A stretch of 64,000 bases of DNA, from NCBI RefSeq assembly GCF_003002055.1, contig NZ_PVZF01000007.1:248001-312000 (forward strand), in the 5' to 3' direction. Numbering within the stretch: the first letter of the stretch is position 1; every line of letters begins with the position of its first letter. Source of the DNA: Kineococcus rhizosphaerae. Its GTDB lineage: Bacteria > Actinomycetota > Actinomycetes > Actinomycetales > Kineococcaceae. The position numbers and the translations under genes were made by a program. The notes below the pieces were generated by a model. The model searched no databases, was not told the origin of the DNA, and was given only the letters and a program-made list of their open reading frames with translations. Positions 1 through 64,000 of this stretch are shown piece by piece.

Positions 1-1
1 C

Positions 2-73
2 GGCGAGGACGGCCACCCGCTACCCGAACCGCTGCTGGTGTCGATCGAACTGTCGGACGTCAGCGTCGCCTGA
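2..73 (+). CDS. C-terminal end of an unidentified protein
   Basis: This is the last 23 codons of a gene that begins outside the window, ending in TGA. The visible tail is acidic and ends in a short beta-like stretch (LSDVSVA). Nothing in it identifies a family. The next gene starts 27 nt later on the same strand and has its own -10-like hexamer, so the two need not be co-transcribed. Confidence 0.55.
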   Translation, partial: GEDGHPLPEPLLVSIELSDVSVA

Positions 74-100
74 CGGCGCGGCGGTGGGCAGACTGGCCCG

Positions 101-988
101 GTGACCGCCCTGGCCGACCGCGTCGAGGAGTTCCAGTCCGCCCCCGTCGCGGCGGCGTTCTTCGTCCTGGCCCACCGCAACGACCTCACCCCCGACGACC
201 TCGCGGACCCGGCCGTCGCCTGCGCGGCCGCGAGCACCGCGCTGCGGGAGCTGAACCCGTGGTCGGGAACGGCGGCGTGGGTCCGGGACGCGGCGGTCGA
301 GGCCGCGCGTCCCCTGCGCTCCCTCGTGCGGGAGGTGCTGTCGGACGAGCGGAACACCTGGTGGCGGGCCCCGGTCCGGGGCGGTTCCCAGCTCCTGCTG
401 ACCGGGCGGGAGGACCGCGGGCCCGAGCCCGCCGACGTGCCGGTGCCGACCGGCCCGGTCGACCCGTGGGAGACGTACGCGCAGAAACCCCTGCGGCCGG
501 TCATCACCTCCACCGAGGTGTCCGGCGGGCCGGTGCGCTCCAGCGCCCATGCTGAACTGGCGTGCGGCCTCAGCGACTGGGACGCGCAGTACCCGGTGCG
601 GGTCCGCCGGCTGCACGTGGACGAGGGGGCGCGCGTGGCGGAGGTGGGGTCGGCGCGGGACTGGCACGACCTCGTGGTGCGCTACGGCGACCCGGCGACG
701 CACCCCGGGTCGAGCACGAACCTGGCATCGGCGTCCGGCCTGGACAACGGCCTGGCTCCGACGTGGAGCGCGGTCGCCGCCGACCTCGACGGGGTCCACC
801 TGAGCTTCGCCGGGTTGCTCAGCGCCCTGTACGTCCCCGTCCACAGCGCCGCCGTCGGGACGACGACGCTGTGGGGGTGGGACTGGGAGTGCACGCACTG
901 GATCCGCCCGGTCCTCACCGTGGTCGAGGAACTGCCCGAACTCGACGACGCCCCCCGCGCCGCCGAGTTCTGGTTGTCGTTCGACTGA
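101..988 (+). CDS. Hypothetical protein, 295 aa
   Basis: An unrecognised soluble protein with no signal peptide or membrane segment. The N-terminal half is helical and Ala/Arg-rich. The C-terminal half is rich in Trp (around WGWDWECTHW near residue 255), which hints at a beta-rich or ligand-binding domain. Homologues in actinobacteria are usually unnamed. The GTG start is chosen because a -10-like hexamer CAGACT (89-94) lies exactly 6 nt before it, suggesting a leaderless transcript. The gene is convergent with the ribosomal protein cluster and ends 3 nt before the rpmJ stop. Codon use matches the neighbours. Confidence 0.75.
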   Translation: MTALADRVEEFQSAPVAAAFFVLAHRNDLTPDDLADPAVACAAASTALRELNPWSGTAAWVRDAAVEAARPLRSLVREVLSDERNTWWRAPVRGGSQLLLTGREDRGPEPADVPVPTGPVDPWETYAQKPLRPVITSTEVSGGPVRSSAHAELACGLSDWDAQYPVRVRRLHVDEGARVAEVGSARDWHDLVVRYGDPATHPGSSTNLASASGLDNGLAPTWSAVAADLDGVHLSFAGLLSALYVPVHSAAVGTTTLWGWDWECTHWIRPVLTVVEELPELDDAPRAAEFWLSFD

Positions 989-991
989 ACG

Positions 992-1114
992 TCAGCCCTG
1001 GCGGGCCTTCCACCGGGGGTTGCGCTTGTTGACGACGAACACCTTGCCGTGCCGCCGGACGACGATGGAGCCGTCCTTGTCCTTCAGCGACCGCAGCGAC
1101 TTCACGACCTTCAC
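992..1114 (-). CDS. rpmJ: 50S ribosomal protein L36, zinc-free (type B) form
   Basis: A 40-aa basic protein with the L36 signature ([33 protein letters not shown] pattern) but none of the Cys/His zinc ligands of the standard L36. It would replace the zinc-containing paralogue in the large subunit under zinc shortage. GTG start with a GGAGG ribosome binding site a few bases upstream. It is the last gene of rpmB-rpmG-rpsN-rpmJ, 10 nt after rpsN. Family assignment is secure; zinc-responsive expression is inferred from the locus. Confidence 0.93.
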
Positions 1115-1124
1115 CCCGAACCTC

Positions 1125-1430
1125 CTACCAGCTCGACTTCGTGACGCCGGGCAGTTCCCCGGCGTGGGCCATCTCCCGCAGCGTGACCCGCGAGACCCCG
1201 AACTTGCGCAGGAACCCCCGCGGCCGTCCGTCGGTGGCGTCGCGGTTGCGCAGCCGGGTGGGGCTCGCGTCGCGCGGCAGCCGCTGGAGCGCGAGCTGCG
1301 CCGCGGCCCGCTCGGCCGCGCCCAGCGCGGGGTCCACCGCCGCCGCCTTCAGGTCCCTGCGGCGGGCGGCGAAGCGTTCGACGACGGCCCGGCGCTGCTC
1401 GTTCCGGGCGATCTTCGACGTCTTCGCCAT
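1125..1430 (-). CDS. rpsN: 30S ribosomal protein S14, zinc-free form
   Basis: A 101-aa S14 of the long, zinc-independent class. It starts [13 protein letters not shown] and carries the conserved [14 protein letters not shown] and [20 protein letters not shown] end, with no CxxC pairs. S14 binds 16S rRNA in the 30S head. Its start codon overlaps the stop of rpmG by one base (TGATG), so translation is coupled. Actinobacteria usually encode a short zinc-binding S14 in the main ribosomal operon; this copy belongs to a set of zinc-sparing paralogues. Confidence 0.95.
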
Positions 1431-1597
1431 CAGCGTTCCTCGCGGAACTCGACGTGCTGGCGCACGACGGGGTCGAACTTGCGGACGACCATGCGGTCGG
1501 GGTCGTTGCGGCGGTTCTTGCGGGTGACGTAGGTGTACCCGGTCCCCGCGGTCGACCTCAGCTTGATCACCGGACGGACGTCGGCGGACTTCGCCAT
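1430..1597 (-). CDS. rpmG: 50S ribosomal protein L33, zinc-free form
   Basis: A 55-aa protein with the L33 pattern ([21 protein letters not shown] and [16 protein letters not shown]). It lacks all four Cys of zinc-binding L33, so it is the C-minus paralogue. The ATG start lies directly at the rpmB stop, and the end overlaps rpsN by one base, so rpmB, rpmG and rpsN form one translationally coupled transcript. Its role is zinc-independent substitution in the 50S E-site region, inferred from family knowledge. Confidence 0.95.
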
Positions 1598-1833
1598 CAG
1601 ATGCGCTCCCCTCGCGCTCGGATCTGCGCCACCACGGACTCGATGCCCTGGCGGTCGATGGTCTTGATGCCCCGCGCCGACACGGTCAGCGTGACCGTGC
1701 GCCCCAGCGAGGGCACGTAGTACTTCCTGGCCTGGAGGTTGGGGTCCCAGCGCCGGCTGGTCCGGCGGTGCGAGTGCGAGACGGACTTCCCGAACCCGGG
1801 TCGTGCCCCCGTCACCTGGCATCGAGCCGACAC
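1597..1833 (-). CDS. rpmB: 50S ribosomal protein L28, zinc-sparing form
   Basis: A 78-aa L28 with the typical start ([28 protein letters not shown]) and only one Cys, so no complete zinc site. The start is GTG (1831-1833) with an AGAGGAG ribosome binding site. It is the first gene of the minus-strand cluster and is divergent from the L31 type B gene. A Zur-like dyad lies in the gap. This arrangement (rpmE2 opposite rpmB-rpmG-rpsN) is the classical zinc-starvation locus of high-GC Gram-positives. Confidence 0.95.
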
Positions 1834-1879
1834 GTCATCTCCTCTGGTCGCCGTACGGTCTGTGCAACACTATCGCGAC

Positions 1880-1894
1880 TGACAATCATTCCCG
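1880..1894. promoter_or_regulatory. Candidate Zur operator
   Basis: An imperfect 7-1-7 dyad, TGACAATCATTCCCG, with the strongest symmetry in the core AAT-C-ATT. It lies in the 77-bp gap between divergent rpmB and rpmE2. The core and the placement resemble actinobacterial Zur boxes, whose repression by zinc-bound Zur would keep all five zinc-free ribosomal genes off in zinc-replete cells. Match quality is moderate and is based on memory of the consensus. Confidence 0.55.
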
Positions 1895-1910
1895 ACACGA
1901 GGAGCCCGTC

Positions 1911-2164
1911 GTGCGTCCCGACCTCCACCCCGCCTACGGCGACGTCGTCTTCCGCGACCGCTCCGCCGGCACCGCGTTCCTGGCGGGGTCCACGCTCGTG
2001 AGCCGCCCCGACCTGCCGACGACCACGTGGACCGACGGGGCACGTACCCCGTCGTGGACGTCGACGTGTCCGCCGCCAGCCACCCGTTCTGGACCGGCAC
2101 CGCCCGCGTGCTCGACACCGAGGGCCGCATCGAGAAGTTCCGCCGCCGCTACACCAGGGGCTGA
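1911..2164 (+). pseudogene. rpmE2: 50S ribosomal protein L31 type B with a frameshift
   Basis: From GTG 1911 (GAGGAG site upstream) the frame gives [19 protein letters not shown] up to WTDG, as expected for zinc-free L31. Near 2036-2042 the frame breaks. The rest of the protein ([19 protein letters not shown] ... [12 protein letters not shown], stop 2162-2164) continues in the -1 frame, as if one base were missing after DG. Either this is a sequencing or assembly error or the gene is truly broken. No convincing slippery heptamer is visible, so programmed shifting is unlikely. It sits opposite the zinc-free ribosomal cluster, which supports its identity. Confidence 0.85.
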
Positions 2165-2179
2165 CTGCCCGCCGCGCGG

Positions 2180-2599
2180 CTACAGAGCCGCCACGAACCG
2201 GCGCTGGCCCGGCGTCTCGACGGCGCGCCGGTCGTAGCGGGCGCGCACCCACGCCACCGCCTCCGGCGCCGGGACCCCGTCGAGCACCGCCAGCACGGCC
2301 AGCGCCGTCCCCGTCCGGCCCCGGCCCCCCGCGCACGCCAGTTCCACCCGCTGCGTCGCCGACCGCTCCAGCACCTCGGCCAGCACCGCGCGCAGCTCCG
2401 CCGGGTCGGCCGGCAGCCGGAAGTCCGGCCACCGGACCCACCGCGAGGGCCAGTCGACCTCCGACGGGCGCCGCCCCAGCAGGTGCACCGCGAACTCCGG
2501 CAGGTCCCCCGCCGGCAGCGGCCGGCGCAGCCCACGCCCCCGCACGCGCCGCCCCGACGGCAGCTCCACGACCCCGGCCGCGCCCGCCTCCCACGTCAC
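2180..2599 (-). CDS. Small protein-tyrosine / dual-specificity phosphatase
   Basis: A 139-aa protein containing the phosphatase P-loop CAGGRGRTG (CX5R, near residue 90), which holds the catalytic Cys and phosphate-binding Arg. An upstream WPDF motif may supply the general-acid Asp. The fold is that of short cysteine phosphatases found alone in actinobacteria. The substrate is unknown and could be phosphotyrosine or a small phosphorylated metabolite. The GTG start lies 7 nt after a GAGGGT hexamer that is the reverse strand of the neighbour's -10, so both genes seem to share one symmetric promoter core. Confidence 0.8.
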   Translation of the reverse strand: MTWEAGAAGVVELPSGRRVRGRGLRRPLPAGDLPEFAVHLLGRRPSEVDWPSRWVRWPDFRLPADPAELRAVLAEVLERSATQRVELACAGGRGRTGTALAVLAVLDGVPAPEAVAWVRARYDRRAVETPGQRRFVAAL

Positions 2600-2605
2600 G
2601 GGAAC

Positions 2606-2612
2606 TACCCTC
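2606..2612. promoter_or_regulatory. Shared bidirectional -10 element
   Basis: TACCCTC reads TACCCT on the plus strand (6 nt before GTG 2618) and GAGGGT on the minus strand (7 nt before GTG 2599). Only 18 nt separate the two start codons, so both divergent genes would have to use overlapping -10 hexamers and leaderless starts. Inferred from spacing only. Confidence 0.45.
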
Positions 2613-2617
2613 GCACC

Positions 2618-3187
2618 GTGACCGGAGGATCGTGGCGCCCCCAGCGCGCCGCCGCCCTGACCCTGGTCACCGTCGTCCTCGCCGTCGGCGCCCACGCCGC
2701 CGCCGGGGGGATGCTCCCCTCCCCCTGGGTCCTGCTCGCGCTGACCGTCCCCACGGCCTGCGCGGCCACCGCGCTCACCCGCCGGCGCCGGACGGCCCCC
2801 ACCACGCTGCTGGCCCTGGGCGCCGGGCAGCTCGGTCTCCACGAGGCGCTCGCGCTCGGCGGCGGTGCCTGCACCGCCACCGCGACCGGTCACCACACCG
2901 TCGCGATGGCCTGCGGCGCGACGGCCCACCACGACCCCGGCACGGGGATGCTGCTCGCGCACGTCCTCGCGACGCTGCTGACCGGGCTGCTGCTGGCCCG
3001 CGGCGAACAGCTCCTCGGGGCCGTCCTGGCCCGGCTCGCGTTCGCGTTCCCCCGGCTGCGGGCCACGACCCCGGTCGTGCGCCCCCGGTTGCCCCGTGCC
3101 GCGGAACGCCGGGTCCGACCCCGCCTCGTCGACGCCCGCGTCCCCGCCCGCCGCGGGCCACCGGCGCTCGCGCGCGCGACCGCCTGA
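2618..3187 (+). CDS. Small integral membrane protein with a His/Cys-rich loop
   Basis: A 189-aa protein with about four hydrophobic segments (roughly residues 10-30, 33-55, 62-82 and 107-130). Between the third and fourth is a loop rich in possible metal ligands: HEALALGGGAC and HHTVAMACGATAHHD. The C-terminal tail is Arg/Pro-rich and probably cytoplasmic. It precedes the CopD-CtaG fusion by 70 nt on the same strand. The loop and the neighbour suggest a role in copper handling, but the family is not recognised. Start GTG 2618 is supported by TACCCT 6 nt upstream. Confidence 0.7.
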   Translation: MTGGSWRPQRAAALTLVTVVLAVGAHAAAGGMLPSPWVLLALTVPTACAATALTRRRRTAPTTLLALGAGQLGLHEALALGGGACTATATGHHTVAMACGATAHHDPGTGMLLAHVLATLLTGLLLARGEQLLGAVLARLAFAFPRLRATTPVVRPRLPRAAERRVRPRLVDARVPARRGPPALARATA

Positions 3188-3257
3188 CGGGACCCGACCC
3201 GCCGAGGGAGTCGCACGCGCCCACCCGCGCCACGACCACCCTCGACGGAAGAACCCC

Positions 3258-5222
3258 GTGGACCACTCCCCGAAGCTCCTCGTCCTCGCCGTGCCCGGCG
3301 CCCTCCTCGCCGTCGTCGGCGGCCTCGCCCTGACGGGCTCGCTGGCCGCGACCGACCTGCTCGACCCCGGACCGTTCGTCCGGTACGCCCTGCCCCTGGC
3401 CCGCACCCTCCACGACCTCGCGGCCGCCCTCACCGTCGGGCTCCTCGTCCTGACGGCCGTCGCCCTGCCCGGCGGCCGGGCCGTCGAGGGCGAGGCCCGG
3501 ACCGTGCGCACCGCCGCCCTGCGGTACGCCGCGGTCGCCGCCACGACCTGGCTCGCCGCCGCCGCCGCGACCCTCGTCCTCACCTACGCCGACGTCGCCG
3601 GGACACCGCTGGGCAGCCCCGGGTTCACGTCCCAGTTCTGGTTCTTCCTCACCGACCTCGACCTCGGCCGGTCCCTGCTCGCCTCCGCGCTCGGCGTGCT
3701 GGTCGTCGCCGTCGGGTGCTGGCTCGTGCGCAGCCTGACGACGGTCGGGATCCTCGCCGCGCTGTCGCTGGCCGCGCTGCTCCCGCTGGGCCTGGCCGGT
3801 CACGCGGCCGGCACGAACGACCACTCCCTCGCCGTCGACGGTCTCGTCCTGCACCTGCTCGGCGTGTGCGTGTGGGCCGGCGGGCTGGCCGCGCTGGTCC
3901 TCCTGCACCGCCGGCTCGGGCGGCACCTGGGCGACGTGGCGACCCGCTACTCCTGGCTCGCCGGGGCGTGCTTCGCGGTCGTCGCGCTCTCCGGCGTCGT
4001 CAACGCCTGGCTGCGCGTCGGGTCCTGGGACGGGCTGCTGACCCGGTACGGGGCGCTGGTCGTCGTCAAGTCCGCGGCGCTCGTCGTCCTCGGGGTCGCG
4101 GGCTGGCGCCAGCGCACGCACGTCCTGCCCCGCCTGGCCGAGCGGCCCGGGGCCTTCGTGCGGCTGGCCGTCACCGAGGTGGTCGTCATGGGTGTCACGT
4201 TCGGCGCCTCGGTGGCCCTGTCCCGCAGCGCGCCGCCCGTCCCGCAGACCGCGTCGGGCCCCGGCGCCCAGCTGGAGGCGCTGCTCGGTTTCCCGCCGCC
4301 GCCGGCGTTCTCCCCCGCGAAGCTGCTCACCGAGTGGCACCTCGCGTCGTTCTGGTTCCTCGTCGCCGCCACCCTCGCGGGGTCCTACGTCGCCGGGGTC
4401 CGGCGCCTGCGCCGCCGCGGGGACCGCTGGCCCGTGCTGTCGACCGTCTCCTGGCTGGCCGGCTGCGCGCTGCTGGTCTACCTGACCAGCGGCGCCCCCG
4501 CGCTCTACGGCAAGCTCACGTTCTCCGGCCACATGGTGCAGCACATGAGCCTGACGATGGTCGTCCCGCCGCTGCTCGTCCTCGGCGCACCGATGACGCT
4601 CGCGCTGCGCGCGGCGACCGCCCGGCACGACGGTTCCCGCGGTCTGCGGGAGTGGGTGCTCGCGCTGACGGCCTCGCCGTGGCTGCGGTTCTTCGGCAAC
4701 CCCGTCGTCGCGGCCGTCGTGTTCGCGGGCAGCCTCTACGCTTTTTACTACACCGGGTTGTTCCAGCAGGCGCTGCTCACGCACACCGGTCACACGCTGA
4801 TGACGGCGCACTTCCTGCTGTCGGGGTACGTGTTCTGCTGGGTGCTCGTGGGCCGCGATCCCGGCCCGCACCGGCCGCCGTACCCGCTGCGGTTGCTGCT
4901 GCTGCTCGTCACCCTGTCGTTCCACGCGTTCTTCGGCGTGGCGCTCATGTCGAGCTCGCAGGTCCTCGCCCCCGCCTGGTGGCACGCCCTCGGGCGCACC
5001 GACGACGCCGCCCTGCTCGCCGACCAGCACGTCGGCGGCGGGGTCGCCTGGGGCACCGGCGACATCCCCACCGCCGTCCTCGCGATCGGGCTGGCCCTGG
5101 CCTGGGCCCGTTCGGACGAGCGCGAGGCGCGGCGGAAGGACCGCAAGGGCGACCGCGACGGCGACGCCGAGCTCGCCGCCTACAACGAGCGGCTCGCCGC
5201 CCTGGCCCGCCGCGAGGAGTGA
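3258..5222 (+). CDS. CopD-CtaG fusion membrane protein (copper / cytochrome oxidase assembly)
   Basis: A 654-aa polytopic protein. The first ~300 residues resemble the CopD copper-resistance domain, with His-bearing helices such as [13 protein letters not shown] and a VLHLLGVCVWAGGL helix. Residues ~340-610 match caa3_CtaG, with GHMVQHM near residue 424 and HTLMTAHFLLSGYVF. CtaG-type proteins help deliver copper to cytochrome c oxidase, and CopD is linked to copper uptake. The tail is charged (Lys/Arg/Asp repeats). Start GTG 3258 was chosen because the first transmembrane helix follows at once. The same fusion is common in actinobacteria. It ends 4 nt from the convergent lipoprotein gene. Confidence 0.9.
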   Translation: MDHSPKLLVLAVPGALLAVVGGLALTGSLAATDLLDPGPFVRYALPLARTLHDLAAALTVGLLVLTAVALPGGRAVEGEARTVRTAALRYAAVAATTWLAAAAATLVLTYADVAGTPLGSPGFTSQFWFFLTDLDLGRSLLASALGVLVVAVGCWLVRSLTTVGILAALSLAALLPLGLAGHAAGTNDHSLAVDGLVLHLLGVCVWAGGLAALVLLHRRLGRHLGDVATRYSWLAGACFAVVALSGVVNAWLRVGSWDGLLTRYGALVVVKSAALVVLGVAGWRQRTHVLPRLAERPGAFVRLAVTEVVVMGVTFGASVALSRSAPPVPQTASGPGAQLEALLGFPPPPAFSPAKLLTEWHLASFWFLVAATLAGSYVAGVRRLRRRGDRWPVLSTVSWLAGCALLVYLTSGAPALYGKLTFSGHMVQHMSLTMVVPPLLVLGAPMTLALRAATARHDGSRGLREWVLALTASPWLRFFGNPVVAAVVFAGSLYAFYYTGLFQQALLTHTGHTLMTAHFLLSGYVFCWVLVGRDPGPHRPPYPLRLLLLLVTLSFHAFFGVALMSSSQVLAPAWWHALGRTDDAALLADQHVGGGVAWGTGDIPTAVLAIGLALAWARSDEREARRKDRKGDRDGDAELAAYNERLAALARREE

Positions 5223-5226
5223 GACC

Positions 5227-6012
5227 TCACGCCGGTTCCTTCGCGACCGCGGAGTCCGGGACGTCCCCGCACGTCGCGCCGCGGGCGGCCCGCACCGCGG
5301 GGTCGTCGGCCGCCAGGCCCGTCCCGACGGTGGTCTTCGCGCCGTTCTCCGCGACCGCGTGCTCGGCGCTCACGGTGACCTCCGTGCGCGTCACGGTGAA
5401 CCGGTCCGCGGCGTCGGCAGTGGCGTTCTCGCCGTACAGGCGCCCGTCGGTGCAGGTCAGGCCGGTGCCGTAGTCGGTGAACCCGAGGCTGAAGGAGTAC
5501 GGCTGCCCCGTCACGCCCTTCACCTCGACCAGGCCCGGGTTCTCGACGCGGTACACGTACAGCTGCACCGAGCGGCCCGTGTTCAGGAACACCGTCGGGG
5601 CGCCGGAAGCCAGGACCGCGGCCGAGGCCGTCGCGGACTGCGGTGCGGCGGAGCTGAACTCGACCACCGACCCGCCGTGCGACGTCGTCGCGACGCCGAG
5701 TTCGCGCTTGCCGCCGACGTCGGCGAGCCACAGGGTGTCGGGTTTCCCGTCGCCGTCGAGGTCGACCGTCGTCGCGGTGCCGGCGCCCGCGGGGATCTGC
5801 GCCGCGGGGGACGTGGGGGCCTTCGGGGTGCTGCTCGCGGAGGTCGTGGCGGAGGTGGTGGCCGACGTGGTGGCCGCCGCGCTGGTCGTGGCGGCGGCGC
5901 TGCTCGTGCTCGTGCCCGGGGTCGTGCCCGGCGCACCGGCCGCCGTCCCGGAGTCCGAGCAGGCCGCGGTCAGGGTGAGAGCGGCCAGGGCGAGCAGTGG
6001 GGTGGTGCGCAT
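5227..6012 (-). CDS. Secreted lipoprotein with an FG-GAP/VCBS-like segment
   Basis: A 261-aa precursor starting MRTTPLLALAALTLTAAC. The lipobox LTAAC puts the lipid-anchored Cys at residue 18. A Ser/Thr/Ala low-complexity linker (residues ~30-75, repeats of TTSA) follows, as in surface lipoproteins. A calcium-like motif VDLDGDGKPDTLWLAD then resembles FG-GAP/VCBS blades, but only one copy is clear. Function is unknown; it is probably exposed on the outer face of the membrane. ATG 6012 is preferred over upstream in-frame ATGs because it begins the signal peptide and has AGGAACGAC before it. Confidence 0.8.
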   Translation of the reverse strand: MRTTPLLALAALTLTAACSDSGTAAGAPGTTPGTSTSSAAATTSAAATTSATTSATTSASSTPKAPTSPAAQIPAGAGTATTVDLDGDGKPDTLWLADVGGKRELGVATTSHGGSVVEFSSAAPQSATASAAVLASGAPTVFLNTGRSVQLYVYRVENPGLVEVKGVTGQPYSFSLGFTDYGTGLTCTDGRLYGENATADAADRFTVTRTEVTVSAEHAVAENGAKTTVGTGLAADDPAVRAARGATCGDVPDSAVAKEPA

Positions 6013-6126
6013 GTCGTTCCTCCCGGTGGTGCGTCCGACACTCGGAGGACGCACGGCTGCCCCGGAACGTTACGCCTCGACCTCGGCGGGGAGGCGCGGT
6101 GTCGGACCTCCCCCGCACCTCGGGGT

Positions 6127-6741
6127 TCACACGGGTGGTCTCCACGGCTGGAGCTCGTGCGACAGCCACACCAGTTCCGGGTCGAGACCGCGCACCAGCC
6201 GCTGACCCTCGCTGCGCGGATCGTCCAGCTCCCCGGAGAAGACGGCCGTGTCACCGCAGACGACCTGCGGGCGCCCACCGGTCTCGACGACGACGACCTG
6301 CGAGCCGGGGGTGTGCCCCGGGGCGGGCAGCAGTCGCAGGCCCGGCAGCACCTCCAGCTCCCCGTCGACCGGGACGTACTCCACGCCGGGCGCCTGGACC
6401 CACTCGCGGACGGTGGGGACGGCCCCGGAGCGGACGTCGTCGAGTTCGCGGCGCTGGACGTGGACGGGCCGGCCGGTGAAGAGGTGGTTCCCGCCGCAGT
6501 GGTCGAAGTGCAGGTGGGTGTTGACGACGAGGTCGATGGAGTCCACGCCGACCTCGTCCTGCCAGCCGGGCACCAACCGGGGGTCGAGGTCGGCCGCCGC
6601 CGGGTGCAGCCGCGTCAGGCCGGTGTCGACCAGCACGCGCGCGTCGGGGTGCTCGACGACGTGGACGACGACGGGCATCCGTTCGCCGTCGGCGAGGAGC
6701 TCGGCCACGAGGACCGGTCGGATGAGGGCGGGTGCGGCCAT
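6127..6741 (-). CDS. MBL-fold metallo-hydrolase (lactonase-like)
   Basis: A 204-aa metallo-beta-lactamase-fold enzyme. The zinc-binding motif HLHFDHCGG is at residues 76-84 (H76, H78, D80, H81). Further ligands are likely in APGHTPGS (His near 141) and CGDT. Length and motif order fit the AttM/AiiA-like lactonase group, but the family is broad, and lactone, thioester or other ester substrates are all possible. No signal peptide. GGGAGAGA upstream of ATG serves as ribosome binding site. Stands alone. Confidence 0.85.
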   Translation of the reverse strand: MAAPALIRPVLVAELLADGERMPVVVHVVEHPDARVLVDTGLTRLHPAAADLDPRLVPGWQDEVGVDSIDLVVNTHLHFDHCGGNHLFTGRPVHVQRRELDDVRSGAVPTVREWVQAPGVEYVPVDGELEVLPGLRLLPAPGHTPGSQVVVVETGGRPQVVCGDTAVFSGELDDPRSEGQRLVRGLDPELVWLSHELQPWRPPV

Positions 6742-7122
6742 CGTCTCTCCCTGGTGTCGGTGTCCTGCTGGTGCGGGTCGTGGCGGGAGGACTGCGCGGA
6801 GGGACGGAAGTCATCGCTGCGGCGTGGCGCTCCTCGAAACGTCCGCCGGGCCCGGCACGCCGGAGGGGTGCTTCGAGGCTGCCACTGGAGTTTTCCCGGC
6901 TGCCGTCCACGGGCTGCGTCTCGATGCAGGGGACCCGCCTGTCGTCAGCGGTGGGGCGGGCACCGTGGGCCACGGCGCTCCCCCGCACTCGTCGCGACGC
7001 TGCCGGCCGACCCGTTGGTCGCGGTGCGCGAGAGTTCGTCGTTGTTCTCCCCTTCACGCTCCGTGACGATTAGGCTGTCCGCAGCACCTGCGAAACCTGT
7101 GGCACCGATCGAAGGAGTCGAG
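6742..7122. other. Noncoding gap between divergent genes
   Basis: About 380 bp separate the MBL gene from the tail-fibre-like gene. No credible small gene was seen. A possible -10, TAGGCT (7070-7075), lies about 48 nt before the downstream start, giving a leader with GAAGGAG just before the ATG. No clear operator or hairpin stands out. Confidence 0.5.
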
Positions 7123-8613
7123 ATGCACGAGGAGTGCGTCCAGCGGTTGTCCGCGATGCAGGAGCAGATCGATCGCCTGCTGGAGGCGATCGCCACCTCC
7201 GCCGCGGCGCCGGCACCCGCGGCACCGACGACGGACCAGGGAACCGTGACGGCTCCAGCCGGCGGTTCCGGTGGAGAGGCCTTTTCGTCACGCCGCAGGT
7301 TCCTGGGAGCGGGAGCGGCGGCGCTGGGTGGGTTGGCCGTGGGGCAGTTGCAGGCACCCACCTCGGCCCAGGCGGCGACCGGGGCGTCGATGGTGCTGGG
7401 GCGGACCAACACCGCGGGCGCGACGACGACGCTGAACGGCCCGTCCGGGGCGCCGGCACTCACCCTGATCGGCGGGGCGGACGACCGTGGCTACAACCAG
7501 CAGGCCCTGGAGGCGCAGGGCAACGTCCGCATCCGGCAATCCCCGTCCGGAACCGCTTTGCTGGTCGACGGTGGAGAGGGCTGGGAGTACAGCAGCGGCG
7601 TCGCCGAATCCGGGTCAGGAGCCCAACCCGACACGACAATGATCGTCCGCGGAGCGACCTACTACTCCAGCTCTGAGACCCACTGGAGCTCGTCGGAGGG
7701 CGAGATCGGAGCCATGGGGTTGGAGGTCACCGCCAAGGCCAACACGGCGATCAGTGCCTACGCCTCCAACGGCACCTCCACCTCGGAGAGCGATGAGAAC
7801 CCGACGCCGACGACGGCGGTGGTCCCCGGCACGGCGTTGCAGGTGGGCGCCGACGAGGGCGGCACGGGGATCCTGGTCCAGAGCGGCGGCATCACCGTCG
7901 CCAAGGGCACAGTGGTGCTGGCGGAAGGGCTGGAAGCCCGCAACGGTGGAGTGGTCGTCGCCGGCGGGAGCGCTCAGGACAACGTGACGAGCACCGCGAC
8001 GGGGACGGGGCGAGCGGTGTACGGCCTGGCCACCGGGGTGAGCAGCACCGCGGGCGCGGTGACCGGTGAGCACCGCGGGAAGGGTGCCGGCGTGTGGGGC
8101 CACCAGGCGGCGCCTGCTGCGTCCGCGGCGGAGGCGGCAGTGGTGGGGTACTCGGTCAACGGGCGAGGTGCCCGTTTCCGCGGGGCGCTGGCGCAGGTGC
8201 AGTTGACTCCCGCCACCGCTGCCGCGCCGCCGGCGACAGGGGTCGCGGGTGACTTCTTCGTGGACAAGACCAGCCGGGTGTGGTTCTGCCGCAGCACCAG
8301 CACGACGAAGGCGGACTGGCAGCAGGTCCAGGTCGGCCCCGTCGTGCGCACCGTGAAGGCGAGTTCCGCCTACACCGCCGTCGTGGGGGACGTCGTGCTC
8401 GCCGACGCCAGCGGCGCCGCGTTGACGATCACGTTGCCGGCGCCCGCGCCGTCCGCCCAGGTGAGTGTGAAGAAGACGGACGCCAGTACCCGGGTCGTCA
8501 CCGTGAAGGCCGCCGGGACTGCGTTGATCGACGGGGCGTCCAGCCGAGATCTGACCGTCAGGTGGCAGGGTGTGAGCCTGGTGTCCGACGGGAAGGACTG
8601 GTTCGTCCTCTGA
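7123..8613 (+). CDS. Tat-exported tail-fibre / spike-like repeat protein
   Basis: A 496-aa protein. Residues 1-25 form a short amphipathic helix (EECVQRLSAMQEQIDRLLEA). After an Ala/Pro/Thr linker comes a twin-arginine signal, SSRRRFLGAGAAALGG (residues 55-70), with a likely cut after AQA near 84. The rest is Gly/Ala/Thr/Ser-rich beta repeats (LVDGG, VGADEGGTGILVQSGG). The C-terminal ~90 residues (AYTAVVGDVVLADASG ... WQGVSLVSDGKDWFVL) resemble C-terminal domains of phage tail fibres. Role unknown: adhesin, spore-coat-like or sheath protein are possible. ATG 7123 has GAAGGAG upstream. The 55-residue extension before the RR motif is unusual. Confidence 0.75.
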   Translation: MHEECVQRLSAMQEQIDRLLEAIATSAAAPAPAAPTTDQGTVTAPAGGSGGEAFSSRRRFLGAGAAALGGLAVGQLQAPTSAQAATGASMVLGRTNTAGATTTLNGPSGAPALTLIGGADDRGYNQQALEAQGNVRIRQSPSGTALLVDGGEGWEYSSGVAESGSGAQPDTTMIVRGATYYSSSETHWSSSEGEIGAMGLEVTAKANTAISAYASNGTSTSESDENPTPTTAVVPGTALQVGADEGGTGILVQSGGITVAKGTVVLAEGLEARNGGVVVAGGSAQDNVTSTATGTGRAVYGLATGVSSTAGAVTGEHRGKGAGVWGHQAAPAASAAEAAVVGYSVNGRGARFRGALAQVQLTPATAAAPPATGVAGDFFVDKTSRVWFCRSTSTTKADWQQVQVGPVVRTVKASSAYTAVVGDVVLADASGAALTITLPAPAPSAQVSVKKTDASTRVVTVKAAGTALIDGASSRDLTVRWQGVSLVSDGKDWFVL

Positions 8614-8660
8614 GCCCGGCTCGACGGCACCCTGACCGACGTGTCGTGAACGTCCCGGCG

Positions 8661-9022
8661 TCAGTCTCGAGCGTCCCGCAGCAGACGTTCGACGGCGCGC
8701 CGGAGTTCGGGCAGGTCCCGGGTGACGGTGGTGGCCACGATGGAGTGGGTGGAGGGGGCACCTCCCACGCGAAGCGTGGGGGAGCGAAGTAGCGGTGGGC
8801 GAGGTGGTCGCGCATGCGGGCGATCTCCGACCACGGCAGGTCCGGCTCACCGGCCAGCACTTCCTCCGGAACCGCTTTGACCGCCTCGCCGATCTCAATC
8901 AGCCGTACGCGGACCGCGTCGAAGACGAGACCGTCGGACAGGTCGCCGCGACGGGTGTGGGCCTCGATGGCGTCCAAGGCCGCCAGCACGTCGAGAAGGC
9001 GCTGGTGGGCGTGTCGGCTCAC
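8661..9022 (-). pseudogene. hepT: HepT-like (DUF86) toxin gene interrupted by a short palindrome
   Basis: The first ~80 residues match HepT (MSRHAHQRLLDVLAAL ... EIGEAVKAV ... RMRDHLAHRYF), with the RX4HXY active motif (RDHLAHRY) of the HEPN ribonuclease fold. Directly after HRYF a 35-bp palindromic insert (8751-8785) shifts the frame. The original end (THSIVATTVTRDLPELRRAVERLLRDARD, stop 8661) is intact but in another frame. In the current frame translation runs on to 8558 with an unrelated Pro-rich tail. The start overlaps the mntA stop (ATGA, 9019-9022), the normal pair arrangement. Confidence 0.85.
8751..8785. repeat. Miniature palindromic insertion inside hepT
   Basis: A 35-nt block with arms CTCCCACGC / GCGTGGGGGAG around a GAA centre, flanked by GGAGGGGGCAC. 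It interrupts a conserved domain exactly after the HRYF codons and is not a multiple of three, so it is an insertion relative to the family. Short dispersed palindromes of similar make-up are common in actinomycete genomes, usually between genes. No second copy was noticed in this window. Confidence 0.7.
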
Positions 9023-9546
9023 AGGGGCACCAGGTCCGGTTCGACGTTCGTCCGCACCTCGGGTTTGAGCCCGTCCTCGGGAACCAGGTCGACAGGAGCG
9101 TCGAGGAGGTCCTCGAGGTCGCGGCGCAGGCGCCCCAGGGCGAACAGTCCTGTCCCGGCCGGGAGGTCCACGAGCAGGTCGACGTCGGAGCCGGGGTGTT
9201 CGGTGCCGCGGGCGGTACTGCCGAAGACGCGGACGTGCTGCACGCCGTGAGCGGCGGCGATGGCCTTGACCTCGCGCCGGTGCCGGCGCAGGCGCCGGCC
9301 GAGGGGCCCGGACAGCGGGGCGGTGACGGGTGGGGAGTCGGTGGCGACGAGCGAGGCGTCGAGCAGGTGCCCGCTGGCGCGCAGCAGGTGCAGAAGGGTG
9401 GGCAGGGAGGGCTGGCGCTGCCCGGACTCGTAGGCGCTGACGACGCTCTGGGTGACCCCGGCGCGCCGGCCCAGCTGGGCCTGCGTCAGTCCTGCCCGGC
9501 GACGCGCGTCCTTCAGCAGCGCCGCGGCGGACTCGATGACGGGCAC
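9019..9546 (-). CDS. MntA-type nucleotidyltransferase antitoxin fused to an XRE helix-turn-helix
   Basis: A 175-aa protein. Residues ~5-60 are an XRE/Cro DNA-binding domain (RRAGLTQAQLGRRAGVTQSVVSAYESGQRQPS). Residues ~95-170 are a minimal nucleotidyltransferase with GSTARGTEHPGSDVDLLVDL, the GSx10DxD catalytic signature. In HepT-MntA systems the transferase AMPylates a Tyr of HepT to silence it; the XRE part would give autoregulation. It lies upstream of and overlaps the broken hepT, so it may now be an orphan antitoxin. GTG start follows TATGTT by 6 nt (leaderless pattern). Confidence 0.88.
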   Translation of the reverse strand: MPVIESAAALLKDARRRAGLTQAQLGRRAGVTQSVVSAYESGQRQPSLPTLLHLLRASGHLLDASLVATDSPPVTAPLSGPLGRRLRRHRREVKAIAAAHGVQHVRVFGSTARGTEHPGSDVDLLVDLPAGTGLFALGRLRRDLEDLLDAPVDLVPEDGLKPEVRTNVEPDLVPL

Positions 9547-9637
9547 GCCCTCAACATAGCGGATCGTCGATGAAGGACCTCACGGGAAGACGTCGAGATC
9601 ACCGGTCGGTGAACCCGGTGAGACCCGCAGGCCACCC

Positions 9638-10300
9638 CTAGACGCCCCTGCGCACCCCGTCCCACACCCCGTCGAGGGCGTCGTGCTCGAACCCGCGCAG
9701 CACGCTGCCGCACCCGTCGAGCTGCAGCGCGTCGGGGTGGGCGAGCCGGGTCCCGGCGACGAGGACGGTGTCGAGGACGCGGTGGCCTCCCAGGACGGCC
9801 GGGGAGGAGCGCACAGCGGCCTCGCGCAGGTCCAGGTCCTCGACGAGCAGCGGGTCCCCCGCCACGTCGACCCGCGTCCGCGAGCGCAGGGCCCCGCCGG
9901 TCTCGCCGCTGCGGCCCCACACGACCGTCTCGCGCAGCGCGAGGACGCCCCCGGGGGCCAGGTCGACCGTCAGGTCGCGCTCGACGCGTGCGCCGTCGGC
10001 GACGACGAACGGCTGGGCGTCCCACACGAACCGTCCCCGCACCCCGGCGCGGGTGGACCACGACGCGGTCCCGCCGCGGCCGTCGTGGGCGACGGTCGCG
10101 GCGATCTCGACGAGTTCCAGCGCGCACCCCGCCGCGACGTCGACCTCGAGCTCGACGTCGTCACCGGCGAGCAGCAGCGCGCGGGCGCCGACGAGCCCGA
10201 TCCGCACCTCGAACTGGGTGCGGTGCAGCACCTTCGGAGCGAAGGCGTCGGCGCGCAGGTCCAGGGAACCGTCGGGGTGCAGGGCGATCCGGGTGCTCAC
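9638..10300 (-). CDS. ureD: Urease accessory protein UreD (UreH)
   Basis: A 220-aa UreD family protein. UreD bridges apo-urease and the UreF-UreG complex during nickel delivery. Features include the Lys/Gln-rich start of the fold ([19 protein letters not shown]), [17 protein letters not shown] and the conserved LREAAV and [12 protein letters not shown] strands. The start is GTG 10300, overlapping the ureG stop by 4 nt. It is the last gene of the urease operon. The length is short compared with ~270 aa for enteric UreD but usual for actinobacteria. Confidence 0.9.
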
Positions 10301-11013
10301 GCGTGAGTGTGGACCGTTCCGTCGGCGTGGGAGTGCGGGGCCATCGGGCCGGGGTCGACCGGGGAGTGCTCGCCGCTGCGGAACTGCGCGACCAGGGCGT
10401 GCAGCCAGGTGGTGAGTTCCTCGATCGACGCGCGGTCGGTGCGGGACAGGGCGATGACGGGTCGGCCGTCGCGGGCGGCGAGGGCGTCGGCGCGCATCCG
10501 TTCCACGTCGACCCCGACGTACGGGCCGAGGTCGGTCTTGTTGACGACGAGCAGGTCGGCGCGGGCGATGCCGGGCCCGCCCTTGCGGGCGACGTCCCCG
10601 CCCCCGGCGACGTCGAGGACGAAGATCTGCGCGTCCACGAGGGCGGGCGAGAACGTCGCGGTGAGGTTGTCCCCGCCGGACTCGACGAGGACCACGTCGA
10701 GGGGGTCGAAGTCGTGCTCGAGGTCCTCCACGGCCAGCAGGTTGGCGGTGACGTCGTCGCGGATGGCGGTGTGCGGGCAGGCCCCCGTCTCGACGGCGCG
10801 GATGCGCTCGGGGTCCAGGACCCCCGCCGAGCGCAGGAACCGGGCGTCCTCGTCGGTGTAGATGTCGTTCGTGATGACGCCCAGCCGGTAGACGTCGCGC
10901 AGTTCGCGGCACAGCAGGGCGATGAGGGAACTCTTGCCGGTGCCGACGGGCCCGGCGACGCCGAGCCGGAACGAGCGGGACGCGGTGTGCCGGTGGGCGG
11001 GGGTCTCAGGCAT
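10297..11013 (-). CDS. ureG: Urease accessory GTPase UreG with a histidine-rich tail
   Basis: A 238-aa SIMIBI GTPase that powers nickel insertion. The P-loop GPVGTGKSS lies at about residues 21-29. The metal-binding [11 protein letters not shown] and the VESGGDNL and NKTDL motifs are present. Both ends carry extra histidines: HRH near the start and [12 protein letters not shown] at the C terminus. No ureE is present in the operon, so these may store or bind nickel in its place (inference). It overlaps ureF by 8 nt and ureD by 4 nt. Confidence 0.95.
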
Positions 11014-11664
11014 GGAACAACCTCTGCTTCGTTCGGGCGTGCAGGACGGAGAACTGCTCGACGAGCGGGGCCGAGCCGGCGGGGATCCGGTCGGGGTCGG
11101 TGAGGTGGGCGCAGCGCTCGACGAGCTCCTCGACGAACGGGTGGGCGGCCACCGTCCACCCGGCCGCCTCCAGCGGGTCCAGCGGGTCCAGCTTCAGGGC
11201 GGCGGCCGCGACGGTGGCGACGTCCTCGTGGCCGCACAACCGGACGAGGCGGGCCGCGTCGAGACCGGCGACGGCGGCCAGCGCCCCCAGGACGACGGGG
11301 CGCGGCGGGGTGCGCTCGAGGGTGGCCCACACGGGGTGCGGCCACAACCTCCCGGCGAGCCGGGAGTACCCGCGCCCCAGGGTCCGGGACACCTCCCGCA
11401 GCGCGGCGCTGGGGGTGCGCGCCGCCCACGCGGCGACGACGGGAGGCAGGGGGTCGCCGTGCAGCACCCGGTGGCGGGTGACGACGGCCGTGCCGGCCTC
11501 GACGGCGACGACGGTCGCGAGGCGCCCGCGCAGGAACTCCGGGACGTCGTGCGCCCGCAGCCCGCCGTGCACCACGGCGGGTTCGAGCCCGGCCGACTGC
11601 GTGTGGCCGCCGACGGGCAGCCGCGCGTCGGCGAGCAGCGCCAGCAGGAGGTCGGGGGAGGTCA

Positions 11665-11665
<1 letters not shown>
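11006..11665 (-). CDS. ureF: Urease accessory protein UreF
   Basis: A 219-aa all-helical UreF, which acts with UreD and UreG as a checkpoint for nickel insertion. Typical features are the start [23 protein letters not shown] and the end [16 protein letters not shown], a conserved UreF C terminus. Start ATG 11665 shares a base with the ureC stop. Its 3' end overlaps ureG by 8 nt, so synthesis of accessory and structural subunits is coupled. Confidence 0.93.
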
Positions 11666-13366
<1,701 letters not shown>

Positions 13367-13374
<8 letters not shown>

Positions 13375-13996
13375 GGTTCTCCTCGCGGATCTGCAGGCCG
13401 GGCACGCGGCGCTCGCCGCGCAGCGCCACGGCCCGCACGGTGCGGGCCACCCCGGGTTCGAAGCGGACCGACGTCCCGGACGGCACGTCGAGCCGGAACC
13501 CGGCGGCCGCGGCCCGGTCGAAGCGCAGGGCGGCGTTGGCGTCGGGCAGGTGCAGGTGCGACCCGATCTGCACGGGCCGGTCCCCGGTGTTCTCCACGCG
13601 CAGTTCGAGCCGTTCGTGGGGGGCGCGGTCGGCGTTCAGCTCGATCGTGCCGGGCAGGGTCCGGACGGCGCCGGGTCCTTCGACCGGGGCGCCGCCCTGC
13701 ACGGGGTGGTGCAGGGTCACGAGCTTGCGCCCGTCGGGGAACGTCGCCTCGACCTGCACGTCGTGCAGCATCTCGGGCACCCCGGCCATGACCTGGTCGG
13801 CGCGCAGGACGTGCCGGCCGGACTCCATGAGGTCGGCGACGAGCGCGCCCTCGCGCGCCCGCTCGACCACCCAGGTGGACAGCAGGGCGACGGCTTCGGG
13901 GTGGTTGAGCAGGACCCCGCGCTCGAGGCGGTCGCGGGCCACCATGCCCGCGACCGCCAGGAGCAGTTTCTCGGTGTCGGCCGGACTCAGGTTCAC
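13367..13996 (-). CDS. ureAB: Fused urease gamma-beta subunit (UreA-UreB)
   Basis: A 209-aa fusion. Residues ~1-100 are the gamma subunit ([52 protein letters not shown]). Residues ~110-209 are the beta subunit ([35 protein letters not shown] and [12 protein letters not shown]). Fusion of these chains is known in Helicobacter and several actinobacteria. GTG 13996 is the right start: it overlaps the permease stop as GTGA and begins the conserved gamma N terminus. It assembles with UreC into the (abc)3 trimer. Confidence 0.95.
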
Positions 13997-15666
13997 GCGC
14001 CGACCGTACCGCCCACGCCCGCCGCGGGAGGCAGAACGTGGTCGGCGACCTTGTCGGTGCTCAGGCACAGCGAGCAGACGACGTCATCGTGGGTGAGGCA
14101 GGCCGTCACGTCGGGGCGCTCGTAGTCCTGCCGGCAGACGTGGCAGGTCAGGACCGCGCCGGAGGGGTTGCCGAACTCGTCGACCATCGGCAGGTCGATG
14201 CCGTCGTCGGTGTTGCGCAGGTAGTAGCGGCCGCGGGTGACCACGGCCAGGACGGGTGGGCAGACGATCGCGAGCACGACGGCGACGACCGGGGAGTACG
14301 GCTGCACCGCGTCCCCGAAGCCGCCGAAGAACACGACGATGGACAGCCCGGCGGACAGCAGGACGGAGACGAAGCCGACCGGGTTCACGGGGTGCAGCAT
14401 GCCGCGCCGGAACTCCGCGACGGGCGGGGAGATCTTGAGCAGGCCCTTGTTCACGACGATGTCGGTGGCGACGGTCACCACCCAGGCCATGGCGCAGTTG
14501 GCGTAGAAGCCGAGGATGGTGTTGAGGAAGTCGAACATGTTCGCCTCCATCAACGTCAGCGCGATGACGAGGTTCACGACGACGAACACGATGCGCCCGG
14601 GGTAGCGCTTGGTGACGCGGGTGAAGGAGTTCGTCCAGGCCAGCGACCCGGAGTAGGCGTTGGTCACGTTGATCTTGATCTGGCTGATGACGACGAGGAC
14701 GACCGCGAGGGTCATGGCCAGCCAGCCGGGCACCATCTCCTGGTAGACGCCGAGGAACTGGTGGACGGGTTCGTTCGCCGTCGCGGCGGCCTGCGGGTCC
14801 AGCGAGGAGATGAGGTAGACGGCCAGGAACAGGCCGACGGCCTGCTTGACGGCGCCGAACACGACCCACCCGGGACCGGCCAGGACGACGGCCGTCCACC
14901 AGCGCCGGGCGTTCTGCGGGGTGCGCGGGGGCATGAACCGCAGGTAGTCGATCTGCTCGGCGATCTGGGCCATGAGGGACAGGCAGACGCCGGCGGCCAG
15001 CAGGACGGAGGCGGTGCTGACCGAGGACCCGGAACCGTCGGCGCCGGTGTAGGCGAAGAACTCCCCGACGGAGTCGGGGTGGCTGGCGACGAGGTACACG
15101 AACGGGATGACCATGAGGACGAGCCACAGCGGGGTCGTCCAGACCTGCATCTTCGACAGCGCCTTCATGCCGAAGATGACCAGGGGGAACACGATGATCG
15201 TGGAGACGGCGTAGCCGATCCAGCGCGGGATGCCGAGCCCCAGTTCGAGGCCCTGCGCCATGATGGAGCCCTCGAGGGCGAAGAAGATGAAGGTGAACGT
15301 CGCGAAGATGACGTTCGTGACGACCGAGCCGTAGTAGCCGAAACCGGACCCGCGCGTGATGAGGTCGAGGTCGATGTTGTAGCGGGCGGCGTAGTAGGCC
15401 AGCGGGAAACCGCTGACGAAGATGACGACGGCGGCCAGCGCGATGCCGAGCAGCGCGTTCGTGGTGCCGTGCTCGATGCCGATGTTCGCGCCGATGGAGA
15501 AGTCGGCGAGGTAGGCGATGCCGCCGAGGGCCGACGTCGCGACGACGGCCGGCGTCCAGCGGCGGTAGCTGCGGGGGGCGAAGCGCAGCGTGTAGTCCTC
15601 GAGGGTTTCCGAGGTGGCGGCCGACAGGTGCGGCGACTGGGTGCCCTGCGTGTGCTGGGTCATCAC
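13993..15666 (-). CDS. NCS1-family nucleobase/allantoin-type permease with a C-terminal Cys/His cluster
   Basis: A 557-aa permease with about 12 membrane helices of the purine-cytosine/hydantoin (NCS1) type (start [11 protein letters not shown], central [13 protein letters not shown]). After the last helix comes a cytoplasmic tail with C508-x2-C511, C523-x2-H526 and C531-x2-C534, resembling a treble-clef or zinc-ribbon site. Its stop overlaps the ureAB start, so it is the first gene of the urease operon. The substrate is likely a nitrogen source feeding urea production (purine, allantoin or similar), or urea itself; this is inferred from context. SD GGAGGTC precedes the ATG. Confidence 0.85.
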
Positions 15667-15714
15667 GGACCTCCGGGGACCGGACGGAAGAGCTTCCAGG
15701 TGGAAGCGATCTCG

Positions 15715-15744
15715 AAACTAGGGCGTCCAGGCTCCGGCGGTCAA
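15715..15744 (-). promoter_or_regulatory. Promoter of the permease-urease operon
   Basis: On the minus strand, TTGACC (15744-15739), an 18-nt spacer and TAGTTT (15720-15715) make a good sigma-A type promoter about 50 nt before the permease ATG. A perfect 6-bp hairpin (GCTTCC-aggt-GGAAGC, 15692-15707) lies at the expected 5' end of the transcript. Confidence 0.6.
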
Positions 15745-15801
15745 TCTCCCAGGCTCGCGTGAACCGTTGTCCCGCAGCGGTTCTCAGAACTTCATCGGGC
15801 A

Positions 15802-15827
15802 GAAACGTGGCGTAACACACCGGAAAC
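15802..15827. promoter_or_regulatory. Candidate GlnR box upstream of the urease operon
   Basis: GTAAC-acaccg-GAAAC (15812-15827) fits the actinobacterial GlnR pattern gTnAC-N6-GaAAC exactly. A further GAAAC (15802-15806) lies 5 nt before it. The site is about 60 bp upstream of the -35 of the permease-urease promoter, in a gap where only that operon starts. GlnR is known to control urease genes in other actinobacteria. Confidence 0.6.
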
Positions 15828-15829
15828 AC

Positions 15830-16945
15830 TCACGGGGTGGTGACCTCGGCGAGGACGTCGAACTCCAGCCCGACCGCCGCGGCGAGGTGCACGCGGTGCC
15901 GGGCGCGCCCGGCGCGCAGTTCGACCGTGCCGTGCGGGGAGTCCCACGCCCACGCCGAGCGCGCCCGGTCGAGGTCGACGACGGTGGGCACGGCCCGCGA
16001 GCCCACGTCGGCGAGGAAGCGCAGCGCGAGGTACGTGCTCTCGGCCATGGTCCCCGGGGACGGCACGGCCAGCCCCGTCGCGTCCTGCGTCGTGGCGTCG
16101 AAGGCCCGCGCGAAACCGGCGGAGAACTCCAGCGCCGACGCCGTCCCCAGCCCCGCGAACCAGCCGGCGGAGGCGAACAGCCCCCGCGTCGCCTCCGGGC
16201 CGCTGGCCAGCAGCATCGTCTCGTCCATGAACGGGCTGAACCGCACGAGGCGGCCGTCCAGACCCGCGGCCGCGAACTCGCGGTTGAAGCGGGCCCCGTC
16301 GCCGCCGACCAGCAGCATCAGCACCCCGTCCACACCGCCCACCCCGTCGGCGCCGTCCGCCGCGCGCGCCAGGTCCCCGACCAGCGCGGCCCACCGCGCG
16401 TCGTCGTCGCAGCCCAGCGGCACCCAGTGCCGGGCGCTCAGCAGCACCCCGGCCCCGGCCAGGGCGCGGGCCACCCGGTCGGCCGTCCGCCGCGGCCAGA
16501 CGTAGTCGTCGCCGACCACCACCCAGCGGTGCCAGCCGAACTCCCGTCGCAGGAACCGCAGCGCGGCCATGACCTGGTCCCCGGGCAGCTCCCCCGTGCA
16601 GACCACCCCGTCGTGCTCCTCACCACCCTCGTAGGCGGTCGCGTAGACGTACGGCGTGCGGCCGGCCAGGACGGGGGCCACGGCCTGCCGGACGCTGGAC
16701 AGGTGCCAGCCGGCCACCGCGTCGACGCGGCCGCGCTCCACGAGCCCGGCGACCTCGGCGGCCACGGCGGCGGGCTCGGCGCCCGCGTCGACGTCGACGA
16801 GTTCGAGCCTCCGCCCGCCCACCCCGCCCGCCGCGTTGACCTCCTGCGCGGCCTGGTGGGCCGCGACCCGGCAGGACAGGCCGAACATGCCGGAGGGGCC
16901 CTGACGGGGGACGGCCAGCCCCACGCGGTAGACGTCCTCTGGCAT
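15830..16945 (-). CDS. AmiC/UrtA-like periplasmic-binding-fold protein without a signal peptide
   Basis: A 371-aa type I periplasmic-binding-fold protein of the amide/urea/branched-chain amino acid sensor group (start YRVGLAVPRQGPSGMFGLSC, then QEVNAAGGVGGRRLELVDVD). It has no signal sequence or lipobox, so it probably works in the cytoplasm as a ligand sensor like AmiC rather than as a transporter subunit. No AmiR-type partner is adjacent; the divergent neighbour is a MarR-type regulator 9 bp away. Ligand inferred to be an amide or urea because the urease operon follows directly downstream. ATG 16945 is 6 nt after CACGCT. Confidence 0.75.
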   Translation of the reverse strand: MPEDVYRVGLAVPRQGPSGMFGLSCRVAAHQAAQEVNAAGGVGGRRLELVDVDAGAEPAAVAAEVAGLVERGRVDAVAGWHLSSVRQAVAPVLAGRTPYVYATAYEGGEEHDGVVCTGELPGDQVMAALRFLRREFGWHRWVVVGDDYVWPRRTADRVARALAGAGVLLSARHWVPLGCDDDARWAALVGDLARAADGADGVGGVDGVLMLLVGGDGARFNREFAAAGLDGRLVRFSPFMDETMLLASGPEATRGLFASAGWFAGLGTASALEFSAGFARAFDATTQDATGLAVPSPGTMAESTYLALRFLADVGSRAVPTVVDLDRARSAWAWDSPHGTVELRAGRARHRVHLAAAVGLEFDVLAEVTTP

Positions 16946-16957
16946 GCTGACAGCGTG
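16943..16957. promoter_or_regulatory. Interlocked divergent leaderless promoters
   Basis: Plus strand: CATGCT (16943-16948), 6 nt, then GTG 16955. Minus strand: CACGCT (16957-16952), 6 nt, then ATG 16945. Each -10-like hexamer contains the other gene's start codon, so the two promoters cannot be occupied together. Based on sequence spacing alone. Confidence 0.5.
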
Positions 16958-17305
16958 ACACGCCCCCTCCTGGAGGAACTGCGCTCGGCGGCCCTGCTGC
17001 AGAACGCGGTCGCGGACGCGTTGCGCGGCACGAACCTCACCGTCGACCGCTGGCGGTGCCTCGCGCACGTGGCCCACCACCCGGGGGCGTCCATGACCGA
17101 CCTGGCCGAGCAGCTCGTGATGGCCCCCGCGACGGCCAGCCGCGCGGTGGACGCGCTCGTCGACCAGGCCCTGGTGTTCCGTTCCCTCGACCCGGCCGAC
17201 CGGCGCCGGGTCGTCCTGCGGGTGTCCCCCGACGGCGCGGCGGCCCTGGCGGCCGTCTCGCCCGCGCTGCCGGCCCCGGCCCTCGGGAACGCCGGACCGC
17301 GGTGA
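16955..17305 (+). CDS. MarR-family transcriptional regulator (short)
   Basis: A 116-aa winged-helix protein (LTVDRWRCLAHVAHHPGASMTDLAEQLVMAPATASRAVDALVDQALVFR, then the wing DPADRRRVVLRVSPDG). It is shorter than usual MarR proteins (~140 aa), with a reduced dimerisation helix at the C terminus. Start codons of this gene and the divergent binding-protein gene are 9 bp apart, so it likely controls that gene by promoter occlusion. It overlaps the following GNAT gene by 4 nt (GTGA). Confidence 0.85.
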   Translation: MTRPLLEELRSAALLQNAVADALRGTNLTVDRWRCLAHVAHHPGASMTDLAEQLVMAPATASRAVDALVDQALVFRSLDPADRRRVVLRVSPDGAAALAAVSPALPAPALGNAGPR

Positions 17306-17853
17306 GCGAGGAACTCGTCCGGACCGAGCGCCTCGTCCTGACCCGTCCGGTCCCCGCCGACCTCGACGACGTGTTCGCGCTGTACTCCGACCCCGCGGTG
17401 TGGGAGCACTTCCCCAGCCGCCGGCACACGCACCGCGACGCGACGGCGCAGCTCCTGGAGCACGTCGACGAGAGCTGGCGGCTCATCGGCCTCGGCAGCT
17501 GGGTCGCGCGCGACGCCGACGGGACCCTCGTGGGGACGGGCGGCTGCGACCTGCGGCTGGGGCTGGCCTGGAACCTGGGGTACCGGCTGGCCCGGAGCGC
17601 GTGGGGGCGGGGTTTCGCCCAGGAGGTCATCCGGGCCGCGCTCGCGGCGGCCGGACGGGTCCGTCCCGACCTCGCGGTCACGGCGTACCTGCTGGAGCAC
17701 AACGTCCGCTCGAAGGCCACGGCCGAACGGGCGGGCCTGGACCTCGTCTGGACCGGACCGGACGCGGGGAACCCCGACCGCGACGCCGTGCGGCTGCTCT
17801 ACGCCGACCGGCCGCTGAGCGCGATCGTCGTGCGCGAGCTCACCGCGACCTGA
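17302..17853 (+). CDS. GNAT-family N-acetyltransferase (RimJ/RimL-like)
   Basis: A 183-aa acetyltransferase. RTERLVLTRPVPADLDDVFALYSDP starts the RimJ/RimL-type fold. The acetyl-CoA segment is NLGYRLARSAWGRGFAQEVIRAAL, followed by LEHNVRSKATAERAGLDLV, typical of this class. The acceptor is unknown (protein N terminus, antibiotic or small amine). It is translationally coupled to the marR-like gene and overlaps the convergent cupin regulator by 14 nt at its 3' end. Confidence 0.85.
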   Translation: MSEELVRTERLVLTRPVPADLDDVFALYSDPAVWEHFPSRRHTHRDATAQLLEHVDESWRLIGLGSWVARDADGTLVGTGGCDLRLGLAWNLGYRLARSAWGRGFAQEVIRAALAAAGRVRPDLAVTAYLLEHNVRSKATAERAGLDLVWTGPDAGNPDRDAVRLLYADRPLSAIVVRELTAT

Positions 17854-18415
17854 CCTTCGGGCGGGCCCGGACGTGGATCCGCTCGCCCTGCGCCCCGAAC
17901 ACCACGAGGCACTCGACGACGGCCGGGCCGGGGTTGCTGACGCGGTGCGGCAACCGGGTGTCGAACTCGGCCGACTCCCCGGCGGCGACCTCGAAGTCGT
18001 CGCTCCCCAGCCGCATCCGCAGCCGTCCGGACATGACGTAGATCCACTCGTACCCCTCGTGGACGTTCTGCTCGTCGGAGTCCTCCCCCGCCCCCGGTTC
18101 CAGGACCTGCTTGTAGGCGCGCAACCCGCCGGGCGCCGCGGACAGCGGGACGAACGTCATGCCCTTCCACGCGGTGCGCTTCCTCGGGGCGGGCCGGCGC
18201 GCGGGCCGGACGAGCTCGTCGAGCCCGACCTCGAAGTGCTCGGTCAGCGGGAGCAGGAGTTCCAGCGTCGCCTTGCGGCCCCCGGACTCCAGGCGCGACA
18301 ACGTGCTCACGGAGATCCCCGTGGCGGCGCTGACGTCGGCGAGCGTGCGGCCCGCGTCGGTGCGCATCCGACGCAACCGCGGCCCGACCCCGGCGATGAC
18401 CCCTGCGACGTCCAC
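17840..18415 (-). CDS. XRE-cupin transcriptional regulator
   Basis: A 191-aa two-domain regulator. Residues ~10-65 form an XRE helix-turn-helix (LRRMRTDAGRTLADVSAATGISVSTLSRLESG). Residues ~95-185 form a cupin (NVHEGYEWIYVMSGRLRMRLG ... FDTRLPHRVSNPG) that would sense a small ligand. GTG 18415 is used; a TTG at 18451 would add 12 residues. It is divergent from the thioredoxin-reductase-like gene (77 bp gap) and probably regulates it, as is common for this pair. Confidence 0.85.
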   Translation of the reverse strand: MDVAGVIAGVGPRLRRMRTDAGRTLADVSAATGISVSTLSRLESGGRKATLELLLPLTEHFEVGLDELVRPARRPAPRKRTAWKGMTFVPLSAAPGGLRAYKQVLEPGAGEDSDEQNVHEGYEWIYVMSGRLRMRLGSDDFEVAAGESAEFDTRLPHRVSNPGPAVVECLVVFGAQGERIHVRARPKVRSR

Positions 18416-18492
18416 CCCCGCATGAGAACCCGGGAGTTGCCGGTCCGGCAACCCCGCTGGACCGGCCCGGGACCGGTGCCGATCCTCGGGGC

Positions 18493-19473
18493 ATGAACCA
18501 GCTCAGCACGAACGACACGTACGACGCCGTCGTGGTCGGGGGCGGTGCCGCCGGGCTGTCCGCCGCGGTGGCCCTGGGCCGGGCCCGGCGCAGCGTCCTC
18601 GTCGTCGACGCCCGGAACCCGCGCAACGCCCCGGCGGACGGGGTCCACAACTACCTGACGCGCGACGGGCTGGACCCGCGGGAGCTGCAGCGCCTGGGCG
18701 CCGAGGAGGTGCGGCGGTTCGGTGGGCGGGTGCTGCACGCCGACGCCACCGGCGCCTCGGGCAGCGCCGGGAGCTTCTCGGTGGACACCACGGAGGGGAC
18801 GGTCACGGCCCGCCGCCTCGTGGTCGCGACGGGGCTGGTCGACGAGCTCCCGCCGGTCCCCGGCCTGCGCGAGCGCTGGGGCCGCGAGGTGGTCCACTGC
18901 CCGTACTGCCACGGTTTCGAGGTCTCCGACCAGGCCCTCGGCATCGTCGCGACGAGCGCGCTGTCGGGCCACCAGGCGTGGTTGTTCCGGCAGTGGAGCG
19001 CCGACGTCGTGTACTTCGCCCACACCGCGCCGCCGCTGAGCGGCGAGCGCCGCGAGGAGCTCGAGGCCCGCGGGGTGCGGATCGTCGACGGCGAGATCGC
19101 CGAGGTCGTCGTCGACGGCGACGTCCTGCGCGGGGTACGGCTGGCCGACGGTTCCGTCGTGCAGCGGCAGGCGCTCGTCGTGGCCGCCCCGGTGCGGGTG
19201 CACTCCCCCGTGCTCGACGCCCTGGGCCTGGCGAAGGAGCCCGTGGTGGTGGGCGGGGTGGAGGTCGGCGACCGGTACCCGTCGGGTCCGGGCGGGGCCA
19301 CGACGGTCCCGGGTCTGCACCTGGCGGGCAACGTGACCGACCCGCAGGCGCAGGTCGTGACGGCGGCCGGGGCCGGGCTGGTGGCGGGGGCGGCGGTGAA
19401 CGCGGACCTCATCGCCGAGGAGACAGCGGCCGCCGTGGCCCTGGCCCGGGCCTCCGCGGTGACGGGGGCCTGA
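18493..19473 (+). CDS. Thioredoxin-reductase-like FAD/NAD(P)-dependent oxidoreductase
   Basis: A 326-aa flavoprotein. The FAD-binding motif VVGGGAAGLSAAVALGRARR is near residues 15-34, and a redox pair CPYC (C136, C139) sits in HCPYCHGFE. The terminal FAD motif is PGLHLAGNVTDPQAQVVTAAGAG. It differs from housekeeping TrxB in lacking a clear GxGxxA NADPH motif, as in the small TrxR-like group common in actinobacteria. The substrate is unknown. ATG 18493 follows GATCCT by 6 nt. The adjacent divergent XRE-cupin gene is the likely regulator. Confidence 0.85.
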   Translation: MNQLSTNDTYDAVVVGGGAAGLSAAVALGRARRSVLVVDARNPRNAPADGVHNYLTRDGLDPRELQRLGAEEVRRFGGRVLHADATGASGSAGSFSVDTTEGTVTARRLVVATGLVDELPPVPGLRERWGREVVHCPYCHGFEVSDQALGIVATSALSGHQAWLFRQWSADVVYFAHTAPPLSGERREELEARGVRIVDGEIAEVVVDGDVLRGVRLADGSVVQRQALVVAAPVRVHSPVLDALGLAKEPVVVGGVEVGDRYPSGPGGATTVPGLHLAGNVTDPQAQVVTAAGAGLVAGAAVNADLIAEETAAAVALARASAVTGA

Positions 19474-19540
19474 ACCCCGACCGCCGGCGGAACACGCGAT
19501 TCCTCCACATCTCGTACGACGCCCGGGTTACGGTCGCGGG

Positions 19541-20755
19541 GTGCGTCGGAGGTGGGTGCTGCTGGCCGGAGGGGCCGCGGTCGTGGGGCTCGGGGCGACC
19601 GGTGCGTCCCTGCTGCCGGACCGCACCGAGGCCGCCGTCCTGCCGCGCCTGCTGACCGACGCCGCCTGGCACGTCCCGGACCCGGCGGCCGACGAGGAGT
19701 GGCTGGCCCGGGGCTCGGTCCCCGGCGCGGGCGGCCCGCACGAGGCGATGGTCCGGCAGGCACTGCTGGACCTGCGGGCCCTGACGCGGCAGAACGGCGC
19801 CGTGGCCGCCGGGCCGGCGCCGTCGTGGAACTACGCGTGGCCGCGGGACTCGGCGTTCGCCGCGGTCGCGCTGGCCCGCACGGGCCACGGGGACGACGCG
19901 GCGCGCGTCCTGGGGTTCCTCGAGGACGTCCAGCTGGGCGACGGGGGCTTCGAGGCGCGCTACCTCCTGGACGGCAGCGGGACCCCGGACGGCCGGCGAC
20001 GGCAGGACGACGGGGCGGGGTGGGCGCTGTGGGCGTTGCGCGAGGTCCTGGACGCCGACCCGGCCACGGCCGCCGCGCGGGCGCGCACGCACCGCGGGCT
20101 GCTGGAGGGGGCGCTCGGCTTCGTCCTGCGGGCCACCGGATCGGGCCGCCGGTTGCCCGAACCGTCGTCGGACTACTGGGAACGCCGGGAGGCGAGCCTG
20201 ACGCTCGGTGCGGTCGCACCCCTGGTCGCCGGGCTGCGGGCGGCAGCCGCCGTCCTGTCCCGGCTCGGCGAACGTTCCCGGGCCCGGGAGGTGTCGTCGG
20301 CCGCCGGTTCCCTGGCCGAACTCGTCCACGCCGGGTTCGGCCCGTCGGGGTACGCCCGCTACGTCGACCGGGCAGAACCGCCGGGGGGTCTCGACGCGGC
20401 CGTGACGTTCCTGCTGCCGCCGTTCGCGGCCCGCGCGGAACCGGCGGTGCTGGCGGCGTTCGACGTCTACACCGCGACGGCGGCGCGGCCCGCGGGTGGG
20501 CTGGCCCCCGGGGCGGGCTGGCGGCGGGACGGGATCTCCTGGACCCCCGAGACGGCGCTGGCGGCCCTCGCGTGCGCCGCGAGCGGACGCCGCCAGGAGG
20601 CGAACTCCTGGCTGAACTGGTTGAACGCCCACCGGACCTCGTGGGGCAGCCTGCCGGAGAAGGTTCTGCCGGACGGTTCCCCGGCCGGGCCTGCGCCGCT
20701 GGGCTGGTCGGCCGCGGCGACGGTCCTCGCGGTGGCGGAACTCGGCGAACCGTGA
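19541..20755 (+). CDS. Glycoside hydrolase family 15-like protein, membrane-anchored or secreted
   Basis: A 404-aa protein with an N-terminal signal or anchor (VRRRWVLLAGGAAVVGLGATGASLL). An (alpha/alpha)6-barrel pattern of glucoamylase type follows: WNYAWPRDSAF at residue ~96, EDVQLGDGGFEARYLLDG and SSDYWERREASLTLG (candidate acid residues). It is shorter than classical GH15 enzymes (~600 aa) and lacks their N-terminal beta domain. Substrate not determinable; alpha-glucan or trehalose-like oligosaccharides are possible. GTG 19541 follows TACGGT by 6 nt. Confidence 0.75.
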   Translation: MRRRWVLLAGGAAVVGLGATGASLLPDRTEAAVLPRLLTDAAWHVPDPAADEEWLARGSVPGAGGPHEAMVRQALLDLRALTRQNGAVAAGPAPSWNYAWPRDSAFAAVALARTGHGDDAARVLGFLEDVQLGDGGFEARYLLDGSGTPDGRRRQDDGAGWALWALREVLDADPATAAARARTHRGLLEGALGFVLRATGSGRRLPEPSSDYWERREASLTLGAVAPLVAGLRAAAAVLSRLGERSRAREVSSAAGSLAELVHAGFGPSGYARYVDRAEPPGGLDAAVTFLLPPFAARAEPAVLAAFDVYTATAARPAGGLAPGAGWRRDGISWTPETALAALACAASGRRQEANSWLNWLNAHRTSWGSLPEKVLPDGSPAGPAPLGWSAAATVLAVAELGEP

Positions 20756-20757
20756 TC

Positions 20758-20788
20758 CACGTCACCTTTTCGGCGATCAAGGGACGTG
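20758..20788 (+). terminator. Weak hairpin after the GH15-like gene
   Basis: CACGTC (20758-20763) pairs with GACGTG (20783-20788), with additional CTT/AAG pairs inside, directly after the stop. A TTTT tract lies in the loop rather than after the stem, so efficient termination is uncertain. Confidence 0.3.
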
Positions 20789-20794
20789 AAGGTC

Positions 20795-20986
20795 TTGCGC
20801 GCAGTTGCACCTTGCGTGTTAGCTTCCCCACGGCTGCAGGTCACCGCAGCTCCTCGATCGTTCTGAACGCCCGCGGAGTGTGATGCGGGCGTCGCGCGGA
20901 CCGAGAACGGTTCACGTGACGTTCCCACTCAGCCCGAGTCCCGTACAAGCGCGGGGCTTGACCGACTGGAACGTGTTGGAGAAAGC
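20795..20986 (+). promoter_or_regulatory. Promoter and long 5' leader of the cold-shock gene
   Basis: A possible -35 TTGCGC (20795-20800) and -10 GTTAGC (20818-20823) give a leader of about 155 nt before the cold-shock ATG. Long structured leaders are typical of cold-induced csp mRNAs. GGAGAAAGC directly before the ATG is the ribosome binding site. No small gene was seen in the leader. Confidence 0.45.
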
Positions 20987-21190
20987 ATGGCTCAGGGCAC
21001 CGTCAAGTGGTTCAACGCCGAGAAGGGCTACGGGTTCATCGAGCAGGACGGCGGCGGTCCCGACGTCTTCGTGCACTACTCGGCCATCGGTGGCAACGGC
21101 TACCGCTCGCTCGAGGAGAACCAGCGGGTCGAGTTCGAGGTCACGCAGGGCCAGAAGGGCCCGCAGGCCGAGCAGGTCGTCGCGCTCTGA
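20987..21190 (+). CDS. cspA: Cold-shock protein (CspA family)
   Basis: A 67-aa single cold-shock domain. RNP1 is KGYGFIEQ and RNP2 is DVFVHYSAI, with WFNAEKGYG at the start. It binds single-stranded RNA/DNA and acts as an RNA chaperone. The length and sequence are typical of actinobacterial CspA. It is monocistronic: it has a long leader and is followed by a strong terminator 13 nt after the stop. Confidence 0.97.
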
Positions 21191-21203
21191 TCTCGTGATC
21201 GCC

Positions 21204-21245
21204 GAAGGGCCTCCGTCCCCCCGCGGGACGGAGGCCCTTCGTCGT
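21204..21245 (+). terminator. Rho-independent terminator of cspA
   Basis: A 14-bp perfect stem, AAGGGCCTCCGTCC / GGACGGAGGCCCTT, with a short CCCCGC-type loop is followed by a T-containing tail (CGTCGTTCG). It lies 14 nt after the cspA stop. Confidence 0.85.
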
Positions 21246-21251
21246 TCGTGC

Positions 21252-21280
21252 ACGGGTTCACGAGCAGTTCGTGAACCCGT
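21252..21280 (-). terminator. Perfect 12-bp hairpin ending the ABC operon
   Basis: ACGGGTTCACGA and TCGTGAACCCGT are perfect inverted repeats around a 5-nt loop, directly adjoining the stop codon at 21281-21283 of the minus-strand operon. Together with the cspA terminator it insulates the two convergent units. A protein-binding dyad is an alternative reading. Confidence 0.6.
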
Positions 21281-22042
21281 TCACGAACGGACGGGTTTCG
21301 TCCGCACCCGGCGCCCGATCCCGGTCGTCGCGACGACCACCGCGATCGTCTCGGCGGCGATCAGCCCCACGAGGACCAGCAGTTGCACGCGCGCGGCCTC
21401 CAGCGGGCTCGCTCCGCCCAGCAGCAACCCCACGAACGCCCCGGGCAGCGTCACGAGCCCCACCGTCCGCGTCTGGTCCAGCGCCGGCGCCAGGGCCCGC
21501 GCGGCCGCGGCCCGGCCCAGCGGCGCCACCGCCTGCGCCGTCGTGGCCCCCAGCGCCAGCCACCCCTCGACGACGTCCCACCGGTCCTCGACGTCGTCGA
21601 GCATGCGCCGGCCGGCGAGGGTCGTCGCGCTCATCGACCCGCCGATCAGCTGCGCGGTGAACGGCACGACCTGCAGCACGTGCGCGGGCAGCGCCCCCAC
21701 ACCGACGACGACGCCGCAGGCCGTCGCGGCCCCCGCCCCGATCGCCAGCGCCGTCACGGGCCAGGCGCCGGCCAACCGCAACCGGCGGGCCGAGGTCCAG
21801 GACGCGACGCCGAGGGCGAGGGTCAGGTAGAGGGGCGCGAGGGCGGGGGTGCGCAGGACGAGGCCGAGGACGAGCCCGACGGCGACGATCTGCACGACGG
21901 CGCGGGCGACGACCACGACGACGTCGCGGCCCTGCCGGACCCCGCCGAGGACCCCGACGCCGACGGCGATCGCGGCCAGCAGGACGAGCGCGGCGGCGAC
22001 CGGCAGCAGGTCCGGCGGCAGGTCCCGCAGCGGGGAGGTCAC
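21281..22042 (-). CDS. FetB/YbbM-like (UPF0014) ABC exporter permease
   Basis: A 253-aa membrane protein with about seven hydrophobic segments. It has the UPF0014 core (VPFTAQLIGGSMSATTLAGRRM and TVGLVTLPGAFVGLLLGGASPLEAARVQ). In E. coli FetB acts with the ATPase FetA in iron homeostasis. No FetA sits next to it here; the nearest ATPase gene is two genes upstream and of another type. GTG 22042 overlaps the preceding permease stop (GTGA). Last gene of the four-gene coupled operon. Confidence 0.8.
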   Translation of the reverse strand: MTSPLRDLPPDLLPVAAALVLLAAIAVGVGVLGGVRQGRDVVVVVARAVVQIVAVGLVLGLVLRTPALAPLYLTLALGVASWTSARRLRLAGAWPVTALAIGAGAATACGVVVGVGALPAHVLQVVPFTAQLIGGSMSATTLAGRRMLDDVEDRWDVVEGWLALGATTAQAVAPLGRAAAARALAPALDQTRTVGLVTLPGAFVGLLLGGASPLEAARVQLLVLVGLIAAETIAVVVATTGIGRRVRTKPVRS

Positions 22043-23655
22043 GACGAGCCGACGCGGGCGAGCACCTCCGGGCCGCGCCGGTCGAGCACGGCACCGCCCT
22101 GGACGACGCCCAGCCACGGGTAGGCCACGACGGCGGCCAGGCCCAGGGGCAGCGCGATCCAGCCGGCCCACGCGGGCCCGAACAGGGCCACGACGGCGGG
22201 CACGAGGGCGGGCAGCGCCAGGACGGTCGTGGCCGCGGAGGTGCCGAACTGCGCGAGGACGGTGGCGGCGGAGGCGCCCTTGGGGGTCTGGAAGGGGTTG
22301 CTGCCGGGCGCGGGGGCCGGGTAGGGGACGAGGGCGCTGGCGACGCAGGACACCCCGAGGGAGGCGCCGAACAGGGCCAGGGCCGCACCGAGGACGGCGG
22401 GCAGCAGGGCCGGCCCGTCGACGAGCAGGGTCCCGGCGACGGTCGCGACGAGCAGGACGGGGACCTGCCAGAGCGCGGCGGCGAGCACGCGGCCGGCGCG
22501 GTCGTCGCGGCCGCGGACGCCGGTGGCCAGGTGCAGGGCGAAGGCGGAGTGGTCGTAGGCGACGTCGTTGTGCAGGGACCAGCCCATGACGAAGGCGACG
22601 GCGGGCCCGGCGGCCAGGGGCCAGCGGCCCACGTCGCCGCCCTGGGACAGGGGCAGGACGACGAGCAGCAGGGGGATGACGACCAGCGACGCGGCGCTGA
22701 GCAGGTAGCGGGGGTCGCGCCGCCAGTACCGGCTGCAGCGCACGGCGACCGCGACCGCCGGGGTGGCGGGCAGCCGGTCCAGGACCGGGTGCCGGCGGCC
22801 CTCGGCGTGGCCCGAGGACGCCGAGCGGGCCTCGGGCCCGGTGCCGGCGGGGCCGAGGGCCAGGGCCCAGCCGGCGAGGACGAGGGCGAGGACGGCGACG
22901 GCCAGCGCGAACCGCGGCAGCGCGCGGGCCCAGTCCCCGTCGGCGGCGTCGGCCGCGGCGGCGAACGCGAACCCCGGCGGGGTCCAGCCGGCGATCCCCG
23001 CCAGGGTCCGGCCCACCTCGGGCAGCCCCTCACCGGCGCGGCCCACGACGAGGTTGAACCCGGGCCCGGCGCACACGAGGGCCAGCCCCCCGAGGATCGC
23101 GACGGCGTCGCGCGTGCGGCGCCGGCGCAGCAGCGCGGCGGCCGCGGTGGTGGTGGCCCGGGAGGCGGCGACGGCGGTCAGGACGGCGACGGCGAGGGCG
23201 GGCACGGCGAACACCGCGGCCGCGGGGGTCCGGGAGAACGCCACGACGGCGGCGAGGGCGAGCAGGACGGTCGCGAGCCCGGGCAGGCCGAGCAGCCCGG
23301 CGACCAGCGAGCCGGGCACGAGGCGCCGGCGGCGGACGCCGAGGGTGGCGAACCGGGCGGGGTCGAGGGTCTCGTCGACGCCGAAGGCCACGAGCGGCAG
23401 GACCGCCCAGCCGAGGACGCCGAGCGTGCCGAGGCCCACGACGGCCGGTCCGGCCACGTCGGGGGAGCTGAACCGCAGCGCGACGAGCCCGGCGCCGAGG
23501 AGCACGACGACGCCGAGGGCCCAGACGGCGGCCAGGACGAACCCGACGACCTGCCAGGGGCTGCGCCGCAACCCGTTGCGCAGCAGGGTGAGCTTGAGGC
23601 GGACGAAGGTCCCGACGCCGGGCCCGGCGTCCACGGGGTGCGCGAGGGGGTTCAC
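22039..23655 (-). CDS. ABC transporter permease, large polytopic
   Basis: A 538-aa protein with about 12 hydrophobic helices and Ala/Val/Leu-rich composition. An amphipathic start (TFVRLKLTLLRNGLRRSPWQ) resembles bacterial ABC-2-type export permeases, and a charged loop lies near the middle (RSASSGHAEGRRHP). It overlaps the ATPase gene by 4 nt (GTGA at 23652-23655), so the two make one transporter. Substrate unknown; the pair resembles actinobacterial exporters of lipids, peptides or drugs. Confidence 0.8.
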   Translation of the reverse strand: MNPLAHPVDAGPGVGTFVRLKLTLLRNGLRRSPWQVVGFVLAAVWALGVVVLLGAGLVALRFSSPDVAGPAVVGLGTLGVLGWAVLPLVAFGVDETLDPARFATLGVRRRRLVPGSLVAGLLGLPGLATVLLALAAVVAFSRTPAAAVFAVPALAVAVLTAVAASRATTTAAAALLRRRRTRDAVAILGGLALVCAGPGFNLVVGRAGEGLPEVGRTLAGIAGWTPPGFAFAAAADAADGDWARALPRFALAVAVLALVLAGWALALGPAGTGPEARSASSGHAEGRRHPVLDRLPATPAVAVAVRCSRYWRRDPRYLLSAASLVVIPLLLVVLPLSQGGDVGRWPLAAGPAVAFVMGWSLHNDVAYDHSAFALHLATGVRGRDDRAGRVLAAALWQVPVLLVATVAGTLLVDGPALLPAVLGAALALFGASLGVSCVASALVPYPAPAPGSNPFQTPKGASAATVLAQFGTSAATTVLALPALVPAVVALFGPAWAGWIALPLGLAAVVAYPWLGVVQGGAVLDRRGPEVLARVGSS

Positions 23656-24452
23656 CGCAGCCAGTCCAGGGTCCCGGAGACGTCGCGGGTGCCGCCGACG
23701 AGGTCGACGAACCGTTCCTCCAGGGACCCGGCGCCCCGGACGGCGGCGAGCTCCCCGGCGGCCAGGACCCGGCCGCCGGCGATGACGGCGACGTGGCTGC
23801 ACAGCCGTTCGACGAGGTCCATGACGTGGCTGGACAGCACCACGGTCCCGCCGCCGCGGACGTACCCGTCGAGGATGGAGCGGATGGTGGCGCCGCTGAC
23901 GGGGTCGACGGCCTCGAAGGGTTCGTCGAGGACGAGGACTCGGGGGGCGTGGACGAGGGCGCACGCGAGGGCGGCCTTCTTCGTCATCCCGGCGGAGTAG
24001 TCGACGACGAGGGTGTCCTGCGCGCCGGCGAGGCCGAGGGCGTCGAGGAGTTCGCGCGAGCGCTGCTCGACGACGTCGCGGGGCATGCCGCGCAGCAGCC
24101 CGGAGTACCGGACGAGTTCGAGGCCGGAGAGCCGGTCGAACAACCGGACCCCGTCGGGCAGGACCCCGAGCCGGCGCTTGGCGCCGATCGGGTCGGCCCA
24201 CACGTCGGCGCCGAGGACGGACGCGCGCCCGGCGTCGGGACGCAGCAGCCCCGTGGCCATCGACAGGGTCGTCGTCTTGCCGGCCCCGTTGGGCCCGACG
24301 ACGCCGTAGAAGGAGCCGGCGGGCACGTCGAGGTCGATCCCGGCGACGGCGACCTTCGGGCCGAAGCGCTTGGCCAGGCCCCGCAGGGCGAGCGCGGTGC
24401 CCGCCGGGGAGCCCGCCGGGGAGCCGCCGGGGCCGTCCACCCGCTCGTTCAC
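23652..24452 (-). CDS. ABC transporter ATP-binding protein
   Basis: A 266-aa ATPase. Walker A is GPNGAGKTT (near residue 52), Walker B is RVLVLDEPFEAVD and the switch His is in LSSHVMD. The signature loop is degenerate, VDYSAGMTKK instead of LSGGQ, as in several ABC-2 exporters. It partners with the following permease, coupled by a 4-nt overlap. GTG 24452 overlaps the GNAT stop upstream. Confidence 0.92.
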   Translation of the reverse strand: MNERVDGPGGSPAGSPAGTALALRGLAKRFGPKVAVAGIDLDVPAGSFYGVVGPNGAGKTTTLSMATGLLRPDAGRASVLGADVWADPIGAKRRLGVLPDGVRLFDRLSGLELVRYSGLLRGMPRDVVEQRSRELLDALGLAGAQDTLVVDYSAGMTKKAALACALVHAPRVLVLDEPFEAVDPVSGATIRSILDGYVRGGGTVVLSSHVMDLVERLCSHVAVIAGGRVLAAGELAAVRGAGSLEERFVDLVGGTRDVSGTLDWLR

Positions 24453-25039
24453 CGGGACAGCCGGTGGTGCAGGCCGGCCCGGACCGCGGGCCACTCCGCG
24501 GCGGTGATGGAGAACACGACGGTGTCGCGCAGGGAGCCGTCGGGCAGGACCTGGTCGTTGCGCAGCACCCCGTCCTGCTTGGCGCCCAGGCGGGCGATGG
24601 CGGTGCGGGACTGGTGGTTGTGCCAGTGGGTGCGGAACTCCACGGCGATGCAGTCGAGGTCCTCGAACGCGCGGGTCAGCAGCAGCAGCTTGGTCTCGGC
24701 GTTGACGCCGGTGCGCTGCGCGCTGGGCGCGAGGAACGTCGAGCCGATCTCCAGCTTGCGGTCGGCGGGGCGGACGTTCATGTAGGTCGTCGCCCCGCAG
24801 ACGGCGCCGGTGTCGAGGCGGCGCACGGCCCACGGCGCCATGCTCCCCCGCTGCTGCAGGCCCAGGCGGCGGTCGATCTCGGCGTCCACGGCGTCGGGGG
24901 CGGGGATCCGCGTGTACCAGGTCCGGTGCAGGTCGTCCTCGGCGACGACGGCGCGCAGCCCCTCGGCGTGGTCGTGGGTGAGCGGCTCCAGGGCCACTCG
25001 GTCGCCGGACAGGGGCACGGGGGTCGCGAACTCGCTCAC
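24449..25039 (-). CDS. GNAT-family N-acetyltransferase
   Basis: A 196-aa acetyltransferase of the RimJ/RimL type (VALEPLTHDHAEGLRAVV, EIGSTFLAPSAQRTGVNAETKLLLLTRAFE, HNHQSRTAIARLGAKQDGVLR). It probably acetylates a protein N terminus or a small amine. First gene of a run of four genes joined by 4-nt overlaps (GNAT, ATPase, permease, FetB-like). GTG start lies 7 nt after TAGGGT, a leaderless pattern. Confidence 0.85.
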   Translation of the reverse strand: MSEFATPVPLSGDRVALEPLTHDHAEGLRAVVAEDDLHRTWYTRIPAPDAVDAEIDRRLGLQQRGSMAPWAVRRLDTGAVCGATTYMNVRPADRKLEIGSTFLAPSAQRTGVNAETKLLLLTRAFEDLDCIAVEFRTHWHNHQSRTAIARLGAKQDGVLRNDQVLPDGSLRDTVVFSITAAEWPAVRAGLHHRLSR

Positions 25040-25060
25040 CCCCGTGACCCTATCCAGGCC

Positions 25061-26656
25061 TCACTTCAGGAAGCGGCGCAGTTTCTTGTGGTTCGCGGCG
25101 TCCCAGGCCGTCTCGACGTCGTGGAACGCGACGGCCGAGCGGACCTCCTCGAGGGCGTGCAGGCGCCCGAGGACGAACGCGCCGGAGCCGAACTCCTCGA
25201 CGAGACCGGCGAGGAACGCGCGGGTCACGACGGTGTCGGCGTGCTCGTCGAGCAGGTCGAGCAGTTCCTTGAGGACGTCGACGTACTCCTCGGCGTCCTC
25301 GCCGACCTTGGGGGCCACGACGGCGGCGGCGTCGCGGGCGACGGCGACGGCGGTCCGCAGGCGGACCAGGGCGGCCGCCTCGTCGGCGCTCGCGGCGTCG
25401 GCGCCGTCGGCGTAGTGCTCGACGACCTGGTGGAGGTCGGCCTCGACGTCCAGGTCGACGTCGCGGTAGGCGTCGCGGGCGGCGCGGTGGGCCTCGGCCA
25501 CCAGCGGCAGCAGGACCTTCCTCGCCTCGCGGCGGGCGGGCTTGACGGTCGGCGGGTCGGCGACGAAGGCCTCCAGCGCGGCGACGAGGTCGCGGTAGCG
25601 CTGGGAGTCGAGGGCCTCGAGCACCTGGGCGTGGGCGGCGGTCGAGCGGTCGACGAGGGTCGCGCGGACCTTCTCGGCGACGACGGCCGGGTCGCCCGTG
25701 CCGGTGCCCGCGGTGTGCCCGGCGGCCTCCTCGTCGAGGTCCTCGAGCAGCTTCTCGGCGAGGACGTCGAGGTCGCGCGACGGTCCGGTCACCGAGGTGA
25801 TCCATGTCAGCTCGGCGCGCAGCTGCTCGGTGGCGCCCTCGGCGAACAGCGGCGCGAACGTCTGCAGGACGTTGTGCAGGCGGCGGGAGGCCACGCGCAG
25901 GGAGCGCACGGCGTCCGGGGCGTCGATGCGGGCCAGCGGATCCTGCGAGAGCAGCCAGCCGACGTCCTGTGCGAGGCGGCCGAGCACGAGGGCGCCGGCG
26001 CTGTCGTCGACGGACACGGCATCCAGGCCCTCGTCGTCGTCCGGGCCGTCGAGGACGGTGCGCAGCTGGGCGGTGCGGTCGGACTCCTCGGCGCCCAGGG
26101 CCTCCCAGGCGTCGGTGACGGCGTCGAGCAGGTCGCGGCGGCCGTCGACGACCTCGACCTGCCACTCGCCCCACGTCTGCGGCGAGGAGTCCTCGGGGGA
26201 CAGCGCGGTGGCCTGAACCTGCCGGGTGGTCAGGCGCGCGACGACCGAACCCTCCTCGTCGAGCAGGTCCCGCTGCTGGGCGTTCGTCGACAGGGCCAGG
26301 ACCGGCCCGAGGGAACGGCCGCGGGCCGCGGCCCACGTGAGGCGCTGCAGCGCAGCGGGAGCGGTGCGGACCGCGCGGCCGAGGGCGTGGCGGACCTCGT
26401 GGGTGCGGGGGCCGCGGCCGGGCAGTTCGAGGACCCAGCCGCGGGGTGCGGGGCTCGTGCGCTCGGCGGTCTGCCGGCGCACCGAGACCCCCGCCGCGGC
26501 GAGCGCGAGGTCGCTGGTGTCGTAGTGCGTCTCCTCGCTGGTCACCTCGACCACGGGGCCGACGTCGGCGACGCCGGGCAGCTCCCCGCCGCCCGGCGCG
26601 GACCCGGTGGTCGGCGCGAGGTAGGTGCGGGTCAGGGCCAGGCGGGGCGTCGGCAT
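25061..26656 (-). CDS. CYTH-CHAD domain protein (polyphosphate/triphosphate-related)
   Basis: A 531-aa protein. Residues ~1-200 form a CYTH domain (the ExExK-like start is replaced by TRTYLAP ... VEVTSEETHYDTSDLALAAAGVSVRRQ). Residues ~225-525 form a CHAD helical domain with paired His/Arg/Lys helices (RSLRVASRRLHNVLQTF, SRDLDVLAEKL, HKKLRRFLK). CYTH proteins hydrolyse or bind triphosphates and CHAD binds polyphosphate. ATG 26656 is preferred over an upstream start because ACCACT lies 6 nt before it. A single PHO-like GTTCACC lies just upstream (26682-26676). Confidence 0.9.
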   Translation of the reverse strand: MPTPRLALTRTYLAPTTGSAPGGGELPGVADVGPVVEVTSEETHYDTSDLALAAAGVSVRRQTAERTSPAPRGWVLELPGRGPRTHEVRHALGRAVRTAPAALQRLTWAAARGRSLGPVLALSTNAQQRDLLDEEGSVVARLTTRQVQATALSPEDSSPQTWGEWQVEVVDGRRDLLDAVTDAWEALGAEESDRTAQLRTVLDGPDDDEGLDAVSVDDSAGALVLGRLAQDVGWLLSQDPLARIDAPDAVRSLRVASRRLHNVLQTFAPLFAEGATEQLRAELTWITSVTGPSRDLDVLAEKLLEDLDEEAAGHTAGTGTGDPAVVAEKVRATLVDRSTAAHAQVLEALDSQRYRDLVAALEAFVADPPTVKPARREARKVLLPLVAEAHRAARDAYRDVDLDVEADLHQVVEHYADGADAASADEAAALVRLRTAVAVARDAAAVVAPKVGEDAEEYVDVLKELLDLLDEHADTVVTRAFLAGLVEEFGSGAFVLGRLHALEEVRSAVAFHDVETAWDAANHKKLRRFLK

Positions 26657-26704
26657 GGGGCCAGTGGTACCACGATCAGGTGAACTCCCCCGCATCTGCG
26701 CAGG

Positions 26705-27409
26705 TCAGGCGGGGTGCGGGGCGGTGTCGTCCTCGTGCTCGTCCTCGTGCTCGCGGGGCAGCCGGTCGAGGCGCAGGACCCCGTCGCGCCACACCCCGGT
26801 CGACCCGTCGTCGAACGTCGTGGTGCGTTCGACGAGGGCGCTGCGGGCCACCGTCCACCGCTGCGCGGGCAGGTCGAGCGCGGCCCGCAGCTCCTCGGGG
26901 GTGGGCAGGTCGACGACGGCGTCGGGGAACTCCTCGCTCACCAGCGGCCCGAGCTGCTCGGGCCGGGTGACGTGCCCGAGGACGAGGAACGACCCGCCCG
27001 GGGCGACAGCCGCCGCGGCGCGGCGCAGGACGGCGAGGCGGTCGAGGAACGCGTAGGAGTGCAGGAAGGAGGCGGTGACGAGGTCGAACGCGCCCTCGGG
27101 GAAGGAGACGCCGAGGTCGTGGCGCTCGAAGCGGGCGCGCACCCCGGCCTCGTCGGCGTGCTCGCGGGCGCGGGCCAGGGCGGTGTCGGAGACGTCGACA
27201 CCCGTGACCGTCCAGCCCTGCCGGGCCAGGAAGAGCACGTCACCGCCCTCCCCGCAGCCGAGGTCGAGGGCCGTGCCGGGGGTGAGGTCGTCGACCGCGT
27301 CGACGAGGGCGGCGTTGGGGCGCCCGCTCCACACGTGCCCGTGGTGCTGGGCGTACATCCCCTCCCACAGCTCTCGGGCGTCGCGGGCGGTGGGGTCGAA
27401 GCTGGCCAT
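26705..27409 (-). CDS. SAM-dependent methyltransferase (class I)
   Basis: A 234-aa methyltransferase. Motif I is ALDLGCGEGGDVLFLARQGW (near residues 47-66) and the acidic motif II is VTGVDVSDTAL. Later motifs are FDLVTASFLHSY and AAVAPGGSFLVLGHV. It resembles tellurite-resistance TehB-like or thiopurine-type enzymes. The acidic His-rich tail (HEDEHEDD) is unusual. ATG 27409 follows CAGGAT by 7 nt. It is not coupled to neighbours and the methyl acceptor is unknown. Confidence 0.87.
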   Translation of the reverse strand: MASFDPTARDARELWEGMYAQHHGHVWSGRPNAALVDAVDDLTPGTALDLGCGEGGDVLFLARQGWTVTGVDVSDTALARAREHADEAGVRARFERHDLGVSFPEGAFDLVTASFLHSYAFLDRLAVLRRAAAAVAPGGSFLVLGHVTRPEQLGPLVSEEFPDAVVDLPTPEELRAALDLPAQRWTVARSALVERTTTFDDGSTGVWRDGVLRLDRLPREHEDEHEDDTAPHPA

Positions 27410-27536
27410 GCCCCCGATCCTGCGGACCGCCGCCCTCCCCGTCGACCCTCGTTGCCGTCCCGGCAAACCCGGCGGCCAGGACGGGACGGGGGTGCTCGGC
27501 GCGACACCGCCCGCTCCGTCGCGCAGAGTGGAGCGG

Positions 27537-27956
27537 GTGTGCGAGGTGACGCCGCCGGCGTGGATCGAACTGTCCATCGACCCGCAGGCGGCGCGGACCG
27601 CCCGCCGCTTCCTGGGCGAGCAGTTGTGCACGGTCCACCACGCCACCGTGGAGGACGAGGCCGAACTGCTGGTCTCCGAGCTCATCGGCAACGGCCTGCG
27701 CCACGGCCTGCCCCCGCTGGTGCTCACGGTGGAGTGCGACGGCAGCGCCGGGTTGAGGGTGTCGGTCTGCGACCACGACCCCACCCCTCCGGTGCGCCGG
27801 GACGCCGGCGCTGACGACGAGTCCGGGCGCGGGATGGGCCTGGTCGACCTCGTCTCGGACGACTGGGGCGTGGAGACCTCACCGGCGGGCAAGAGCGTGT
27901 GGTTCTGCCTGGACCGCTCGCCCCGGGCGGGTGACGTGGATCGCGTTGAGGGGTGA
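27537..27956 (+). CDS. Anti-sigma / serine-kinase-type ATP-binding protein (HATPase_c_2)
   Basis: A 139-aa GHKL ATPase of the SpoIIAB/RsbW-like class widespread in actinobacteria. The N-box is ELLVSELIGNGLRHG (residues ~45-59) and the G-box is SGRGMGLVDLVSDDWG. Such proteins phosphorylate anti-anti-sigma factors or bind sigma factors. No partner gene is adjacent, so the target is unknown. GTG 27537 follows CAGAGT by 7 nt; GTG 27528 is an alternative start. Confidence 0.82.
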   Translation: MCEVTPPAWIELSIDPQAARTARRFLGEQLCTVHHATVEDEAELLVSELIGNGLRHGLPPLVLTVECDGSAGLRVSVCDHDPTPPVRRDAGADDESGRGMGLVDLVSDDWGVETSPAGKSVWFCLDRSPRAGDVDRVEG

Positions 27957-27982
27957 GGCGACCGCGCGTACACTAACGATTC

Positions 27983-28237
27983 ATGCACGAAGCATCGTCT
28001 CAGCACCCCGTCGGGACCCCCAGCGCCCTGCGGCGGCCGACGTCGAAGAACAAGTGGGTCGACCTCGTCCTCGACGCCGTCTTCAGCTTCACCGGCCCGG
28101 CGCAGGTCACCCACGAGGAGGGCCCGCAGCGCGGCCCCCGCACCGACGAGGAGGCCACCGCCGGGTACGGGGAGTGGGACCGCGTGGTCGTCGACGGCCA
28201 CAGCTACCTCGTCCCGCGCAGGACCTCCGAGAGCTGA
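27983..28237 (+). CDS. Small hypothetical protein, 84 aa
   Basis: An unrecognised protein with a basic first half (RRPTSKNKWVDLVLDAVFSF) and a Glu/Gly-rich middle. It ends in WDRVVVDGHSYLVPRRTSES. No signal peptide. A good promoter precedes it: TTGAGG, 17 nt, TACACT (27969-27974), with ATG 8 nt later, so the mRNA is nearly or fully leaderless. Its end overlaps the convergent amidoligase gene by 34 nt. Confidence 0.65.
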   Translation: MHEASSQHPVGTPSALRRPTSKNKWVDLVLDAVFSFTGPAQVTHEEGPQRGPRTDEEATAGYGEWDRVVVDGHSYLVPRRTSES

Positions 28238-29064
28238 TCCGCCTGCCGGGCGATCTCGACCCCGTCGATCGACCCCGGCAGGACGCGCACCTCCAGGACG
28301 TCGGGTCCCGGCCGGACCCGCAGGACCCGCGTCAGGTTCACGTCGCTGAACTTCGTCACGGGCGTGGCGGCCGCCGCCGCGCGCACCGCGGCCCAGTCCG
28401 GCCAGTCCCGCTCGACGACCTCCAGCAGTTCCGCCGGCAGGGGCGCCAGCCGGCGGCAGTGCGGGTTCGTCCCGAACAGCCCGCGCAGTTCCTCCCGGCG
28501 GCGTCCGAACGTCCGCACGACGTGCCGGAACGCCCCGACGTCGCGGAACGGCCCGGCGTCGAGGTTGACGTGGACCGCCGCCTCGGTCGGCACCGTGAAC
28601 CCCAGGTCCCGCGCCGGTCCCAGCAGGTCCTCCAGGCGTCGCGCGTGGTCGTCGGCGAACGGCGGGGTGACGACCTCGCAGGGGCGTTCGCGCTCCCCCG
28701 GCAACGGCGCCGCCATCGCGATCGTCGCCCCGGCCCCGTCGTCGAGCCGGTGGACCCCGCCGATCTCGCGGACCGCCGTGCCGAACAGCTCCGCCGTCGT
28801 CGCCAGCACCGACCCGATCCCCTCCGCCGGGTCGGCGTGCCGCTGCACGAGCCGCAGCAACCGGGGTTCGTCGCTGACGACCCGGTACCAGCCGGGTCGC
28901 GGCGGCGCCTGCGCGTCGAGGTCGGCCGCGATCGTCGTGTCGTCCACGAGGGAGCAGCGCAGTTCCCCGTCGGCGCCCACGACGTCGAACGCGGGCGTCA
29001 GGTGCCAGAACGTACGCACCCCCGGGTTCGCCGAACCCTCGGTGTCGACGTGGAAGCGGCGCAC
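28204..29064 (-). CDS. Putative amidoligase family protein, start uncertain
   Basis: The 286 residues from GTG 29064 fit the putative amidoligase (COOH-NH2 ligase) family: RRFHVDTEGSANPGVRTFW, TEAAVHVNLDAG and HVVRTFGRRREELRGLFG. The reading frame continues upstream with family-like sequence (GFEVELLAPPGASRFDLAVE), including the expected N-terminal acidic strand, but no ATG, GTG or TTG precedes it before the neighbouring gene's coding region. A CTG start near 29180, or a small frameshift, is therefore likely. It may form an isopeptide-type bond; partners are not evident. Confidence 0.7.
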   Translation of the reverse strand: MRRFHVDTEGSANPGVRTFWHLTPAFDVVGADGELRCSLVDDTTIAADLDAQAPPRPGWYRVVSDEPRLLRLVQRHADPAEGIGSVLATTAELFGTAVREIGGVHRLDDGAGATIAMAAPLPGERERPCEVVTPPFADDHARRLEDLLGPARDLGFTVPTEAAVHVNLDAGPFRDVGAFRHVVRTFGRRREELRGLFGTNPHCRRLAPLPAELLEVVERDWPDWAAVRAAAAATPVTKFSDVNLTRVLRVRPGPDVLEVRVLPGSIDGVEIARQADQLSEVLRGTR

Positions 29065-29180
29065 GACGCGGCCGCCGGACCGGCCCGCGAGCTCGACGGC
29101 CAGGTCGAACCTGCTCGCCCCGGGCGGGGCGAGCAGTTCGACCTCGAAACCTCTGCGGGACAGAGGGTCTGCGACGTGGT

Positions 29181-29723
29181 TCAGGGCGCGACCGGGAGGG
29201 TTTCGCCGGCGATCAGCTTCTGGCCGCCGGTCACCTTGGCCTCGTAGAAGTCGACGTTCCAGATCTTCCCCAGGGCCACGGCGTCGTCGTAGTCGTACCC
29301 CGCGGCGAAGTACGCGTCGAGGGCGGCGGAGTCGGCGTCGGAACCCGACTCGCCCGGCGCCTCGACGGCGGCCGGCGCCGACCCCGGGGCGATGGGCAGG
29401 GTCTCACCCGCGGCCAGCCTGCGGCCCCCCTCGGCCTTGGCCTCGAAGGAGTCGAGGTTCCACTGCGCGCCGAGGGCGACCGCGTCGTCGTAGGTGTACC
29501 CGGCGGCGTAGAAACCGTCCCGGGCGGCCTGTTCCGGGTCCACGGACGGCGCCGGGTCGGCGGCGGGACGGGCGGCGACGGGCGCGGCCGCGGGGACGGG
29601 TTCCGCCTTCTGGGAGTTCGCGTAGGCGCTCCCACCGGCCAGGGCCAGGCCACCGGCGACGATGCTCGCGGTGACGAGACGGGCGGCGCGGCGGTTGGCC
29701 GGGGTTCTCTGCAGTTCGCTCAT
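29181..29723 (-). CDS. Secreted protein with two copies of an AAGYxYDDAVALG repeat
   Basis: A 180-aa protein with a signal peptide or anchor (TASIVAGGLALAGGSAYA, residues ~17-34) and an Ala/Pro linker. Two ~50-aa repeats follow: GFYAAGYTYDDAVALGAQWN and AYFAAGYDYDDAVALGKIWN, each continuing with a D-F-EAK-GG-L-AGETLPxAP pattern. The second repeat ends the protein. A third copy ends the neighbouring upstream protein. Function unknown. It is the last gene of the sigma factor operon, 74 nt after the membrane-anchored repeat protein. Confidence 0.75.
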   Translation of the reverse strand: MSELQRTPANRRAARLVTASIVAGGLALAGGSAYANSQKAEPVPAAAPVAARPAADPAPSVDPEQAARDGFYAAGYTYDDAVALGAQWNLDSFEAKAEGGRRLAAGETLPIAPGSAPAAVEAPGESGSDADSAALDAYFAAGYDYDDAVALGKIWNVDFYEAKVTGGQKLIAGETLPVAP

Positions 29724-29797
29724 GCCCCTCAAGACGCCGGGGACGTCCCCCGCGTTGCCTCGGCCGCGAGAACTCCCGGGGAGGTCGTGCACCGGGG

Positions 29798-30247
29798 TCA
29801 CGGCGCGACGGGCAGCGTCTGCCCGGCGATGAGTTCGCGGCCCCCGCGGATCTTCGCCTCGTAGAAGTCGACGTTCCAGATCTTCCCGAGCCGCACGGCG
29901 TCGTCGTAGTCGTACCCCGCGGCGAAGTACTCGTCGAGCGCGGACTGGTCGGGGTCCGGGGTGAGCCCCGGGTCGGGGGTGGGCGCCGGGTCGGGAACCG
30001 CCGCCGTCGTCGTCTGCGCGGGCGCCGCGGGCGCGGGGGGCGCCGACCGCCCCGTCCCGGCCCACACCGCGCCCCCGGCGACCAGCGCCGCCGCGGGCAG
30101 GCTCACCAGCGCCCGCCGCCGCCGCAGCCGGCGCCGTCCACCGGCGCGCGCCGCGACCACGAGCCCCTCGTCCGCGCGCACCTCGCCGACGGCCACGTCC
30201 AGTTCGTGCCGCAGCCGGTCCTCCCAGCCGCTCAGCCGTTCGTCCAC
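29798..30247 (-). CDS. Membrane-anchored repeat protein, candidate anti-sigma factor
   Basis: A 149-aa protein. It has an N-terminal cytoplasmic part with charged helices (residues 1-45), one transmembrane segment (LVSLPAAALVAGGAVWAG), an outer Pro/Thr linker and one C-terminal repeat (EYFAAGYDYDDAVRLGKIWN ... ELIAGQTLPVAP). Its GTG start overlaps the end of the sigma factor gene by 16 nt. The topology and coupling are those of anti-sigma factors of SigE-like sigma factors; no known anti-sigma motif is seen, so this is inference. Confidence 0.72.
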   Translation of the reverse strand: MDERLSGWEDRLRHELDVAVGEVRADEGLVVAARAGGRRRLRRRRALVSLPAAALVAGGAVWAGTGRSAPPAPAAPAQTTTAAVPDPAPTPDPGLTPDPDQSALDEYFAAGYDYDDAVRLGKIWNVDFYEAKIRGGRELIAGQTLPVAP

Positions 30248-30729
30248 CGCGCACCCACCTCCTCACCCACGAGCGTCCGCAGGGTGCTCAGACCCTTGGA
30301 CGCCTGGCTCTTGACCGTGCCCCGCGAGACGTCGAGCTGGTCGGCGATCTGCTCCTCCGACCAGTCCTCGAAGTAGCGCAGGACGATGACCGCCCGCTGC
30401 CGCGGGGGCAGCCGCCGCAGGGCCTCGACGATCCGCGACCGTTCCGCCCGTTCGCTCGCCCCGTCCGGGACGACACCGGCGTGCCCGTCCTCGAGCCCCA
30501 CCTCGCGCGGGCGGCGACTGCGCGCCCGCCAGCGGTCGGTGACCTTGCGGGCCAGCGCGGTGCGCGCGTAGGCGTGCGGGTCCTCGATCCTGCGCCAGGA
30601 CACGTACATGCGTTCCAGGACGTCCTGCAGCAGGTCCTCGGCGTGGCCGCGGTCTCCGGTCAGCAGCAGCGCGAAGCGCAGCAGCCGGTCGCTGCCGGTG
30701 CTGACGAACTCCTCGAACCCCTCCCCCAC
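30232..30729 (-). CDS. ECF sigma factor of the SigE-like actinobacterial family
   Basis: A 165-aa sigma factor. Region 2 includes LLRFALLLTGDRGHAEDLLQDVLERMYVSW, and region 4 includes LRRLPPRQRAVIVLRYFEDWSEEQIADQLDVSRGTVKSQASKGL. It directs RNA polymerase to stress or surface promoters. It is the first gene of an operon with two repeat-bearing exported proteins. The start is GTG 30729 with GAGGAC before it. Only 4 nt separate it from the VOC gene upstream, so read-through is possible. Confidence 0.92.
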   Translation of the reverse strand: MGEGFEEFVSTGSDRLLRFALLLTGDRGHAEDLLQDVLERMYVSWRRIEDPHAYARTALARKVTDRWRARSRRPREVGLEDGHAGVVPDGASERAERSRIVEALRRLPPRQRAVIVLRYFEDWSEEQIADQLDVSRGTVKSQASKGLSTLRTLVGEEVGARWTNG

Positions 30730-30733
30730 GTCC

Positions 30734-31156
30734 TCAGTAGACGACGGCGGGGCCCGCGGGGTTGCCCGGGTCGGCGGTCTGGTCCACGGCGGGGTTCACG
30801 CCCAGGTCGAACGCGTTGCCCTCGGGGTCGTGCAGCGTGGCCCACCGCCAGCCGAAGCCCTCGTGCTCGGCGACGGTCGTCGCCCCCAGCGCGACCGCCC
30901 GGTCGACCTCGGCGCGCCAGGTGGTCCGGTCGGAGTGCACGAGGTCGAGGTGCAGCCGGTGCGGGGCGCGGTGGACTCCCGGGGCCCGCAGGAACAGGAG
31001 GGCGGGACCGGTCCCGGACCGCGGGGTGAGGCTGATCCCGGCGTGGTCGGCCGTCGCCCCCCGGTCGACCTCCCGGCCCAGGAGCCGGGACCAGAACGAG
31101 GACTGGACGCCGACGTCCTCGCAGTGCACGACGAGCTGGACGATCGTGGAGCTCAC
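30734..31156 (-). CDS. VOC/glyoxalase-family protein
   Basis: A 140-aa vicinal-oxygen-chelate protein with two beta-alpha-beta units (IVQLVVHCEDVGVQSSFWSRLLG at the start, WRWATLHDPEGNAFDLG near the end). The His and Glu/Asp ligand positions are partly present. It may bind or modify an aromatic or drug ligand. GTG 31156 overlaps the MerR-family stop by 4 nt, so it is probably under the control of that regulator. Confidence 0.85.
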   Translation of the reverse strand: MSSTIVQLVVHCEDVGVQSSFWSRLLGREVDRGATADHAGISLTPRSGTGPALLFLRAPGVHRAPHRLHLDLVHSDRTTWRAEVDRAVALGATTVAEHEGFGWRWATLHDPEGNAFDLGVNPAVDQTADPGNPAGPAVVY

Positions 31157-31968
31157 GCGGCGCTCACCGGCCAGCAGACCTCGGTGCGCAGGGCCCGCGG
31201 GTCGCGCGTGTCGGCCGTGGTGACGAGGTAGTGCTCCCGGACGGGGCCGCCGCGGTCGGTCCCGGCGGCGAGGACGTGCCGGCCCAGCCGGCCGTAGGTC
31301 AGGTCCAGCTCCGAGCACGGTCCCTCGTGGACGGCGGTGGCGTACGACCCGCCCGGCAGGTCCAGCACGGCCACCCCCGCGGCCCCCGCCCCGTCCCGGG
31401 AGGTCGACGCGGCGACCGGCAGGAACGCGGTGACCTTCCCCCCGTCGCCGCTGAACCAGGACGGCTCGTACAGCGCACCGCACGGCCCCTCGGGCGGCAG
31501 CCCACCCGTTCGCGCCGCCGCGACCAGCTGCGGGTAGACGACGGCGCACCACTCGCCCAGGTCGGCGGGCGTCACCTCCGCGGCGACGGCCAGGCACCGC
31601 TGCGCGGGGAGCTCGCCGTGGTGGACGGTCGGCTCGACCCGGCCCAGCAGCGCGCGCAACGAGGTCACCGCGGCCGCCGTCTCCAGCAGCTCCGCCCGCA
31701 GCACGTCGAGGTGGTCCAGCAGCCGTTCCTCCCGCTCGGCCCCCACGGCGGCGAGTGCGGCCCGGATCTGCGCCAACGGCATCCGCGCAGCTCTCAGCCG
31801 GCGCACGAGGTGGGCCCGCTCCACCTGGTCGGGCGTGTAGTACCGGTACCCGGAGACAGGATCGGTCCAGGCGGGTTCCAGCAGCCCGAGCTGGTGGTAG
31901 TGGTGCAGGGCCTTGGTGGTCAGGTGGGTCAGCCGGGAGAACTCCCCCACCAGCATCGTCTCGCTCAC
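31153..31968 (-). CDS. MerR-family regulator with a GyrI-like effector domain
   Basis: A 271-aa regulator. Residues 1-70 form a MerR winged helix ([46 protein letters not shown]). A coiled coil follows (~75-115) and a GyrI/BmrR-like ligand domain occupies ~120-271. Drug-type ligands are common for this class. It is coupled to the VOC gene by GTGA. GTG 31968 follows CAGGCT by 7 nt. A second protein of the same architecture is at 44026-44820. Confidence 0.88.
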   Translation of the reverse strand: MSETMLVGEFSRLTHLTTKALHHYHQLGLLEPAWTDPVSGYRYYTPDQVERAHLVRRLRAARMPLAQIRAALAAVGAEREERLLDHLDVLRAELLETAAAVTSLRALLGRVEPTVHHGELPAQRCLAVAAEVTPADLGEWCAVVYPQLVAAARTGGLPPEGPCGALYEPSWFSGDGGKVTAFLPVAASTSRDGAGAAGVAVLDLPGGSYATAVHEGPCSELDLTYGRLGRHVLAAGTDRGGPVREHYLVTTADTRDPRALRTEVCWPVSAA

Positions 31969-32043
31969 GGCCCCGAGCCTGCCGCCTCCTGCAGGGGGAG
32001 GGTCCAGCGCCGCGCGGGCCGCCGGGGCCCGACCGGTCCGCGC

Positions 32044-33405
32044 TCAGCGCTCGTAGACGTCGGGGACGCCGTTGCCGTCGGCGTCCACGCCCTCCTCGGC
32101 CTCGATCCGCCGGTACACCGCGTTGCGGCGCGAGAGCACCACGGCGGCCAGCGCGGCGGAGACGGCCGAGCCGATGAGGACGCCGAGGGTCACGTGCTGC
32201 CCCGCCGGGCTGCCCTCGCCGAACGCGAGGGACCCGATGAGCAGGGACACCGTGAAGCCCATGCCGGCGAGCATCGCCATGCCCAGGACGTCGACGGGGT
32301 GCAGGCTCTCGTCGAGCTCGGCGCGGGTCAGGCGCGCGACGAGGAACGTGGTGAGGACGATGCCCACGGGCTTGCCGAGCACCAGCCCGGCCACCACCCC
32401 GAGGGCCACCGGGTCCTGCACCGCCTCCACGAGACCGGAGACCCCGCCGATCGCGACCCCGGCGGACATCAGGGCGAAGACGGGCACGGCGAACCCCGTC
32501 GAGATCGGCTGCCAGCGGTGGGCGAAGTGCTCCGACAGGCCCGGCCCCGCCTCCGGGCCGCCGTTCGCCTCGCTGCGCAGCACGGGGACGACGAGGCCGA
32601 GCAGGACACCGGCGACCGTCGCGTGGATCCCGGAGGCGTGCACGAGTCCCCAGGTGGCCAGCGCGAGCGGCAGGAGGATCCACCACGTGCGGACCCGGCG
32701 CTGCACCGCGACTGCGAACAGCGCCAGCGTCACGAGCCCCAGCAGCAGCGGGAGCCACTGCACCCGCTCGGTGTAGAAGACCGCGATGACGGTGATGCCG
32801 AGCAGGTCGTCGACGACGGCGAGGGTCAGCAGGAACGTGCGCAGCGCCGACGGCAGGCGCGAGCCCACCACGGCGAGGATGCCGAGGGCGAAGGCGATGT
32901 CGGTGGCCGACGGGATGGCCCACCCGACGAGGGCCCCCTCCACGGCGTCGGGGTGCAGGACGTTGACGAGGACGTAGAACAGCGCGGGGACGGCCATCCC
33001 GCCGACGGCCGCCGCGATGGGCAGCGCCGCCGCCCGCGGGTCGCGCAGGTCCCCGGCGACGAACTCCTTCTTCAGCTCCAGGCCGGCGACGAAGAAGAAG
33101 ACCGCCAGCAGCCCGTCGGCGGCCCAGTGCTCGACCGACAGGTCCAGGTGCAGGGCGGCGGGTCCGAGGTGGAACTGCCGGACGTCCTCGTAGGTGCCGC
33201 CGGGCAGGTTGGCCCAGACGAGGGCCAGGACGGTGCAGGCGAGCAGGAGCAGACCACCGGTCGTCTCGTTGCGCAGCACGTCGGCGATGCGCCGGGCCTC
33301 GGGCCACGAACCGCGGGCGAACAGGCGGGCAGGGGTGGTGGAGGGCACGGGCAGGGACCTGCTTCCGGGGTCGACGACGTGATCGCCGACCAGACTTCCC
33401 GGCAC
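32044..33405 (-). CDS. nhaA: Na+/H+ antiporter NhaA
   Basis: A 453-aa NhaA. Features include [34 protein letters not shown], the substrate site AVVDDLLGI (paired Asp) and [16 protein letters not shown]. Eleven or so helices. It exchanges sodium for protons to control pH and salt. The C-terminal tail ends in a calcium-like motif ([13 protein letters not shown]), an unusual addition. The first ~38 residues before the fold are extra; GTG 33405 is uncertain and a later start is possible. Confidence 0.92.
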
Positions 33406-33425
33406 ACCCTGCGTCCAGCCTACCC

Positions 33426-33461
33426 GGCCGGGCCCGGGGACGACCGCCCCCGGGCCCGGCC
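33426..33461 (-). terminator. GC-rich hairpin after the Gfo/Idh/MocA gene
   Basis: GGCCGGGCCCGGGG (33426-33439) and CCCCGGGCCCGGCC (33448-33461) form a perfect 14-bp stem with an 8-nt loop, 5 nt after the stop of the minus-strand oxidoreductase. No U-tract. Confidence 0.7.
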
Positions 33462-33466
33462 TCCGG

Positions 33467-34672
33467 TCAGGCCGGGTCGCCGAAGTCCGGGACGGGCAAC
33501 CGCACCCCGCCCTGCTTGGCCGACTCGTTCGCGACGATCCCCGGGACGGTGAACCGGGCCGCGACCCACGCGTTGACGGGCGGGTGGACGCGGTCGCGCA
33601 CGGCCACGACGAAGTCGTCGGCCAGGAAGTGGTGGGCCCCCTCGTGGCCGTTGGGCGCGCCCTCGAACTCCTTCGGCAGCCGGCTGCGGTCGTGGACCTT
33701 CGCGGTGCCGGAGCGGAAGCTGCTCAGCAACGCGGGGTCGATGTCGGTGAGGTCCTCGGGCACGTCGGAGTGCTCCCCGGGCTTCAGCTCGTCGCTGATG
33801 TCGTGAGTCGCGCCCTTGCGGTAGTCCTCGCCCTCGGTCTTGACCGTGACGACGGTGCTGGTGACGGACTGCTCCATGACCTGCTCGGTGCCGTAGAAGC
33901 GGAACCGCGACTCCGGGCCGCTCCAGTACCCGACGCGGCGGAACTCGTTGGTCCGCATGACCCCGCCGTCGGCGAGCTCGAACAGCGCCGACATGTTGGA
34001 GAAGTCGTTGCCCCAGCGGGAGACAGCCTTGTCGAAGACGCCGTCGCCGCGGGTGTCGCTGATGCCCGTGCAGCTCACGCTGACCGCGTGGGTCGGCCAG
34101 GCGCCCAGGACACCGCCGATCGCGTGGGTCGGGTAGAGCATGGGCGGGTAGCTCGCCGTCTCCTTCCAGTCCTCCCCGCCGGAGTACTGGTACGCGGCGT
34201 AGAAGCCGTTGTCCATGTCGTGGACGTAGTCGCCCTCGCCGTAGAACACCCGGCCGAACTCACCGGCCGCGATGTGCTCGCGGGCCCAGACGGTGGCGGG
34301 GTTGTAGTAGCTGGTCTCGCCCATCATGTAGGTGAGCCCGGTCTCGCGGACCTTGGCCACGATGGCCTCGACCTCGTCGACGGCGCTCGCCATCGGGACG
34401 GCGGAGTAGACGTGCTTGCCGGCCTCCAGGGCCTGGAGCACCAGCGGACCGTGCGACCAGCGCTGGGTCATGATCGCGACGGCGTCGACGTCGGAGGCCA
34501 GGGCGTCCTCGAAGCTGTCGAAGGACCCGGCCAGGCCGTGGGTCTCGACGTGCTGCCGGGCGCGTTCGGGGACGAGGTCGGTGACCCAGACCTCCTCGAC
34601 GTCGGGGTGCAGTTGCCACAGGGCGATGAAGCTCCGGGCGAACTGGCCGGTGCCGATGACAGCGATCTTCAC
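33467..34672 (-). CDS. Gfo/Idh/MocA-family oxidoreductase
   Basis: A 401-aa NAD(P)-dependent dehydrogenase. The Rossmann motif is [13 protein letters not shown] at the start, followed by [11 protein letters not shown] in place of the usual EKPxA motif. The C-terminal domain is well conserved ([18 protein letters not shown]). It likely oxidises a sugar or inositol derivative; the substrate is not inferable. Monocistronic, with its own hairpin terminator. ATG start with GGAGAG upstream. Confidence 0.88.
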
Positions 34673-34761
34673 GAGGACTCTCCTGCGAGTCGGGGGGTGC
34701 GAACGTGCCCAGCATGGTCTACACGAGTCAATCCCGTCCAGGCGGGTCCCCCCCGGACGCA

Positions 34762-34799
34762 GGACGCCCCGGCTCGCGCGCGCGGGCCGGAGCGTCCTG
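34762..34799 (-). terminator. Hairpin after katG
   Basis: AGGACGC plus CCGGC pairs with GCCGG plus GCGTCCT across a GC-rich loop, about 33 nt after the katG stop on the minus strand. It would end the furA-katG transcript. Confidence 0.6.
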
Positions 34800-34831
34800 T
34801 CGTCGGTGCCGAGCGGGTCTCGGCGCGGGTG

Positions 34832-37541
<2,710 letters not shown>

Positions 37542-37547
37542 CCCGCC

Positions 37548-37578
37548 ATCCTGCCCAGCCAGGCTTGAACGAGTCAAG
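37548..37578 (-). promoter_or_regulatory. furA promoter with overlapping FurA-like operator
   Basis: On the minus strand: TTGACT (37577-37572), an 18-nt spacer, CAGGAT (37553-37548), 6 nt, then GTG. The transcript would start on the initiation codon. CTTGA-N5-TCAAG (37564-37578) forms a dyad over the -35, in the position of the FurA operator in mycobacteria (CTTGACT...TTC). Confidence 0.7.
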
Positions 37579-37593
37579 AACCGCGCGTCGCGT

Positions 37594-37956
37594 TCACAGC
37601 AGGTCCGCGATCCCGTACCCGCACGCCGCGGCCAGCACGGTCGTCGCGAGGGTTCCCACCAGGTTCCCGGCGGCCAGCCGCCACGCCCGCTCGCGCACCA
37701 GCCGGACGGTGTCGGTCATCGCGGTGCTGAAGGTCGTGAAGCCCCCGCAGAACCCCACCCCGAGCACGAGCCGCCAGCGCGCGTCCGCGCCGCCCGCCAC
37801 GAGGCCGGTGAGGAACCCCAGGAGCAGCGAGCCCAGGGCGTTGACCAGCAGGATCCCCCACGGGAACCGCGACGGCCAGCGCGCCCGGACGGCCCCGTCG
37901 AGGGCGAACCGGCAGGCGGCCCCGAGCCCGCCGCACAGGGCGAGCAGCACCGTCAC
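37594..37956 (-). CDS. crcB: Fluoride exporter CrcB/Fluc subunit (second copy)
   Basis: A 120-aa four-helix membrane protein of the CrcB/Fluc family: CGGLGAACRFALDG, NALGSLLLGFLTG and the pore motif GFCGGFTTFSTAMTD. Fluc channels expel fluoride as dimers; paired genes often make heterodimers. GTG 37956 overlaps the stop of the first crcB by 4 nt. No crcB riboswitch is visible upstream of the operon. Confidence 0.92.
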   Translation of the reverse strand: MTVLLALCGGLGAACRFALDGAVRARWPSRFPWGILLVNALGSLLLGFLTGLVAGGADARWRLVLGVGFCGGFTTFSTAMTDTVRLVRERAWRLAAGNLVGTLATTVLAAACGYGIADLL

Positions 37957-38357
37957 CGGGCCCTCCGGGCGGCCAGCGCGACCCCCGCGGCGACGGCCAG
38001 CAGGCCACCGGCCAGCGAGGCGGCCGCGTACCCCAGCGCGGTCCCGGCCGACCCGCCGCTGAGGAGCCGCTCGAGCTCGACGGCGAAGCTCGACCACGTC
38101 GTCAGCCCCCCGCACACGCCCGTCCCCAGCCCCAGCCGCCAGCGCCGCAGGGCCGGGGTCTCGGCACCGCGGCGCAGCAGCTCCTCGAGCAGGAACCCGA
38201 GCACGAAGGACCCGGCGAGGTTCACGGCCAGGGTCGCCAGCGGGAACGCGCCGGCGGCCGGGACGACCTCGGAGGCGGCCCAGCGCAGCAGGGTGCCGAC
38301 GGTCCCGCCCGCGGCGACGAGCAGCAGCAGCCGCGGGTCCCGGTGCGCGGCCGTCAC
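37953..38357 (-). CDS. crcB: Fluoride exporter CrcB/Fluc subunit (first copy)
   Basis: A 134-aa Fluc protein: GGTVGTLLRWAASEV, NLAGSFVLGFLLEELL, and GTGVCGGLTTWSSFAVELERLL, where Trp replaces the usual Phe of the TTFS motif. It probably forms a heterodimer with the next gene product. GTG 38357 overlaps the PNPOx stop as GTGA and is preferred to a GTG 12 nt upstream. Confidence 0.9.
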   Translation of the reverse strand: MTAAHRDPRLLLLVAAGGTVGTLLRWAASEVVPAAGAFPLATLAVNLAGSFVLGFLLEELLRRGAETPALRRWRLGLGTGVCGGLTTWSSFAVELERLLSGGSAGTALGYAAASLAGGLLAVAAGVALAARRAR

Positions 38358-38896
38358 GACCGCGTCCACCCCCCGCCCGCGCGCACGTACCGCACCCGCA
38401 CGTGCTCGCGGGAGGCCACGGCCTGCCAGAACTCCACCGAGACCGGGCGCACGACGAACACCCGCCAGGTCCCCGCAGGGACCCGTGCCCGGGCCGAGGC
38501 CGACCGGGCCGCGAAGTCGGCCTCGCTGACGTGCGGGGGTGCCTCGTGGACGTGACCGCGGACCCGGACCTGGCGCCCCAGCGCCGTCCAGTAGACCGAC
38601 AGGGCCGCGACGGGCGAGGCGAGCAGCTGCGCGCCCGCGGGCCCGGCCGTCGTCGTCGCCACCGACCAGCCGTCGGCCGAGACGTCCTTGAGGATCAGCA
38701 CGCGCGCGTCGGGCAGCCCGTCGGCGTCGACGGTGCTCAGGGTGACGGCGTGCGGTTCGGGGACCCCCGCGGCGAGGGCGTCGGCGAACCACGACCCGAA
38801 CAGGTCCAGGGGGTCCGCCGGTGCGGTCGACGGGTCGAACGCCGGCAGTTCGCGGTCGAAGACGGGCAACGCGCGCAGGGTCTCCCGGGACGGCAC
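38354..38896 (-). CDS. Pyridoxamine 5'-phosphate oxidase family protein
   Basis: A 180-aa FMN-binding split-barrel protein close to PdxH: PHAVTLSTVDADGLPDARVLILKDV, SPVAALSVYWTALGRQVRVRG and PVSVEFWQ, with a C-terminal HVRVRYVRAGGGWTRS. It is shorter than PdxH (~215 aa) and lacks the RLAP ending, so it may be a PNPOx relative acting on another substrate. It leads an operon with two crcB genes, joined by 4-nt overlaps. GTG 38896 is 6 nt after GAGGGT. Confidence 0.82.
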   Translation of the reverse strand: MPSRETLRALPVFDRELPAFDPSTAPADPLDLFGSWFADALAAGVPEPHAVTLSTVDADGLPDARVLILKDVSADGWSVATTTAGPAGAQLLASPVAALSVYWTALGRQVRVRGHVHEAPPHVSEADFAARSASARARVPAGTWRVFVVRPVSVEFWQAVASREHVRVRYVRAGGGWTRS

Positions 38897-38924
38897 GGCG
38901 CCACCCTCCCACAGCCCCCACGCA

Positions 38925-38960
38925 CGGGAGCCGCGACCTCGGGCGAGGTCGCGGCTCCCG
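38925..38960 (-). terminator. Strong hairpin after the DUF3349 gene
   Basis: A 17-bp perfect stem (arms CGGGAGCCGCGACCTCG and its complement) with a 2-nt loop, 14 nt after the DUF3349 stop. It separates the PiT-small membrane protein-DUF3349 unit from PNPOx-crcB. Confidence 0.8.
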
Positions 38961-38973
38961 GTGGTGCGGTGGT

Positions 38974-39279
38974 TCAGAACGGGCGGTCGGCCAGCGGCCA
39001 GCCCCCCGCGGCCAGGTGCGAGGACACCCGGGCGATGTCGGCCTCGGACGGCTCGTCGAGGGTGGCCTCGTTGATGAGCCGCTCGACGTCGGCGACCGTG
39101 GTCACCTCGCCCTGCTGGGCGAGCCCGACGATCGCGGACGCGATCTCGCGGACCTCGCCGTCGGTCAGCTTGCGGCGCAGCAGGCCCAGCAGCACGACGT
39201 AGTCCTGGCGCGGGACGCCGCCGGGGTACCCGGCGCGCAGCCAGTCGACGATGCGACCGGCCAGGGTGGTGGAGGTCAT
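38974..39279 (-). CDS. DUF3349 domain protein
   Basis: A 101-aa cytoplasmic helical protein of the actinobacterial DUF3349 family (VDWLRAGYPGGVPRQDYVVLLGLLRRKLTDGEVREIA). Its biochemical role is unknown. It lies 13 nt after a small membrane protein gene and is the last gene of the PiT transcript, suggesting a link to phosphate uptake that is only contextual. Confidence 0.85.
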   Translation of the reverse strand: MTSTTLAGRIVDWLRAGYPGGVPRQDYVVLLGLLRRKLTDGEVREIASAIVGLAQQGEVTTVADVERLINEATLDEPSEADIARVSSHLAAGGWPLADRPF

Positions 39280-39292
39280 GGACGGGCTCCCC

Positions 39293-39592
39293 TCACTTGT
39301 CCACGATGGTCGGGTAGACGTGCTCGAAGCTCAGGGCCTTGCCGAAGCCGCTGGCCACGATGAACGTGATGCCGAGCGCGACGGCCGCGATCACGACCGC
39401 GAAGCAGACGACGGCCAGGACCTTGCCGGCGGGGTTGCCCGGGGCGTGGCTCGTCTCGGCGTCCCCGCCGGCGCCGAAGGCCATGGCGCGGACACCGGCC
39501 GAGAACAGGACCGGCAGGCCCGCGCCGAGGACCAGGGCGACGAGCAGGATCTTCCAGAGGGCTTCACCGACGAGGGTCAGGTTCTGCAGCAC
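39293..39592 (-). CDS. Small membrane protein accompanying PiT
   Basis: A 99-aa protein with two transmembrane segments (LWKILLVALVLGAGLPVLFSAG and VLAVVCFAVVIAAVALGITFIVASG). The short polar loop between them is rich in Gly/Ala. No known domain. It lies 13 nt after the PiT gene on the same strand and probably shares its transcript; small membrane partners next to PiT genes are common in actinobacteria. Confidence 0.75.
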   Translation of the reverse strand: MLQNLTLVGEALWKILLVALVLGAGLPVLFSAGVRAMAFGAGGDAETSHAPGNPAGKVLAVVCFAVVIAAVALGITFIVASGFGKALSFEHVYPTIVDK

Positions 39593-39605
39593 GGGGGCGT
39601 TCCTC

Positions 39606-40823
39606 TCAGACCGCGGCCGGGGTGCGCTCGGCGCCCCGGCTCGCGTCCCACTCGTCGTTGACGTTGTCGGCGTGGACGGGGTTCTTGCGCGAGCGGTGCA
39701 TGACGACGACCGCGAAGGCCAGCAGCAGCAGGCTGATGACCAGCGCGCCGACGACCCCGCCGCCGAGGACGTTGCCGATCCACCACATGAGGGCGCCGAC
39801 GAGCGCGGCGGCCGGGATGGTGGTGACCCAGGCGACGACCATGCGGCCGGCGACCTTCCAGCGGACCGTCGCGCCGGGCTTGCCGAGGCCGGCGCCGAGG
39901 ACCGAGCCGGTGGTCACGTGGGTCGTGGACAGCGCGAAGCCCATGTGGCTGGAGATGAGGATGACGGCGCCGGAGGAGGTCTCGGCGGCCATGCCCTGCG
40001 GCGGGGTGATCTCGATGAGGCCCTTGCCGAGGGTGCGGATGATGCGCCAGCCGCCGAGGTAGGTCCCCGAGGCGATGGCGAGGGCGCAGACGGCCTTGAC
40101 CCAGAACGGCACCGCGTGGGTGTCGCTCCAGTGGCCCGAGGCGATGAGGCCGAGGGTGATGACGCCCATGGTCTTCTGCGCGTCGTTGGTGCCGTGGGCG
40201 AGGGAGACGAGCGAGGCGGAGCCGATCTGGCCCCAGCGGAAGCCCTGGTCGGTGTAGCGCTGCGCGACCCCGGAGACGACCTTGTGGACGAGCCAGGTGC
40301 CGACGGTCGCGACGAGCGCGGCCAGGACCGGCGAGGCGATCGCGGGGATGATGACCTTCCCCACCACGCCGTCGATCTTGGTGCCGTCGCCGTTCCAGTT
40401 GACCCCCGCCCAGCCCAGGCCGGCCACGGTGGAGCCGATGAGCCCGCCGAACAGGGCGTGCGAGGAGCTGGAGGGCAGGCCGATCAGCCAGGTCAGCAGG
40501 TTCCAGACGATGGCGCCGACGAGCCCGGCGAGCACGATGAGCAGCAGCGCCGAGCCCCCGCCCTGCAGGAGCTCGGGCTTGGGTGAGCCGTCCTTGTTCT
40601 GGATCTTGACGACGGCGTTCGAGACGGTGAGGGCGACCTCGACCGAGAGGAAGGCGCCGACGAGGTTCAGGATCCCGGAGAGCGCGACAGCCGCCTTGGG
40701 CTTGAGCGCTCCGGTGGCGATGGACGTGGCCATCGCGTTCGCGGTGTCGTGGAAGCCGTTGGTGAAGTCGAACGAGAGCGCGACGACCACGACGAGCACG
40801 AGGATGACGGTTGCAGTCTCCAC
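39606..40823 (-). CDS. pit: PiT-family low-affinity phosphate transporter
   Basis: A 405-aa inorganic phosphate symporter. The duplicated signature is visible: FDFTNGFHDTANAMATSIATGAL near the start and SLAHGTNDAQKTMGVITLGL in the second half. About ten helices. GTG 40823 is taken as start because the first helix follows directly; there is no clear ribosome binding site, and TTG 40832 is an alternative. Two exact PHO-box units (GTTCACC) lie 65-85 bp upstream, suggesting PhoP control. Confidence 0.93.
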   Translation of the reverse strand: METATVILVLVVVVALSFDFTNGFHDTANAMATSIATGALKPKAAVALSGILNLVGAFLSVEVALTVSNAVVKIQNKDGSPKPELLQGGGSALLLIVLAGLVGAIVWNLLTWLIGLPSSSSHALFGGLIGSTVAGLGWAGVNWNGDGTKIDGVVGKVIIPAIASPVLAALVATVGTWLVHKVVSGVAQRYTDQGFRWGQIGSASLVSLAHGTNDAQKTMGVITLGLIASGHWSDTHAVPFWVKAVCALAIASGTYLGGWRIIRTLGKGLIEITPPQGMAAETSSGAVILISSHMGFALSTTHVTTGSVLGAGLGKPGATVRWKVAGRMVVAWVTTIPAAALVGALMWWIGNVLGGGVVGALVISLLLLAFAVVVMHRSRKNPVHADNVNDEWDASRGAERTPAAV

Positions 40824-40886
40824 GAGGTACAAGGTTGCACCGGCGCAGCACGTGCCGGATACCGGATCCGCCCCTGGCGAAGCAAA

Positions 40887-40908
40887 GTTCACCCTGCGTT
40901 CACCACGA
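40887..40908. promoter_or_regulatory. PHO box upstream of pit
   Basis: Two adjacent 11-nt direct repeats, GTTCACCCTGC (40887-40897) and GTTCACCACGA (40898-40908), each start with the exact PhoP consensus heptamer. A third GTTCACC occurs at 40932-40938. They lie upstream of the minus-strand phosphate transporter operon. Confidence 0.7.
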
Positions 40909-40971
40909 CCGGGGAACCCCCGGTGGACGTCGTTCACCACCCCTCCGCGGGGAGGTGGGGGACCGCTCCGT

Positions 40972-41520
40972 TCAGGTCGGGACGACGCGCAGCGCGAGGT
41001 CCGCGACGCGACGCAACCGCTCCTGCCCGGCACCGTCGCGGGCGTAGGACGACAACCCCACCAGCACCACGTGGACGAAGGCGGCGAGGGTCTCGGCGTC
41101 GGGGTCCCCGTCGCGCTCCGCATCGGGGTCGCTCACCTCCTCCAGCCGGGCCGCGGTGATCGCGCGGTTCCGGGCCCGGGCCGGCGCCAGCTCCGGGGAG
41201 CTGTTGACCAGGCACCCGCGCGGGTGCGCGTCGTCGGCGTACTCCCGGGACGCGGCGTCGAGCATCAGGGCCAGCACCTGCCGGGGGGTGCCGCCGGCGG
41301 TGCCGGCCGTGGTCACCGACGCGGGGCTGGCCTCGTACCGCGCCACCGCCTCCTCGAACAGCGTCCGCTTGTCGCCGAAGGCGGCGTAGAGGCTCGGGGC
41401 GGAGATGCCCAGCTCCCGGGTGAGGTCGGCGACGGAGGTCTGCTCGTAGCCGCGCGCCCAGAACAAGAGCAGCGCCTCCTCCAGAGCAGCGTCGCGGTCG
41501 AAGCTCCGAGGGCGTCCCAC
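40972..41520 (-). CDS. TetR-family transcriptional regulator
   Basis: A 182-aa TetR-type repressor. DNA-binding helix-turn-helix is ALEEALLLFWARGYEQTSVADLTRELGISAPSLYAAFGDKRTLFEEAV (residues ~12-58). The ligand domain follows. GTG start lies 6 nt after TAGAAT, giving a leaderless mRNA. Divergent from a SnoaL-like gene; two palindromes between them are its probable operators. Confidence 0.9.
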   Translation of the reverse strand: MGRPRSFDRDAALEEALLLFWARGYEQTSVADLTRELGISAPSLYAAFGDKRTLFEEAVARYEASPASVTTAGTAGGTPRQVLALMLDAASREYADDAHPRGCLVNSSPELAPARARNRAITAARLEEVSDPDAERDGDPDAETLAAFVHVVLVGLSSYARDGAGQERLRRVADLALRVVPT

Positions 41521-41526
41521 TCGTCG

Positions 41527-41577
41527 ATTCTATATCGACCGCTACAGATCTGGTAGCGTTTTGTAGTGATCACTACA
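41527..41577. promoter_or_regulatory. TetR promoter and two palindromic operators
   Basis: TAGAAT (minus, 41532-41527) is the -10 of the tetR gene. CGCTAC-N7-GTAGCG (41540-41558) overlaps its -35 zone. TGTAGTGATCACTACA (41562-41577) is a perfect 16-bp palindrome further towards the divergent gene. Both share CTAC/GTAG half-sites, so one dimeric regulator, most likely the adjacent TetR, can bind twice. Confidence 0.7.
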
Positions 41578-41619
41578 GAACAGTGGTCCGCCGATCGCCG
41601 CCGCACCGAGGAGCACCGG

Positions 41620-42045
41620 GTGAGCACCCCCGACACGACCACCCCCACCACCGCCGACGTCACCCGCGCCTTCCTGGAGCGCCTCGGCGCGCAGGACGCC
41701 GACGGGCTGGGCGAGCTGTTCGCCGACGAGGTCGACTGGTTCGTGCCCGGGGACCCGCGGGTGACGCCCTGGACCGGCCGGCGCTCGCGCAGGGGCGAGG
41801 TGCCCGACTACTTCCACGTCCTGTGGGCCGCGCTGGAACCGGGCGCGAGCACCGTCTCCGTCGAGGCCGTCGTCACCGCCGGGGAGGACTCGGCCGTCTT
41901 CGCCGTCTTCGACCACGTGGCAGCACCCACCGGGCGCGCTTTCCACACCGACGTCGCGGTGCGCCTGACCGTGACGGGCGGGAAGATCACCCGCATGCAC
42001 CTGCACGAGGACACCGCGGCGGTCGCCGCGGCGTTCACCGTCTGA
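41620..42045 (+). CDS. SnoaL/NTF2-like protein
   Basis: A 141-aa NTF2-fold protein (DVTRAFLERLGAQDADGLGELFADEVDWFVPGD, then FDHVAAPTGRAFHTDVAVRLTVTGGKITRMHLHEDT). Such proteins are isomerases, cyclases or ligand binders. GTG 41620 is chosen because GAGGAG precedes it; an in-frame ATG at 41566 lies inside the operator. Expression is probably controlled by the divergent TetR regulator. Confidence 0.82.
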   Translation: MSTPDTTTPTTADVTRAFLERLGAQDADGLGELFADEVDWFVPGDPRVTPWTGRRSRRGEVPDYFHVLWAALEPGASTVSVEAVVTAGEDSAVFAVFDHVAAPTGRAFHTDVAVRLTVTGGKITRMHLHEDTAAVAAAFTV

Positions 42046-42093
42046 CGTCTCCCACCACGCCGCCGCCGGACGGCGCGGGTCCCGGACCGGCCG

Positions 42094-42963
42094 TCACACC
42101 AGGGGCGCGACCTCCGGCCGGCGGTCGGCCTCGAGGATCGTCCGGGCGTGCACCACGAGCAGCGGGTCGGGCTGCCCGACCACCTCGGCGTCCTTGTCGT
42201 CGTAGTCGAACAGCGACAGGACGTGGCGCATGGCGGCCAGCCGGGCCCGCTTCTTGTCGTTGGTCTTGACGACCGTCCAGGGCGCGAAGTCCGTGTCCGT
42301 CCGTTCGAACATCGCCTCCTTGGCCGCGGTGTAGTCGTCCCAACGGTCCAGGCTCGCGAGGTCCATCGGCGACAGCTTCCACTGCCGGACCGGGTCGATC
42401 TGCCGGATGAGGAACCGGGTGCGCTGCTCAGCGCGGGTCACGGAGAACCAGAACTTGACGAGGTGGACGCCGTCGTCGGTCAGCATCCGCTCGAACAGCG
42501 GGACCTGGGCCACGAAGCGGTCGTACTGCTCGGGACTGGCGAACCCCATGACCCGCTCGACACCGGCGCGGTTGTACCAGGACCGGTCGAACAGGACGAA
42601 CTCGCCGGCCGCGGGCAGGTGCTGCACGTAGCGCTGGAAGTACCACTGGGTGGACTCGCGCTCGCTGGGCTTCTCCAACGCGACGACGCGGGCGCCGCGC
42701 GGGTTGAGGTGCTCCATGAAGCGCTTGATGGTGCCGCCCTTGCCGGCCGCGTCGCGACCCTCGCACAGGACGACGAGCCGCTCACCGCTGGCCTTGAGCC
42801 ACTTCTGCAGCTTCAGCAGCTCGATCTGCAGGAGCCGCTTCTCGTGTTCGTACTCCGGGCGGCTCAGGCGCGTCTCGTACGGGTAGTCCTCGCGCCAGGT
42901 GTCGGCCGCGCGCCCGTCGGCGAGGAGGAGCTCGGGCTCGTCCTCGTCGTCACGGACGGACAT
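42094..42963 (-). CDS. ppk2: Polyphosphate kinase 2 (PPK2 family)
   Basis: A 289-aa PPK2 that transfers phosphate between polyphosphate and nucleotides. Walker A is CEGRDAAGKGG (residues ~67-77), Walker B FVLFDRSWYNRAGVE, and the lid module RFLIRQIDPVRQWKLSPMDLASLDRWDDY. Single-domain class I type. A three-unit PHO-box-like repeat lies 64-96 bp upstream in the coding orientation, so phosphate starvation control is likely. ATG 42963 begins the conserved N terminus. Confidence 0.94.
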   Translation of the reverse strand: MSVRDDEDEPELLLADGRAADTWREDYPYETRLSRPEYEHEKRLLQIELLKLQKWLKASGERLVVLCEGRDAAGKGGTIKRFMEHLNPRGARVVALEKPSERESTQWYFQRYVQHLPAAGEFVLFDRSWYNRAGVERVMGFASPEQYDRFVAQVPLFERMLTDDGVHLVKFWFSVTRAEQRTRFLIRQIDPVRQWKLSPMDLASLDRWDDYTAAKEAMFERTDTDFAPWTVVKTNDKKRARLAAMRHVLSLFDYDDKDAEVVGQPDPLLVVHARTILEADRRPEVAPLV

Positions 42964-43573
42964 GCCGAGGTCAGGGGTCAGCTGCACGGACGCATGGAAC
43001 CGCCGGTCCGTCCTCGCCGGAGGTCGCACGGGTGACGGCGGGGTGAACTCTGCCTGAACAGGACGACCGGTCCGTGCTCGTCGGGACGGGTCGACGAGGC
43101 CTGTTGTGCGACGTCGCGGACGGAACGCCGGAGTCTTCCAGGACGTGCAGGACGGAACGTCGTACCGTTCCCCGGCCGGCGGACCGCACCGGGTGTCGCG
43201 GGACTCCCTCCGGTTCCACAAGGGTCGGGGCTGTGAGAACGGTTTCCGAGCCACCCGCCGGCGCAGGAGGTTCCCGCTCCGGGGCGGCGGCGTCCGGAAC
43301 TCCCGGAGCGGGACGTTCCGCCGGTCCCCCGCGGTGGGCGCCCAGCCGGCGCGGGGTCCGCTCCTGGACGCCCGTCGGTGCGGGAGTTCCGGGTCACCGG
43401 TCGTTCACCCAGGGGTTTCGTCGACCGGCTGGAGTTCGAGGGTTCCACCCCCGGCCAGGCCGTCCACGGCGCGAACCCGACCGGTCTGCGACCGCCGGGG
43501 TCCGGTGGTCCCGTGGACCACCAGACCCCACCTTTGTCCTGACATGAGCGGCACCAGCCGCTACCCTGCCCGC
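42964..43573. other. 610-bp noncoding region between ppk2 and the thioesterase gene
   Basis: It contains the PHO box of ppk2 (43027-43059), two direct copies of GGACGGAACGYCG (43118-43130 and 43150-43162) and a perfect 8-bp hairpin GGTGGTCC-cgt-GGACCACC (43504-43522). An open plus-strand frame runs through part of it, but codon and residue composition (Arg/Pro/Gly) are those of noncoding GC-rich DNA. A promoter for an RNA could be hidden here. Confidence 0.5.
43027..43059 (-). promoter_or_regulatory. PHO box upstream of ppk2
   Basis: On the minus strand, three consecutive 11-nt units: GTTCAGGCAGA, GTTCACCCCGC and CGTCACCCGTG. The middle unit has the exact PhoP heptamer GTTCACC, and the flanking ones differ at two positions or fewer. 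They read towards ppk2. Confidence 0.62.
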
Positions 43574-44005
43574 ATGGCGCCGCACCCCGACGAGGACTCC
43601 ATCAACTTCCGGACCCGCAAGTGGGTCCGCCCGGAGGACCTCAACGCCAACGGGACGCTGTTCGGCGGCAGCCTGCTGCGCTGGATCGACGAGGAGGCCG
43701 CGATCTACGCGATCCTCCAGCTCGGCAACGGCAAGGTCGTCACGAAGTACATCTCCGAGATCAACTTCGTCTCCTCGGCGCGGCAGGGCGACCTCATCGA
43801 GATGGGGCTGCGCGCCACGGACTTCGGCCGCACGTCGCTGACCATGCGCGCCGAGGTCCGGAACATGATCACCCGGCAGTCCATCCTGACGATCGAGAAG
43901 ATCGTGTTCGTCAACCTCGGCCCCGACGGGCTGCCGATGCCGCACGGGTACACGACGATCACGTACGACCGCGACCGGATCCCGAGCACGACGCCGGGGA
44001 CCTGA
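43574..44005 (+). CDS. Acyl-CoA thioesterase (hotdog fold)
   Basis: A 143-aa YciA/BACH-like thioesterase: RPEDLNANGTLFGGSLLRWIDEEAAIYAIL (with the catalytic Asn/Asp-Glu region), followed by ISEINFVSSARQGDLIEMG. It hydrolyses acyl-CoAs to free acids. ATG 43574 follows TACCCT by 6 nt, with a TGACAT -35-like element 16 nt further up, so the mRNA seems leaderless; ATG 43544 is an in-frame alternative. Confidence 0.88.
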   Translation: MAPHPDEDSINFRTRKWVRPEDLNANGTLFGGSLLRWIDEEAAIYAILQLGNGKVVTKYISEINFVSSARQGDLIEMGLRATDFGRTSLTMRAEVRNMITRQSILTIEKIVFVNLGPDGLPMPHGYTTITYDRDRIPSTTPGT

Positions 44006-44025
44006 CGGCACCGGAGCGCACCCGG

Positions 44026-44820
44026 TCAGGCCACGCGGAACACCGGCCACCCGATCTCCGTGCGCCAGGCGGCCGGGTCGGCCGCGTCCTGCGGGCCGAC
44101 GCGGTAGACCTCGCGCACCGGACCCGCCACCGACATCGCGTTCCGCACCACCCAGGTGCCGAGTTCGCCGTAGGTGACGTCCACGTGGTCGTGCTCGCCG
44201 ACGTGGGTGGTCACCGCGAGGTCCACGGCGGGCAGGGTCACGGCGTGCACCCGCCCGGTGCGCGGCGGGCTGGGGGTCGGCAGGTAGACCAGCGCACGCC
44301 CCCGGCCCTCCTCGAACAACGCGTTGTCGTAGGTCCCGCCCGGTGGTCCGCTCACGCCGTCCCCCACGGCCGCCGTCAGTTCGGCCATCGCGCCGGCGAA
44401 CCACGCCGCCACGTCGTCGTGGCCGACCACGGCCTCCACCGCCGCGACCGTGCGGGCGGGTTCGGCGCGCAGCTCCACCTCGATCGGGGCGGGACCGGGC
44501 TGCAGGAGGCGGCGCAACGAGGTGACCGCCGCGCGGGTGCGGTCCAGTTCGGCCTCCAGGCGCCGCAGGTGGTCCGCGACGAGGGCCGACCGCACGCCGG
44601 GGTCGGGCGTCCGCAGGATCCGCTGCACGTCGCCCAGCGGGACGTCGAGCTCGCGCAGGCGGTTGATGACCTGGGCGGTCGGGATCTGCTCCACGGAGTA
44701 GTAGCGGTACCCGGTGTCCTGGTCGACGACGGCCGGTTCGAGCAGCGCACCCTCGTGGTAGCGGCGCAGCGTCCGCACGCTCAGGTGGGTCAGCCGCGAG
44801 AACTCCCCGATGGTCAGCAC
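44026..44820 (-). CDS. MerR-family regulator with a GyrI-like effector domain
   Basis: A 264-aa regulator. MerR winged helix is [38 protein letters not shown] (residues ~3-45), followed by a coiled coil and a GyrI-like ligand domain (~120-264). It is a paralogue of the protein at 31153-31968. GTG 44820 lies 6 nt after CACACT. Divergent from a SnoaL-like and an SDR gene with a 78-bp gap, so it probably regulates them. Confidence 0.88.
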
Positions 44821-44898
44821 GCCGCCAGTGTGGGGTCTCCCCCGGGGAGAGGGTCCAGCGCTTGACCCTCCGCCGGTGCGAGGCCGCACGGTGCCGGC

Positions 44899-45261
44899 AT
44901 GACGAACACCGACCTGCGGTCCGACGCCCTGCCCACCACCGTCCGCGAGTACCTCGCCGCCAGCACCGTCCACGACGCCGACACGGCCTCGACGTTCCTC
45001 ACCGAGGACGTCGTCGTCGTCGACCAGGGCGAGACCTTCCGGGGCCGGGAGGAGGTGCACGCCTTCGTCCGCGACGCCGGCGCGGAGTTCGAGTACACGA
45101 CCGAGCAGACCGGCGCCCACCGCGTCGACGACGAGCACTGGGTGGTGACCCTGCGCCTCGAGGGTTCCTTCCCCGGCGGTGTCGCCGACCTCGACCACCG
45201 CTTCACCCTCCGCGGCGGCCTCGTGGCCGAACTCGTCATCGCCAACCACGAGGGGGCGTGA
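44899..45261 (+). CDS. SnoaL/NTF2-like protein
   Basis: A 120-aa NTF2-fold protein ([37 protein letters not shown], then [24 protein letters not shown]). The function may be a ligand carrier or isomerase. ATG 44899 follows CACGGT by 6 nt. Its stop shares a base with the start of the SDR gene (TGATG), so both are translated together. Confidence 0.82.
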
Positions 45262-46049
45262 TGGGCACCGGCGACCAGGACCGCCTCGACGGCCGGCACG
45301 CGCTGGTGACGGGTGGGTCGAAGGGGACGGGCCGGGCCGTCGTGGCCCGGCTGCGGGAGATGGGCGCCGACGTGTGGACCACGGCCCGCACGCTGCCCGA
45401 CGGGTACGACCGCCCCGACCGGTTCATCGCCGCCGACACCTCCACGGTCGAGGGGGCCCGGTTCGTGGCCGACCGGATCACCGGGGCGGTCGGGTCCCTG
45501 GACGTCCTCGTCCACGTCGTCGGCGGCTCCACGACACCGCCGGGGGGTTTCGCGGCCCACGCCGAGGAGCACTGGCTGACGGAGCTGAACCTCAACCTCC
45601 TCGGCGCGGTGCGCCTCGACCGGGCCCTCCTGCCGGCGGTCGTCCGGGCGGGGTCCGGGGTCGTGGTGCACGTCACCTCGATCCAGCGCCAGCTCCCGCT
45701 GCACGACGCGACCCTGCCCTACGCAGCGGCCAAGGCGGCGCTGCGGACCTACAGCAAGGGCCTCGCGAACGAACTCGCCCCCCGCGGGGTCCGGGTCAAC
45801 GCCGTCAGCCCCGGCGGCATCTCGACGGAGGCCTACGGGGACTTCATCGGGCGACTCGCCGAGGGCGGGGGCACCAGCCGGGACGCGGCGGAACAGGCGC
45901 TCCTGGAATCCCTCGGCGGGGTTCCGCTGGGGCGCTTCGCCCGACCCGAGGAGGTCGCCGACCTCGTCGGGTTCCTGGTCTCCGACCGCGCGAGCGCCGT
46001 CGTGGGGGCCGAGTACGTCATCGACGGCGGCACGGTGCCGACCGTCTGA
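45261..46049 (+). CDS. Short-chain dehydrogenase/reductase
   Basis: A 262-aa SDR. The cofactor motif is [13 protein letters not shown] (TGxxxGxG) and the active site is YAAAKAAL with an upstream Ser in VTSIQRQ. It ends with [13 protein letters not shown], as usual. It likely oxidises or reduces a small alcohol or ketone. It is coupled to the SnoaL-like gene and divergent from the MerR-family regulator. Confidence 0.92.
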
Positions 46050-46092
46050 ACCCGGGCTGGCGGTGCCCGCCGGGCCGGGGGAGGGTGATCCC

Positions 46093-46617
46093 GTGCCTCT
46101 GGTGATCTCGGGTTCGACGGCGGGCGGGCGTGGGCGGCCGGCGGTGCTCGCCGCCGCCGCGGCCCGCGGCCTCCTCGGCGGGCTGGCCGGGGCGGCGGCC
46201 ATGACCGCCAGCCAGCGCCTGGAGCGCGCCGTCACCGGCCGTCCCGCCTCCCACGTCCCGGGCCGGACGCTGCTGCTCCTGGCCGGGCGTTCCCCGGGTG
46301 AGGACGACCGGCCCGGTGGGGCGACCCTGGCGATGGTGGTGGCGACGAGCGCGGCGCTGGGCGCGGTGCGCGGGGTGTGGCGGGCCAGCGGGCTGCTCCG
46401 GGTGCGCGCCGACGTGGCGCAGACGCTGCTGCGGATCATCGTGGACCAGACGCTGGAGAACGCCACCGGCGCCGGTGCCCCGCCGCGCACCTGGCGCAGC
46501 GGGGAGGGGTTCGTCGAGGTCGTGCACGCCGCGGTCGCCGCCGTCGCCACCGGGGCGGTCGTGGAACGCCTCGTCGAACCGGTGCTGGAGTCGCGGCGCG
46601 GGACCACCAGCCACTGA
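46093..46617 (+). CDS. Hypothetical membrane-associated protein, 174 aa
   Basis: An unrecognised Ala/Gly-rich protein with hydrophobic helices at ~15-40 (AAARGLLGGLAGAAAM), ~80-100 and ~145-165 (VVHAAVAAVATGAVVERLVEP). A conserved-looking segment TASQRLERAVTGRPASHVPGRTL follows the first helix. GTG 46093 is chosen because GGGGGAGGG lies 8 nt upstream; GTG 46063 is possible. No operon partner is evident. Confidence 0.65.
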   Translation: MPLVISGSTAGGRGRPAVLAAAAARGLLGGLAGAAAMTASQRLERAVTGRPASHVPGRTLLLLAGRSPGEDDRPGGATLAMVVATSAALGAVRGVWRASGLLRVRADVAQTLLRIIVDQTLENATGAGAPPRTWRSGEGFVEVVHAAVAAVATGAVVERLVEPVLESRRGTTSH

Positions 46618-46636
46618 ACCGACCGCGCGGCCCCAC

Positions 46637-47290
46637 TCACCCGACGATCGAGAAACCCCTGCCCCGCAGGCGGAGCCGTTCGGCGTCGAGGTGCTCCAGC
46701 AACCGGTCGCGGGTCCCCCGGACGTGGGCCCGGACGAGTCCGGCGGCCCGGTCGGCGTCGCGGTCGCGGACGGCGTCGAGGATCGCGAGGTGCTCGGCGC
46801 GGGCCTGCTCGCGCGAGGCCGGGGTCTGCACCTCCAGCCACCGGGTGCGGGCCAGGCGGGTGAGCGCCCCGTGGACCGCGTCGGCCAGGAAGTCGTTGCG
46901 GGACAAGCGGGCCAGCGCGACGTGGAAGTCCGCTCCGTCCTGCAGCCCGGTCTGGGCGTCGTCCGCGGCGGTCGCGACCAGGGCCCGCAGCTCCTCGAGC
47001 TCGTGGTCCCCGGCGCGTTCGACGGCCAGCGCGACGGCTCCGCTCTCGACGATCTCGCGGTGCTCGACGACGGCGCGAACCTCGCCGAGGTCGATGGGCG
47101 CGACCTGCCACCCGCGGCCGTTGCGCGCCGTCAGGCCCTCGTTCTCCAGGCGGACCAGGGCGGCGCGGATCGGCGTCCTGGACGCGCCGAGGAGTTCTTC
47201 GAGCCCGCGCTCGCTGAGCCGCTCGCCGGGGACGAGGTCCAGGCCGAGCACCGCGGCCCGCAGCTTGTCGTAGGTGCCCGATCCGCTCAT
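46637..47290 (-). CDS. GntR-family (FCD) transcriptional regulator
   Basis: A 217-aa GntR regulator. Winged helix is YDKLRAAVLGLDLVPGERLSERGLEELLGASRTPIRAALVRLENEGL (residues ~7-53). The FCD ligand domain follows, with metal-binding His positions (FHVALARLSRN, HLAILDAVRDRD). It is divergent from the MFS gene with a 30-bp gap that holds two TTGGTAT-type palindromes, probably its operator. Confidence 0.92.
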   Translation of the reverse strand: MSGSGTYDKLRAAVLGLDLVPGERLSERGLEELLGASRTPIRAALVRLENEGLTARNGRGWQVAPIDLGEVRAVVEHREIVESGAVALAVERAGDHELEELRALVATAADDAQTGLQDGADFHVALARLSRNDFLADAVHGALTRLARTRWLEVQTPASREQARAEHLAILDAVRDRDADRAAGLVRAHVRGTRDRLLEHLDAERLRLRGRGFSIVG

Positions 47291-47303
47291 CCCGTCCCCC
47301 AAG

Positions 47304-47327
47304 TGGTATACCAAGTTGGTATGCCAA
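47304..47327. promoter_or_regulatory. GntR operator overlapping the MFS start codon
   Basis: TGGTATACCA (47304-47313) is a perfect palindrome and TTGGTATGCCAA (47316-47327) a near-perfect one. The second covers the ATG of the MFS gene (47321), and TATACC in the first can serve as a -10. Binding would block both initiation of transcription and access to the start of the message. Confidence 0.7.
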
Positions 47328-48517
47328 CAAAGTACACCGTGACGCCCGTCCCCCGCGCCGCGTGGCGGGTGCTCGCGCTCGGGATCGCCGCCCAGGCGGC
47401 CGGGACGCTCCTCGTGAGCACGCCGGTGTACCTCATCCCGCTCCTGCACGGGCGCGACGGGCTGTCGCTGTCGCGCGCCGGGACCCTGGCCGCCGCCCCG
47501 ACGCTCGGGATGGTCCTGACCCTCGTCGCGTGGGGCGCGCTCGCCGACCGGGTCGGCGAGCGCTGGGTCATCGCCGGCGGGCTGGCGCTCACCACCGCCT
47601 CCGCCCTGGCTGCGGCCTCCGCGCACGGGCTCGTGGCGCTGGGCGTCCTGCTCGGGCTGGGCGGGGCCGCGTCGGCGAGCACGAACGCCGCGAGCGGCCG
47701 CGTCGTCGTCGGGTGGTTCCCGCGCGAGCGCCGGGGACTGGCCATGGGGCTGCGGCAGGTGTCGCAACCGCTGGGGGTCGCCGTCGCCGCCGTCGTCGTC
47801 CCGCCGCTGGCGTCCCGGTACGGCCCGGCCGGCCCCCTGCTGGTGGCCGCGGCGGTGCTGGGCGTCCTCACGGTCGCCTGCGCGGTGGGCCTGCGCAACC
47901 CCCCGCGCGCCGCAGCCGCTGCGGCGCAGCAGGTCCCGAACCCCTACCGCCGCGACGGCTTCCTGTGGCGCATCCACGCCGTCTCGGTGCTCCTGGTCGT
48001 CCCGCAGTTCGCGCTGTCGACGTTCGGCCTCGTGTGGCTGACCGTCGAGCTGGGCTGGGGGGCGACCGCGGCGGGGCTGCTCATGGGGGCGTCGCAGTTC
48101 GTCGGGGCCCTGGGCCGGATCGGCGTCGGCGTGCTCAGCGACCGCGTCGGCAGCCGGGTCCGGGTGCTGCGCTGGGTCGCGGCCTGCGGCGTCGTGGTCC
48201 TCGTGCTGCTGGCCCTCACCGGGGCCGCCGGCTGGGCCGTGCCCGCGGGTGTCGTCCTCGTCGTCGCGACGACGGTCTCGGTGGCCGACAACGGTCTGGC
48301 GTTCACGTCCGTCGCCGAGGCCGCCGGTCCCCGCTGGTCGGGCAAGGCCCTGGGCCTGCAGAACACCGGCCAGTTCGTCGCGGCCTCGGCCGTGGGCCCG
48401 GGGATCGGGGCGCTCATCACCGCCGTGGGGTTCAGCGGGGCCGTCGGGCTCGTCGCCCTGGCCCCCCTGGTGGCGCTGCCTCTGGTCCCGCGGCGGGACG
48501 AGCACCCGGCGGGGTGA
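47321..48517 (+). CDS. Major facilitator superfamily transporter
   Basis: A 398-aa transporter with 12 predicted helices in two halves. The loop 2-3 motif is GALADRVGERWV and a repeat occurs as GVLSDRVGSRVR. It probably imports an organic acid or exports a drug; CynX-like and oxalate/formate-type relatives share this look. The divergent GntR protein should be its regulator. ATG 47321 lies within the operator, so the mRNA is probably leaderless or has a very short leader. Confidence 0.88.
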   Translation: MPTKYTVTPVPRAAWRVLALGIAAQAAGTLLVSTPVYLIPLLHGRDGLSLSRAGTLAAAPTLGMVLTLVAWGALADRVGERWVIAGGLALTTASALAAASAHGLVALGVLLGLGGAASASTNAASGRVVVGWFPRERRGLAMGLRQVSQPLGVAVAAVVVPPLASRYGPAGPLLVAAAVLGVLTVACAVGLRNPPRAAAAAAQQVPNPYRRDGFLWRIHAVSVLLVVPQFALSTFGLVWLTVELGWGATAAGLLMGASQFVGALGRIGVGVLSDRVGSRVRVLRWVAACGVVVLVLLALTGAAGWAVPAGVVLVVATTVSVADNGLAFTSVAEAAGPRWSGKALGLQNTGQFVAASAVGPGIGALITAVGFSGAVGLVALAPLVALPLVPRRDEHPAG

Positions 48518-48535
48518 GCACGGCAGGATGAGGGG

Positions 48536-49063
48536 GTGAACCTCCTCGGCGACGCGGTCCTGCACGGCGGCGAACGGGCGACCCTGCGGTTGGCCCGTGA
48601 GTACCCGCACTCGGTGGCGACGGTCTGGACGGCCCTGACCGACCCGGCCCTGACCCGGCTGTGGTGGGCGGACCTGCGCGCCGACCTGCGCCCGGGGGGC
48701 CGGTTCGACCTCGAGTGGCTGACCGGGCCGCCCGGGGAGCTGGAGTGGTGGCCGGGGGAGGTCACCGCGTTCGACCCGCCACGGCTGCTGGAGCACACGA
48801 ACTCCGAGCACGGGCTGCTGCGCTGGGAACTCGAACCCCTCGACGTCGGCGCGCTGCGCGCCCGTACCCGGTTGCGGCTGACGAACGACCTCGAGGGTGA
48901 GGACGAGTGGGTGCCCATGTCGCTGGCGGCCTGGCACCTGCACCTCGACCAGCTCGAGGTGGCCCTCGACGGCGGGAACGTCGACTGGAGCGCGTGGGGC
49001 ACGGCGTCGAACCTGCGGCTGCGCGAACTGCGCGCCGCCTACGCCGCCCACCTCCCCCGCTGA
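48536..49063 (+). CDS. SRPBCC (AHSA1-like) domain protein
   Basis: A 175-aa START-like ligand-binding protein (ATLRLAREYPHSVATVWTALTDPALTRLWWA at the start, GGRFDLEWLTGPPGELEWWPGEVTAFDPPRLLEHT in the middle). Typical of AHSA1-family proteins in actinobacteria. GTG 48536 follows CAGGAT by 6 nt. It lies 18 nt after the MFS stop but seems to have its own promoter. Confidence 0.85.
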   Translation: MNLLGDAVLHGGERATLRLAREYPHSVATVWTALTDPALTRLWWADLRADLRPGGRFDLEWLTGPPGELEWWPGEVTAFDPPRLLEHTNSEHGLLRWELEPLDVGALRARTRLRLTNDLEGEDEWVPMSLAAWHLHLDQLEVALDGGNVDWSAWGTASNLRLRELRAAYAAHLPR

Positions 49064-49087
49064 CCCCGTTCCTCCCGCCCCGCCCCT

Positions 49088-49154
49088 CCCGCCGAAGGCA
49101 CACCTCCCGCCCCGAGAACCCGGTTCTGAGGGCGGGAGGTGTGCCTTCGGCGGG
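49088..49154. repeat. 25-bp perfect inverted repeat, palindrome family A, copy 1
   Basis: Arms 49088-49112 and 49130-49154 are perfect complements (core CCGCCGAAGGCACACCTC). The 17-nt loop holds a further small dyad (AGAACC/GGTTCT). It lies between convergent genes and can end both transcripts. A second copy with the same core is at 56587-56668; one C/G pair differs in both arms, which keeps pairing. Confidence 0.85.
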
Positions 49155-49170
49155 GTGGGGACCAGTGCGG

Positions 49171-49485
49171 TCAGTGCAGGACCTTGAGCCCGACGACGCA
49201 GCCGACGAGCCCGAGGATCAGCAGTACCTTCGCGACCGACACGGCCTCGGCGCCCGTCGCCATCGCGTAGCCGACGGTCAGGGCCGCGCCGATGCCGACC
49301 CACACGGCGTAGGCCGTGCCCGTCGGGATGGAGCGCATCGCGAACGCCAGCCCCACCGTGCTCGCGACGACGGTGACGGCGAACACGACGGTCGGGACGG
49401 GACGGGTGAAACCCTCGGACTTCCCCAGCGCGGTGGCCCAGACGGCCTCCAGCACACCGGACGCGACCAGGACGATCCAGGACAC
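49171..49485 (-). CDS. gdx: SMR-family guanidinium exporter (Gdx/SugE type)
   Basis: A 104-aa four-helix SMR transporter. The SugE/Gdx signature is SGVLEAVWATALGKSEGFT (conserved Glu near residue 13, Trp in the same helix), unlike EmrE-type multidrug pumps. The guanidine-III riboswitch directly upstream confirms the guanidinium specificity. SMR proteins function as antiparallel dimers; a single gene is usual for Gdx. GTG 49485 has GGAGG 9 nt upstream. Confidence 0.9.
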   Translation of the reverse strand: MSWIVLVASGVLEAVWATALGKSEGFTRPVPTVVFAVTVVASTVGLAFAMRSIPTGTAYAVWVGIGAALTVGYAMATGAEAVSVAKVLLILGLVGCVVGLKVLH

Positions 49486-49499
49486 GACGACGTTCCTCC

Positions 49500-49541
49500 C
49501 CCACCGTCTTGTCGCTGACCGGGTACGGCGGGCTCGTCCGG
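49500..49541 (-). promoter_or_regulatory. Guanidine-III (ykkC-III) riboswitch
   Basis: On the minus strand the sequence runs CCGGACGAG, CCCGCCGT, ACCCGGTCAG, CGACAAG, ACGGTGGG. This matches the known guanidine-III motif. CCCGCCGT pairs with ACGGTGGG over eight positions (one G-U), and the two CCGG elements form the pseudoknot helix. One extra base is present in the GTCAG-GACAAG segment. The ribosome binding site GGAGG (49499-49495) directly follows the last stem base, so ligand folding can govern translation of gdx. Confidence 0.9.
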
Positions 49542-49597
49542 GCGCCGGGTCCCGGCGCTGCCCCAGCAGGTTCCCCCGGGAACGGCGGGAGGTCAAC

Positions 49598-50254
49598 TCA
49601 GGCCAGCAACCCGTTCTCGTAGGCGAACACGACGATCTGCACGCGGTCGCGCAGCCCGAGCTTGCGCAGGATCGACCCGACGTGCGTCTTGACGGTCGAC
49701 TCCGACGCGAACACCTCGGCCCCGATCTCGGCGTTCGACAACCCCCGCGCGACGGCGTCGAACACCTCCTTCTCCTTCGCCGTCAGAGTCCCGAACTCCT
49801 TCGGCGGCGGCGTCGGGGTCGTCAGGCTGTGCTCCAGCAGGTTCGTCAGGTTCCCGGGCGACAGGACGGCGTTGCCCGCGTGGACGGTGCGGATCGCGTC
49901 GGCCAGCTGCGCGGGCGTGGTGTCCTTGAGCAGGAAACCGCTGGCTCCGTGGCGGATCGCCGTCGCGGCGCGGTCGTCGAGGTCGAACGTCGTGAGCACG
50001 ACGACGCGCACGGGGTTCGCGCGGCGGGCCACCCGGTCGGGCAGGAACACCTGCCGGGTCGCCTCGACGCCGTCCATCTCGGGCATCCGCAGGTCCATGA
50101 GGACGACGTCGGGCTGCAGCTCCTCGACGAGCCGCACGCCCTCCAGGCCGTCGGCGGCGTCCCCGACGACCTCGATGCCGTCCTGGGCGTCGAGGATCAC
50201 CTTCACCCCGGCGCGGAACAGGTCCTGGTCGTCGACGAGGAGGACGCGGATCAC
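49598..50254 (-). CDS. NarL/LuxR-type response regulator
   Basis: A 218-aa regulator. The receiver domain (residues ~1-125) holds VDDQD and the phosphoacceptor Asp in VVLMDLRMPEMDG. The LuxR helix-turn-helix is LTAKEKEVFDAVARGLSNAEIGAEVFASESTVKTHV (~148-183). It is coupled to the sensor kinase gene by GTGA and ends the operon vanX-alr-ddl-HK-RR. It probably autoregulates that operon and may act on murF. Confidence 0.93.
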   Translation of the reverse strand: MIRVLLVDDQDLFRAGVKVILDAQDGIEVVGDAADGLEGVRLVEELQPDVVLMDLRMPEMDGVEATRQVFLPDRVARRANPVRVVVLTTFDLDDRAATAIRHGASGFLLKDTTPAQLADAIRTVHAGNAVLSPGNLTNLLEHSLTTPTPPPKEFGTLTAKEKEVFDAVARGLSNAEIGAEVFASESTVKTHVGSILRKLGLRDRVQIVVFAYENGLLA

Positions 50255-51471
50255 GACCGCACCGGGACGCTGGCCGTGATCGAGAACCGCGCCCCGTCCA
50301 CGGCGACCTGCGCCCAGCCCCCCACGGCCTCCAGCCGGCGGCGCATGCCGTCCAGGCCGCGTCCCCCGCCGGGGCCCGAGGGCGACCCGTCGACCGGGAT
50401 CCCGTTCGTCACCGACAACTCCAGTTCCTCGTGCGGTCCTGCGGGCCAGCGTTGCACGACGTCGACGGGCACGTCGCGGTCGCCGTGCTTGAGCGCGTTG
50501 GTCAGCATCTCCTGCAGCACCCGGTAGGCGACGGCGGCCAGTTCCGGCGGCAGCGGCCGCGCAGGGCCGCTGGAGTGCGACCGGACGGTGAAACCCGTCG
50601 ACCCCGCACCGTCGATGAGCGCCTGCAACCGCCCCGGCGGGACGGGGGTGGCCGACAGGACGCCCTGGACGTCCTGCAGCGAGGACCGTGCCGTGCCGGC
50701 GATCGTCCGCAGGGTCGCCTTGAGCGCGGTGGGGTCGGCGTCGGGCAGGAACTGCCCCGACTCCGCCTGGGCCAGGATGACGGCCAGGGAGTGCCCGACG
50801 ACGTCGTGGACGTCGTGGGCCATCCGGGTCTGCTCGTCGCGCAGCCTCGCGATCTCGTAGGCCTGCGCGGTCTCGCGGTGGGCGCGCGCCGACTCCTGCT
50901 CGGCCTCGACGCGGGCGCGCCGCGAGACGGCCGCGTTCCCGGCGAACCGTAGCGCCAGCCCGCCCAGCCAGGCCGCGGCCAGCGTCAGCAGCGCGATCGG
51001 CAGCCCGGCCAGCAGGGAGACGCCGACGCGGTCCAGGACGTCGCGCAGGCCCTGCACGACGAGAATCCCCGGCGAGTACTGCCCGTAGACCAGCAGGACC
51101 CCGCCGACGAGGACCCCCAGGGGGATCGAGAGCCCGCTGAGCGCGAGGACCCACCGGCTGCCCCAGCGCGCCCCGGCGAACGCGACGTAGGCCAGCAGGA
51201 GCTGGGTCAGCAGCAGCGGCAGACCGGTCGCGAACTGCGCGACCCCCGTCAGCCACACGAGGGCCAGCGCGACGGCGGGCAGCGGCCGGGCGATCGCCGT
51301 GGTCAGGGCGACGAGCAGGACGAACAGGACGCTGCCGCTCTCCCCGCCCCACGTCGTGCGGACCGCGACCTCGGCCAGCCCGAGGCCCGCGGTGAGCAGG
51401 CCCACGACGATGTCGGGCGAGCGTTCGCGCCAGCGGAGCGGGGTTCCCACGTCGTCCAGCGTAGGGGTCAC
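50251..51471 (-). CDS. Sensor histidine kinase (HisKA_3 type)
   Basis: A 406-aa membrane kinase. About five to six hydrophobic segments in residues ~20-190 form the sensor. A coiled linker leads to the dimerisation/phosphoacceptor box DVHDVVGHSLAVILAQAESG (His in VHD) and then a HATPase domain (EMLTNALKHGDRDVPVDV and GGGRGLDGMRRRLEAVGG). Its start overlaps the ddl stop and its end overlaps the response regulator start, each by 4 nt. Van systems usually use an OmpR-type pair, so this NarL-type pair is different. Confidence 0.93.
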   Translation of the reverse strand: MTPTLDDVGTPLRWRERSPDIVVGLLTAGLGLAEVAVRTTWGGESGSVLFVLLVALTTAIARPLPAVALALVWLTGVAQFATGLPLLLTQLLLAYVAFAGARWGSRWVLALSGLSIPLGVLVGGVLLVYGQYSPGILVVQGLRDVLDRVGVSLLAGLPIALLTLAAAWLGGLALRFAGNAAVSRRARVEAEQESARAHRETAQAYEIARLRDEQTRMAHDVHDVVGHSLAVILAQAESGQFLPDADPTALKATLRTIAGTARSSLQDVQGVLSATPVPPGRLQALIDGAGSTGFTVRSHSSGPARPLPPELAAVAYRVLQEMLTNALKHGDRDVPVDVVQRWPAGPHEELELSVTNGIPVDGSPSGPGGGRGLDGMRRRLEAVGGWAQVAVDGARFSITASVPVRS

Positions 51472-52424
51472 GACGGGAGGGCGTCGGTGACCAGCAGCGC
51501 CAACAGGTCCTCGAAGCCGAGGCCGCCGGCGGAGAACATCAGCGGGGCCGCCGAGTGCTCCGTCATGCCCGGCGTGCTGTTGACCTCGTTGAGGACGACG
51601 CCGTCGGCGGTGAGGAAGAAGTCGGCCCGGGCCAGGCCCCGGCAGCCGAGGGCGTCGTACACGCGCACGGCGGCGTCCACGAGCGCGGCGTGCTCGACGT
51701 CGGAGATCTCCGCGGGCAGCCGGACGTCGGGGTGCCCGGAGTACTTGGCCTCGTGGTCGAAGATCCCGTCGTGGACGACCTCCTCGACGGGTGCGGTGGT
51801 GCGCGTCCCGTCGGGCCGTCCCAGGACGGCGACGCAGAACTCGCGGCCGACGACGAACTCCTCGACGAGGACCCGGTCGTCGAGCTCGCGGGCGGTCCGC
51901 AGCGCGGCGTCGAACTCGCCGGGGTCGCGGACCAGCGAGACCCCCAGGCTCGACCCGGCCGTGGCGGGTTTCACCACGACCGGGCCGGTCCACGGCACCT
52001 GCTCCCCCGGACCCACGAGGGTTCCCCGGGCCGTCCGGACCCCCACGGCCTCGGCCACGAGCTTCGTCGTCCACTTGTCCATCGCCACCGCGCCGGCCGC
52101 GGTGCCCGACCCGACGTAGGGCACCCCGGCGAGTTCGCACAGGGCCGCCAGCGTCCCGTCCTCCCCGAGGGTCCCGTGCAGGACGGGGAACACGACGTCG
52201 CAGCTCTGCAGGACGCGGACGGCCCCCGCGAGGCCGAGGGGGCGCAGTTCCTCGTCGCGCCACTCGCCGTCGCGCCCGATCGTCAGCCGGACCACGTCGT
52301 GGCCGGGTTCGAGCCCGTCGGCGACGGCGGCCGCCGAGGCCAGCGACACGTCGTGCTCGCAGTTCCTGCCACCCCCGACCACGGCCACCCTGGTCGTCCT
52401 CGTCCTCGTGCTCGTCGTCGTCAT
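51468..52424 (-). CDS. ddl: D-alanine-D-alanine ligase family ATP-grasp enzyme
   Basis: A 318-aa ATP-grasp ligase. EHDVSLASAAAV near the start, MDKWTTKLVAEAVG, the ATP-site VVVKPATAGSSLGV and the Mg site GLARADFFLTADGVVLNEVNSTPGMT are all present. The omega loop reads FDHEAKYSG, with the AKY of D-Ala-D-Ala (or D-Ser) ligases, not the His form of D-lactate ligases. It is likely a second ligase making D-Ala-D-Ala or D-Ala-D-Ser. It is coupled to alr upstream and to the kinase downstream. Confidence 0.9.
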   Translation of the reverse strand: MTTTSTRTRTTRVAVVGGGRNCEHDVSLASAAAVADGLEPGHDVVRLTIGRDGEWRDEELRPLGLAGAVRVLQSCDVVFPVLHGTLGEDGTLAALCELAGVPYVGSGTAAGAVAMDKWTTKLVAEAVGVRTARGTLVGPGEQVPWTGPVVVKPATAGSSLGVSLVRDPGEFDAALRTARELDDRVLVEEFVVGREFCVAVLGRPDGTRTTAPVEEVVHDGIFDHEAKYSGHPDVRLPAEISDVEHAALVDAAVRVYDALGCRGLARADFFLTADGVVLNEVNSTPGMTEHSAAPLMFSAGGLGFEDLLALLVTDALPS

Positions 52425-53509
52425 CTCGTGCTCCTGTCCACCCGGGGCCCCAGCCCCACCAGCAGTTCCGCTTCCAGCCGTCCGCTCCACCGGGCCCAGT
52501 CGGCCAGGCTCGGACCGCCCTCGCCGAAGAACGTCACGGGTTCCCCGACGAGCAGTCCCGGCCGGGGTTCGGGTCCGAGGTCGACGACCGTCTGGTCCAT
52601 CGACACCCGGCCCACGACGGGGCACCGCCGGTCCCCCAGCCCGACCTGGCCGGGAGTTCCGCGCGGGACCCCGTCGGCGTACCCGACGGGCACGAGCCCG
52701 AGGACCGTGTCGCGCGGGGCCGTCCAGGCGTGGCCGTACCCGACGGGAGTTCCCGCCGGCACCTTGCGGACCCCCGACAGCGGCGCCCGGAACGTCACCG
52801 CCGGGCGCAGCGCCGCCCCGCCGAGGGGGTCGATCCCGAGGAGGCCGGCCCCGACGCGGACGAGGTCGTGGTGGTCGGCGGGGTTCGCGAGGGTTCCCGC
52901 CGTCGCGGCGAGGTGGACGGTGCGCGGTCGCAGCCCGGCCAGCCGGGCGATGCGCAGTCCTTCGTCGAACCGTCTGCGCTGCAACTCGTTCACCGGGTCG
53001 GCGGGCCGGTCGGCGCAGGCCAGGTGGCTCATCACCCCGATGACCTCGATCCGTCCGGACCGCTCGGCGTGGGCCGCCTCCCCGCACAGCAGCGACCAGT
53101 CCGCGCGTGGGCAGCCGTCGCGGGCCATGCCCGTGTCGAGGTGCAGGTGGACGCGGGCGCCGCGGGGCACCGCGAGCAGGTGCGCCGGGCTCGGGACGGC
53201 GATCTCGACCCCCGCGGCGACGGCCGGGCCGAACTCCGTCAACGGGGAGTTCAGCCAGCTCAGGACCGGGGCGGTGATCCCCGCGGCCCGCAGCTCCAGC
53301 GCCTCCGCCACGCTCGTGACCCCGACGCTGCGCGCCCCGTTCGCCAGGGCGGTGCGGGCCAGGGCGGTCCCGTCGGTCCCGTACCCGTCGGCCTTCACGA
53401 CGGCCATGAGGTCCGCGGACGTGGCGGCCGCGATCGTGCGCGTGTTGTGGGCGACGGCGTCGAGGTCGAGTTCCAGGACGGGCCCGGCGACCCGGGTCAG
53501 GAGCTTCAC
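52421..53509 (-). CDS. alr: Alanine racemase (PLP fold type III)
   Basis: A 362-aa racemase. The PLP Lys is K39 in AVVKADGYGTDG. The second catalytic residue is Tyr in VGYADGVPR, and VSMDQTVVDLG is the carbamate/dimer region. It makes D-Ala (a serine racemase as in VanT is possible but less likely without a membrane domain). GTG 53509 overlaps the vanX-like stop and its own stop overlaps the ddl start. It is probably a paralogue of the housekeeping alr. Confidence 0.9.
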   Translation of the reverse strand: MKLLTRVAGPVLELDLDAVAHNTRTIAAATSADLMAVVKADGYGTDGTALARTALANGARSVGVTSVAEALELRAAGITAPVLSWLNSPLTEFGPAVAAGVEIAVPSPAHLLAVPRGARVHLHLDTGMARDGCPRADWSLLCGEAAHAERSGRIEVIGVMSHLACADRPADPVNELQRRRFDEGLRIARLAGLRPRTVHLAATAGTLANPADHHDLVRVGAGLLGIDPLGGAALRPAVTFRAPLSGVRKVPAGTPVGYGHAWTAPRDTVLGLVPVGYADGVPRGTPGQVGLGDRRCPVVGRVSMDQTVVDLGPEPRPGLLVGEPVTFFGEGGPSLADWARWSGRLEAELLVGLGPRVDRSTR

Positions 53510-54111
53510 GGCAGCGGTCCGTACAACGCGGCGGGTGCGCCGGTGACGACGGCCCAGTAGCGGTCGCCGAAGCTCCAGTGCCACCACTCGGTCGGGTAGT
53601 TCACGAGTCCGGCCGCGCTCAGGGTGCGCACCAGCAGGTCCCGGTCCCGGCGGGCCGCGGCGGGCAGTTCCGCGGCGGTGAAGCACGCCCCGGCGGAGTC
53701 CTCGGGCGTCGCGTCGACCGGGGTCCCCAGGTCGAGTTCCGCGCCGTCGGCGTCGACGAGGGTCAGGTCCACCGCTGCGCCCGCCACGTGCGGGGCGACG
53801 TCCACGGGGGCCACGAACCGGCTCGTCAGGTGCAGGAGCTCCTCGGCGCCGGCACCGGGGTGCGCCGCGCGCACGACCTCGCGGTAGGCGGCGACGATCG
53901 TCTGCTGGGCGGCCAGGGGCCGGTGCCCCTCGACGACCCGCAGGGCCAGACCGTCCGGCAGCAGGTGCTGGGCCAGGTCCAGGCGCGCGGCGAGGCCGGC
54001 CCGCACCCGGGCGCGGGCGGGGCCGAACGCGGCGGGCAGTTCCCGCAGGGGTTCACCGGTGTCCCGGACCGGGACCGCGGCCACGGTGGGATCGCTCATG
54101 AGCAGGGTCAC
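53506..54111 (-). CDS. vanX: D-alanyl-D-alanine dipeptidase, VanX/DdpX family
   Basis: A 201-aa zinc peptidase of family M15D. Catalytic features are R64 (EGHRPLAAQ), H108 and D115 (APHVAGAAVDL, with Pro for the usual Ser), and E175 with H178 (TEWWHWSFGDRYWA). These match the VanX residue set, so it should hydrolyse D-Ala-D-Ala. Cytoplasmic: no signal peptide. First gene of a five-gene coupled operon. GTG 54111 is 6 nt after CACCCT; ATG 54099 is an alternative. Confidence 0.88.
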   Translation of the reverse strand: MTLLMSDPTVAAVPVRDTGEPLRELPAAFGPARARVRAGLAARLDLAQHLLPDGLALRVVEGHRPLAAQQTIVAAYREVVRAAHPGAGAEELLHLTSRFVAPVDVAPHVAGAAVDLTLVDADGAELDLGTPVDATPEDSAGACFTAAELPAAARRDRDLLVRTLSAAGLVNYPTEWWHWSFGDRYWAVVTGAPAALYGPLP

Positions 54112-54218
54112 CGTCCCAGGGTGCGGAACGCGGGGTCGCGGGCAGATCCCCCTCAGGTACCGGCGCGCTGTCCCCGGGGTGGAGGCGCACCGGCCCCGCG
54201 GGCGGGCACCGTCGTGCT

Positions 54219-55505
54219 GTGCTCGACACGACCCTGCAGCAGATCGCCGCGATCACCGGTGGCCGCGCGACCGGGGACGTCCGCGTCCTCGGCGCCGCCT
54301 ACCTCGACAGCCGCGACCCCGTCCCCGACGGGTTGTTCGTCGCCCTCGCGGGAGGACGCGCCGACGGGCACGACCACGTCGGGACGGCCCGGGCCGTCCT
54401 CGGGACCCGCCCGACCGCCCGGCCCACCGTCGTCGTCCCCGACGTCGTCGTGGCGCTGGGCCGCCTCGCCCGGCACGTCGTCGCGACCCGGGACACCCGG
54501 GTGATCGCGGTGACGGGCTCGCACGGCAAGACGTCGGTGAAGGAGTTCCTCGCCGCGGTCCTGCCCGACGCGACCGCCACGCGCGGCAACCAGAACAACG
54601 AGCTCGGCGTCCCCCTCACCGCCCTGCGGTTGCCCCCCACCGGCGGCGACCTCGTCCTGGAGGTGGGCGCGCGCGCCGTCGGGCACCTGACGTACCTGGC
54701 CGGGATCGCGCCGCCGCGGATCAGCGCCGTGACCGCCCTCGGGCTCTCGCACGTGGGCCGGTTCGGTTCCCCGGAACTCCTGGCGCGGGCCAAGGGCGAA
54801 CTCGTCGAGGCGACGTCCGACCTCGTCGTCCTGAACGCCGACGACCCGCGGGTGCTGGCCATGGCCGGGCGCACGTGGGCGCGGGTGGTGACGTTCGGGG
54901 CCCGCGGGGACGTCGCGACCTCCGGCGTCCGCCTCGACGCCGAGGGGCGCGCGAGCTTCCGGCTGCACTCCCCCGCGGGTCCCGCCGACGTGCGGTTGCG
55001 GGTCGTGGGGGGTCACCAGGTCGCGAACGCCGCGTGCGCGGCCGCGGTGGCCCTCGGCGCCGGTGTCCCGCTGGCGCAGGTCGTCGCGGGTCTGGAGCGG
55101 ACGAGCGGACCCGGCGAGCACCGCCTGCAGCGCCTCGTGCGCGCGCACGACGGCGGGGTCCTGCTCGACGACTGCTACAACGCCTCCCCCGCCTCGATGG
55201 CGGCGGCGTTCGCGACGCTGGCCGCCGTCGCGCGGGCGGGCCACCGCGTCGCGGCTCTCGGGCCGGTGCGCGAACTCGGCGCGCTGCACGACCGCGCACA
55301 CCGCGCCGTCGCGGCCGCCGCCCGCCACCACGGGGTCGAGGTCGTCGCGGTCGGTCCCGACGCCGAACCCCTCGGCGGGACGTGGGTCCCGGACGTCGCG
55401 GCCGCCGCGGGGTTCCTGCGGGAACGCCTCACGGCCGCCGACGCCCTGCTCGTCAAGGCCTCCCGCCCCTCGCGCCTCGAACGCCTCGTCGCCGCCCTCA
55501 CCTGA
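54219..55505 (+). CDS. murF: MurF-like UDP-N-acetylmuramoyl-tripeptide-D-Ala-D-X ligase
   Basis: A 428-aa Mur ligase. The N-terminal domain carries YLDSRDPVPDGLFVALAGGRADGHD. The P-loop is TGSHGKTSVKEF (residues ~99-110), then GNQNNELGVPLTALR, and the C-terminal domain holds LLDDCYNASPASM, the MurF hallmark. It adds the terminal dipeptide to the peptidoglycan precursor. It lies outside a dcw cluster, so it is a second MurF that may prefer an altered dipeptide. GTG 54219 is 6 nt after CACCGT; divergent from vanX. Confidence 0.9.
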   Translation: MLDTTLQQIAAITGGRATGDVRVLGAAYLDSRDPVPDGLFVALAGGRADGHDHVGTARAVLGTRPTARPTVVVPDVVVALGRLARHVVATRDTRVIAVTGSHGKTSVKEFLAAVLPDATATRGNQNNELGVPLTALRLPPTGGDLVLEVGARAVGHLTYLAGIAPPRISAVTALGLSHVGRFGSPELLARAKGELVEATSDLVVLNADDPRVLAMAGRTWARVVTFGARGDVATSGVRLDAEGRASFRLHSPAGPADVRLRVVGGHQVANAACAAAVALGAGVPLAQVVAGLERTSGPGEHRLQRLVRAHDGGVLLDDCYNASPASMAAAFATLAAVARAGHRVAALGPVRELGALHDRAHRAVAAAARHHGVEVVAVGPDAEPLGGTWVPDVAAAAGFLRERLTAADALLVKASRPSRLERLVAALT

Positions 55506-55606
55506 CCCCGGCGATCAAGGAACTCTCCACCGCGATCAAGGACGATTCGAGGCAGAGGCAGCCGGGCCGTCCTTGATCGCGGTGGAGAGTTCCTTGATCG
55601 CCGGGG
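55506..55606. repeat. 38-bp perfect inverted repeat with internal GCGATCAAGGA duplications
   Basis: Arms 55506-55543 and 55569-55606 are perfect complements across a 25-nt loop. Each arm contains two copies of GCGATCAAGGA. It lies right after the murF stop, on the same strand as the next gene, and likely ends the murF transcript. It differs from the palindrome family at 49088 and 56587. A partial match (GGCGATCAAGG) occurs at 20772. Confidence 0.85.
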
Positions 55607-55644
55607 GTGGGGGCGGTCTGGGTCGGTGCTGCCAGGATGACCCG

Positions 55645-56583
55645 GTGAGCGTCCTGCACCTGCGGGTGATCAGCCCGGGAACCTCGACCGACGCCGTCCT
55701 GGACGCCCTGCAGTCCGATCCCGGGGTGACGAACGTGACGGCGCACCGCGGCGTCGTGCTGCGGCCCGCCGGGGACCTCGTGGAGGCGGACGTGGCGCGC
55801 GAGGCCGTCGACGCCGTCGTCGGTGACCTGCAATCGCTCGGCCTGGAACGCGACGGCAGCATCGTGCTGGAGGCCGTCGACACCGCCCTGGGGCGCGGGG
55901 TGGAGGAGGCCGAGGAGGCGGCACCCGGCGAGGGTGACGACGCGCTCATCTGGGAACAGGTGGAACGGGCCGCCGACGGCGGGGCGACGAACTCGGCGTC
56001 GTTCTACGCCTTCCTCGTCCTGGCCACCCTCATCGCCGCCGTCGGCCTGCTCACCGACTCGCAGGTGCTCATCGTGGGCGCCATGGTGCTCGGCCCGGAG
56101 TTCGGGCCGCTGGCCGCACTGGCCGTGGCCGTCGTCCGGCGGCGCCGGGACCGGGTGGGCGGCCCGCTGCGCGCCCTCGGCCTGGGTTTCCCGCTGGCGA
56201 TCGCCGTGACCGCCGTGGCGGTGCTGCTGCTGGACCGGGTGGGGCTCGTCCCGCAGGAGTTCCTCGACGGGCGACGGCCCCTGACCTCGTTCGTGGCCTC
56301 CCCGGACGCCTTCAGCGTCGTCGTCGCCGTGCTGGCGGGGATCGCCGGGACGTTGTCGCTGACCTCGGCGAAGGCGGGGCCGCTGGTGGGGGTGTTCATC
56401 AGCGTCACGACGGTCCCGGCCGCCGCCGACTTCGCCGCCGGCGTCGTCACCGCCCAGTACGGCACGGCGCTCGGCGCCCTGTGGCAACTGGTGCTGAACC
56501 TGTGCTGCATCCTCGTGGCCGCCGTCGTGACCCTGCGGGTGCAGCAGGCCCTGTGGTCCCGGGTCCGCCGGCCGCGACGCTGA
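55645..56583 (+). CDS. DUF389 membrane protein
   Basis: A 312-aa protein. The N-terminal cytoplasmic ~110 residues have a ferredoxin-like, TIGR00341/DUF389 pattern (LHLRVISPGTSTDAVLDALQSDPGVTNV). The C-terminal part has six or so helices, including SFYAFLVLATLIAAVGLLTDSQVLIVGAMVLGPEFGPL, the typical DUF389 start. Function unknown. GTG 55645 follows CAGGAT by 6 nt. Confidence 0.9.
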   Translation: MSVLHLRVISPGTSTDAVLDALQSDPGVTNVTAHRGVVLRPAGDLVEADVAREAVDAVVGDLQSLGLERDGSIVLEAVDTALGRGVEEAEEAAPGEGDDALIWEQVERAADGGATNSASFYAFLVLATLIAAVGLLTDSQVLIVGAMVLGPEFGPLAALAVAVVRRRRDRVGGPLRALGLGFPLAIAVTAVAVLLLDRVGLVPQEFLDGRRPLTSFVASPDAFSVVVAVLAGIAGTLSLTSAKAGPLVGVFISVTTVPAAADFAAGVVTAQYGTALGALWQLVLNLCCILVAAVVTLRVQQALWSRVRRPRR

Positions 56584-56586
56584 CCC

Positions 56587-56668
56587 CCGAACTCCCGCCG
56601 AAGGCACACCTCGCGCCCCGACACGCCGGCAACCGCGGGCGCGAGGTGTGCCTTCGGCGGGAGTTCGG
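56587..56668. repeat. 32-bp perfect inverted repeat, palindrome family A, copy 2
   Basis: Arms 56587-56618 and 56637-56668 are perfect complements with an 18-nt loop. The core CCGCCGAAGGCACACCTC is shared with the element at 49088-49154. At one position the base pair is C-G there and G-C here, so pairing is conserved while sequence is not. It lies between convergent DUF389 and decarboxylase genes. Confidence 0.85.
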
Positions 56669-56691
56669 AACAGGGAGTTCGGGGCGGGGGG

Positions 56692-58368
56692 TCAGCGGAC
56701 GGAACGGGCGAGCTGCACGAGGGAGTCGGGGGCGTCGTCGCGCGGCAGGACGAGTTCCACGAACGCCGCGTGCTCGCGGTCGGCCCGGACCTCGTGGAGC
56801 ACCTTCACGAGCTGGGCCGGGGTCTCGGCGCGGAACACGGGCGTGGCGGGGGCGCCGAGGGCGGCGGGCAGTTTCGTCCAGTCCCACTCCACGACGTCCT
56901 GGTAGACCGCCTCGGGGCTGCGGATGGCGCGTTCGACGGTGTAGCCGGAGTTGTTGACCAGCAGGACCGTCGGCGTCAGCCCGAGGGTCAGCAACCGCCC
57001 GAGTTCCTGGACGGTGAGCTGGGCCGACCCGTCGCCGATGACGAGGACCGTCTCGCGCTCCGGGGCGGCGAGCATCGCGCCGAGGGTCGCGGGCAGCGTG
57101 TACCCGATGGAGCTCCAGACGGGCTGGCCCAGCAGGTCGCAGCCGTCGGGCAGGGTGAGTTCCAGGGCGCCGTAGAACGACGTCCCGGCCTCGGCGACCA
57201 GCAGGGTCCCGGGGTTCAGCCAGTCCTGCAGCAGGGGCCACAGGTCGGCGTGGGTGAGCGGACCGTCGGGGTGGGCGGCGACGTGCGGCACGGCCTCGGT
57301 GACGGCCCGGCGCGGCAGCGGCTCCGGACGCGGGCTGCGGGCCTCGAGGACCTCCTCGAGGATCCGCAGCGACTCCTCCAGGTAGAGCCCGTAGAACGCG
57401 GCGCCGGCGATGCGGGCGTGGTCCAGGTGCAGGTCGACGGCGGCGTCGGGGTCGAACCCGTGGGTGAACGAGCCCGTGAGGAAGTCGGTCATCACGACCC
57501 CCGCGAGCACGAGGGGCGCGGCCTCGTCGACGCGGCGGCGGGTCTCGGGGTCGCGGGTGAACCTGCCGGCGTACACGCCCAGCGTCGCGGGGTGGGACTC
57601 GTCGAGCACGGCCTTGGAGGCCGACTGCGTCGCGATCCGCACACCGTTCTGCGCGGCGAGGGTCCGCACCCGCTCCTCGAGGTGACGGCGGTGCAGGCCG
57701 GGACCGGCCAGCACGGTGACCTCGGGGGCGTCGCCCAGGAAGTCCGTCAGCGCCACCCTGAACTCCTCGGCGACCGCGGGGTCGCTGTGCAGGACGCGCA
57801 GCGGCCGGCCGAGGGGGGCGGCGGGCACGTGTGCGACGGCGACGTCGGCGGGGATCCCGAGGTACACGGGTTTGGACGACCCGACGGCCGTCATCAGCGC
57901 CCGGTCGATGGCGGTGCAGGCCCCCGTGGCCCGGACGACGACCGCGGTGGCGCACACCTCGTCGGCGACGCGGACGAAGTGCCCGAAGTCGCCGTCGGCC
58001 AGGGAGTGGTGCAGCAGCGCCCCGTCGGCCATGGCCCGCGTGGAGGGCAGGCCCACGACGTGCACGACGGGGACGTCCTCGGCGAAGCTGCCGGCCAGGG
58101 CGTTGACGGCGGACAGCTCCCCGACGCCGAAGGTGGTGACGAAGGCGGCCGGGCCGCGCCGCAACCGGGCGTGCCCGTCGGCGGCGTACCCGGCGTTCAG
58201 CTCGTTGCTCGACCCGACCCAGCGCAGCGCCGACCCGGTGAGCAGCTCGTCGAGCAGCCCGAGGTTGAAGTCCCCGGGCAGGCCGAAGAGGTGGGTGAGC
58301 CCGAGCTGCTCGAGGCGCCGGGCCAGGTAGGTGCCCACGGTGACGGTGGGGGTGACGCTGGGAGCCAT
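56692..58368 (-). CDS. Thiamine-diphosphate alpha-keto acid decarboxylase (PDC/IPDC type)
   Basis: A 558-aa ThDP enzyme. Cofactor Glu is E56 in SSNELNAGYAADG, the catalytic His pair is in ALLHHSLADGDF (~118-119), and the ThDP/Mg motif is IGDGSAQLTVQELGRLLTLGLTP ending in NN. These are the features of pyruvate, indolepyruvate or phenylpyruvate decarboxylases. Substrate range is not decidable. ATG 58368 is preferred to an upstream ATG by its conserved N terminus. The divergent Lrp-type gene should regulate it. Confidence 0.92.
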   Translation of the reverse strand: MAPSVTPTVTVGTYLARRLEQLGLTHLFGLPGDFNLGLLDELLTGSALRWVGSSNELNAGYAADGHARLRRGPAAFVTTFGVGELSAVNALAGSFAEDVPVVHVVGLPSTRAMADGALLHHSLADGDFGHFVRVADEVCATAVVVRATGACTAIDRALMTAVGSSKPVYLGIPADVAVAHVPAAPLGRPLRVLHSDPAVAEEFRVALTDFLGDAPEVTVLAGPGLHRRHLEERVRTLAAQNGVRIATQSASKAVLDESHPATLGVYAGRFTRDPETRRRVDEAAPLVLAGVVMTDFLTGSFTHGFDPDAAVDLHLDHARIAGAAFYGLYLEESLRILEEVLEARSPRPEPLPRRAVTEAVPHVAAHPDGPLTHADLWPLLQDWLNPGTLLVAEAGTSFYGALELTLPDGCDLLGQPVWSSIGYTLPATLGAMLAAPERETVLVIGDGSAQLTVQELGRLLTLGLTPTVLLVNNSGYTVERAIRSPEAVYQDVVEWDWTKLPAALGAPATPVFRAETPAQLVKVLHEVRADREHAAFVELVLPRDDAPDSLVQLARSVR

Positions 58369-58470
58369 GACTGCGATGAGACGGTCGACGGGCGGATCGC
58401 ACAAGAGTCACCGTCGCCGTTGATCGATCTGACCGGCCCGAGAGGGTGTCGACCGCCTAGAGTGATCGGT

Positions 58471-58926
58471 GTGACCACTCTGGACGACACCGACCGGCGC
58501 ATCCTGCTGGCGCTGGACGGCGATCCGCGCGCCACCGTGGCCCAGTTGGCGATCACGCTGGGCCTGGCGCGCGGCACGGTCCACAGCCGCCTCGAGCGGC
58601 TCGCCGCCGAAGGCGTGCTGCGGGCGAACTCGACGCGGCTGGACCCGGCCACGGTGGGTCTGCCCCTGCGGGCCCTGGTCACCGCGGGCGTCGAGCAGGA
58701 CGAGTTCGCGGGCCTCGTCGAGGACATCGCGCGCATCCCCGAGGTCGTCGAGTGCCTGGGGATCTCCGGCGACTCCGACCTGATGATCCAGATCGCCGCC
58801 CGGGACGCCGACCACGTCTACGACATCACCCAGCGGATCATGCTCTGCCGCGGGATCCGCCGGACCTCGACGTCGATCGTGCTGCGTGAACTCCTGGGCT
58901 ACCGGATGGACCACCTGCTGCGCTGA
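58471..58926 (+). CDS. Lrp/AsnC-family transcriptional regulator
   Basis: A 151-aa regulator. N-terminal helix-turn-helix is DDTDRRILLALDGDPRATVAQLAITLGLARGTVHSRLERLAAEGVL; the C-terminal RAM domain spans ~70-145. It probably senses an amino acid related to the keto acid consumed by the divergent decarboxylase. GTG 58471 follows TAGAGT by 7 nt. The intergenic region has an inverted pair CGGTCGAC (58382-58389) / GTCGACCG (58448-58455) as a possible operator. Confidence 0.92.
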   Translation: MTTLDDTDRRILLALDGDPRATVAQLAITLGLARGTVHSRLERLAAEGVLRANSTRLDPATVGLPLRALVTAGVEQDEFAGLVEDIARIPEVVECLGISGDSDLMIQIAARDADHVYDITQRIMLCRGIRRTSTSIVLRELLGYRMDHLLR

Positions 58927-58954
58927 CCGGCGGGCGCCGGATCCGCGGAACCGC

Positions 58955-58983
58955 TTGTGACCACCGGTTCTAGAAGTTACCTT
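58955..58983 (+). promoter_or_regulatory. Promoter of the GGDEF-EAL gene
   Basis: TTGTGA (58955-58960), a 17-nt spacer and TACCTT (58978-58983). The spacer contains a TTCTAGAA palindrome. GGAGG is the ribosome binding site before GTG 59030, so this mRNA has a ~40-nt leader unlike many neighbours. Confidence 0.6.
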
Positions 58984-59029
58984 CAGTGACGCTGCGCAAC
59001 ACCCGTCTCGCGCACCGCCGGAGGTCGCC

Positions 59030-60856
59030 GTGGGAACCACCGTCACCGGTCCCGGGACGCCGGACGCCGACCTCGCGCGCCAGCTGACCGCGCTGCGCGA
59101 CCAGCTCGACCGGCAGAGCGCGACCGCCGCCGCCCTGCGCGAGCAGGAGGAACGGTTCCGCCTCGCCTTCGACGTGTCCCTCGTCGGGATGGCCATCGAG
59201 AGCCTCGACCCCTACGAACCCGGCCGCATCCTGCGGGTCAACGAGGAGTTCTGCCACCTCCTGGGCCGCACCGCCGACGACCTCGTGGGCCGCGGGACCC
59301 CCGACTTCGCCGTCCCCGACGACAGGGCGGGGATCACCGACGTGCTGGGGGCCTTCGCCCGCGGCGAACTCGAACGGTGGGAGGGGGAACGCCGGTACCT
59401 GCGCCCCGACGGCGAGGAGGTCCGGGCCCACGTCCGCAAGGGGCTGGTCCACACCCAGCGGGGGGCGGACTACCTGGTGAGCCACTTCGAGGACGTCACC
59501 GAACGGCACCGGGCCGAGCAGGAACTGCTGCACCTCGCCCTGCACGACCAGCTCACCGGGCTGCCGAACCGCCACCTGCTCGACGACCACCTGGGCGCGG
59601 CCCTGGCCCGGGCCCGGCGGGACGGCACCCACGTCGCGCTGCTGTTCCTCGACCTCGACGACTTCAAGGACGTCAACGACGTCCTGGGGCACCAGGCCGG
59701 CGACGCGGTCCTCGTCACCGTCGCCCACCGCGTCCGGGACGCCATCCGCGAGGCCGACACCGCCGCCCGGTACGGCGGCGACGAGTTCGTCGTGGTGTGC
59801 GAGACCCTGCACGACGCCGCCGAGGCCGAGGTGGTCGCCCAGCGCCTCATCGACGCCGTCTCGACCCCGCTGCCGCTGGCCGGCCGCACGATCGTGCCGC
59901 GCACCAGCGTCGGCATCACCGTGTGCGGTCCCGGGGAGCCGCGCACCGCCGAGGTGCTGCTGAGCGAGGCCGACGCGGCCCTGTACGAGGCCAAGCTCAG
60001 CGGCAAGAACCAGCGGGCGCGCTTCACCCACGCCCTGCGGACCGCCGCGAACCGGCGCCTCGACGTCGAGGAGGACCTGCGCGCCGCGCTCGGCGACGAC
60101 GAGCTCCGCGTCCACTACCAGCCCATCGTCGACCTGCGCGACGGGGCCGTCATCGCCGCCGAGGCGCTCGTGCGCTGGCAGCACCCCGTCCGCGGGCTGC
60201 TCGCCCCCGTCGAGTTCATCGACGTGGCGGAGCAGAGCGACCTCATCGCCGACCTGGGCGAGTGGGTCCTGCGGGAGGCCGGCGCGTGCCTGGCGCGCTG
60301 GCAGCGCGAGGGCCAGGAGGTGCGGACCCCCGCGCTGGTCGCGGTCGTCCCGCCCCCGCACCGGCTCGCCGTGTCCGTGAACGCGTCGGTCCGCCAGGTC
60401 AGCAGCGGACGCCTGCGCCGGTCCGTGGAGGCCGTGCTCGCCGACAACGGCCTGCTGCCCGGGGAGCTGCACATCGAGATCACCGAGACCCAGTTCATGT
60501 CGGCGGCCCCGGCGATCCAGCGCGAGATGGCGGCCCTGAGCGACCTGGGCGTGGGGTTGTCGCTCGACGACTTCGGGACCGGCTACTCGTCGCTGGCGTA
60601 CCTCAAGCGCCTGCCGTTCAACTGCGTGAAGCTCGACCGCTCCTACGTGTCGGGCATCGGCGTGAACCCCGGGGACGAAGCCCTCGTGGACGCCGTCCTC
60701 GCCCTGGCCGGCTCCCTGGGCCTGCACACGGTGGCCGAGGGGGTCGAGACCCCGGCCCAGGAGCGTTACCTGCGCGAGCGCGGGTGCGGGTACGCGCAGG
60801 GGTACCTGTACTCCCCGCCGGTCCTGGGGACGCGCCCGCCCGAACGGGCGAGCTGA
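59030..60856 (+). CDS. PAS-GGDEF-EAL cyclic-di-GMP signalling protein
   Basis: A 608-aa protein. A coiled coil (~10-45) leads to a PAS domain (~50-160), then GGDEF (~165-330, active-site motif YGGDEF, so a likely active cyclase), then EAL (~350-600) with EALVRW, ITETQF, DDFGTGYSSL and KLDRSYV. Both catalytic motifs are intact, so it may make or break c-di-GMP. Cytoplasmic, no membrane segment. It stands alone with its own promoter. Confidence 0.95.
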   Translation: MGTTVTGPGTPDADLARQLTALRDQLDRQSATAAALREQEERFRLAFDVSLVGMAIESLDPYEPGRILRVNEEFCHLLGRTADDLVGRGTPDFAVPDDRAGITDVLGAFARGELERWEGERRYLRPDGEEVRAHVRKGLVHTQRGADYLVSHFEDVTERHRAEQELLHLALHDQLTGLPNRHLLDDHLGAALARARRDGTHVALLFLDLDDFKDVNDVLGHQAGDAVLVTVAHRVRDAIREADTAARYGGDEFVVVCETLHDAAEAEVVAQRLIDAVSTPLPLAGRTIVPRTSVGITVCGPGEPRTAEVLLSEADAALYEAKLSGKNQRARFTHALRTAANRRLDVEEDLRAALGDDELRVHYQPIVDLRDGAVIAAEALVRWQHPVRGLLAPVEFIDVAEQSDLIADLGEWVLREAGACLARWQREGQEVRTPALVAVVPPPHRLAVSVNASVRQVSSGRLRRSVEAVLADNGLLPGELHIEITETQFMSAAPAIQREMAALSDLGVGLSLDDFGTGYSSLAYLKRLPFNCVKLDRSYVSGIGVNPGDEALVDAVLALAGSLGLHTVAEGVETPAQERYLRERGCGYAQGYLYSPPVLGTRPPERAS

Positions 60857-60878
60857 CGCAACGCACCGTGCACCACTC

Positions 60879-60911
60879 GTTCCCGGCGAGTTCTCCAGGG
60901 GTTTCCCGAAC
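60879..60911 (+). promoter_or_regulatory. PHO box upstream of alkaline phosphatase
   Basis: Three in-phase 11-nt direct repeats: GTTCCCGGCGA, GTTCTCCAGGG and GTTTCCCGAAC. Each begins with a variant of the PhoP heptamer GTTCACC. They lie 70-102 nt before the start of the phosphatase gene. Confidence 0.65.
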
Positions 60912-60980
60912 CCTGTCACGTTGTGCAGGCCCTTGGAGCCGGCGCAGCGTCGCCGGAGAGCTCGAACGAGAGGTACGCCG

Positions 60981-63002
60981 GTGACCGACCCCCAGTCCAG
61001 CACGAACGACGAGAACCCGCAGGAGCGCCGCGGGTTCTTCACCCGACGCGGCCTGCTCGGGACCGGCGGCCTGGCGACCGCCGTCGTCTTCGGCAAGGGC
61101 CTCGTCGACGCGTCCGCCGCGTCCGCCGCCCCCGCCTACGTGCCGGCCCAGCTCAACGTCAAGGACGCGCACTACTCCACGACCCTGCGCCGCGTCGCGC
61201 GGTCCACCACCAGCGGCGGCAGCGCGGTCAAGGTCCTGCCGATCGACCGCGCGAAGTTCCAGGTCGGTGCGAAGTTCGACCTGCGCATCGAGGCCACCGG
61301 GGTCGACCCCGAGACCACGAAGATCGTCATCAAGGTCAGCGACGGCCACGGCCCCGCGCCCATGCTGAGCCCGGCCCCGATCCGCACGAGCTCGGCCCCG
61401 GACTCCGTCGAGGTGACCTTCAAGGACCTCGTGTACCCGACCGAGGGTTCCTACACCATCGCCGCCGCCGTGAGCTCCTCGAAGGGTTCGGCCTCCCAGG
61501 AGGTCACCCACGAGGTCGTCCTGAACGAGGCCGAGGGCAAGAAGGCCAAGAACGTCATCTTCTTCCTCGGCGACGGCATGGGCCAGGCCGCCATCACCGG
61601 CGCCCGCATCCTGTCCAAGGGCATCACCGAGGGCAAGTACGACGCCCTCCTGGAGATGGACACCATGGACTTCCGGGGGAACGTCACCACCTCCGGCGCC
61701 GACTCCATCGCGACCGACTCGGCGAACTCGATGTCCGCGTACATGACCGGGCACAAGTCCTCCGTCAACGCCATGGGCGTCTACGCCGGGAACTCCGAGG
61801 ACCCGACGGCGAGCCCGCACGTCGAGACCCTCGCCGAGATCCTCAAGCGCGCCAAGGGCATGTCCGTCGGGATCGTCACCACCGCCGAGGTCCAGGACGC
61901 CACCCCGGCCGCCGTGTTCGCGCACACCCGCCGCCGCTCGGAGTACGTGAGCATCATGGACCAGGCCCTGCAGCCCGGTCAGATGCCCGACGTGTACATG
62001 GGCGGTGGCCGCGCCACCTTCCTGCCGCAGTCGGAGAAGGGTTCCAAGCGCAAGGACGACCGGAACCTCATCGAGGAGTTCAAGGACAAGGGCTTCGCCT
62101 ACGCGGGCACCCGGACCGAGCTCGCCGCCGTGATGGCGGCCGGGACCCCGGACAAGCTGCTCGGCACCTTCACCCTCGGGAACCTGAACGTCTACATCGA
62201 CCGCCAGATCACCCCGAACCCCGAGGTCCTCGGTGACTTCCCCGACCAGCCCGGTCTCGTCGAGATGACGAAGGCCGCGCTGAAGGTCCTGGAGAAGAAC
62301 GACAAGGGCTTCTTCCTCATGGTCGAGGGCGCCTCGATCGACAAGTCCGAGCACCCGCTCGACGGCCCCCGCGCCGTGTACGACACGATCGAGCTGGACC
62401 AGGCCATCGCCGTGGCCAAGGAGTGGTCGAAGGAGAACGGCGAGGACACCCTCATCGTCATCACCGCCGACCACAACCACGCCATGAGCATCGCCGGCAC
62501 CCACACCCTCTCCAAGGAGGGTTCGCCCGCGCGCCAGCAGAACGGCGTGTACGCCGACGCCGGGTTCCCGACCTACGTCGACGCGAACGGCGACGGGTTC
62601 CCCGACGACCCGAACCCGGACGTCCAGCTGTTCTTCGGCTGGTCGAACCACCCCGACCACCCGGACGACTTCGCCCACAACGCCGTCCTGGCGCAGCCGG
62701 CGCTGGAGGACCCGGTCACCGAGCGGGCCTACCCGAACCCGGCGCGCGACCCGGGTTCGGTCGTCCAGATCGGGAACCTGCCGCTGGACGAGACGAACTG
62801 CGTGCACACCGTCGAAGACGTCTTCATCGGCGCCTCGGGCCCGGGTGCGCAGGGGTTCGCGAAGCTGCTCGACAACACCGAGGTCTTCCACACCATCTGC
62901 GCCGCCCTCGGGCTGCAGATCCCGACCTACGTGCTGAAGAGCTCGGCGGCCAAGACCGCGCAGGCCGAGGTCGCCGCCCAGGCGGCCGCGCCCGTCGGCT
63001 GA
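60981..63002 (+). CDS. Tat-exported alkaline phosphatase (PhoA superfamily)
   Basis: A 673-aa phosphatase. Twin-arginine signal RRGFFTRRGLLGTGGLATAVV is near residues 15-36, followed by an Ala-rich cleavage region. Metal ligands are D198 (FFLGDGMG), and the nucleophile is S247 in DSANSMSAYMTGHKS. His ligands near the C terminus are in ITADHNHAMS and EGASIDKSEHPLDG. It cleaves phosphomonoesters outside the cell. Lys content is higher than in neighbouring genes. A PHO box lies upstream, so phosphate control is expected. Confidence 0.93.
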   Translation: MTDPQSSTNDENPQERRGFFTRRGLLGTGGLATAVVFGKGLVDASAASAAPAYVPAQLNVKDAHYSTTLRRVARSTTSGGSAVKVLPIDRAKFQVGAKFDLRIEATGVDPETTKIVIKVSDGHGPAPMLSPAPIRTSSAPDSVEVTFKDLVYPTEGSYTIAAAVSSSKGSASQEVTHEVVLNEAEGKKAKNVIFFLGDGMGQAAITGARILSKGITEGKYDALLEMDTMDFRGNVTTSGADSIATDSANSMSAYMTGHKSSVNAMGVYAGNSEDPTASPHVETLAEILKRAKGMSVGIVTTAEVQDATPAAVFAHTRRRSEYVSIMDQALQPGQMPDVYMGGGRATFLPQSEKGSKRKDDRNLIEEFKDKGFAYAGTRTELAAVMAAGTPDKLLGTFTLGNLNVYIDRQITPNPEVLGDFPDQPGLVEMTKAALKVLEKNDKGFFLMVEGASIDKSEHPLDGPRAVYDTIELDQAIAVAKEWSKENGEDTLIVITADHNHAMSIAGTHTLSKEGSPARQQNGVYADAGFPTYVDANGDGFPDDPNPDVQLFFGWSNHPDHPDDFAHNAVLAQPALEDPVTERAYPNPARDPGSVVQIGNLPLDETNCVHTVEDVFIGASGPGAQGFAKLLDNTEVFHTICAALGLQIPTYVLKSSAAKTAQAEVAAQAAAPVG

Positions 63003-63019
63003 GGCGACCGCCCACCGTT

Positions 63020-63073
63020 CGGCACGTTGACTCCGCGGTCCCGTTGAACGGGACCGCGGAGGCAACGTGCCGT
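63020..63073. terminator. Long hairpin between convergent genes
   Basis: CGGCACGTTG / CAACGTGCCG outer arms and TCCGCGGTCCCGTT / AACGGGACCGCGGA inner arms form a two-part stem with a small internal loop. It follows the phosphatase stop and can stop transcription from either side. Confidence 0.8.
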
Positions 63074-63087
63074 TCCCGCGTCCGGCC

Positions 63088-63781
63088 TCAGACGTCGACG
63101 TGCACGTCCAGGCCGTCCACCCGGGTGAACCCGGCGACCGGCTGGTGGGTGTGCGCGAACTCCGCCCCCGCGGCGAAGGCCCGGGCCAGCAACCACCCGG
63201 CGAGGTCGTCGACCGGGCCGGTGAGGCCGACGAGGTACGCGGCGGAACCGGCCCACCCGTCGGAGCGCAGCACGTAGCCGGTGCCGACGGGGGACCCCGT
63301 CGCGGTGGGCGAGGACGACGTCGGCCTGCGGGGCGGACAGCAGCGGTGCGCACCAGGCGCGGGTGGCGTCCCGCTCGCCCCCGAACGCGGCGTGGTCGAC
63401 GGCGACGACCTCGTCGAGGTCCGCCGGGCCCGCCGCCCTCAGCTCCAGCCCGGTGGACGGGGCCGGCTCCGTGAACCGCGCGCGGTCGAGCACCGCCAGC
63501 GGTTTGCGGAACAGGAAGGTCCCGTGGGCCCAGGGCGAGCCCGTGGGCACCCGCACCCCCCACGGGACGCCCCGTCCGGCGTACCAGGCGCGGAGCGCGT
63601 CGACGTCGACGAGCGACGGGTCGTGGACGTCGGCGTTGTTCCACTGCGCGTGCGCCAGGCCGCTGGCCGTGAGCCGGACCCCGGGCAGCTCGTCGGCACC
63701 GCCGCGCAGCCGGCCGTGGACCTGCCAGGCATCCCCGTGCGCCGTCAGAGCCCGCCACCGCACCGCGTCCGTCGTCGTCAC
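63088..63781 (-). pseudogene. GNAT-like acetyltransferase with a frameshift
   Basis: The frame from GTG 63781 (7 nt after CACACT) encodes an Ala/Arg-rich N terminus and an acetyltransferase core up to DVVLAHRDGVP. There a run of five C (63289-63293 on the plus strand reads GGGGG) adds one base. The end (VGTGYVLRSDGWAGSAAYLV, LARAFAAGAEFAHTHQPVAGFTRVDGLDVHVDV, stop 63088) lies in another frame. With one base fewer the protein would be ~230 aa. A sequencing error in the homopolymer is quite possible. Confidence 0.75.
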
Positions 63782-63817
63782 GGCGCCCAGTGTGCCCACC
63801 GGTGCGAGGCTGCCGGG

Positions 63818-64000
63818 GTGAGCACGGTCTTCCTCGTGGTCGGGCTGCCCGCGGCGGGCAAGTCCACCCGCGCCCGGGAGCTGGAGCGCGGGGGCGCCCT
63901 GCGCCTGACGACCGACGAGTGGGTGGTGCCGGTCTTCGGCGGGCAGAACCCCGAGGCCGGGCGCGACGCCCTGGAGGGGCAGCTCATCCGCACCGCGCTG
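63818..64000 (+). CDS. AAA-type kinase / P-loop NTPase, partial
   Basis: The first 61 residues of a P-loop kinase: FLVVGLPAAGKSTRARELE is the Walker A region, and LTTDEWVVPVFGG suggests a polynucleotide or small-molecule kinase of the zeta-like group. GTG 63818 follows GAGGCT by 6 nt. The gene runs off the right edge of the window, so function cannot be decided. Confidence 0.8.
   Translation, partial: MSTVFLVVGLPAAGKSTRARELERGGALRLTTDEWVVPVFGGQNPEAGRDALEGQLIRTAL

Follow-up and report, generated by a model that had tools for sequence, protein, structure and literature searches.

A compact vanX-alr-ddl gene set that appears to regulate itself in soil actinobacteria and resembles known vancomycin-resistance systems without matching them

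The VanC, VanE, VanG, VanL and VanN (D-Ala-D-Ser) operons bring together a racemase, a Ddl-family ligase, an M15 peptidase and a two-component system, and vanHAX (D-Ala-D-Lac) operons carry a dipeptidase, an alternative ligase, their own sensor and sometimes a second murF. The VanRS regulators are of the OmpR type. In VanT the racemase is fused to a member of the AT3 family, and the role of AT3 proteins beside racemases is termed unsettled in the portions available of two papers (PMC9558356, PMC12423673). The accessible text of a glycopeptide-resistance survey of actinobacteria reports that one vanRSY set occurs in twelve Kineosporiales genomes and that, of 593 Propionibacteriales genomes, 16 carry genes for glycopeptide resistance, and its authors suggest D-Ala-D-Ser-like remodelling for the pdx operon of Micromonosporales (PMC8698665). 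Within the window, the whole 64,000-nucleotide stretch of Kineococcus rhizosphaerae DNA that we analysed, lies what appears to be a compact self-regulated gene set, carried by many soil actinobacteria, that resembles known vancomycin-resistance systems without matching them.

The core of the locus is a single minus-strand operon. It comprises genes for a vanX-like D-Ala-D-Ala dipeptidase (53506..54111; M15, 201 aa; PF01427, E 1e-14), a second alanine-racemase-family enzyme, alr (52421..53509; 362 aa; TIGR00492, 227 bits, cut-off 168), a second D-Ala-D-X ligase, ddl (51468..52424; 318 aa; TIGR01205, 271.9 bits, cut-off 245.65), a HisKA_3 histidine kinase (50251..51471; PF07730, PF02518) and a NarL-type response regulator (49598..50254; PF00072, PF00196), with 4-nt overlaps at vanX/alr, alr/ddl, ddl/kinase and kinase/regulator. 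A second murF (54219..55505, plus strand; 428 aa; TIGR01143, 308 bits, cut-off 288.6) is divergent; its start and the vanX start codon, a GTG at 54111 that agrees with the start of relatives, are 107 nt apart. The profile scan found PF01427, the N and C domains of both alanine racemase and Ddl, HisKA_3 with HATPase_c, Response_reg with GerE, and the Mur ligase M and C domains. No VanH-type dehydrogenase family was present among the 15 window ORFs scanned, and the locus is not vanHAX; in all these features of layout the sequence-only reading was borne out. Just 3' of murF lies a long inverted repeat (55487..55625, no strand assigned; 58-nt arms, 84% complementary, spacing 23 nt), a possible terminator, which we rejected as a mobile repeat given no further exact copy in the K. 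rhizosphaerae genome and none in 11 relatives. An anti-phage reading of the locus was also rejected, PADLOC having returned weak matches to the regulator only.

The K. rhizosphaerae genome (5.61 Mb, 63 contigs, 99.99% complete) has further copies elsewhere, with alr on contig 4, murF on contig 2 and two more ddl-like genes on contigs 2 and 13, so the locus does not contain the genome's only alr, ddl and murF, a situation that had been named as fatal to the idea of a special system. In each of the 15 carrier genomes checked, alr is also present outside the cassette, as are one or more further ddl genes. The locus is thus a second, dedicated gene set. Moreover, a check of gene order in other genomes recovered vanX-alr-ddl (the cassette) in 45 of the best 80 vanX relatives, which argues that the arrangement is beyond chance, and 31 of these 45 loci also have the same two regulators. 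The murF gene usually lies outside the set: it accompanies the cassette in the window, in locus L020 and in 1 of 45 cassettes from genome contigs. A plasmid-borne copy was sought and rejected, with none at 60% identity or above among 599 plasmid records matching the ligase. Two Jiangella-like carriers (L175, L179) have a VanA-like ligase elsewhere in the genome as well. Two trees were built from 24 of 47 cassette rows; the racemase tree, in which the bootstrap did not settle, leaves out L083, where the racemase is cut short.

All five catalytic residues that had been read in the VanX-like protein (R64, H108, D115, E175, H178) are present, and each is identical in 47/47 aligned cassette proteins. 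The best solved match of its AlphaFold model is VanX 1r44 (Foldseek E 3.7e-8, with a TM-score of only 0.55); by model and alignment the protein has the VanX fold together with the zinc and catalytic residues. The NCBIfam VanX equivalog model gave 31.5 of 320 bits, short of its cut-off, and the best NCBIfam match, the PRK10178 dipeptidase model, was likewise below cut-off (71.4 of 176 bits).

We next consider the residues that may set the substrates of the two other enzymes. In the alignment to 1xfc, the Tyr354/Tyr364 position, a gate that restricts the substrate to alanine, falls on residue 347 of the window racemase (codon 52469-52471), an Ala. The gate Tyr is replaced in 46 of 47 cassette rows, the remaining row being a gap; across the 15 carrier genomes the cassette residue is His in 13 and Ala in 2, whereas the housekeeping copies of the same genomes have Tyr in 12 and Trp in 3. 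According to the accessible parts of the sources, this position is occupied by Asn in VanT and by Ala in the broad racemase Bar (PMC3485190), and a Tyr354Asn change produces an alanine/serine racemase (PMC5025676); these gate residues support a D-Ala-D-Ser-like switch. Against such a switch we count that the position is not fixed, since the K. rhizosphaerae housekeeping racemase has Trp rather than Tyr, and that vanT models scored far below cut-off on the window racemase, which is not fused to AT3. An AT3 membrane gene follows ddl in 20 of the best 80 vanX-relative loci, all 20 of them cassettes, and in 3 of the 15 carrier genomes, and because VanT is itself a fusion of AT3 and racemase, this neighbourhood adds support for the switch. 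Counted on the other side, the AT3 proteins of cassettes gave no match to the vanT model at E 0.01, and the K. rhizosphaerae genome has 0 AT3 matches, so AT3 as an essential partner is rejected for this genome. In G155 and G185 the ddl gene is followed by short pieces of AT3, a hint that it has been lost there.

The window ligase has Phe at residue 222, as in VanG, and Ala at residue 292 (codon 51549-51551). When one other ligase per genome, the copy returned as a locus, was compared, the cassette ligases of the 15 carriers had Gln (13) or Ala (2) at the loop position and the other ligases Met (12), Leu (1) or, in VanA-like copies, Arg (2). Phe222 supports the switch to D-Ala-D-Ser; the Gln or Ala, which differs from the Arg of VanG and VanA, counts against it, as do the DdlB Tyr216 equivalent and, by our own mapping, Ser150, both kept in 15/15 cassette ligases. 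The available part of one paper takes Tyr216/Ser150 as a D-Ala-D-Ala mark (PMC7691350). The VanG ligase also carries the Tyr216 equivalent. Further counter-evidence comes from the NCBIfam models, which on the window ligase score far below their cut-offs for VanG (217.3 of 495 bits) and D-Ala-D-Ser in general (195.3 of 520). The D-Ala-D-Lac model gave 195.4 of 550. The AKY omega loop, from which the product had been deduced, proved not to be diagnostic: its Ala is kept in 17/47 cassette ligases, and Lys-Tyr is common to Ddl and the solved VanG ligase. Better guides are position 347 of the racemase and positions 222 and 292 of the ligase.

The regulators are NarL-type, as first read, with a GerE output domain and a HisKA_3 kinase. 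A hydropathy script gave the kinase about five hydrophobic segments and no long outside domain; the response regulator has the receiver motif MDLRMP at residue 53 and is 69-84% identical across loci having the two-component pair at high score. The vanX/murF intergenic region contains a putative two-box operator (54142..54181, minus strand), whose exact box CGGTACCTGAGGGGGA at 54147-54162 is the sole exact match in the K. rhizosphaerae genome; across 15 whole genomes, 9/9 exact matches lie at a cassette vanX. With up to 2 mismatches the pattern occurs in 32/33 two-component cassettes, in 0/13 cassettes without a close match to the regulator and before 0/35 other vanX genes. Because this pattern was read off the same 33 cassettes, the held-out test is the fair one, although its loci were picked after all upstream sequences had been viewed: the window scored 25.0 bits, whereas none of 100 shuffles exceeded 1.6, and 9/10 loci beat every shuffle, L109 being equalled by 1 of 100. 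The motif before vanX thus looks operator-like and conserved.

The differences at the racemase gate and the ligase loop between the cassette and the other copies favour an altered dipeptide. Of the two products left open earlier, altered or remade, the same changes speak against remade D-Ala-D-Ala. Together with the second alr and ddl in 15/15 carriers, the invariant VanX residues and the motif tests, they lead us to favour, at slightly better than even probability, a precursor switch of a D-Ala-D-Ser-like kind. It would parallel VanC/VanG, but its racemase is a separate protein, VanX takes the place of VanXY, and the sensor is its own, of the NarL type. The membrane kinase would sense an envelope signal and phosphorylate the regulator, which would act on the two boxes before vanX to turn on its own operon, plus murF where present. 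VanX would remove normal D-Ala-D-Ala, the altered racemase would provide a different D-amino acid, D-serine being the likeliest, for the altered ligase to couple to D-Ala, and MurF would put the new dipeptide onto the precursor, so that antibiotics recognising D-Ala-D-Ala may bind less.

The same switch with a second residue other than serine is rather unlikely. Polar or enlarged pockets (mostly His with Gln, here Ala with Ala) would then make a new terminal dipeptide, as suggested by a ligase residue that is neither the Arg of VanG/VanA nor the Met/Leu of Ddl and by Ala at both sites in the window and L020, the residue of Bar in the excerpt cited above; however, Phe222 and the AT3 genes nearby indicate a type like VanT/VanG, and co-change of the two sites is not strict (L075, Asn with Gln; L104, His with Gly). 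We likewise hold it doubtful that the cassettes form a widespread unnamed class of precursor-switching operons whose dipeptide ends in none of D-Ala-D-Ala, D-Ala-D-Lac or D-Ala-D-Ser and whose NarL-type pair targets mainly or only its own operon. Turnover or repair of ordinary D-Ala-D-Ala in envelope stress, with VanX recycling the dipeptide and the extra enzymes rebuilding it, would suit the PRK10178 match and the retained Tyr216 equivalent, but it amounts to a futile cycle and fails to explain why, within one genome, the cassette enzymes and the other copies differ so cleanly at the racemase and ligase sites, and we judge it improbable. Equally improbable is a spare, drug-tolerant racemase and ligase induced on attack by D-cycloserine-like inhibitors, for although extra alr and ddl copies governed by a single regulator and active-site changes that could reduce inhibitor binding would fit, VanX would break down the very product that such a set is meant to protect, and vancomycin-type logic fits VanX better.

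If the D-Ala-D-Ser-like reading is true, actinobacteria have another natural route for hiding D-Ala-D-Ala, with separate enzymes and a different sensor class. This route would run parallel to D-Ala-D-Ser resistance, or may be related to it, and would allow the role of AT3 proteins beside racemases to be tested. The reading of a special system is supported in so far as the set is a dedicated second one with NarL-type regulators, and the arrangement is absent from the literature matches listed. The survey's counts, and the absence of the word Nocardioides from its main text, suggest that the cassette was passed over there, as judged from its text (PMC8698665).

Among described systems, the VanC/VanE/VanG/VanL/VanN operons share with the cassette its combination of enzymes and regulators, AT3 proteins adjacent to the racemase or joined to it in one chain, and the omega-loop Phe of VanG, whereas the cassette has a separate soluble racemase, a VanX-type rather than VanXY enzyme, NarL-type rather than OmpR-type regulators, Gln/Ala instead of Arg in the ligase loop and model scores far below cut-offs. 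The vanHAX operons are alike in their VanX-like dipeptidase, alternative ligase, own sensor and occasional second murF, and unlike in that the cassette lacks VanH and its ligase is not VanA-like. As described in the accessible text of PMC8698665, the pdx operon also combines a Ddl-like ligase, a VanX-like dipeptidase and regulators, but has a PALP dehydratase-like enzyme in place of the Alr-fold racemase, and VanRS-like regulators; in Micromonospora loci among the vanX relatives, ddl precedes vanX. In the same text, vanRSY loci of Allonocardiopsis, Murinocardiopsis and some Geodermatophilales also combine racemase and ddl genes with a van-type peptidase and regulators, but these loci are rare and have a VanY carboxypeptidase rather than VanX, and VanRS regulators.

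The locus in the window consists of five minus-strand genes, vanX (53506-54111), alr (52421-53509), ddl (51468-52424), a HisKA_3 kinase gene (50251-51471) and a NarL-type regulator gene (49598-50254), with a 4-nt overlap at every junction, and of murF (54219-55505), which is divergent from vanX across a gap of 107 nt. These coordinates agree with the arrangement described in the sequence-only reading, and the concordant Pfam and NCBIfam assignments of all six genes bear out its statement that the regulators are NarL-type. Just 3' of murF lies a long inverted repeat (55487-55625) of repeated GATCAAGGA units, with 58-nt arms that are 84% complementary; the exact 30-base repeat unit had no other copy in the window genome (5.61 Mb, 63 contigs) and none in 11 relatives.

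We scanned genome_contigs (84,980 species) for vanX and analyzed the best 80 of 306 relatives. Among these 80 loci, vanX, alr and ddl occurred in order in 45 (hereafter cassettes), while the remaining 35 showed other settings, e.g. the ddl-vanX order of Micromonospora. Kinase and regulator were also present in 31 of the 45 cassettes, so that the five-gene order does occur elsewhere, and murF in 1. Carriers among the loci listed included Nocardioides, Jiangella, Actinopolymorpha, Kineosporia, Frankia, Oerskovia, Aeromicrobium, Tessaracoccus, Lentzea, Actinokineospora and Actinopolyspora. In a sample of the class, 107 of 394 genomes had some vanX match, and alr adjoined vanX in 20 of 30 loci among the matches listed, the window counted. 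Within Kineococcaceae, 2 of the 12 genomes examined carried the cassette. A blastn comparison of the window with the locus of the second carrier, L020, gave a match of 73% over window bases 49607-55498, from regulator through murF, and beyond it short matches only, near 27.8, 59.5 and 60.6 kb; at the DNA level the six genes therefore look like a unit placed in two different surroundings. The latter two matches fall inside a GGDEF-EAL gene (59030-60856, plus strand) about 4 kb from the cassette, and similar DNA adjoins the regulator in L020 (2623-3863), which probably reflects merely a common domain. The system is real and recurring, a conserved module.

An AT3 (Acyl_transf_3) membrane-protein gene directly followed ddl in 20 of these best 80 loci, every one of them a cassette (20 of 45); the copy at locus L051 matched PF01757 with an E-value of 1.5e-33. 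VanT joins an AT3 domain to a serine racemase, the role of the AT3 part being described as unsettled (PMC9558356, PMC12423673). The cassette AT3 proteins are not close to VanT: at E 0.01, none of four copies matched the vanT model. The window genome contains no AT3 gene. Short AT3 fragments, one with an internal stop, lie directly 3' of the cassette ddl in genomes G155 (contig 31, 28317-28460) and G185 (contig 1, 3586903-3587034), as if the gene had been lost there.

The cassette genes are not the only alr, ddl and murF of the window genome, which has a further alr (contig 4), a further murF (contig 2) and two ddl-like genes, one on contig 2 and the other on contig 13 (7499-8443). That on contig 13 shows 36% identity to the cassette ligase; ddl-like matches of 35-41% were also seen in several other carriers. 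Across 15 carrier genomes, hand-picked from the family and class vanX matches, alr was present in exactly two copies in each, and each had at least one additional ddl. In trees that both include the window genome's housekeeping protein twice, a branch parted 24 cassette racemases from 16 housekeeping rows (support 100/100, with a bootstrap that had not completely converged) and 24 cassette ligases from 17 other rows (90/73, in 93% of bootstrap trees). The window and L020 paired in both.

The VanX-like protein, the only PF01427 protein of the window genome, is distant from the clinical VanX model (31.5 bits, cut-off 320), and all five VanX catalytic residues are retained, as first read from the sequence. 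The top AlphaFold model (26 sequences) had a pLDDT of 88.5, the other four 73-82. A search of solved structures ranked VanX (1r44) first, at a TM-score of just 0.55 and an rmsd of 11.4, and VanXYc and VanYB next.

Alanine racemases are restricted to alanine by two tyrosines, one being Tyr354 of the Geobacillus and Tyr364 of the M. tuberculosis enzyme; this gate position is Asn in VanT and Ala in the broad-specificity racemase Bar (PMC3485190), and Tyr354Asn converts an alanine racemase to an alanine/serine racemase (PMC5025676). Counted along the alignment, Ala347 of the window racemase aligns with Tyr364 of structure 1xfc. The gate was His in 43, Ala in 2, Asn in 1 and a gap in 1 of 47 aligned cassette racemases. 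Cassette copies of the 15 genomes had His (13) or Ala (2), housekeeping copies Tyr (12) or Trp (3), Trp being that of the window genome.

The ligases also differ at a C-terminal-loop position, the residue after a conserved Ser, which we take to correspond to Leu282 of E. coli DdlB and Arg322 of VanC2. It was Gln in 44, Ala in 2 and Gly in 1 of 47 cassette ligases (13 Gln and 2 Ala in the 15 genomes). One non-cassette ligase from each of these 15 genomes had Met (12), Leu (1) or Arg (2) instead; Arg also occupies the position in the Protein Data Bank entries of VanG and VanA. Both Arg-type non-cassette ligases resemble VanA, which a search confirmed for L175. G155 and G165 (loci L175, L179) carry a VanA-like ligase elsewhere in the genome besides the cassette, so two switching systems may coexist there. 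Omega-loop residue 222 was Phe, the VanG residue, in 15/15 cassette ligases and Tyr in 13/15 others. Two residues speak against an altered product: 15/15 cassette ligases keep the equivalent of Tyr216 and, by our mapping, that of Ser150, a pair regarded as characteristic of D-Ala-D-Ala ligases (PMC7691350), although VanG likewise has this Tyr; moreover, the window ligase passed the general D-Ala-D-Ala ligase model and neither the D-Ala-D-Ser nor the D-Ala-D-Lac model. Of the remade or altered dipeptide proposed from the sequence, the specificity positions favour the altered one: a switch to D-Ala-D-X is likely, with D-serine as our best guess for X.

Upstream of vanX we found a 40-bp element made up of two palindrome-like boxes with centres ~21 bp apart. 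After training on 23 of the upstream regions, a motif scored above all 100 shuffles in 9 of 10 held-out regions, the tenth being equalled by 1/100, and reached 25.0 bits in the window (shuffle maximum 1.6). The exact 16-base box occurred nine times in nine of the 15 carrier genomes, always just upstream of the cassette vanX, with no match in the other six; a reversed control pattern occurred once. The box was not found in 13 cassettes without a close match to the window regulator. This distribution of the putative operator suggests that the regulator acts mainly on a single target, the operon that encodes it. The window boxes, placed as they are between vanX and murF, could act on both genes. 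Given its roughly five hydrophobic segments and the absence of a long domain outside the membrane, the kinase likely senses within the membrane. Seven loci in Lentzea and Actinopolyspora (L079-L081, L089, L091, L092, L111) have vanX-alr-ddl-AT3 without kinase, regulator or operator boxes, so these cassettes must be under some other control.

A literature search, covering titles and abstract openings of the matches listed, found no description of the cassette. The nearest published work found, PMC8698665, describes in the portion available a pdx operon of Micromonosporales, together with rare vanRSY sets that include racemase and ddl genes, and compares them with D-Ala-D-Ser remodelling; a vanX-alr-ddl set with NarL-type regulators was not found in that portion. 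The cassette would most likely protect against agents that bind D-Ala-D-Ala. Although it fails the model tests for VanC/VanG remodelling, that is the system whose working mode it would most resemble.
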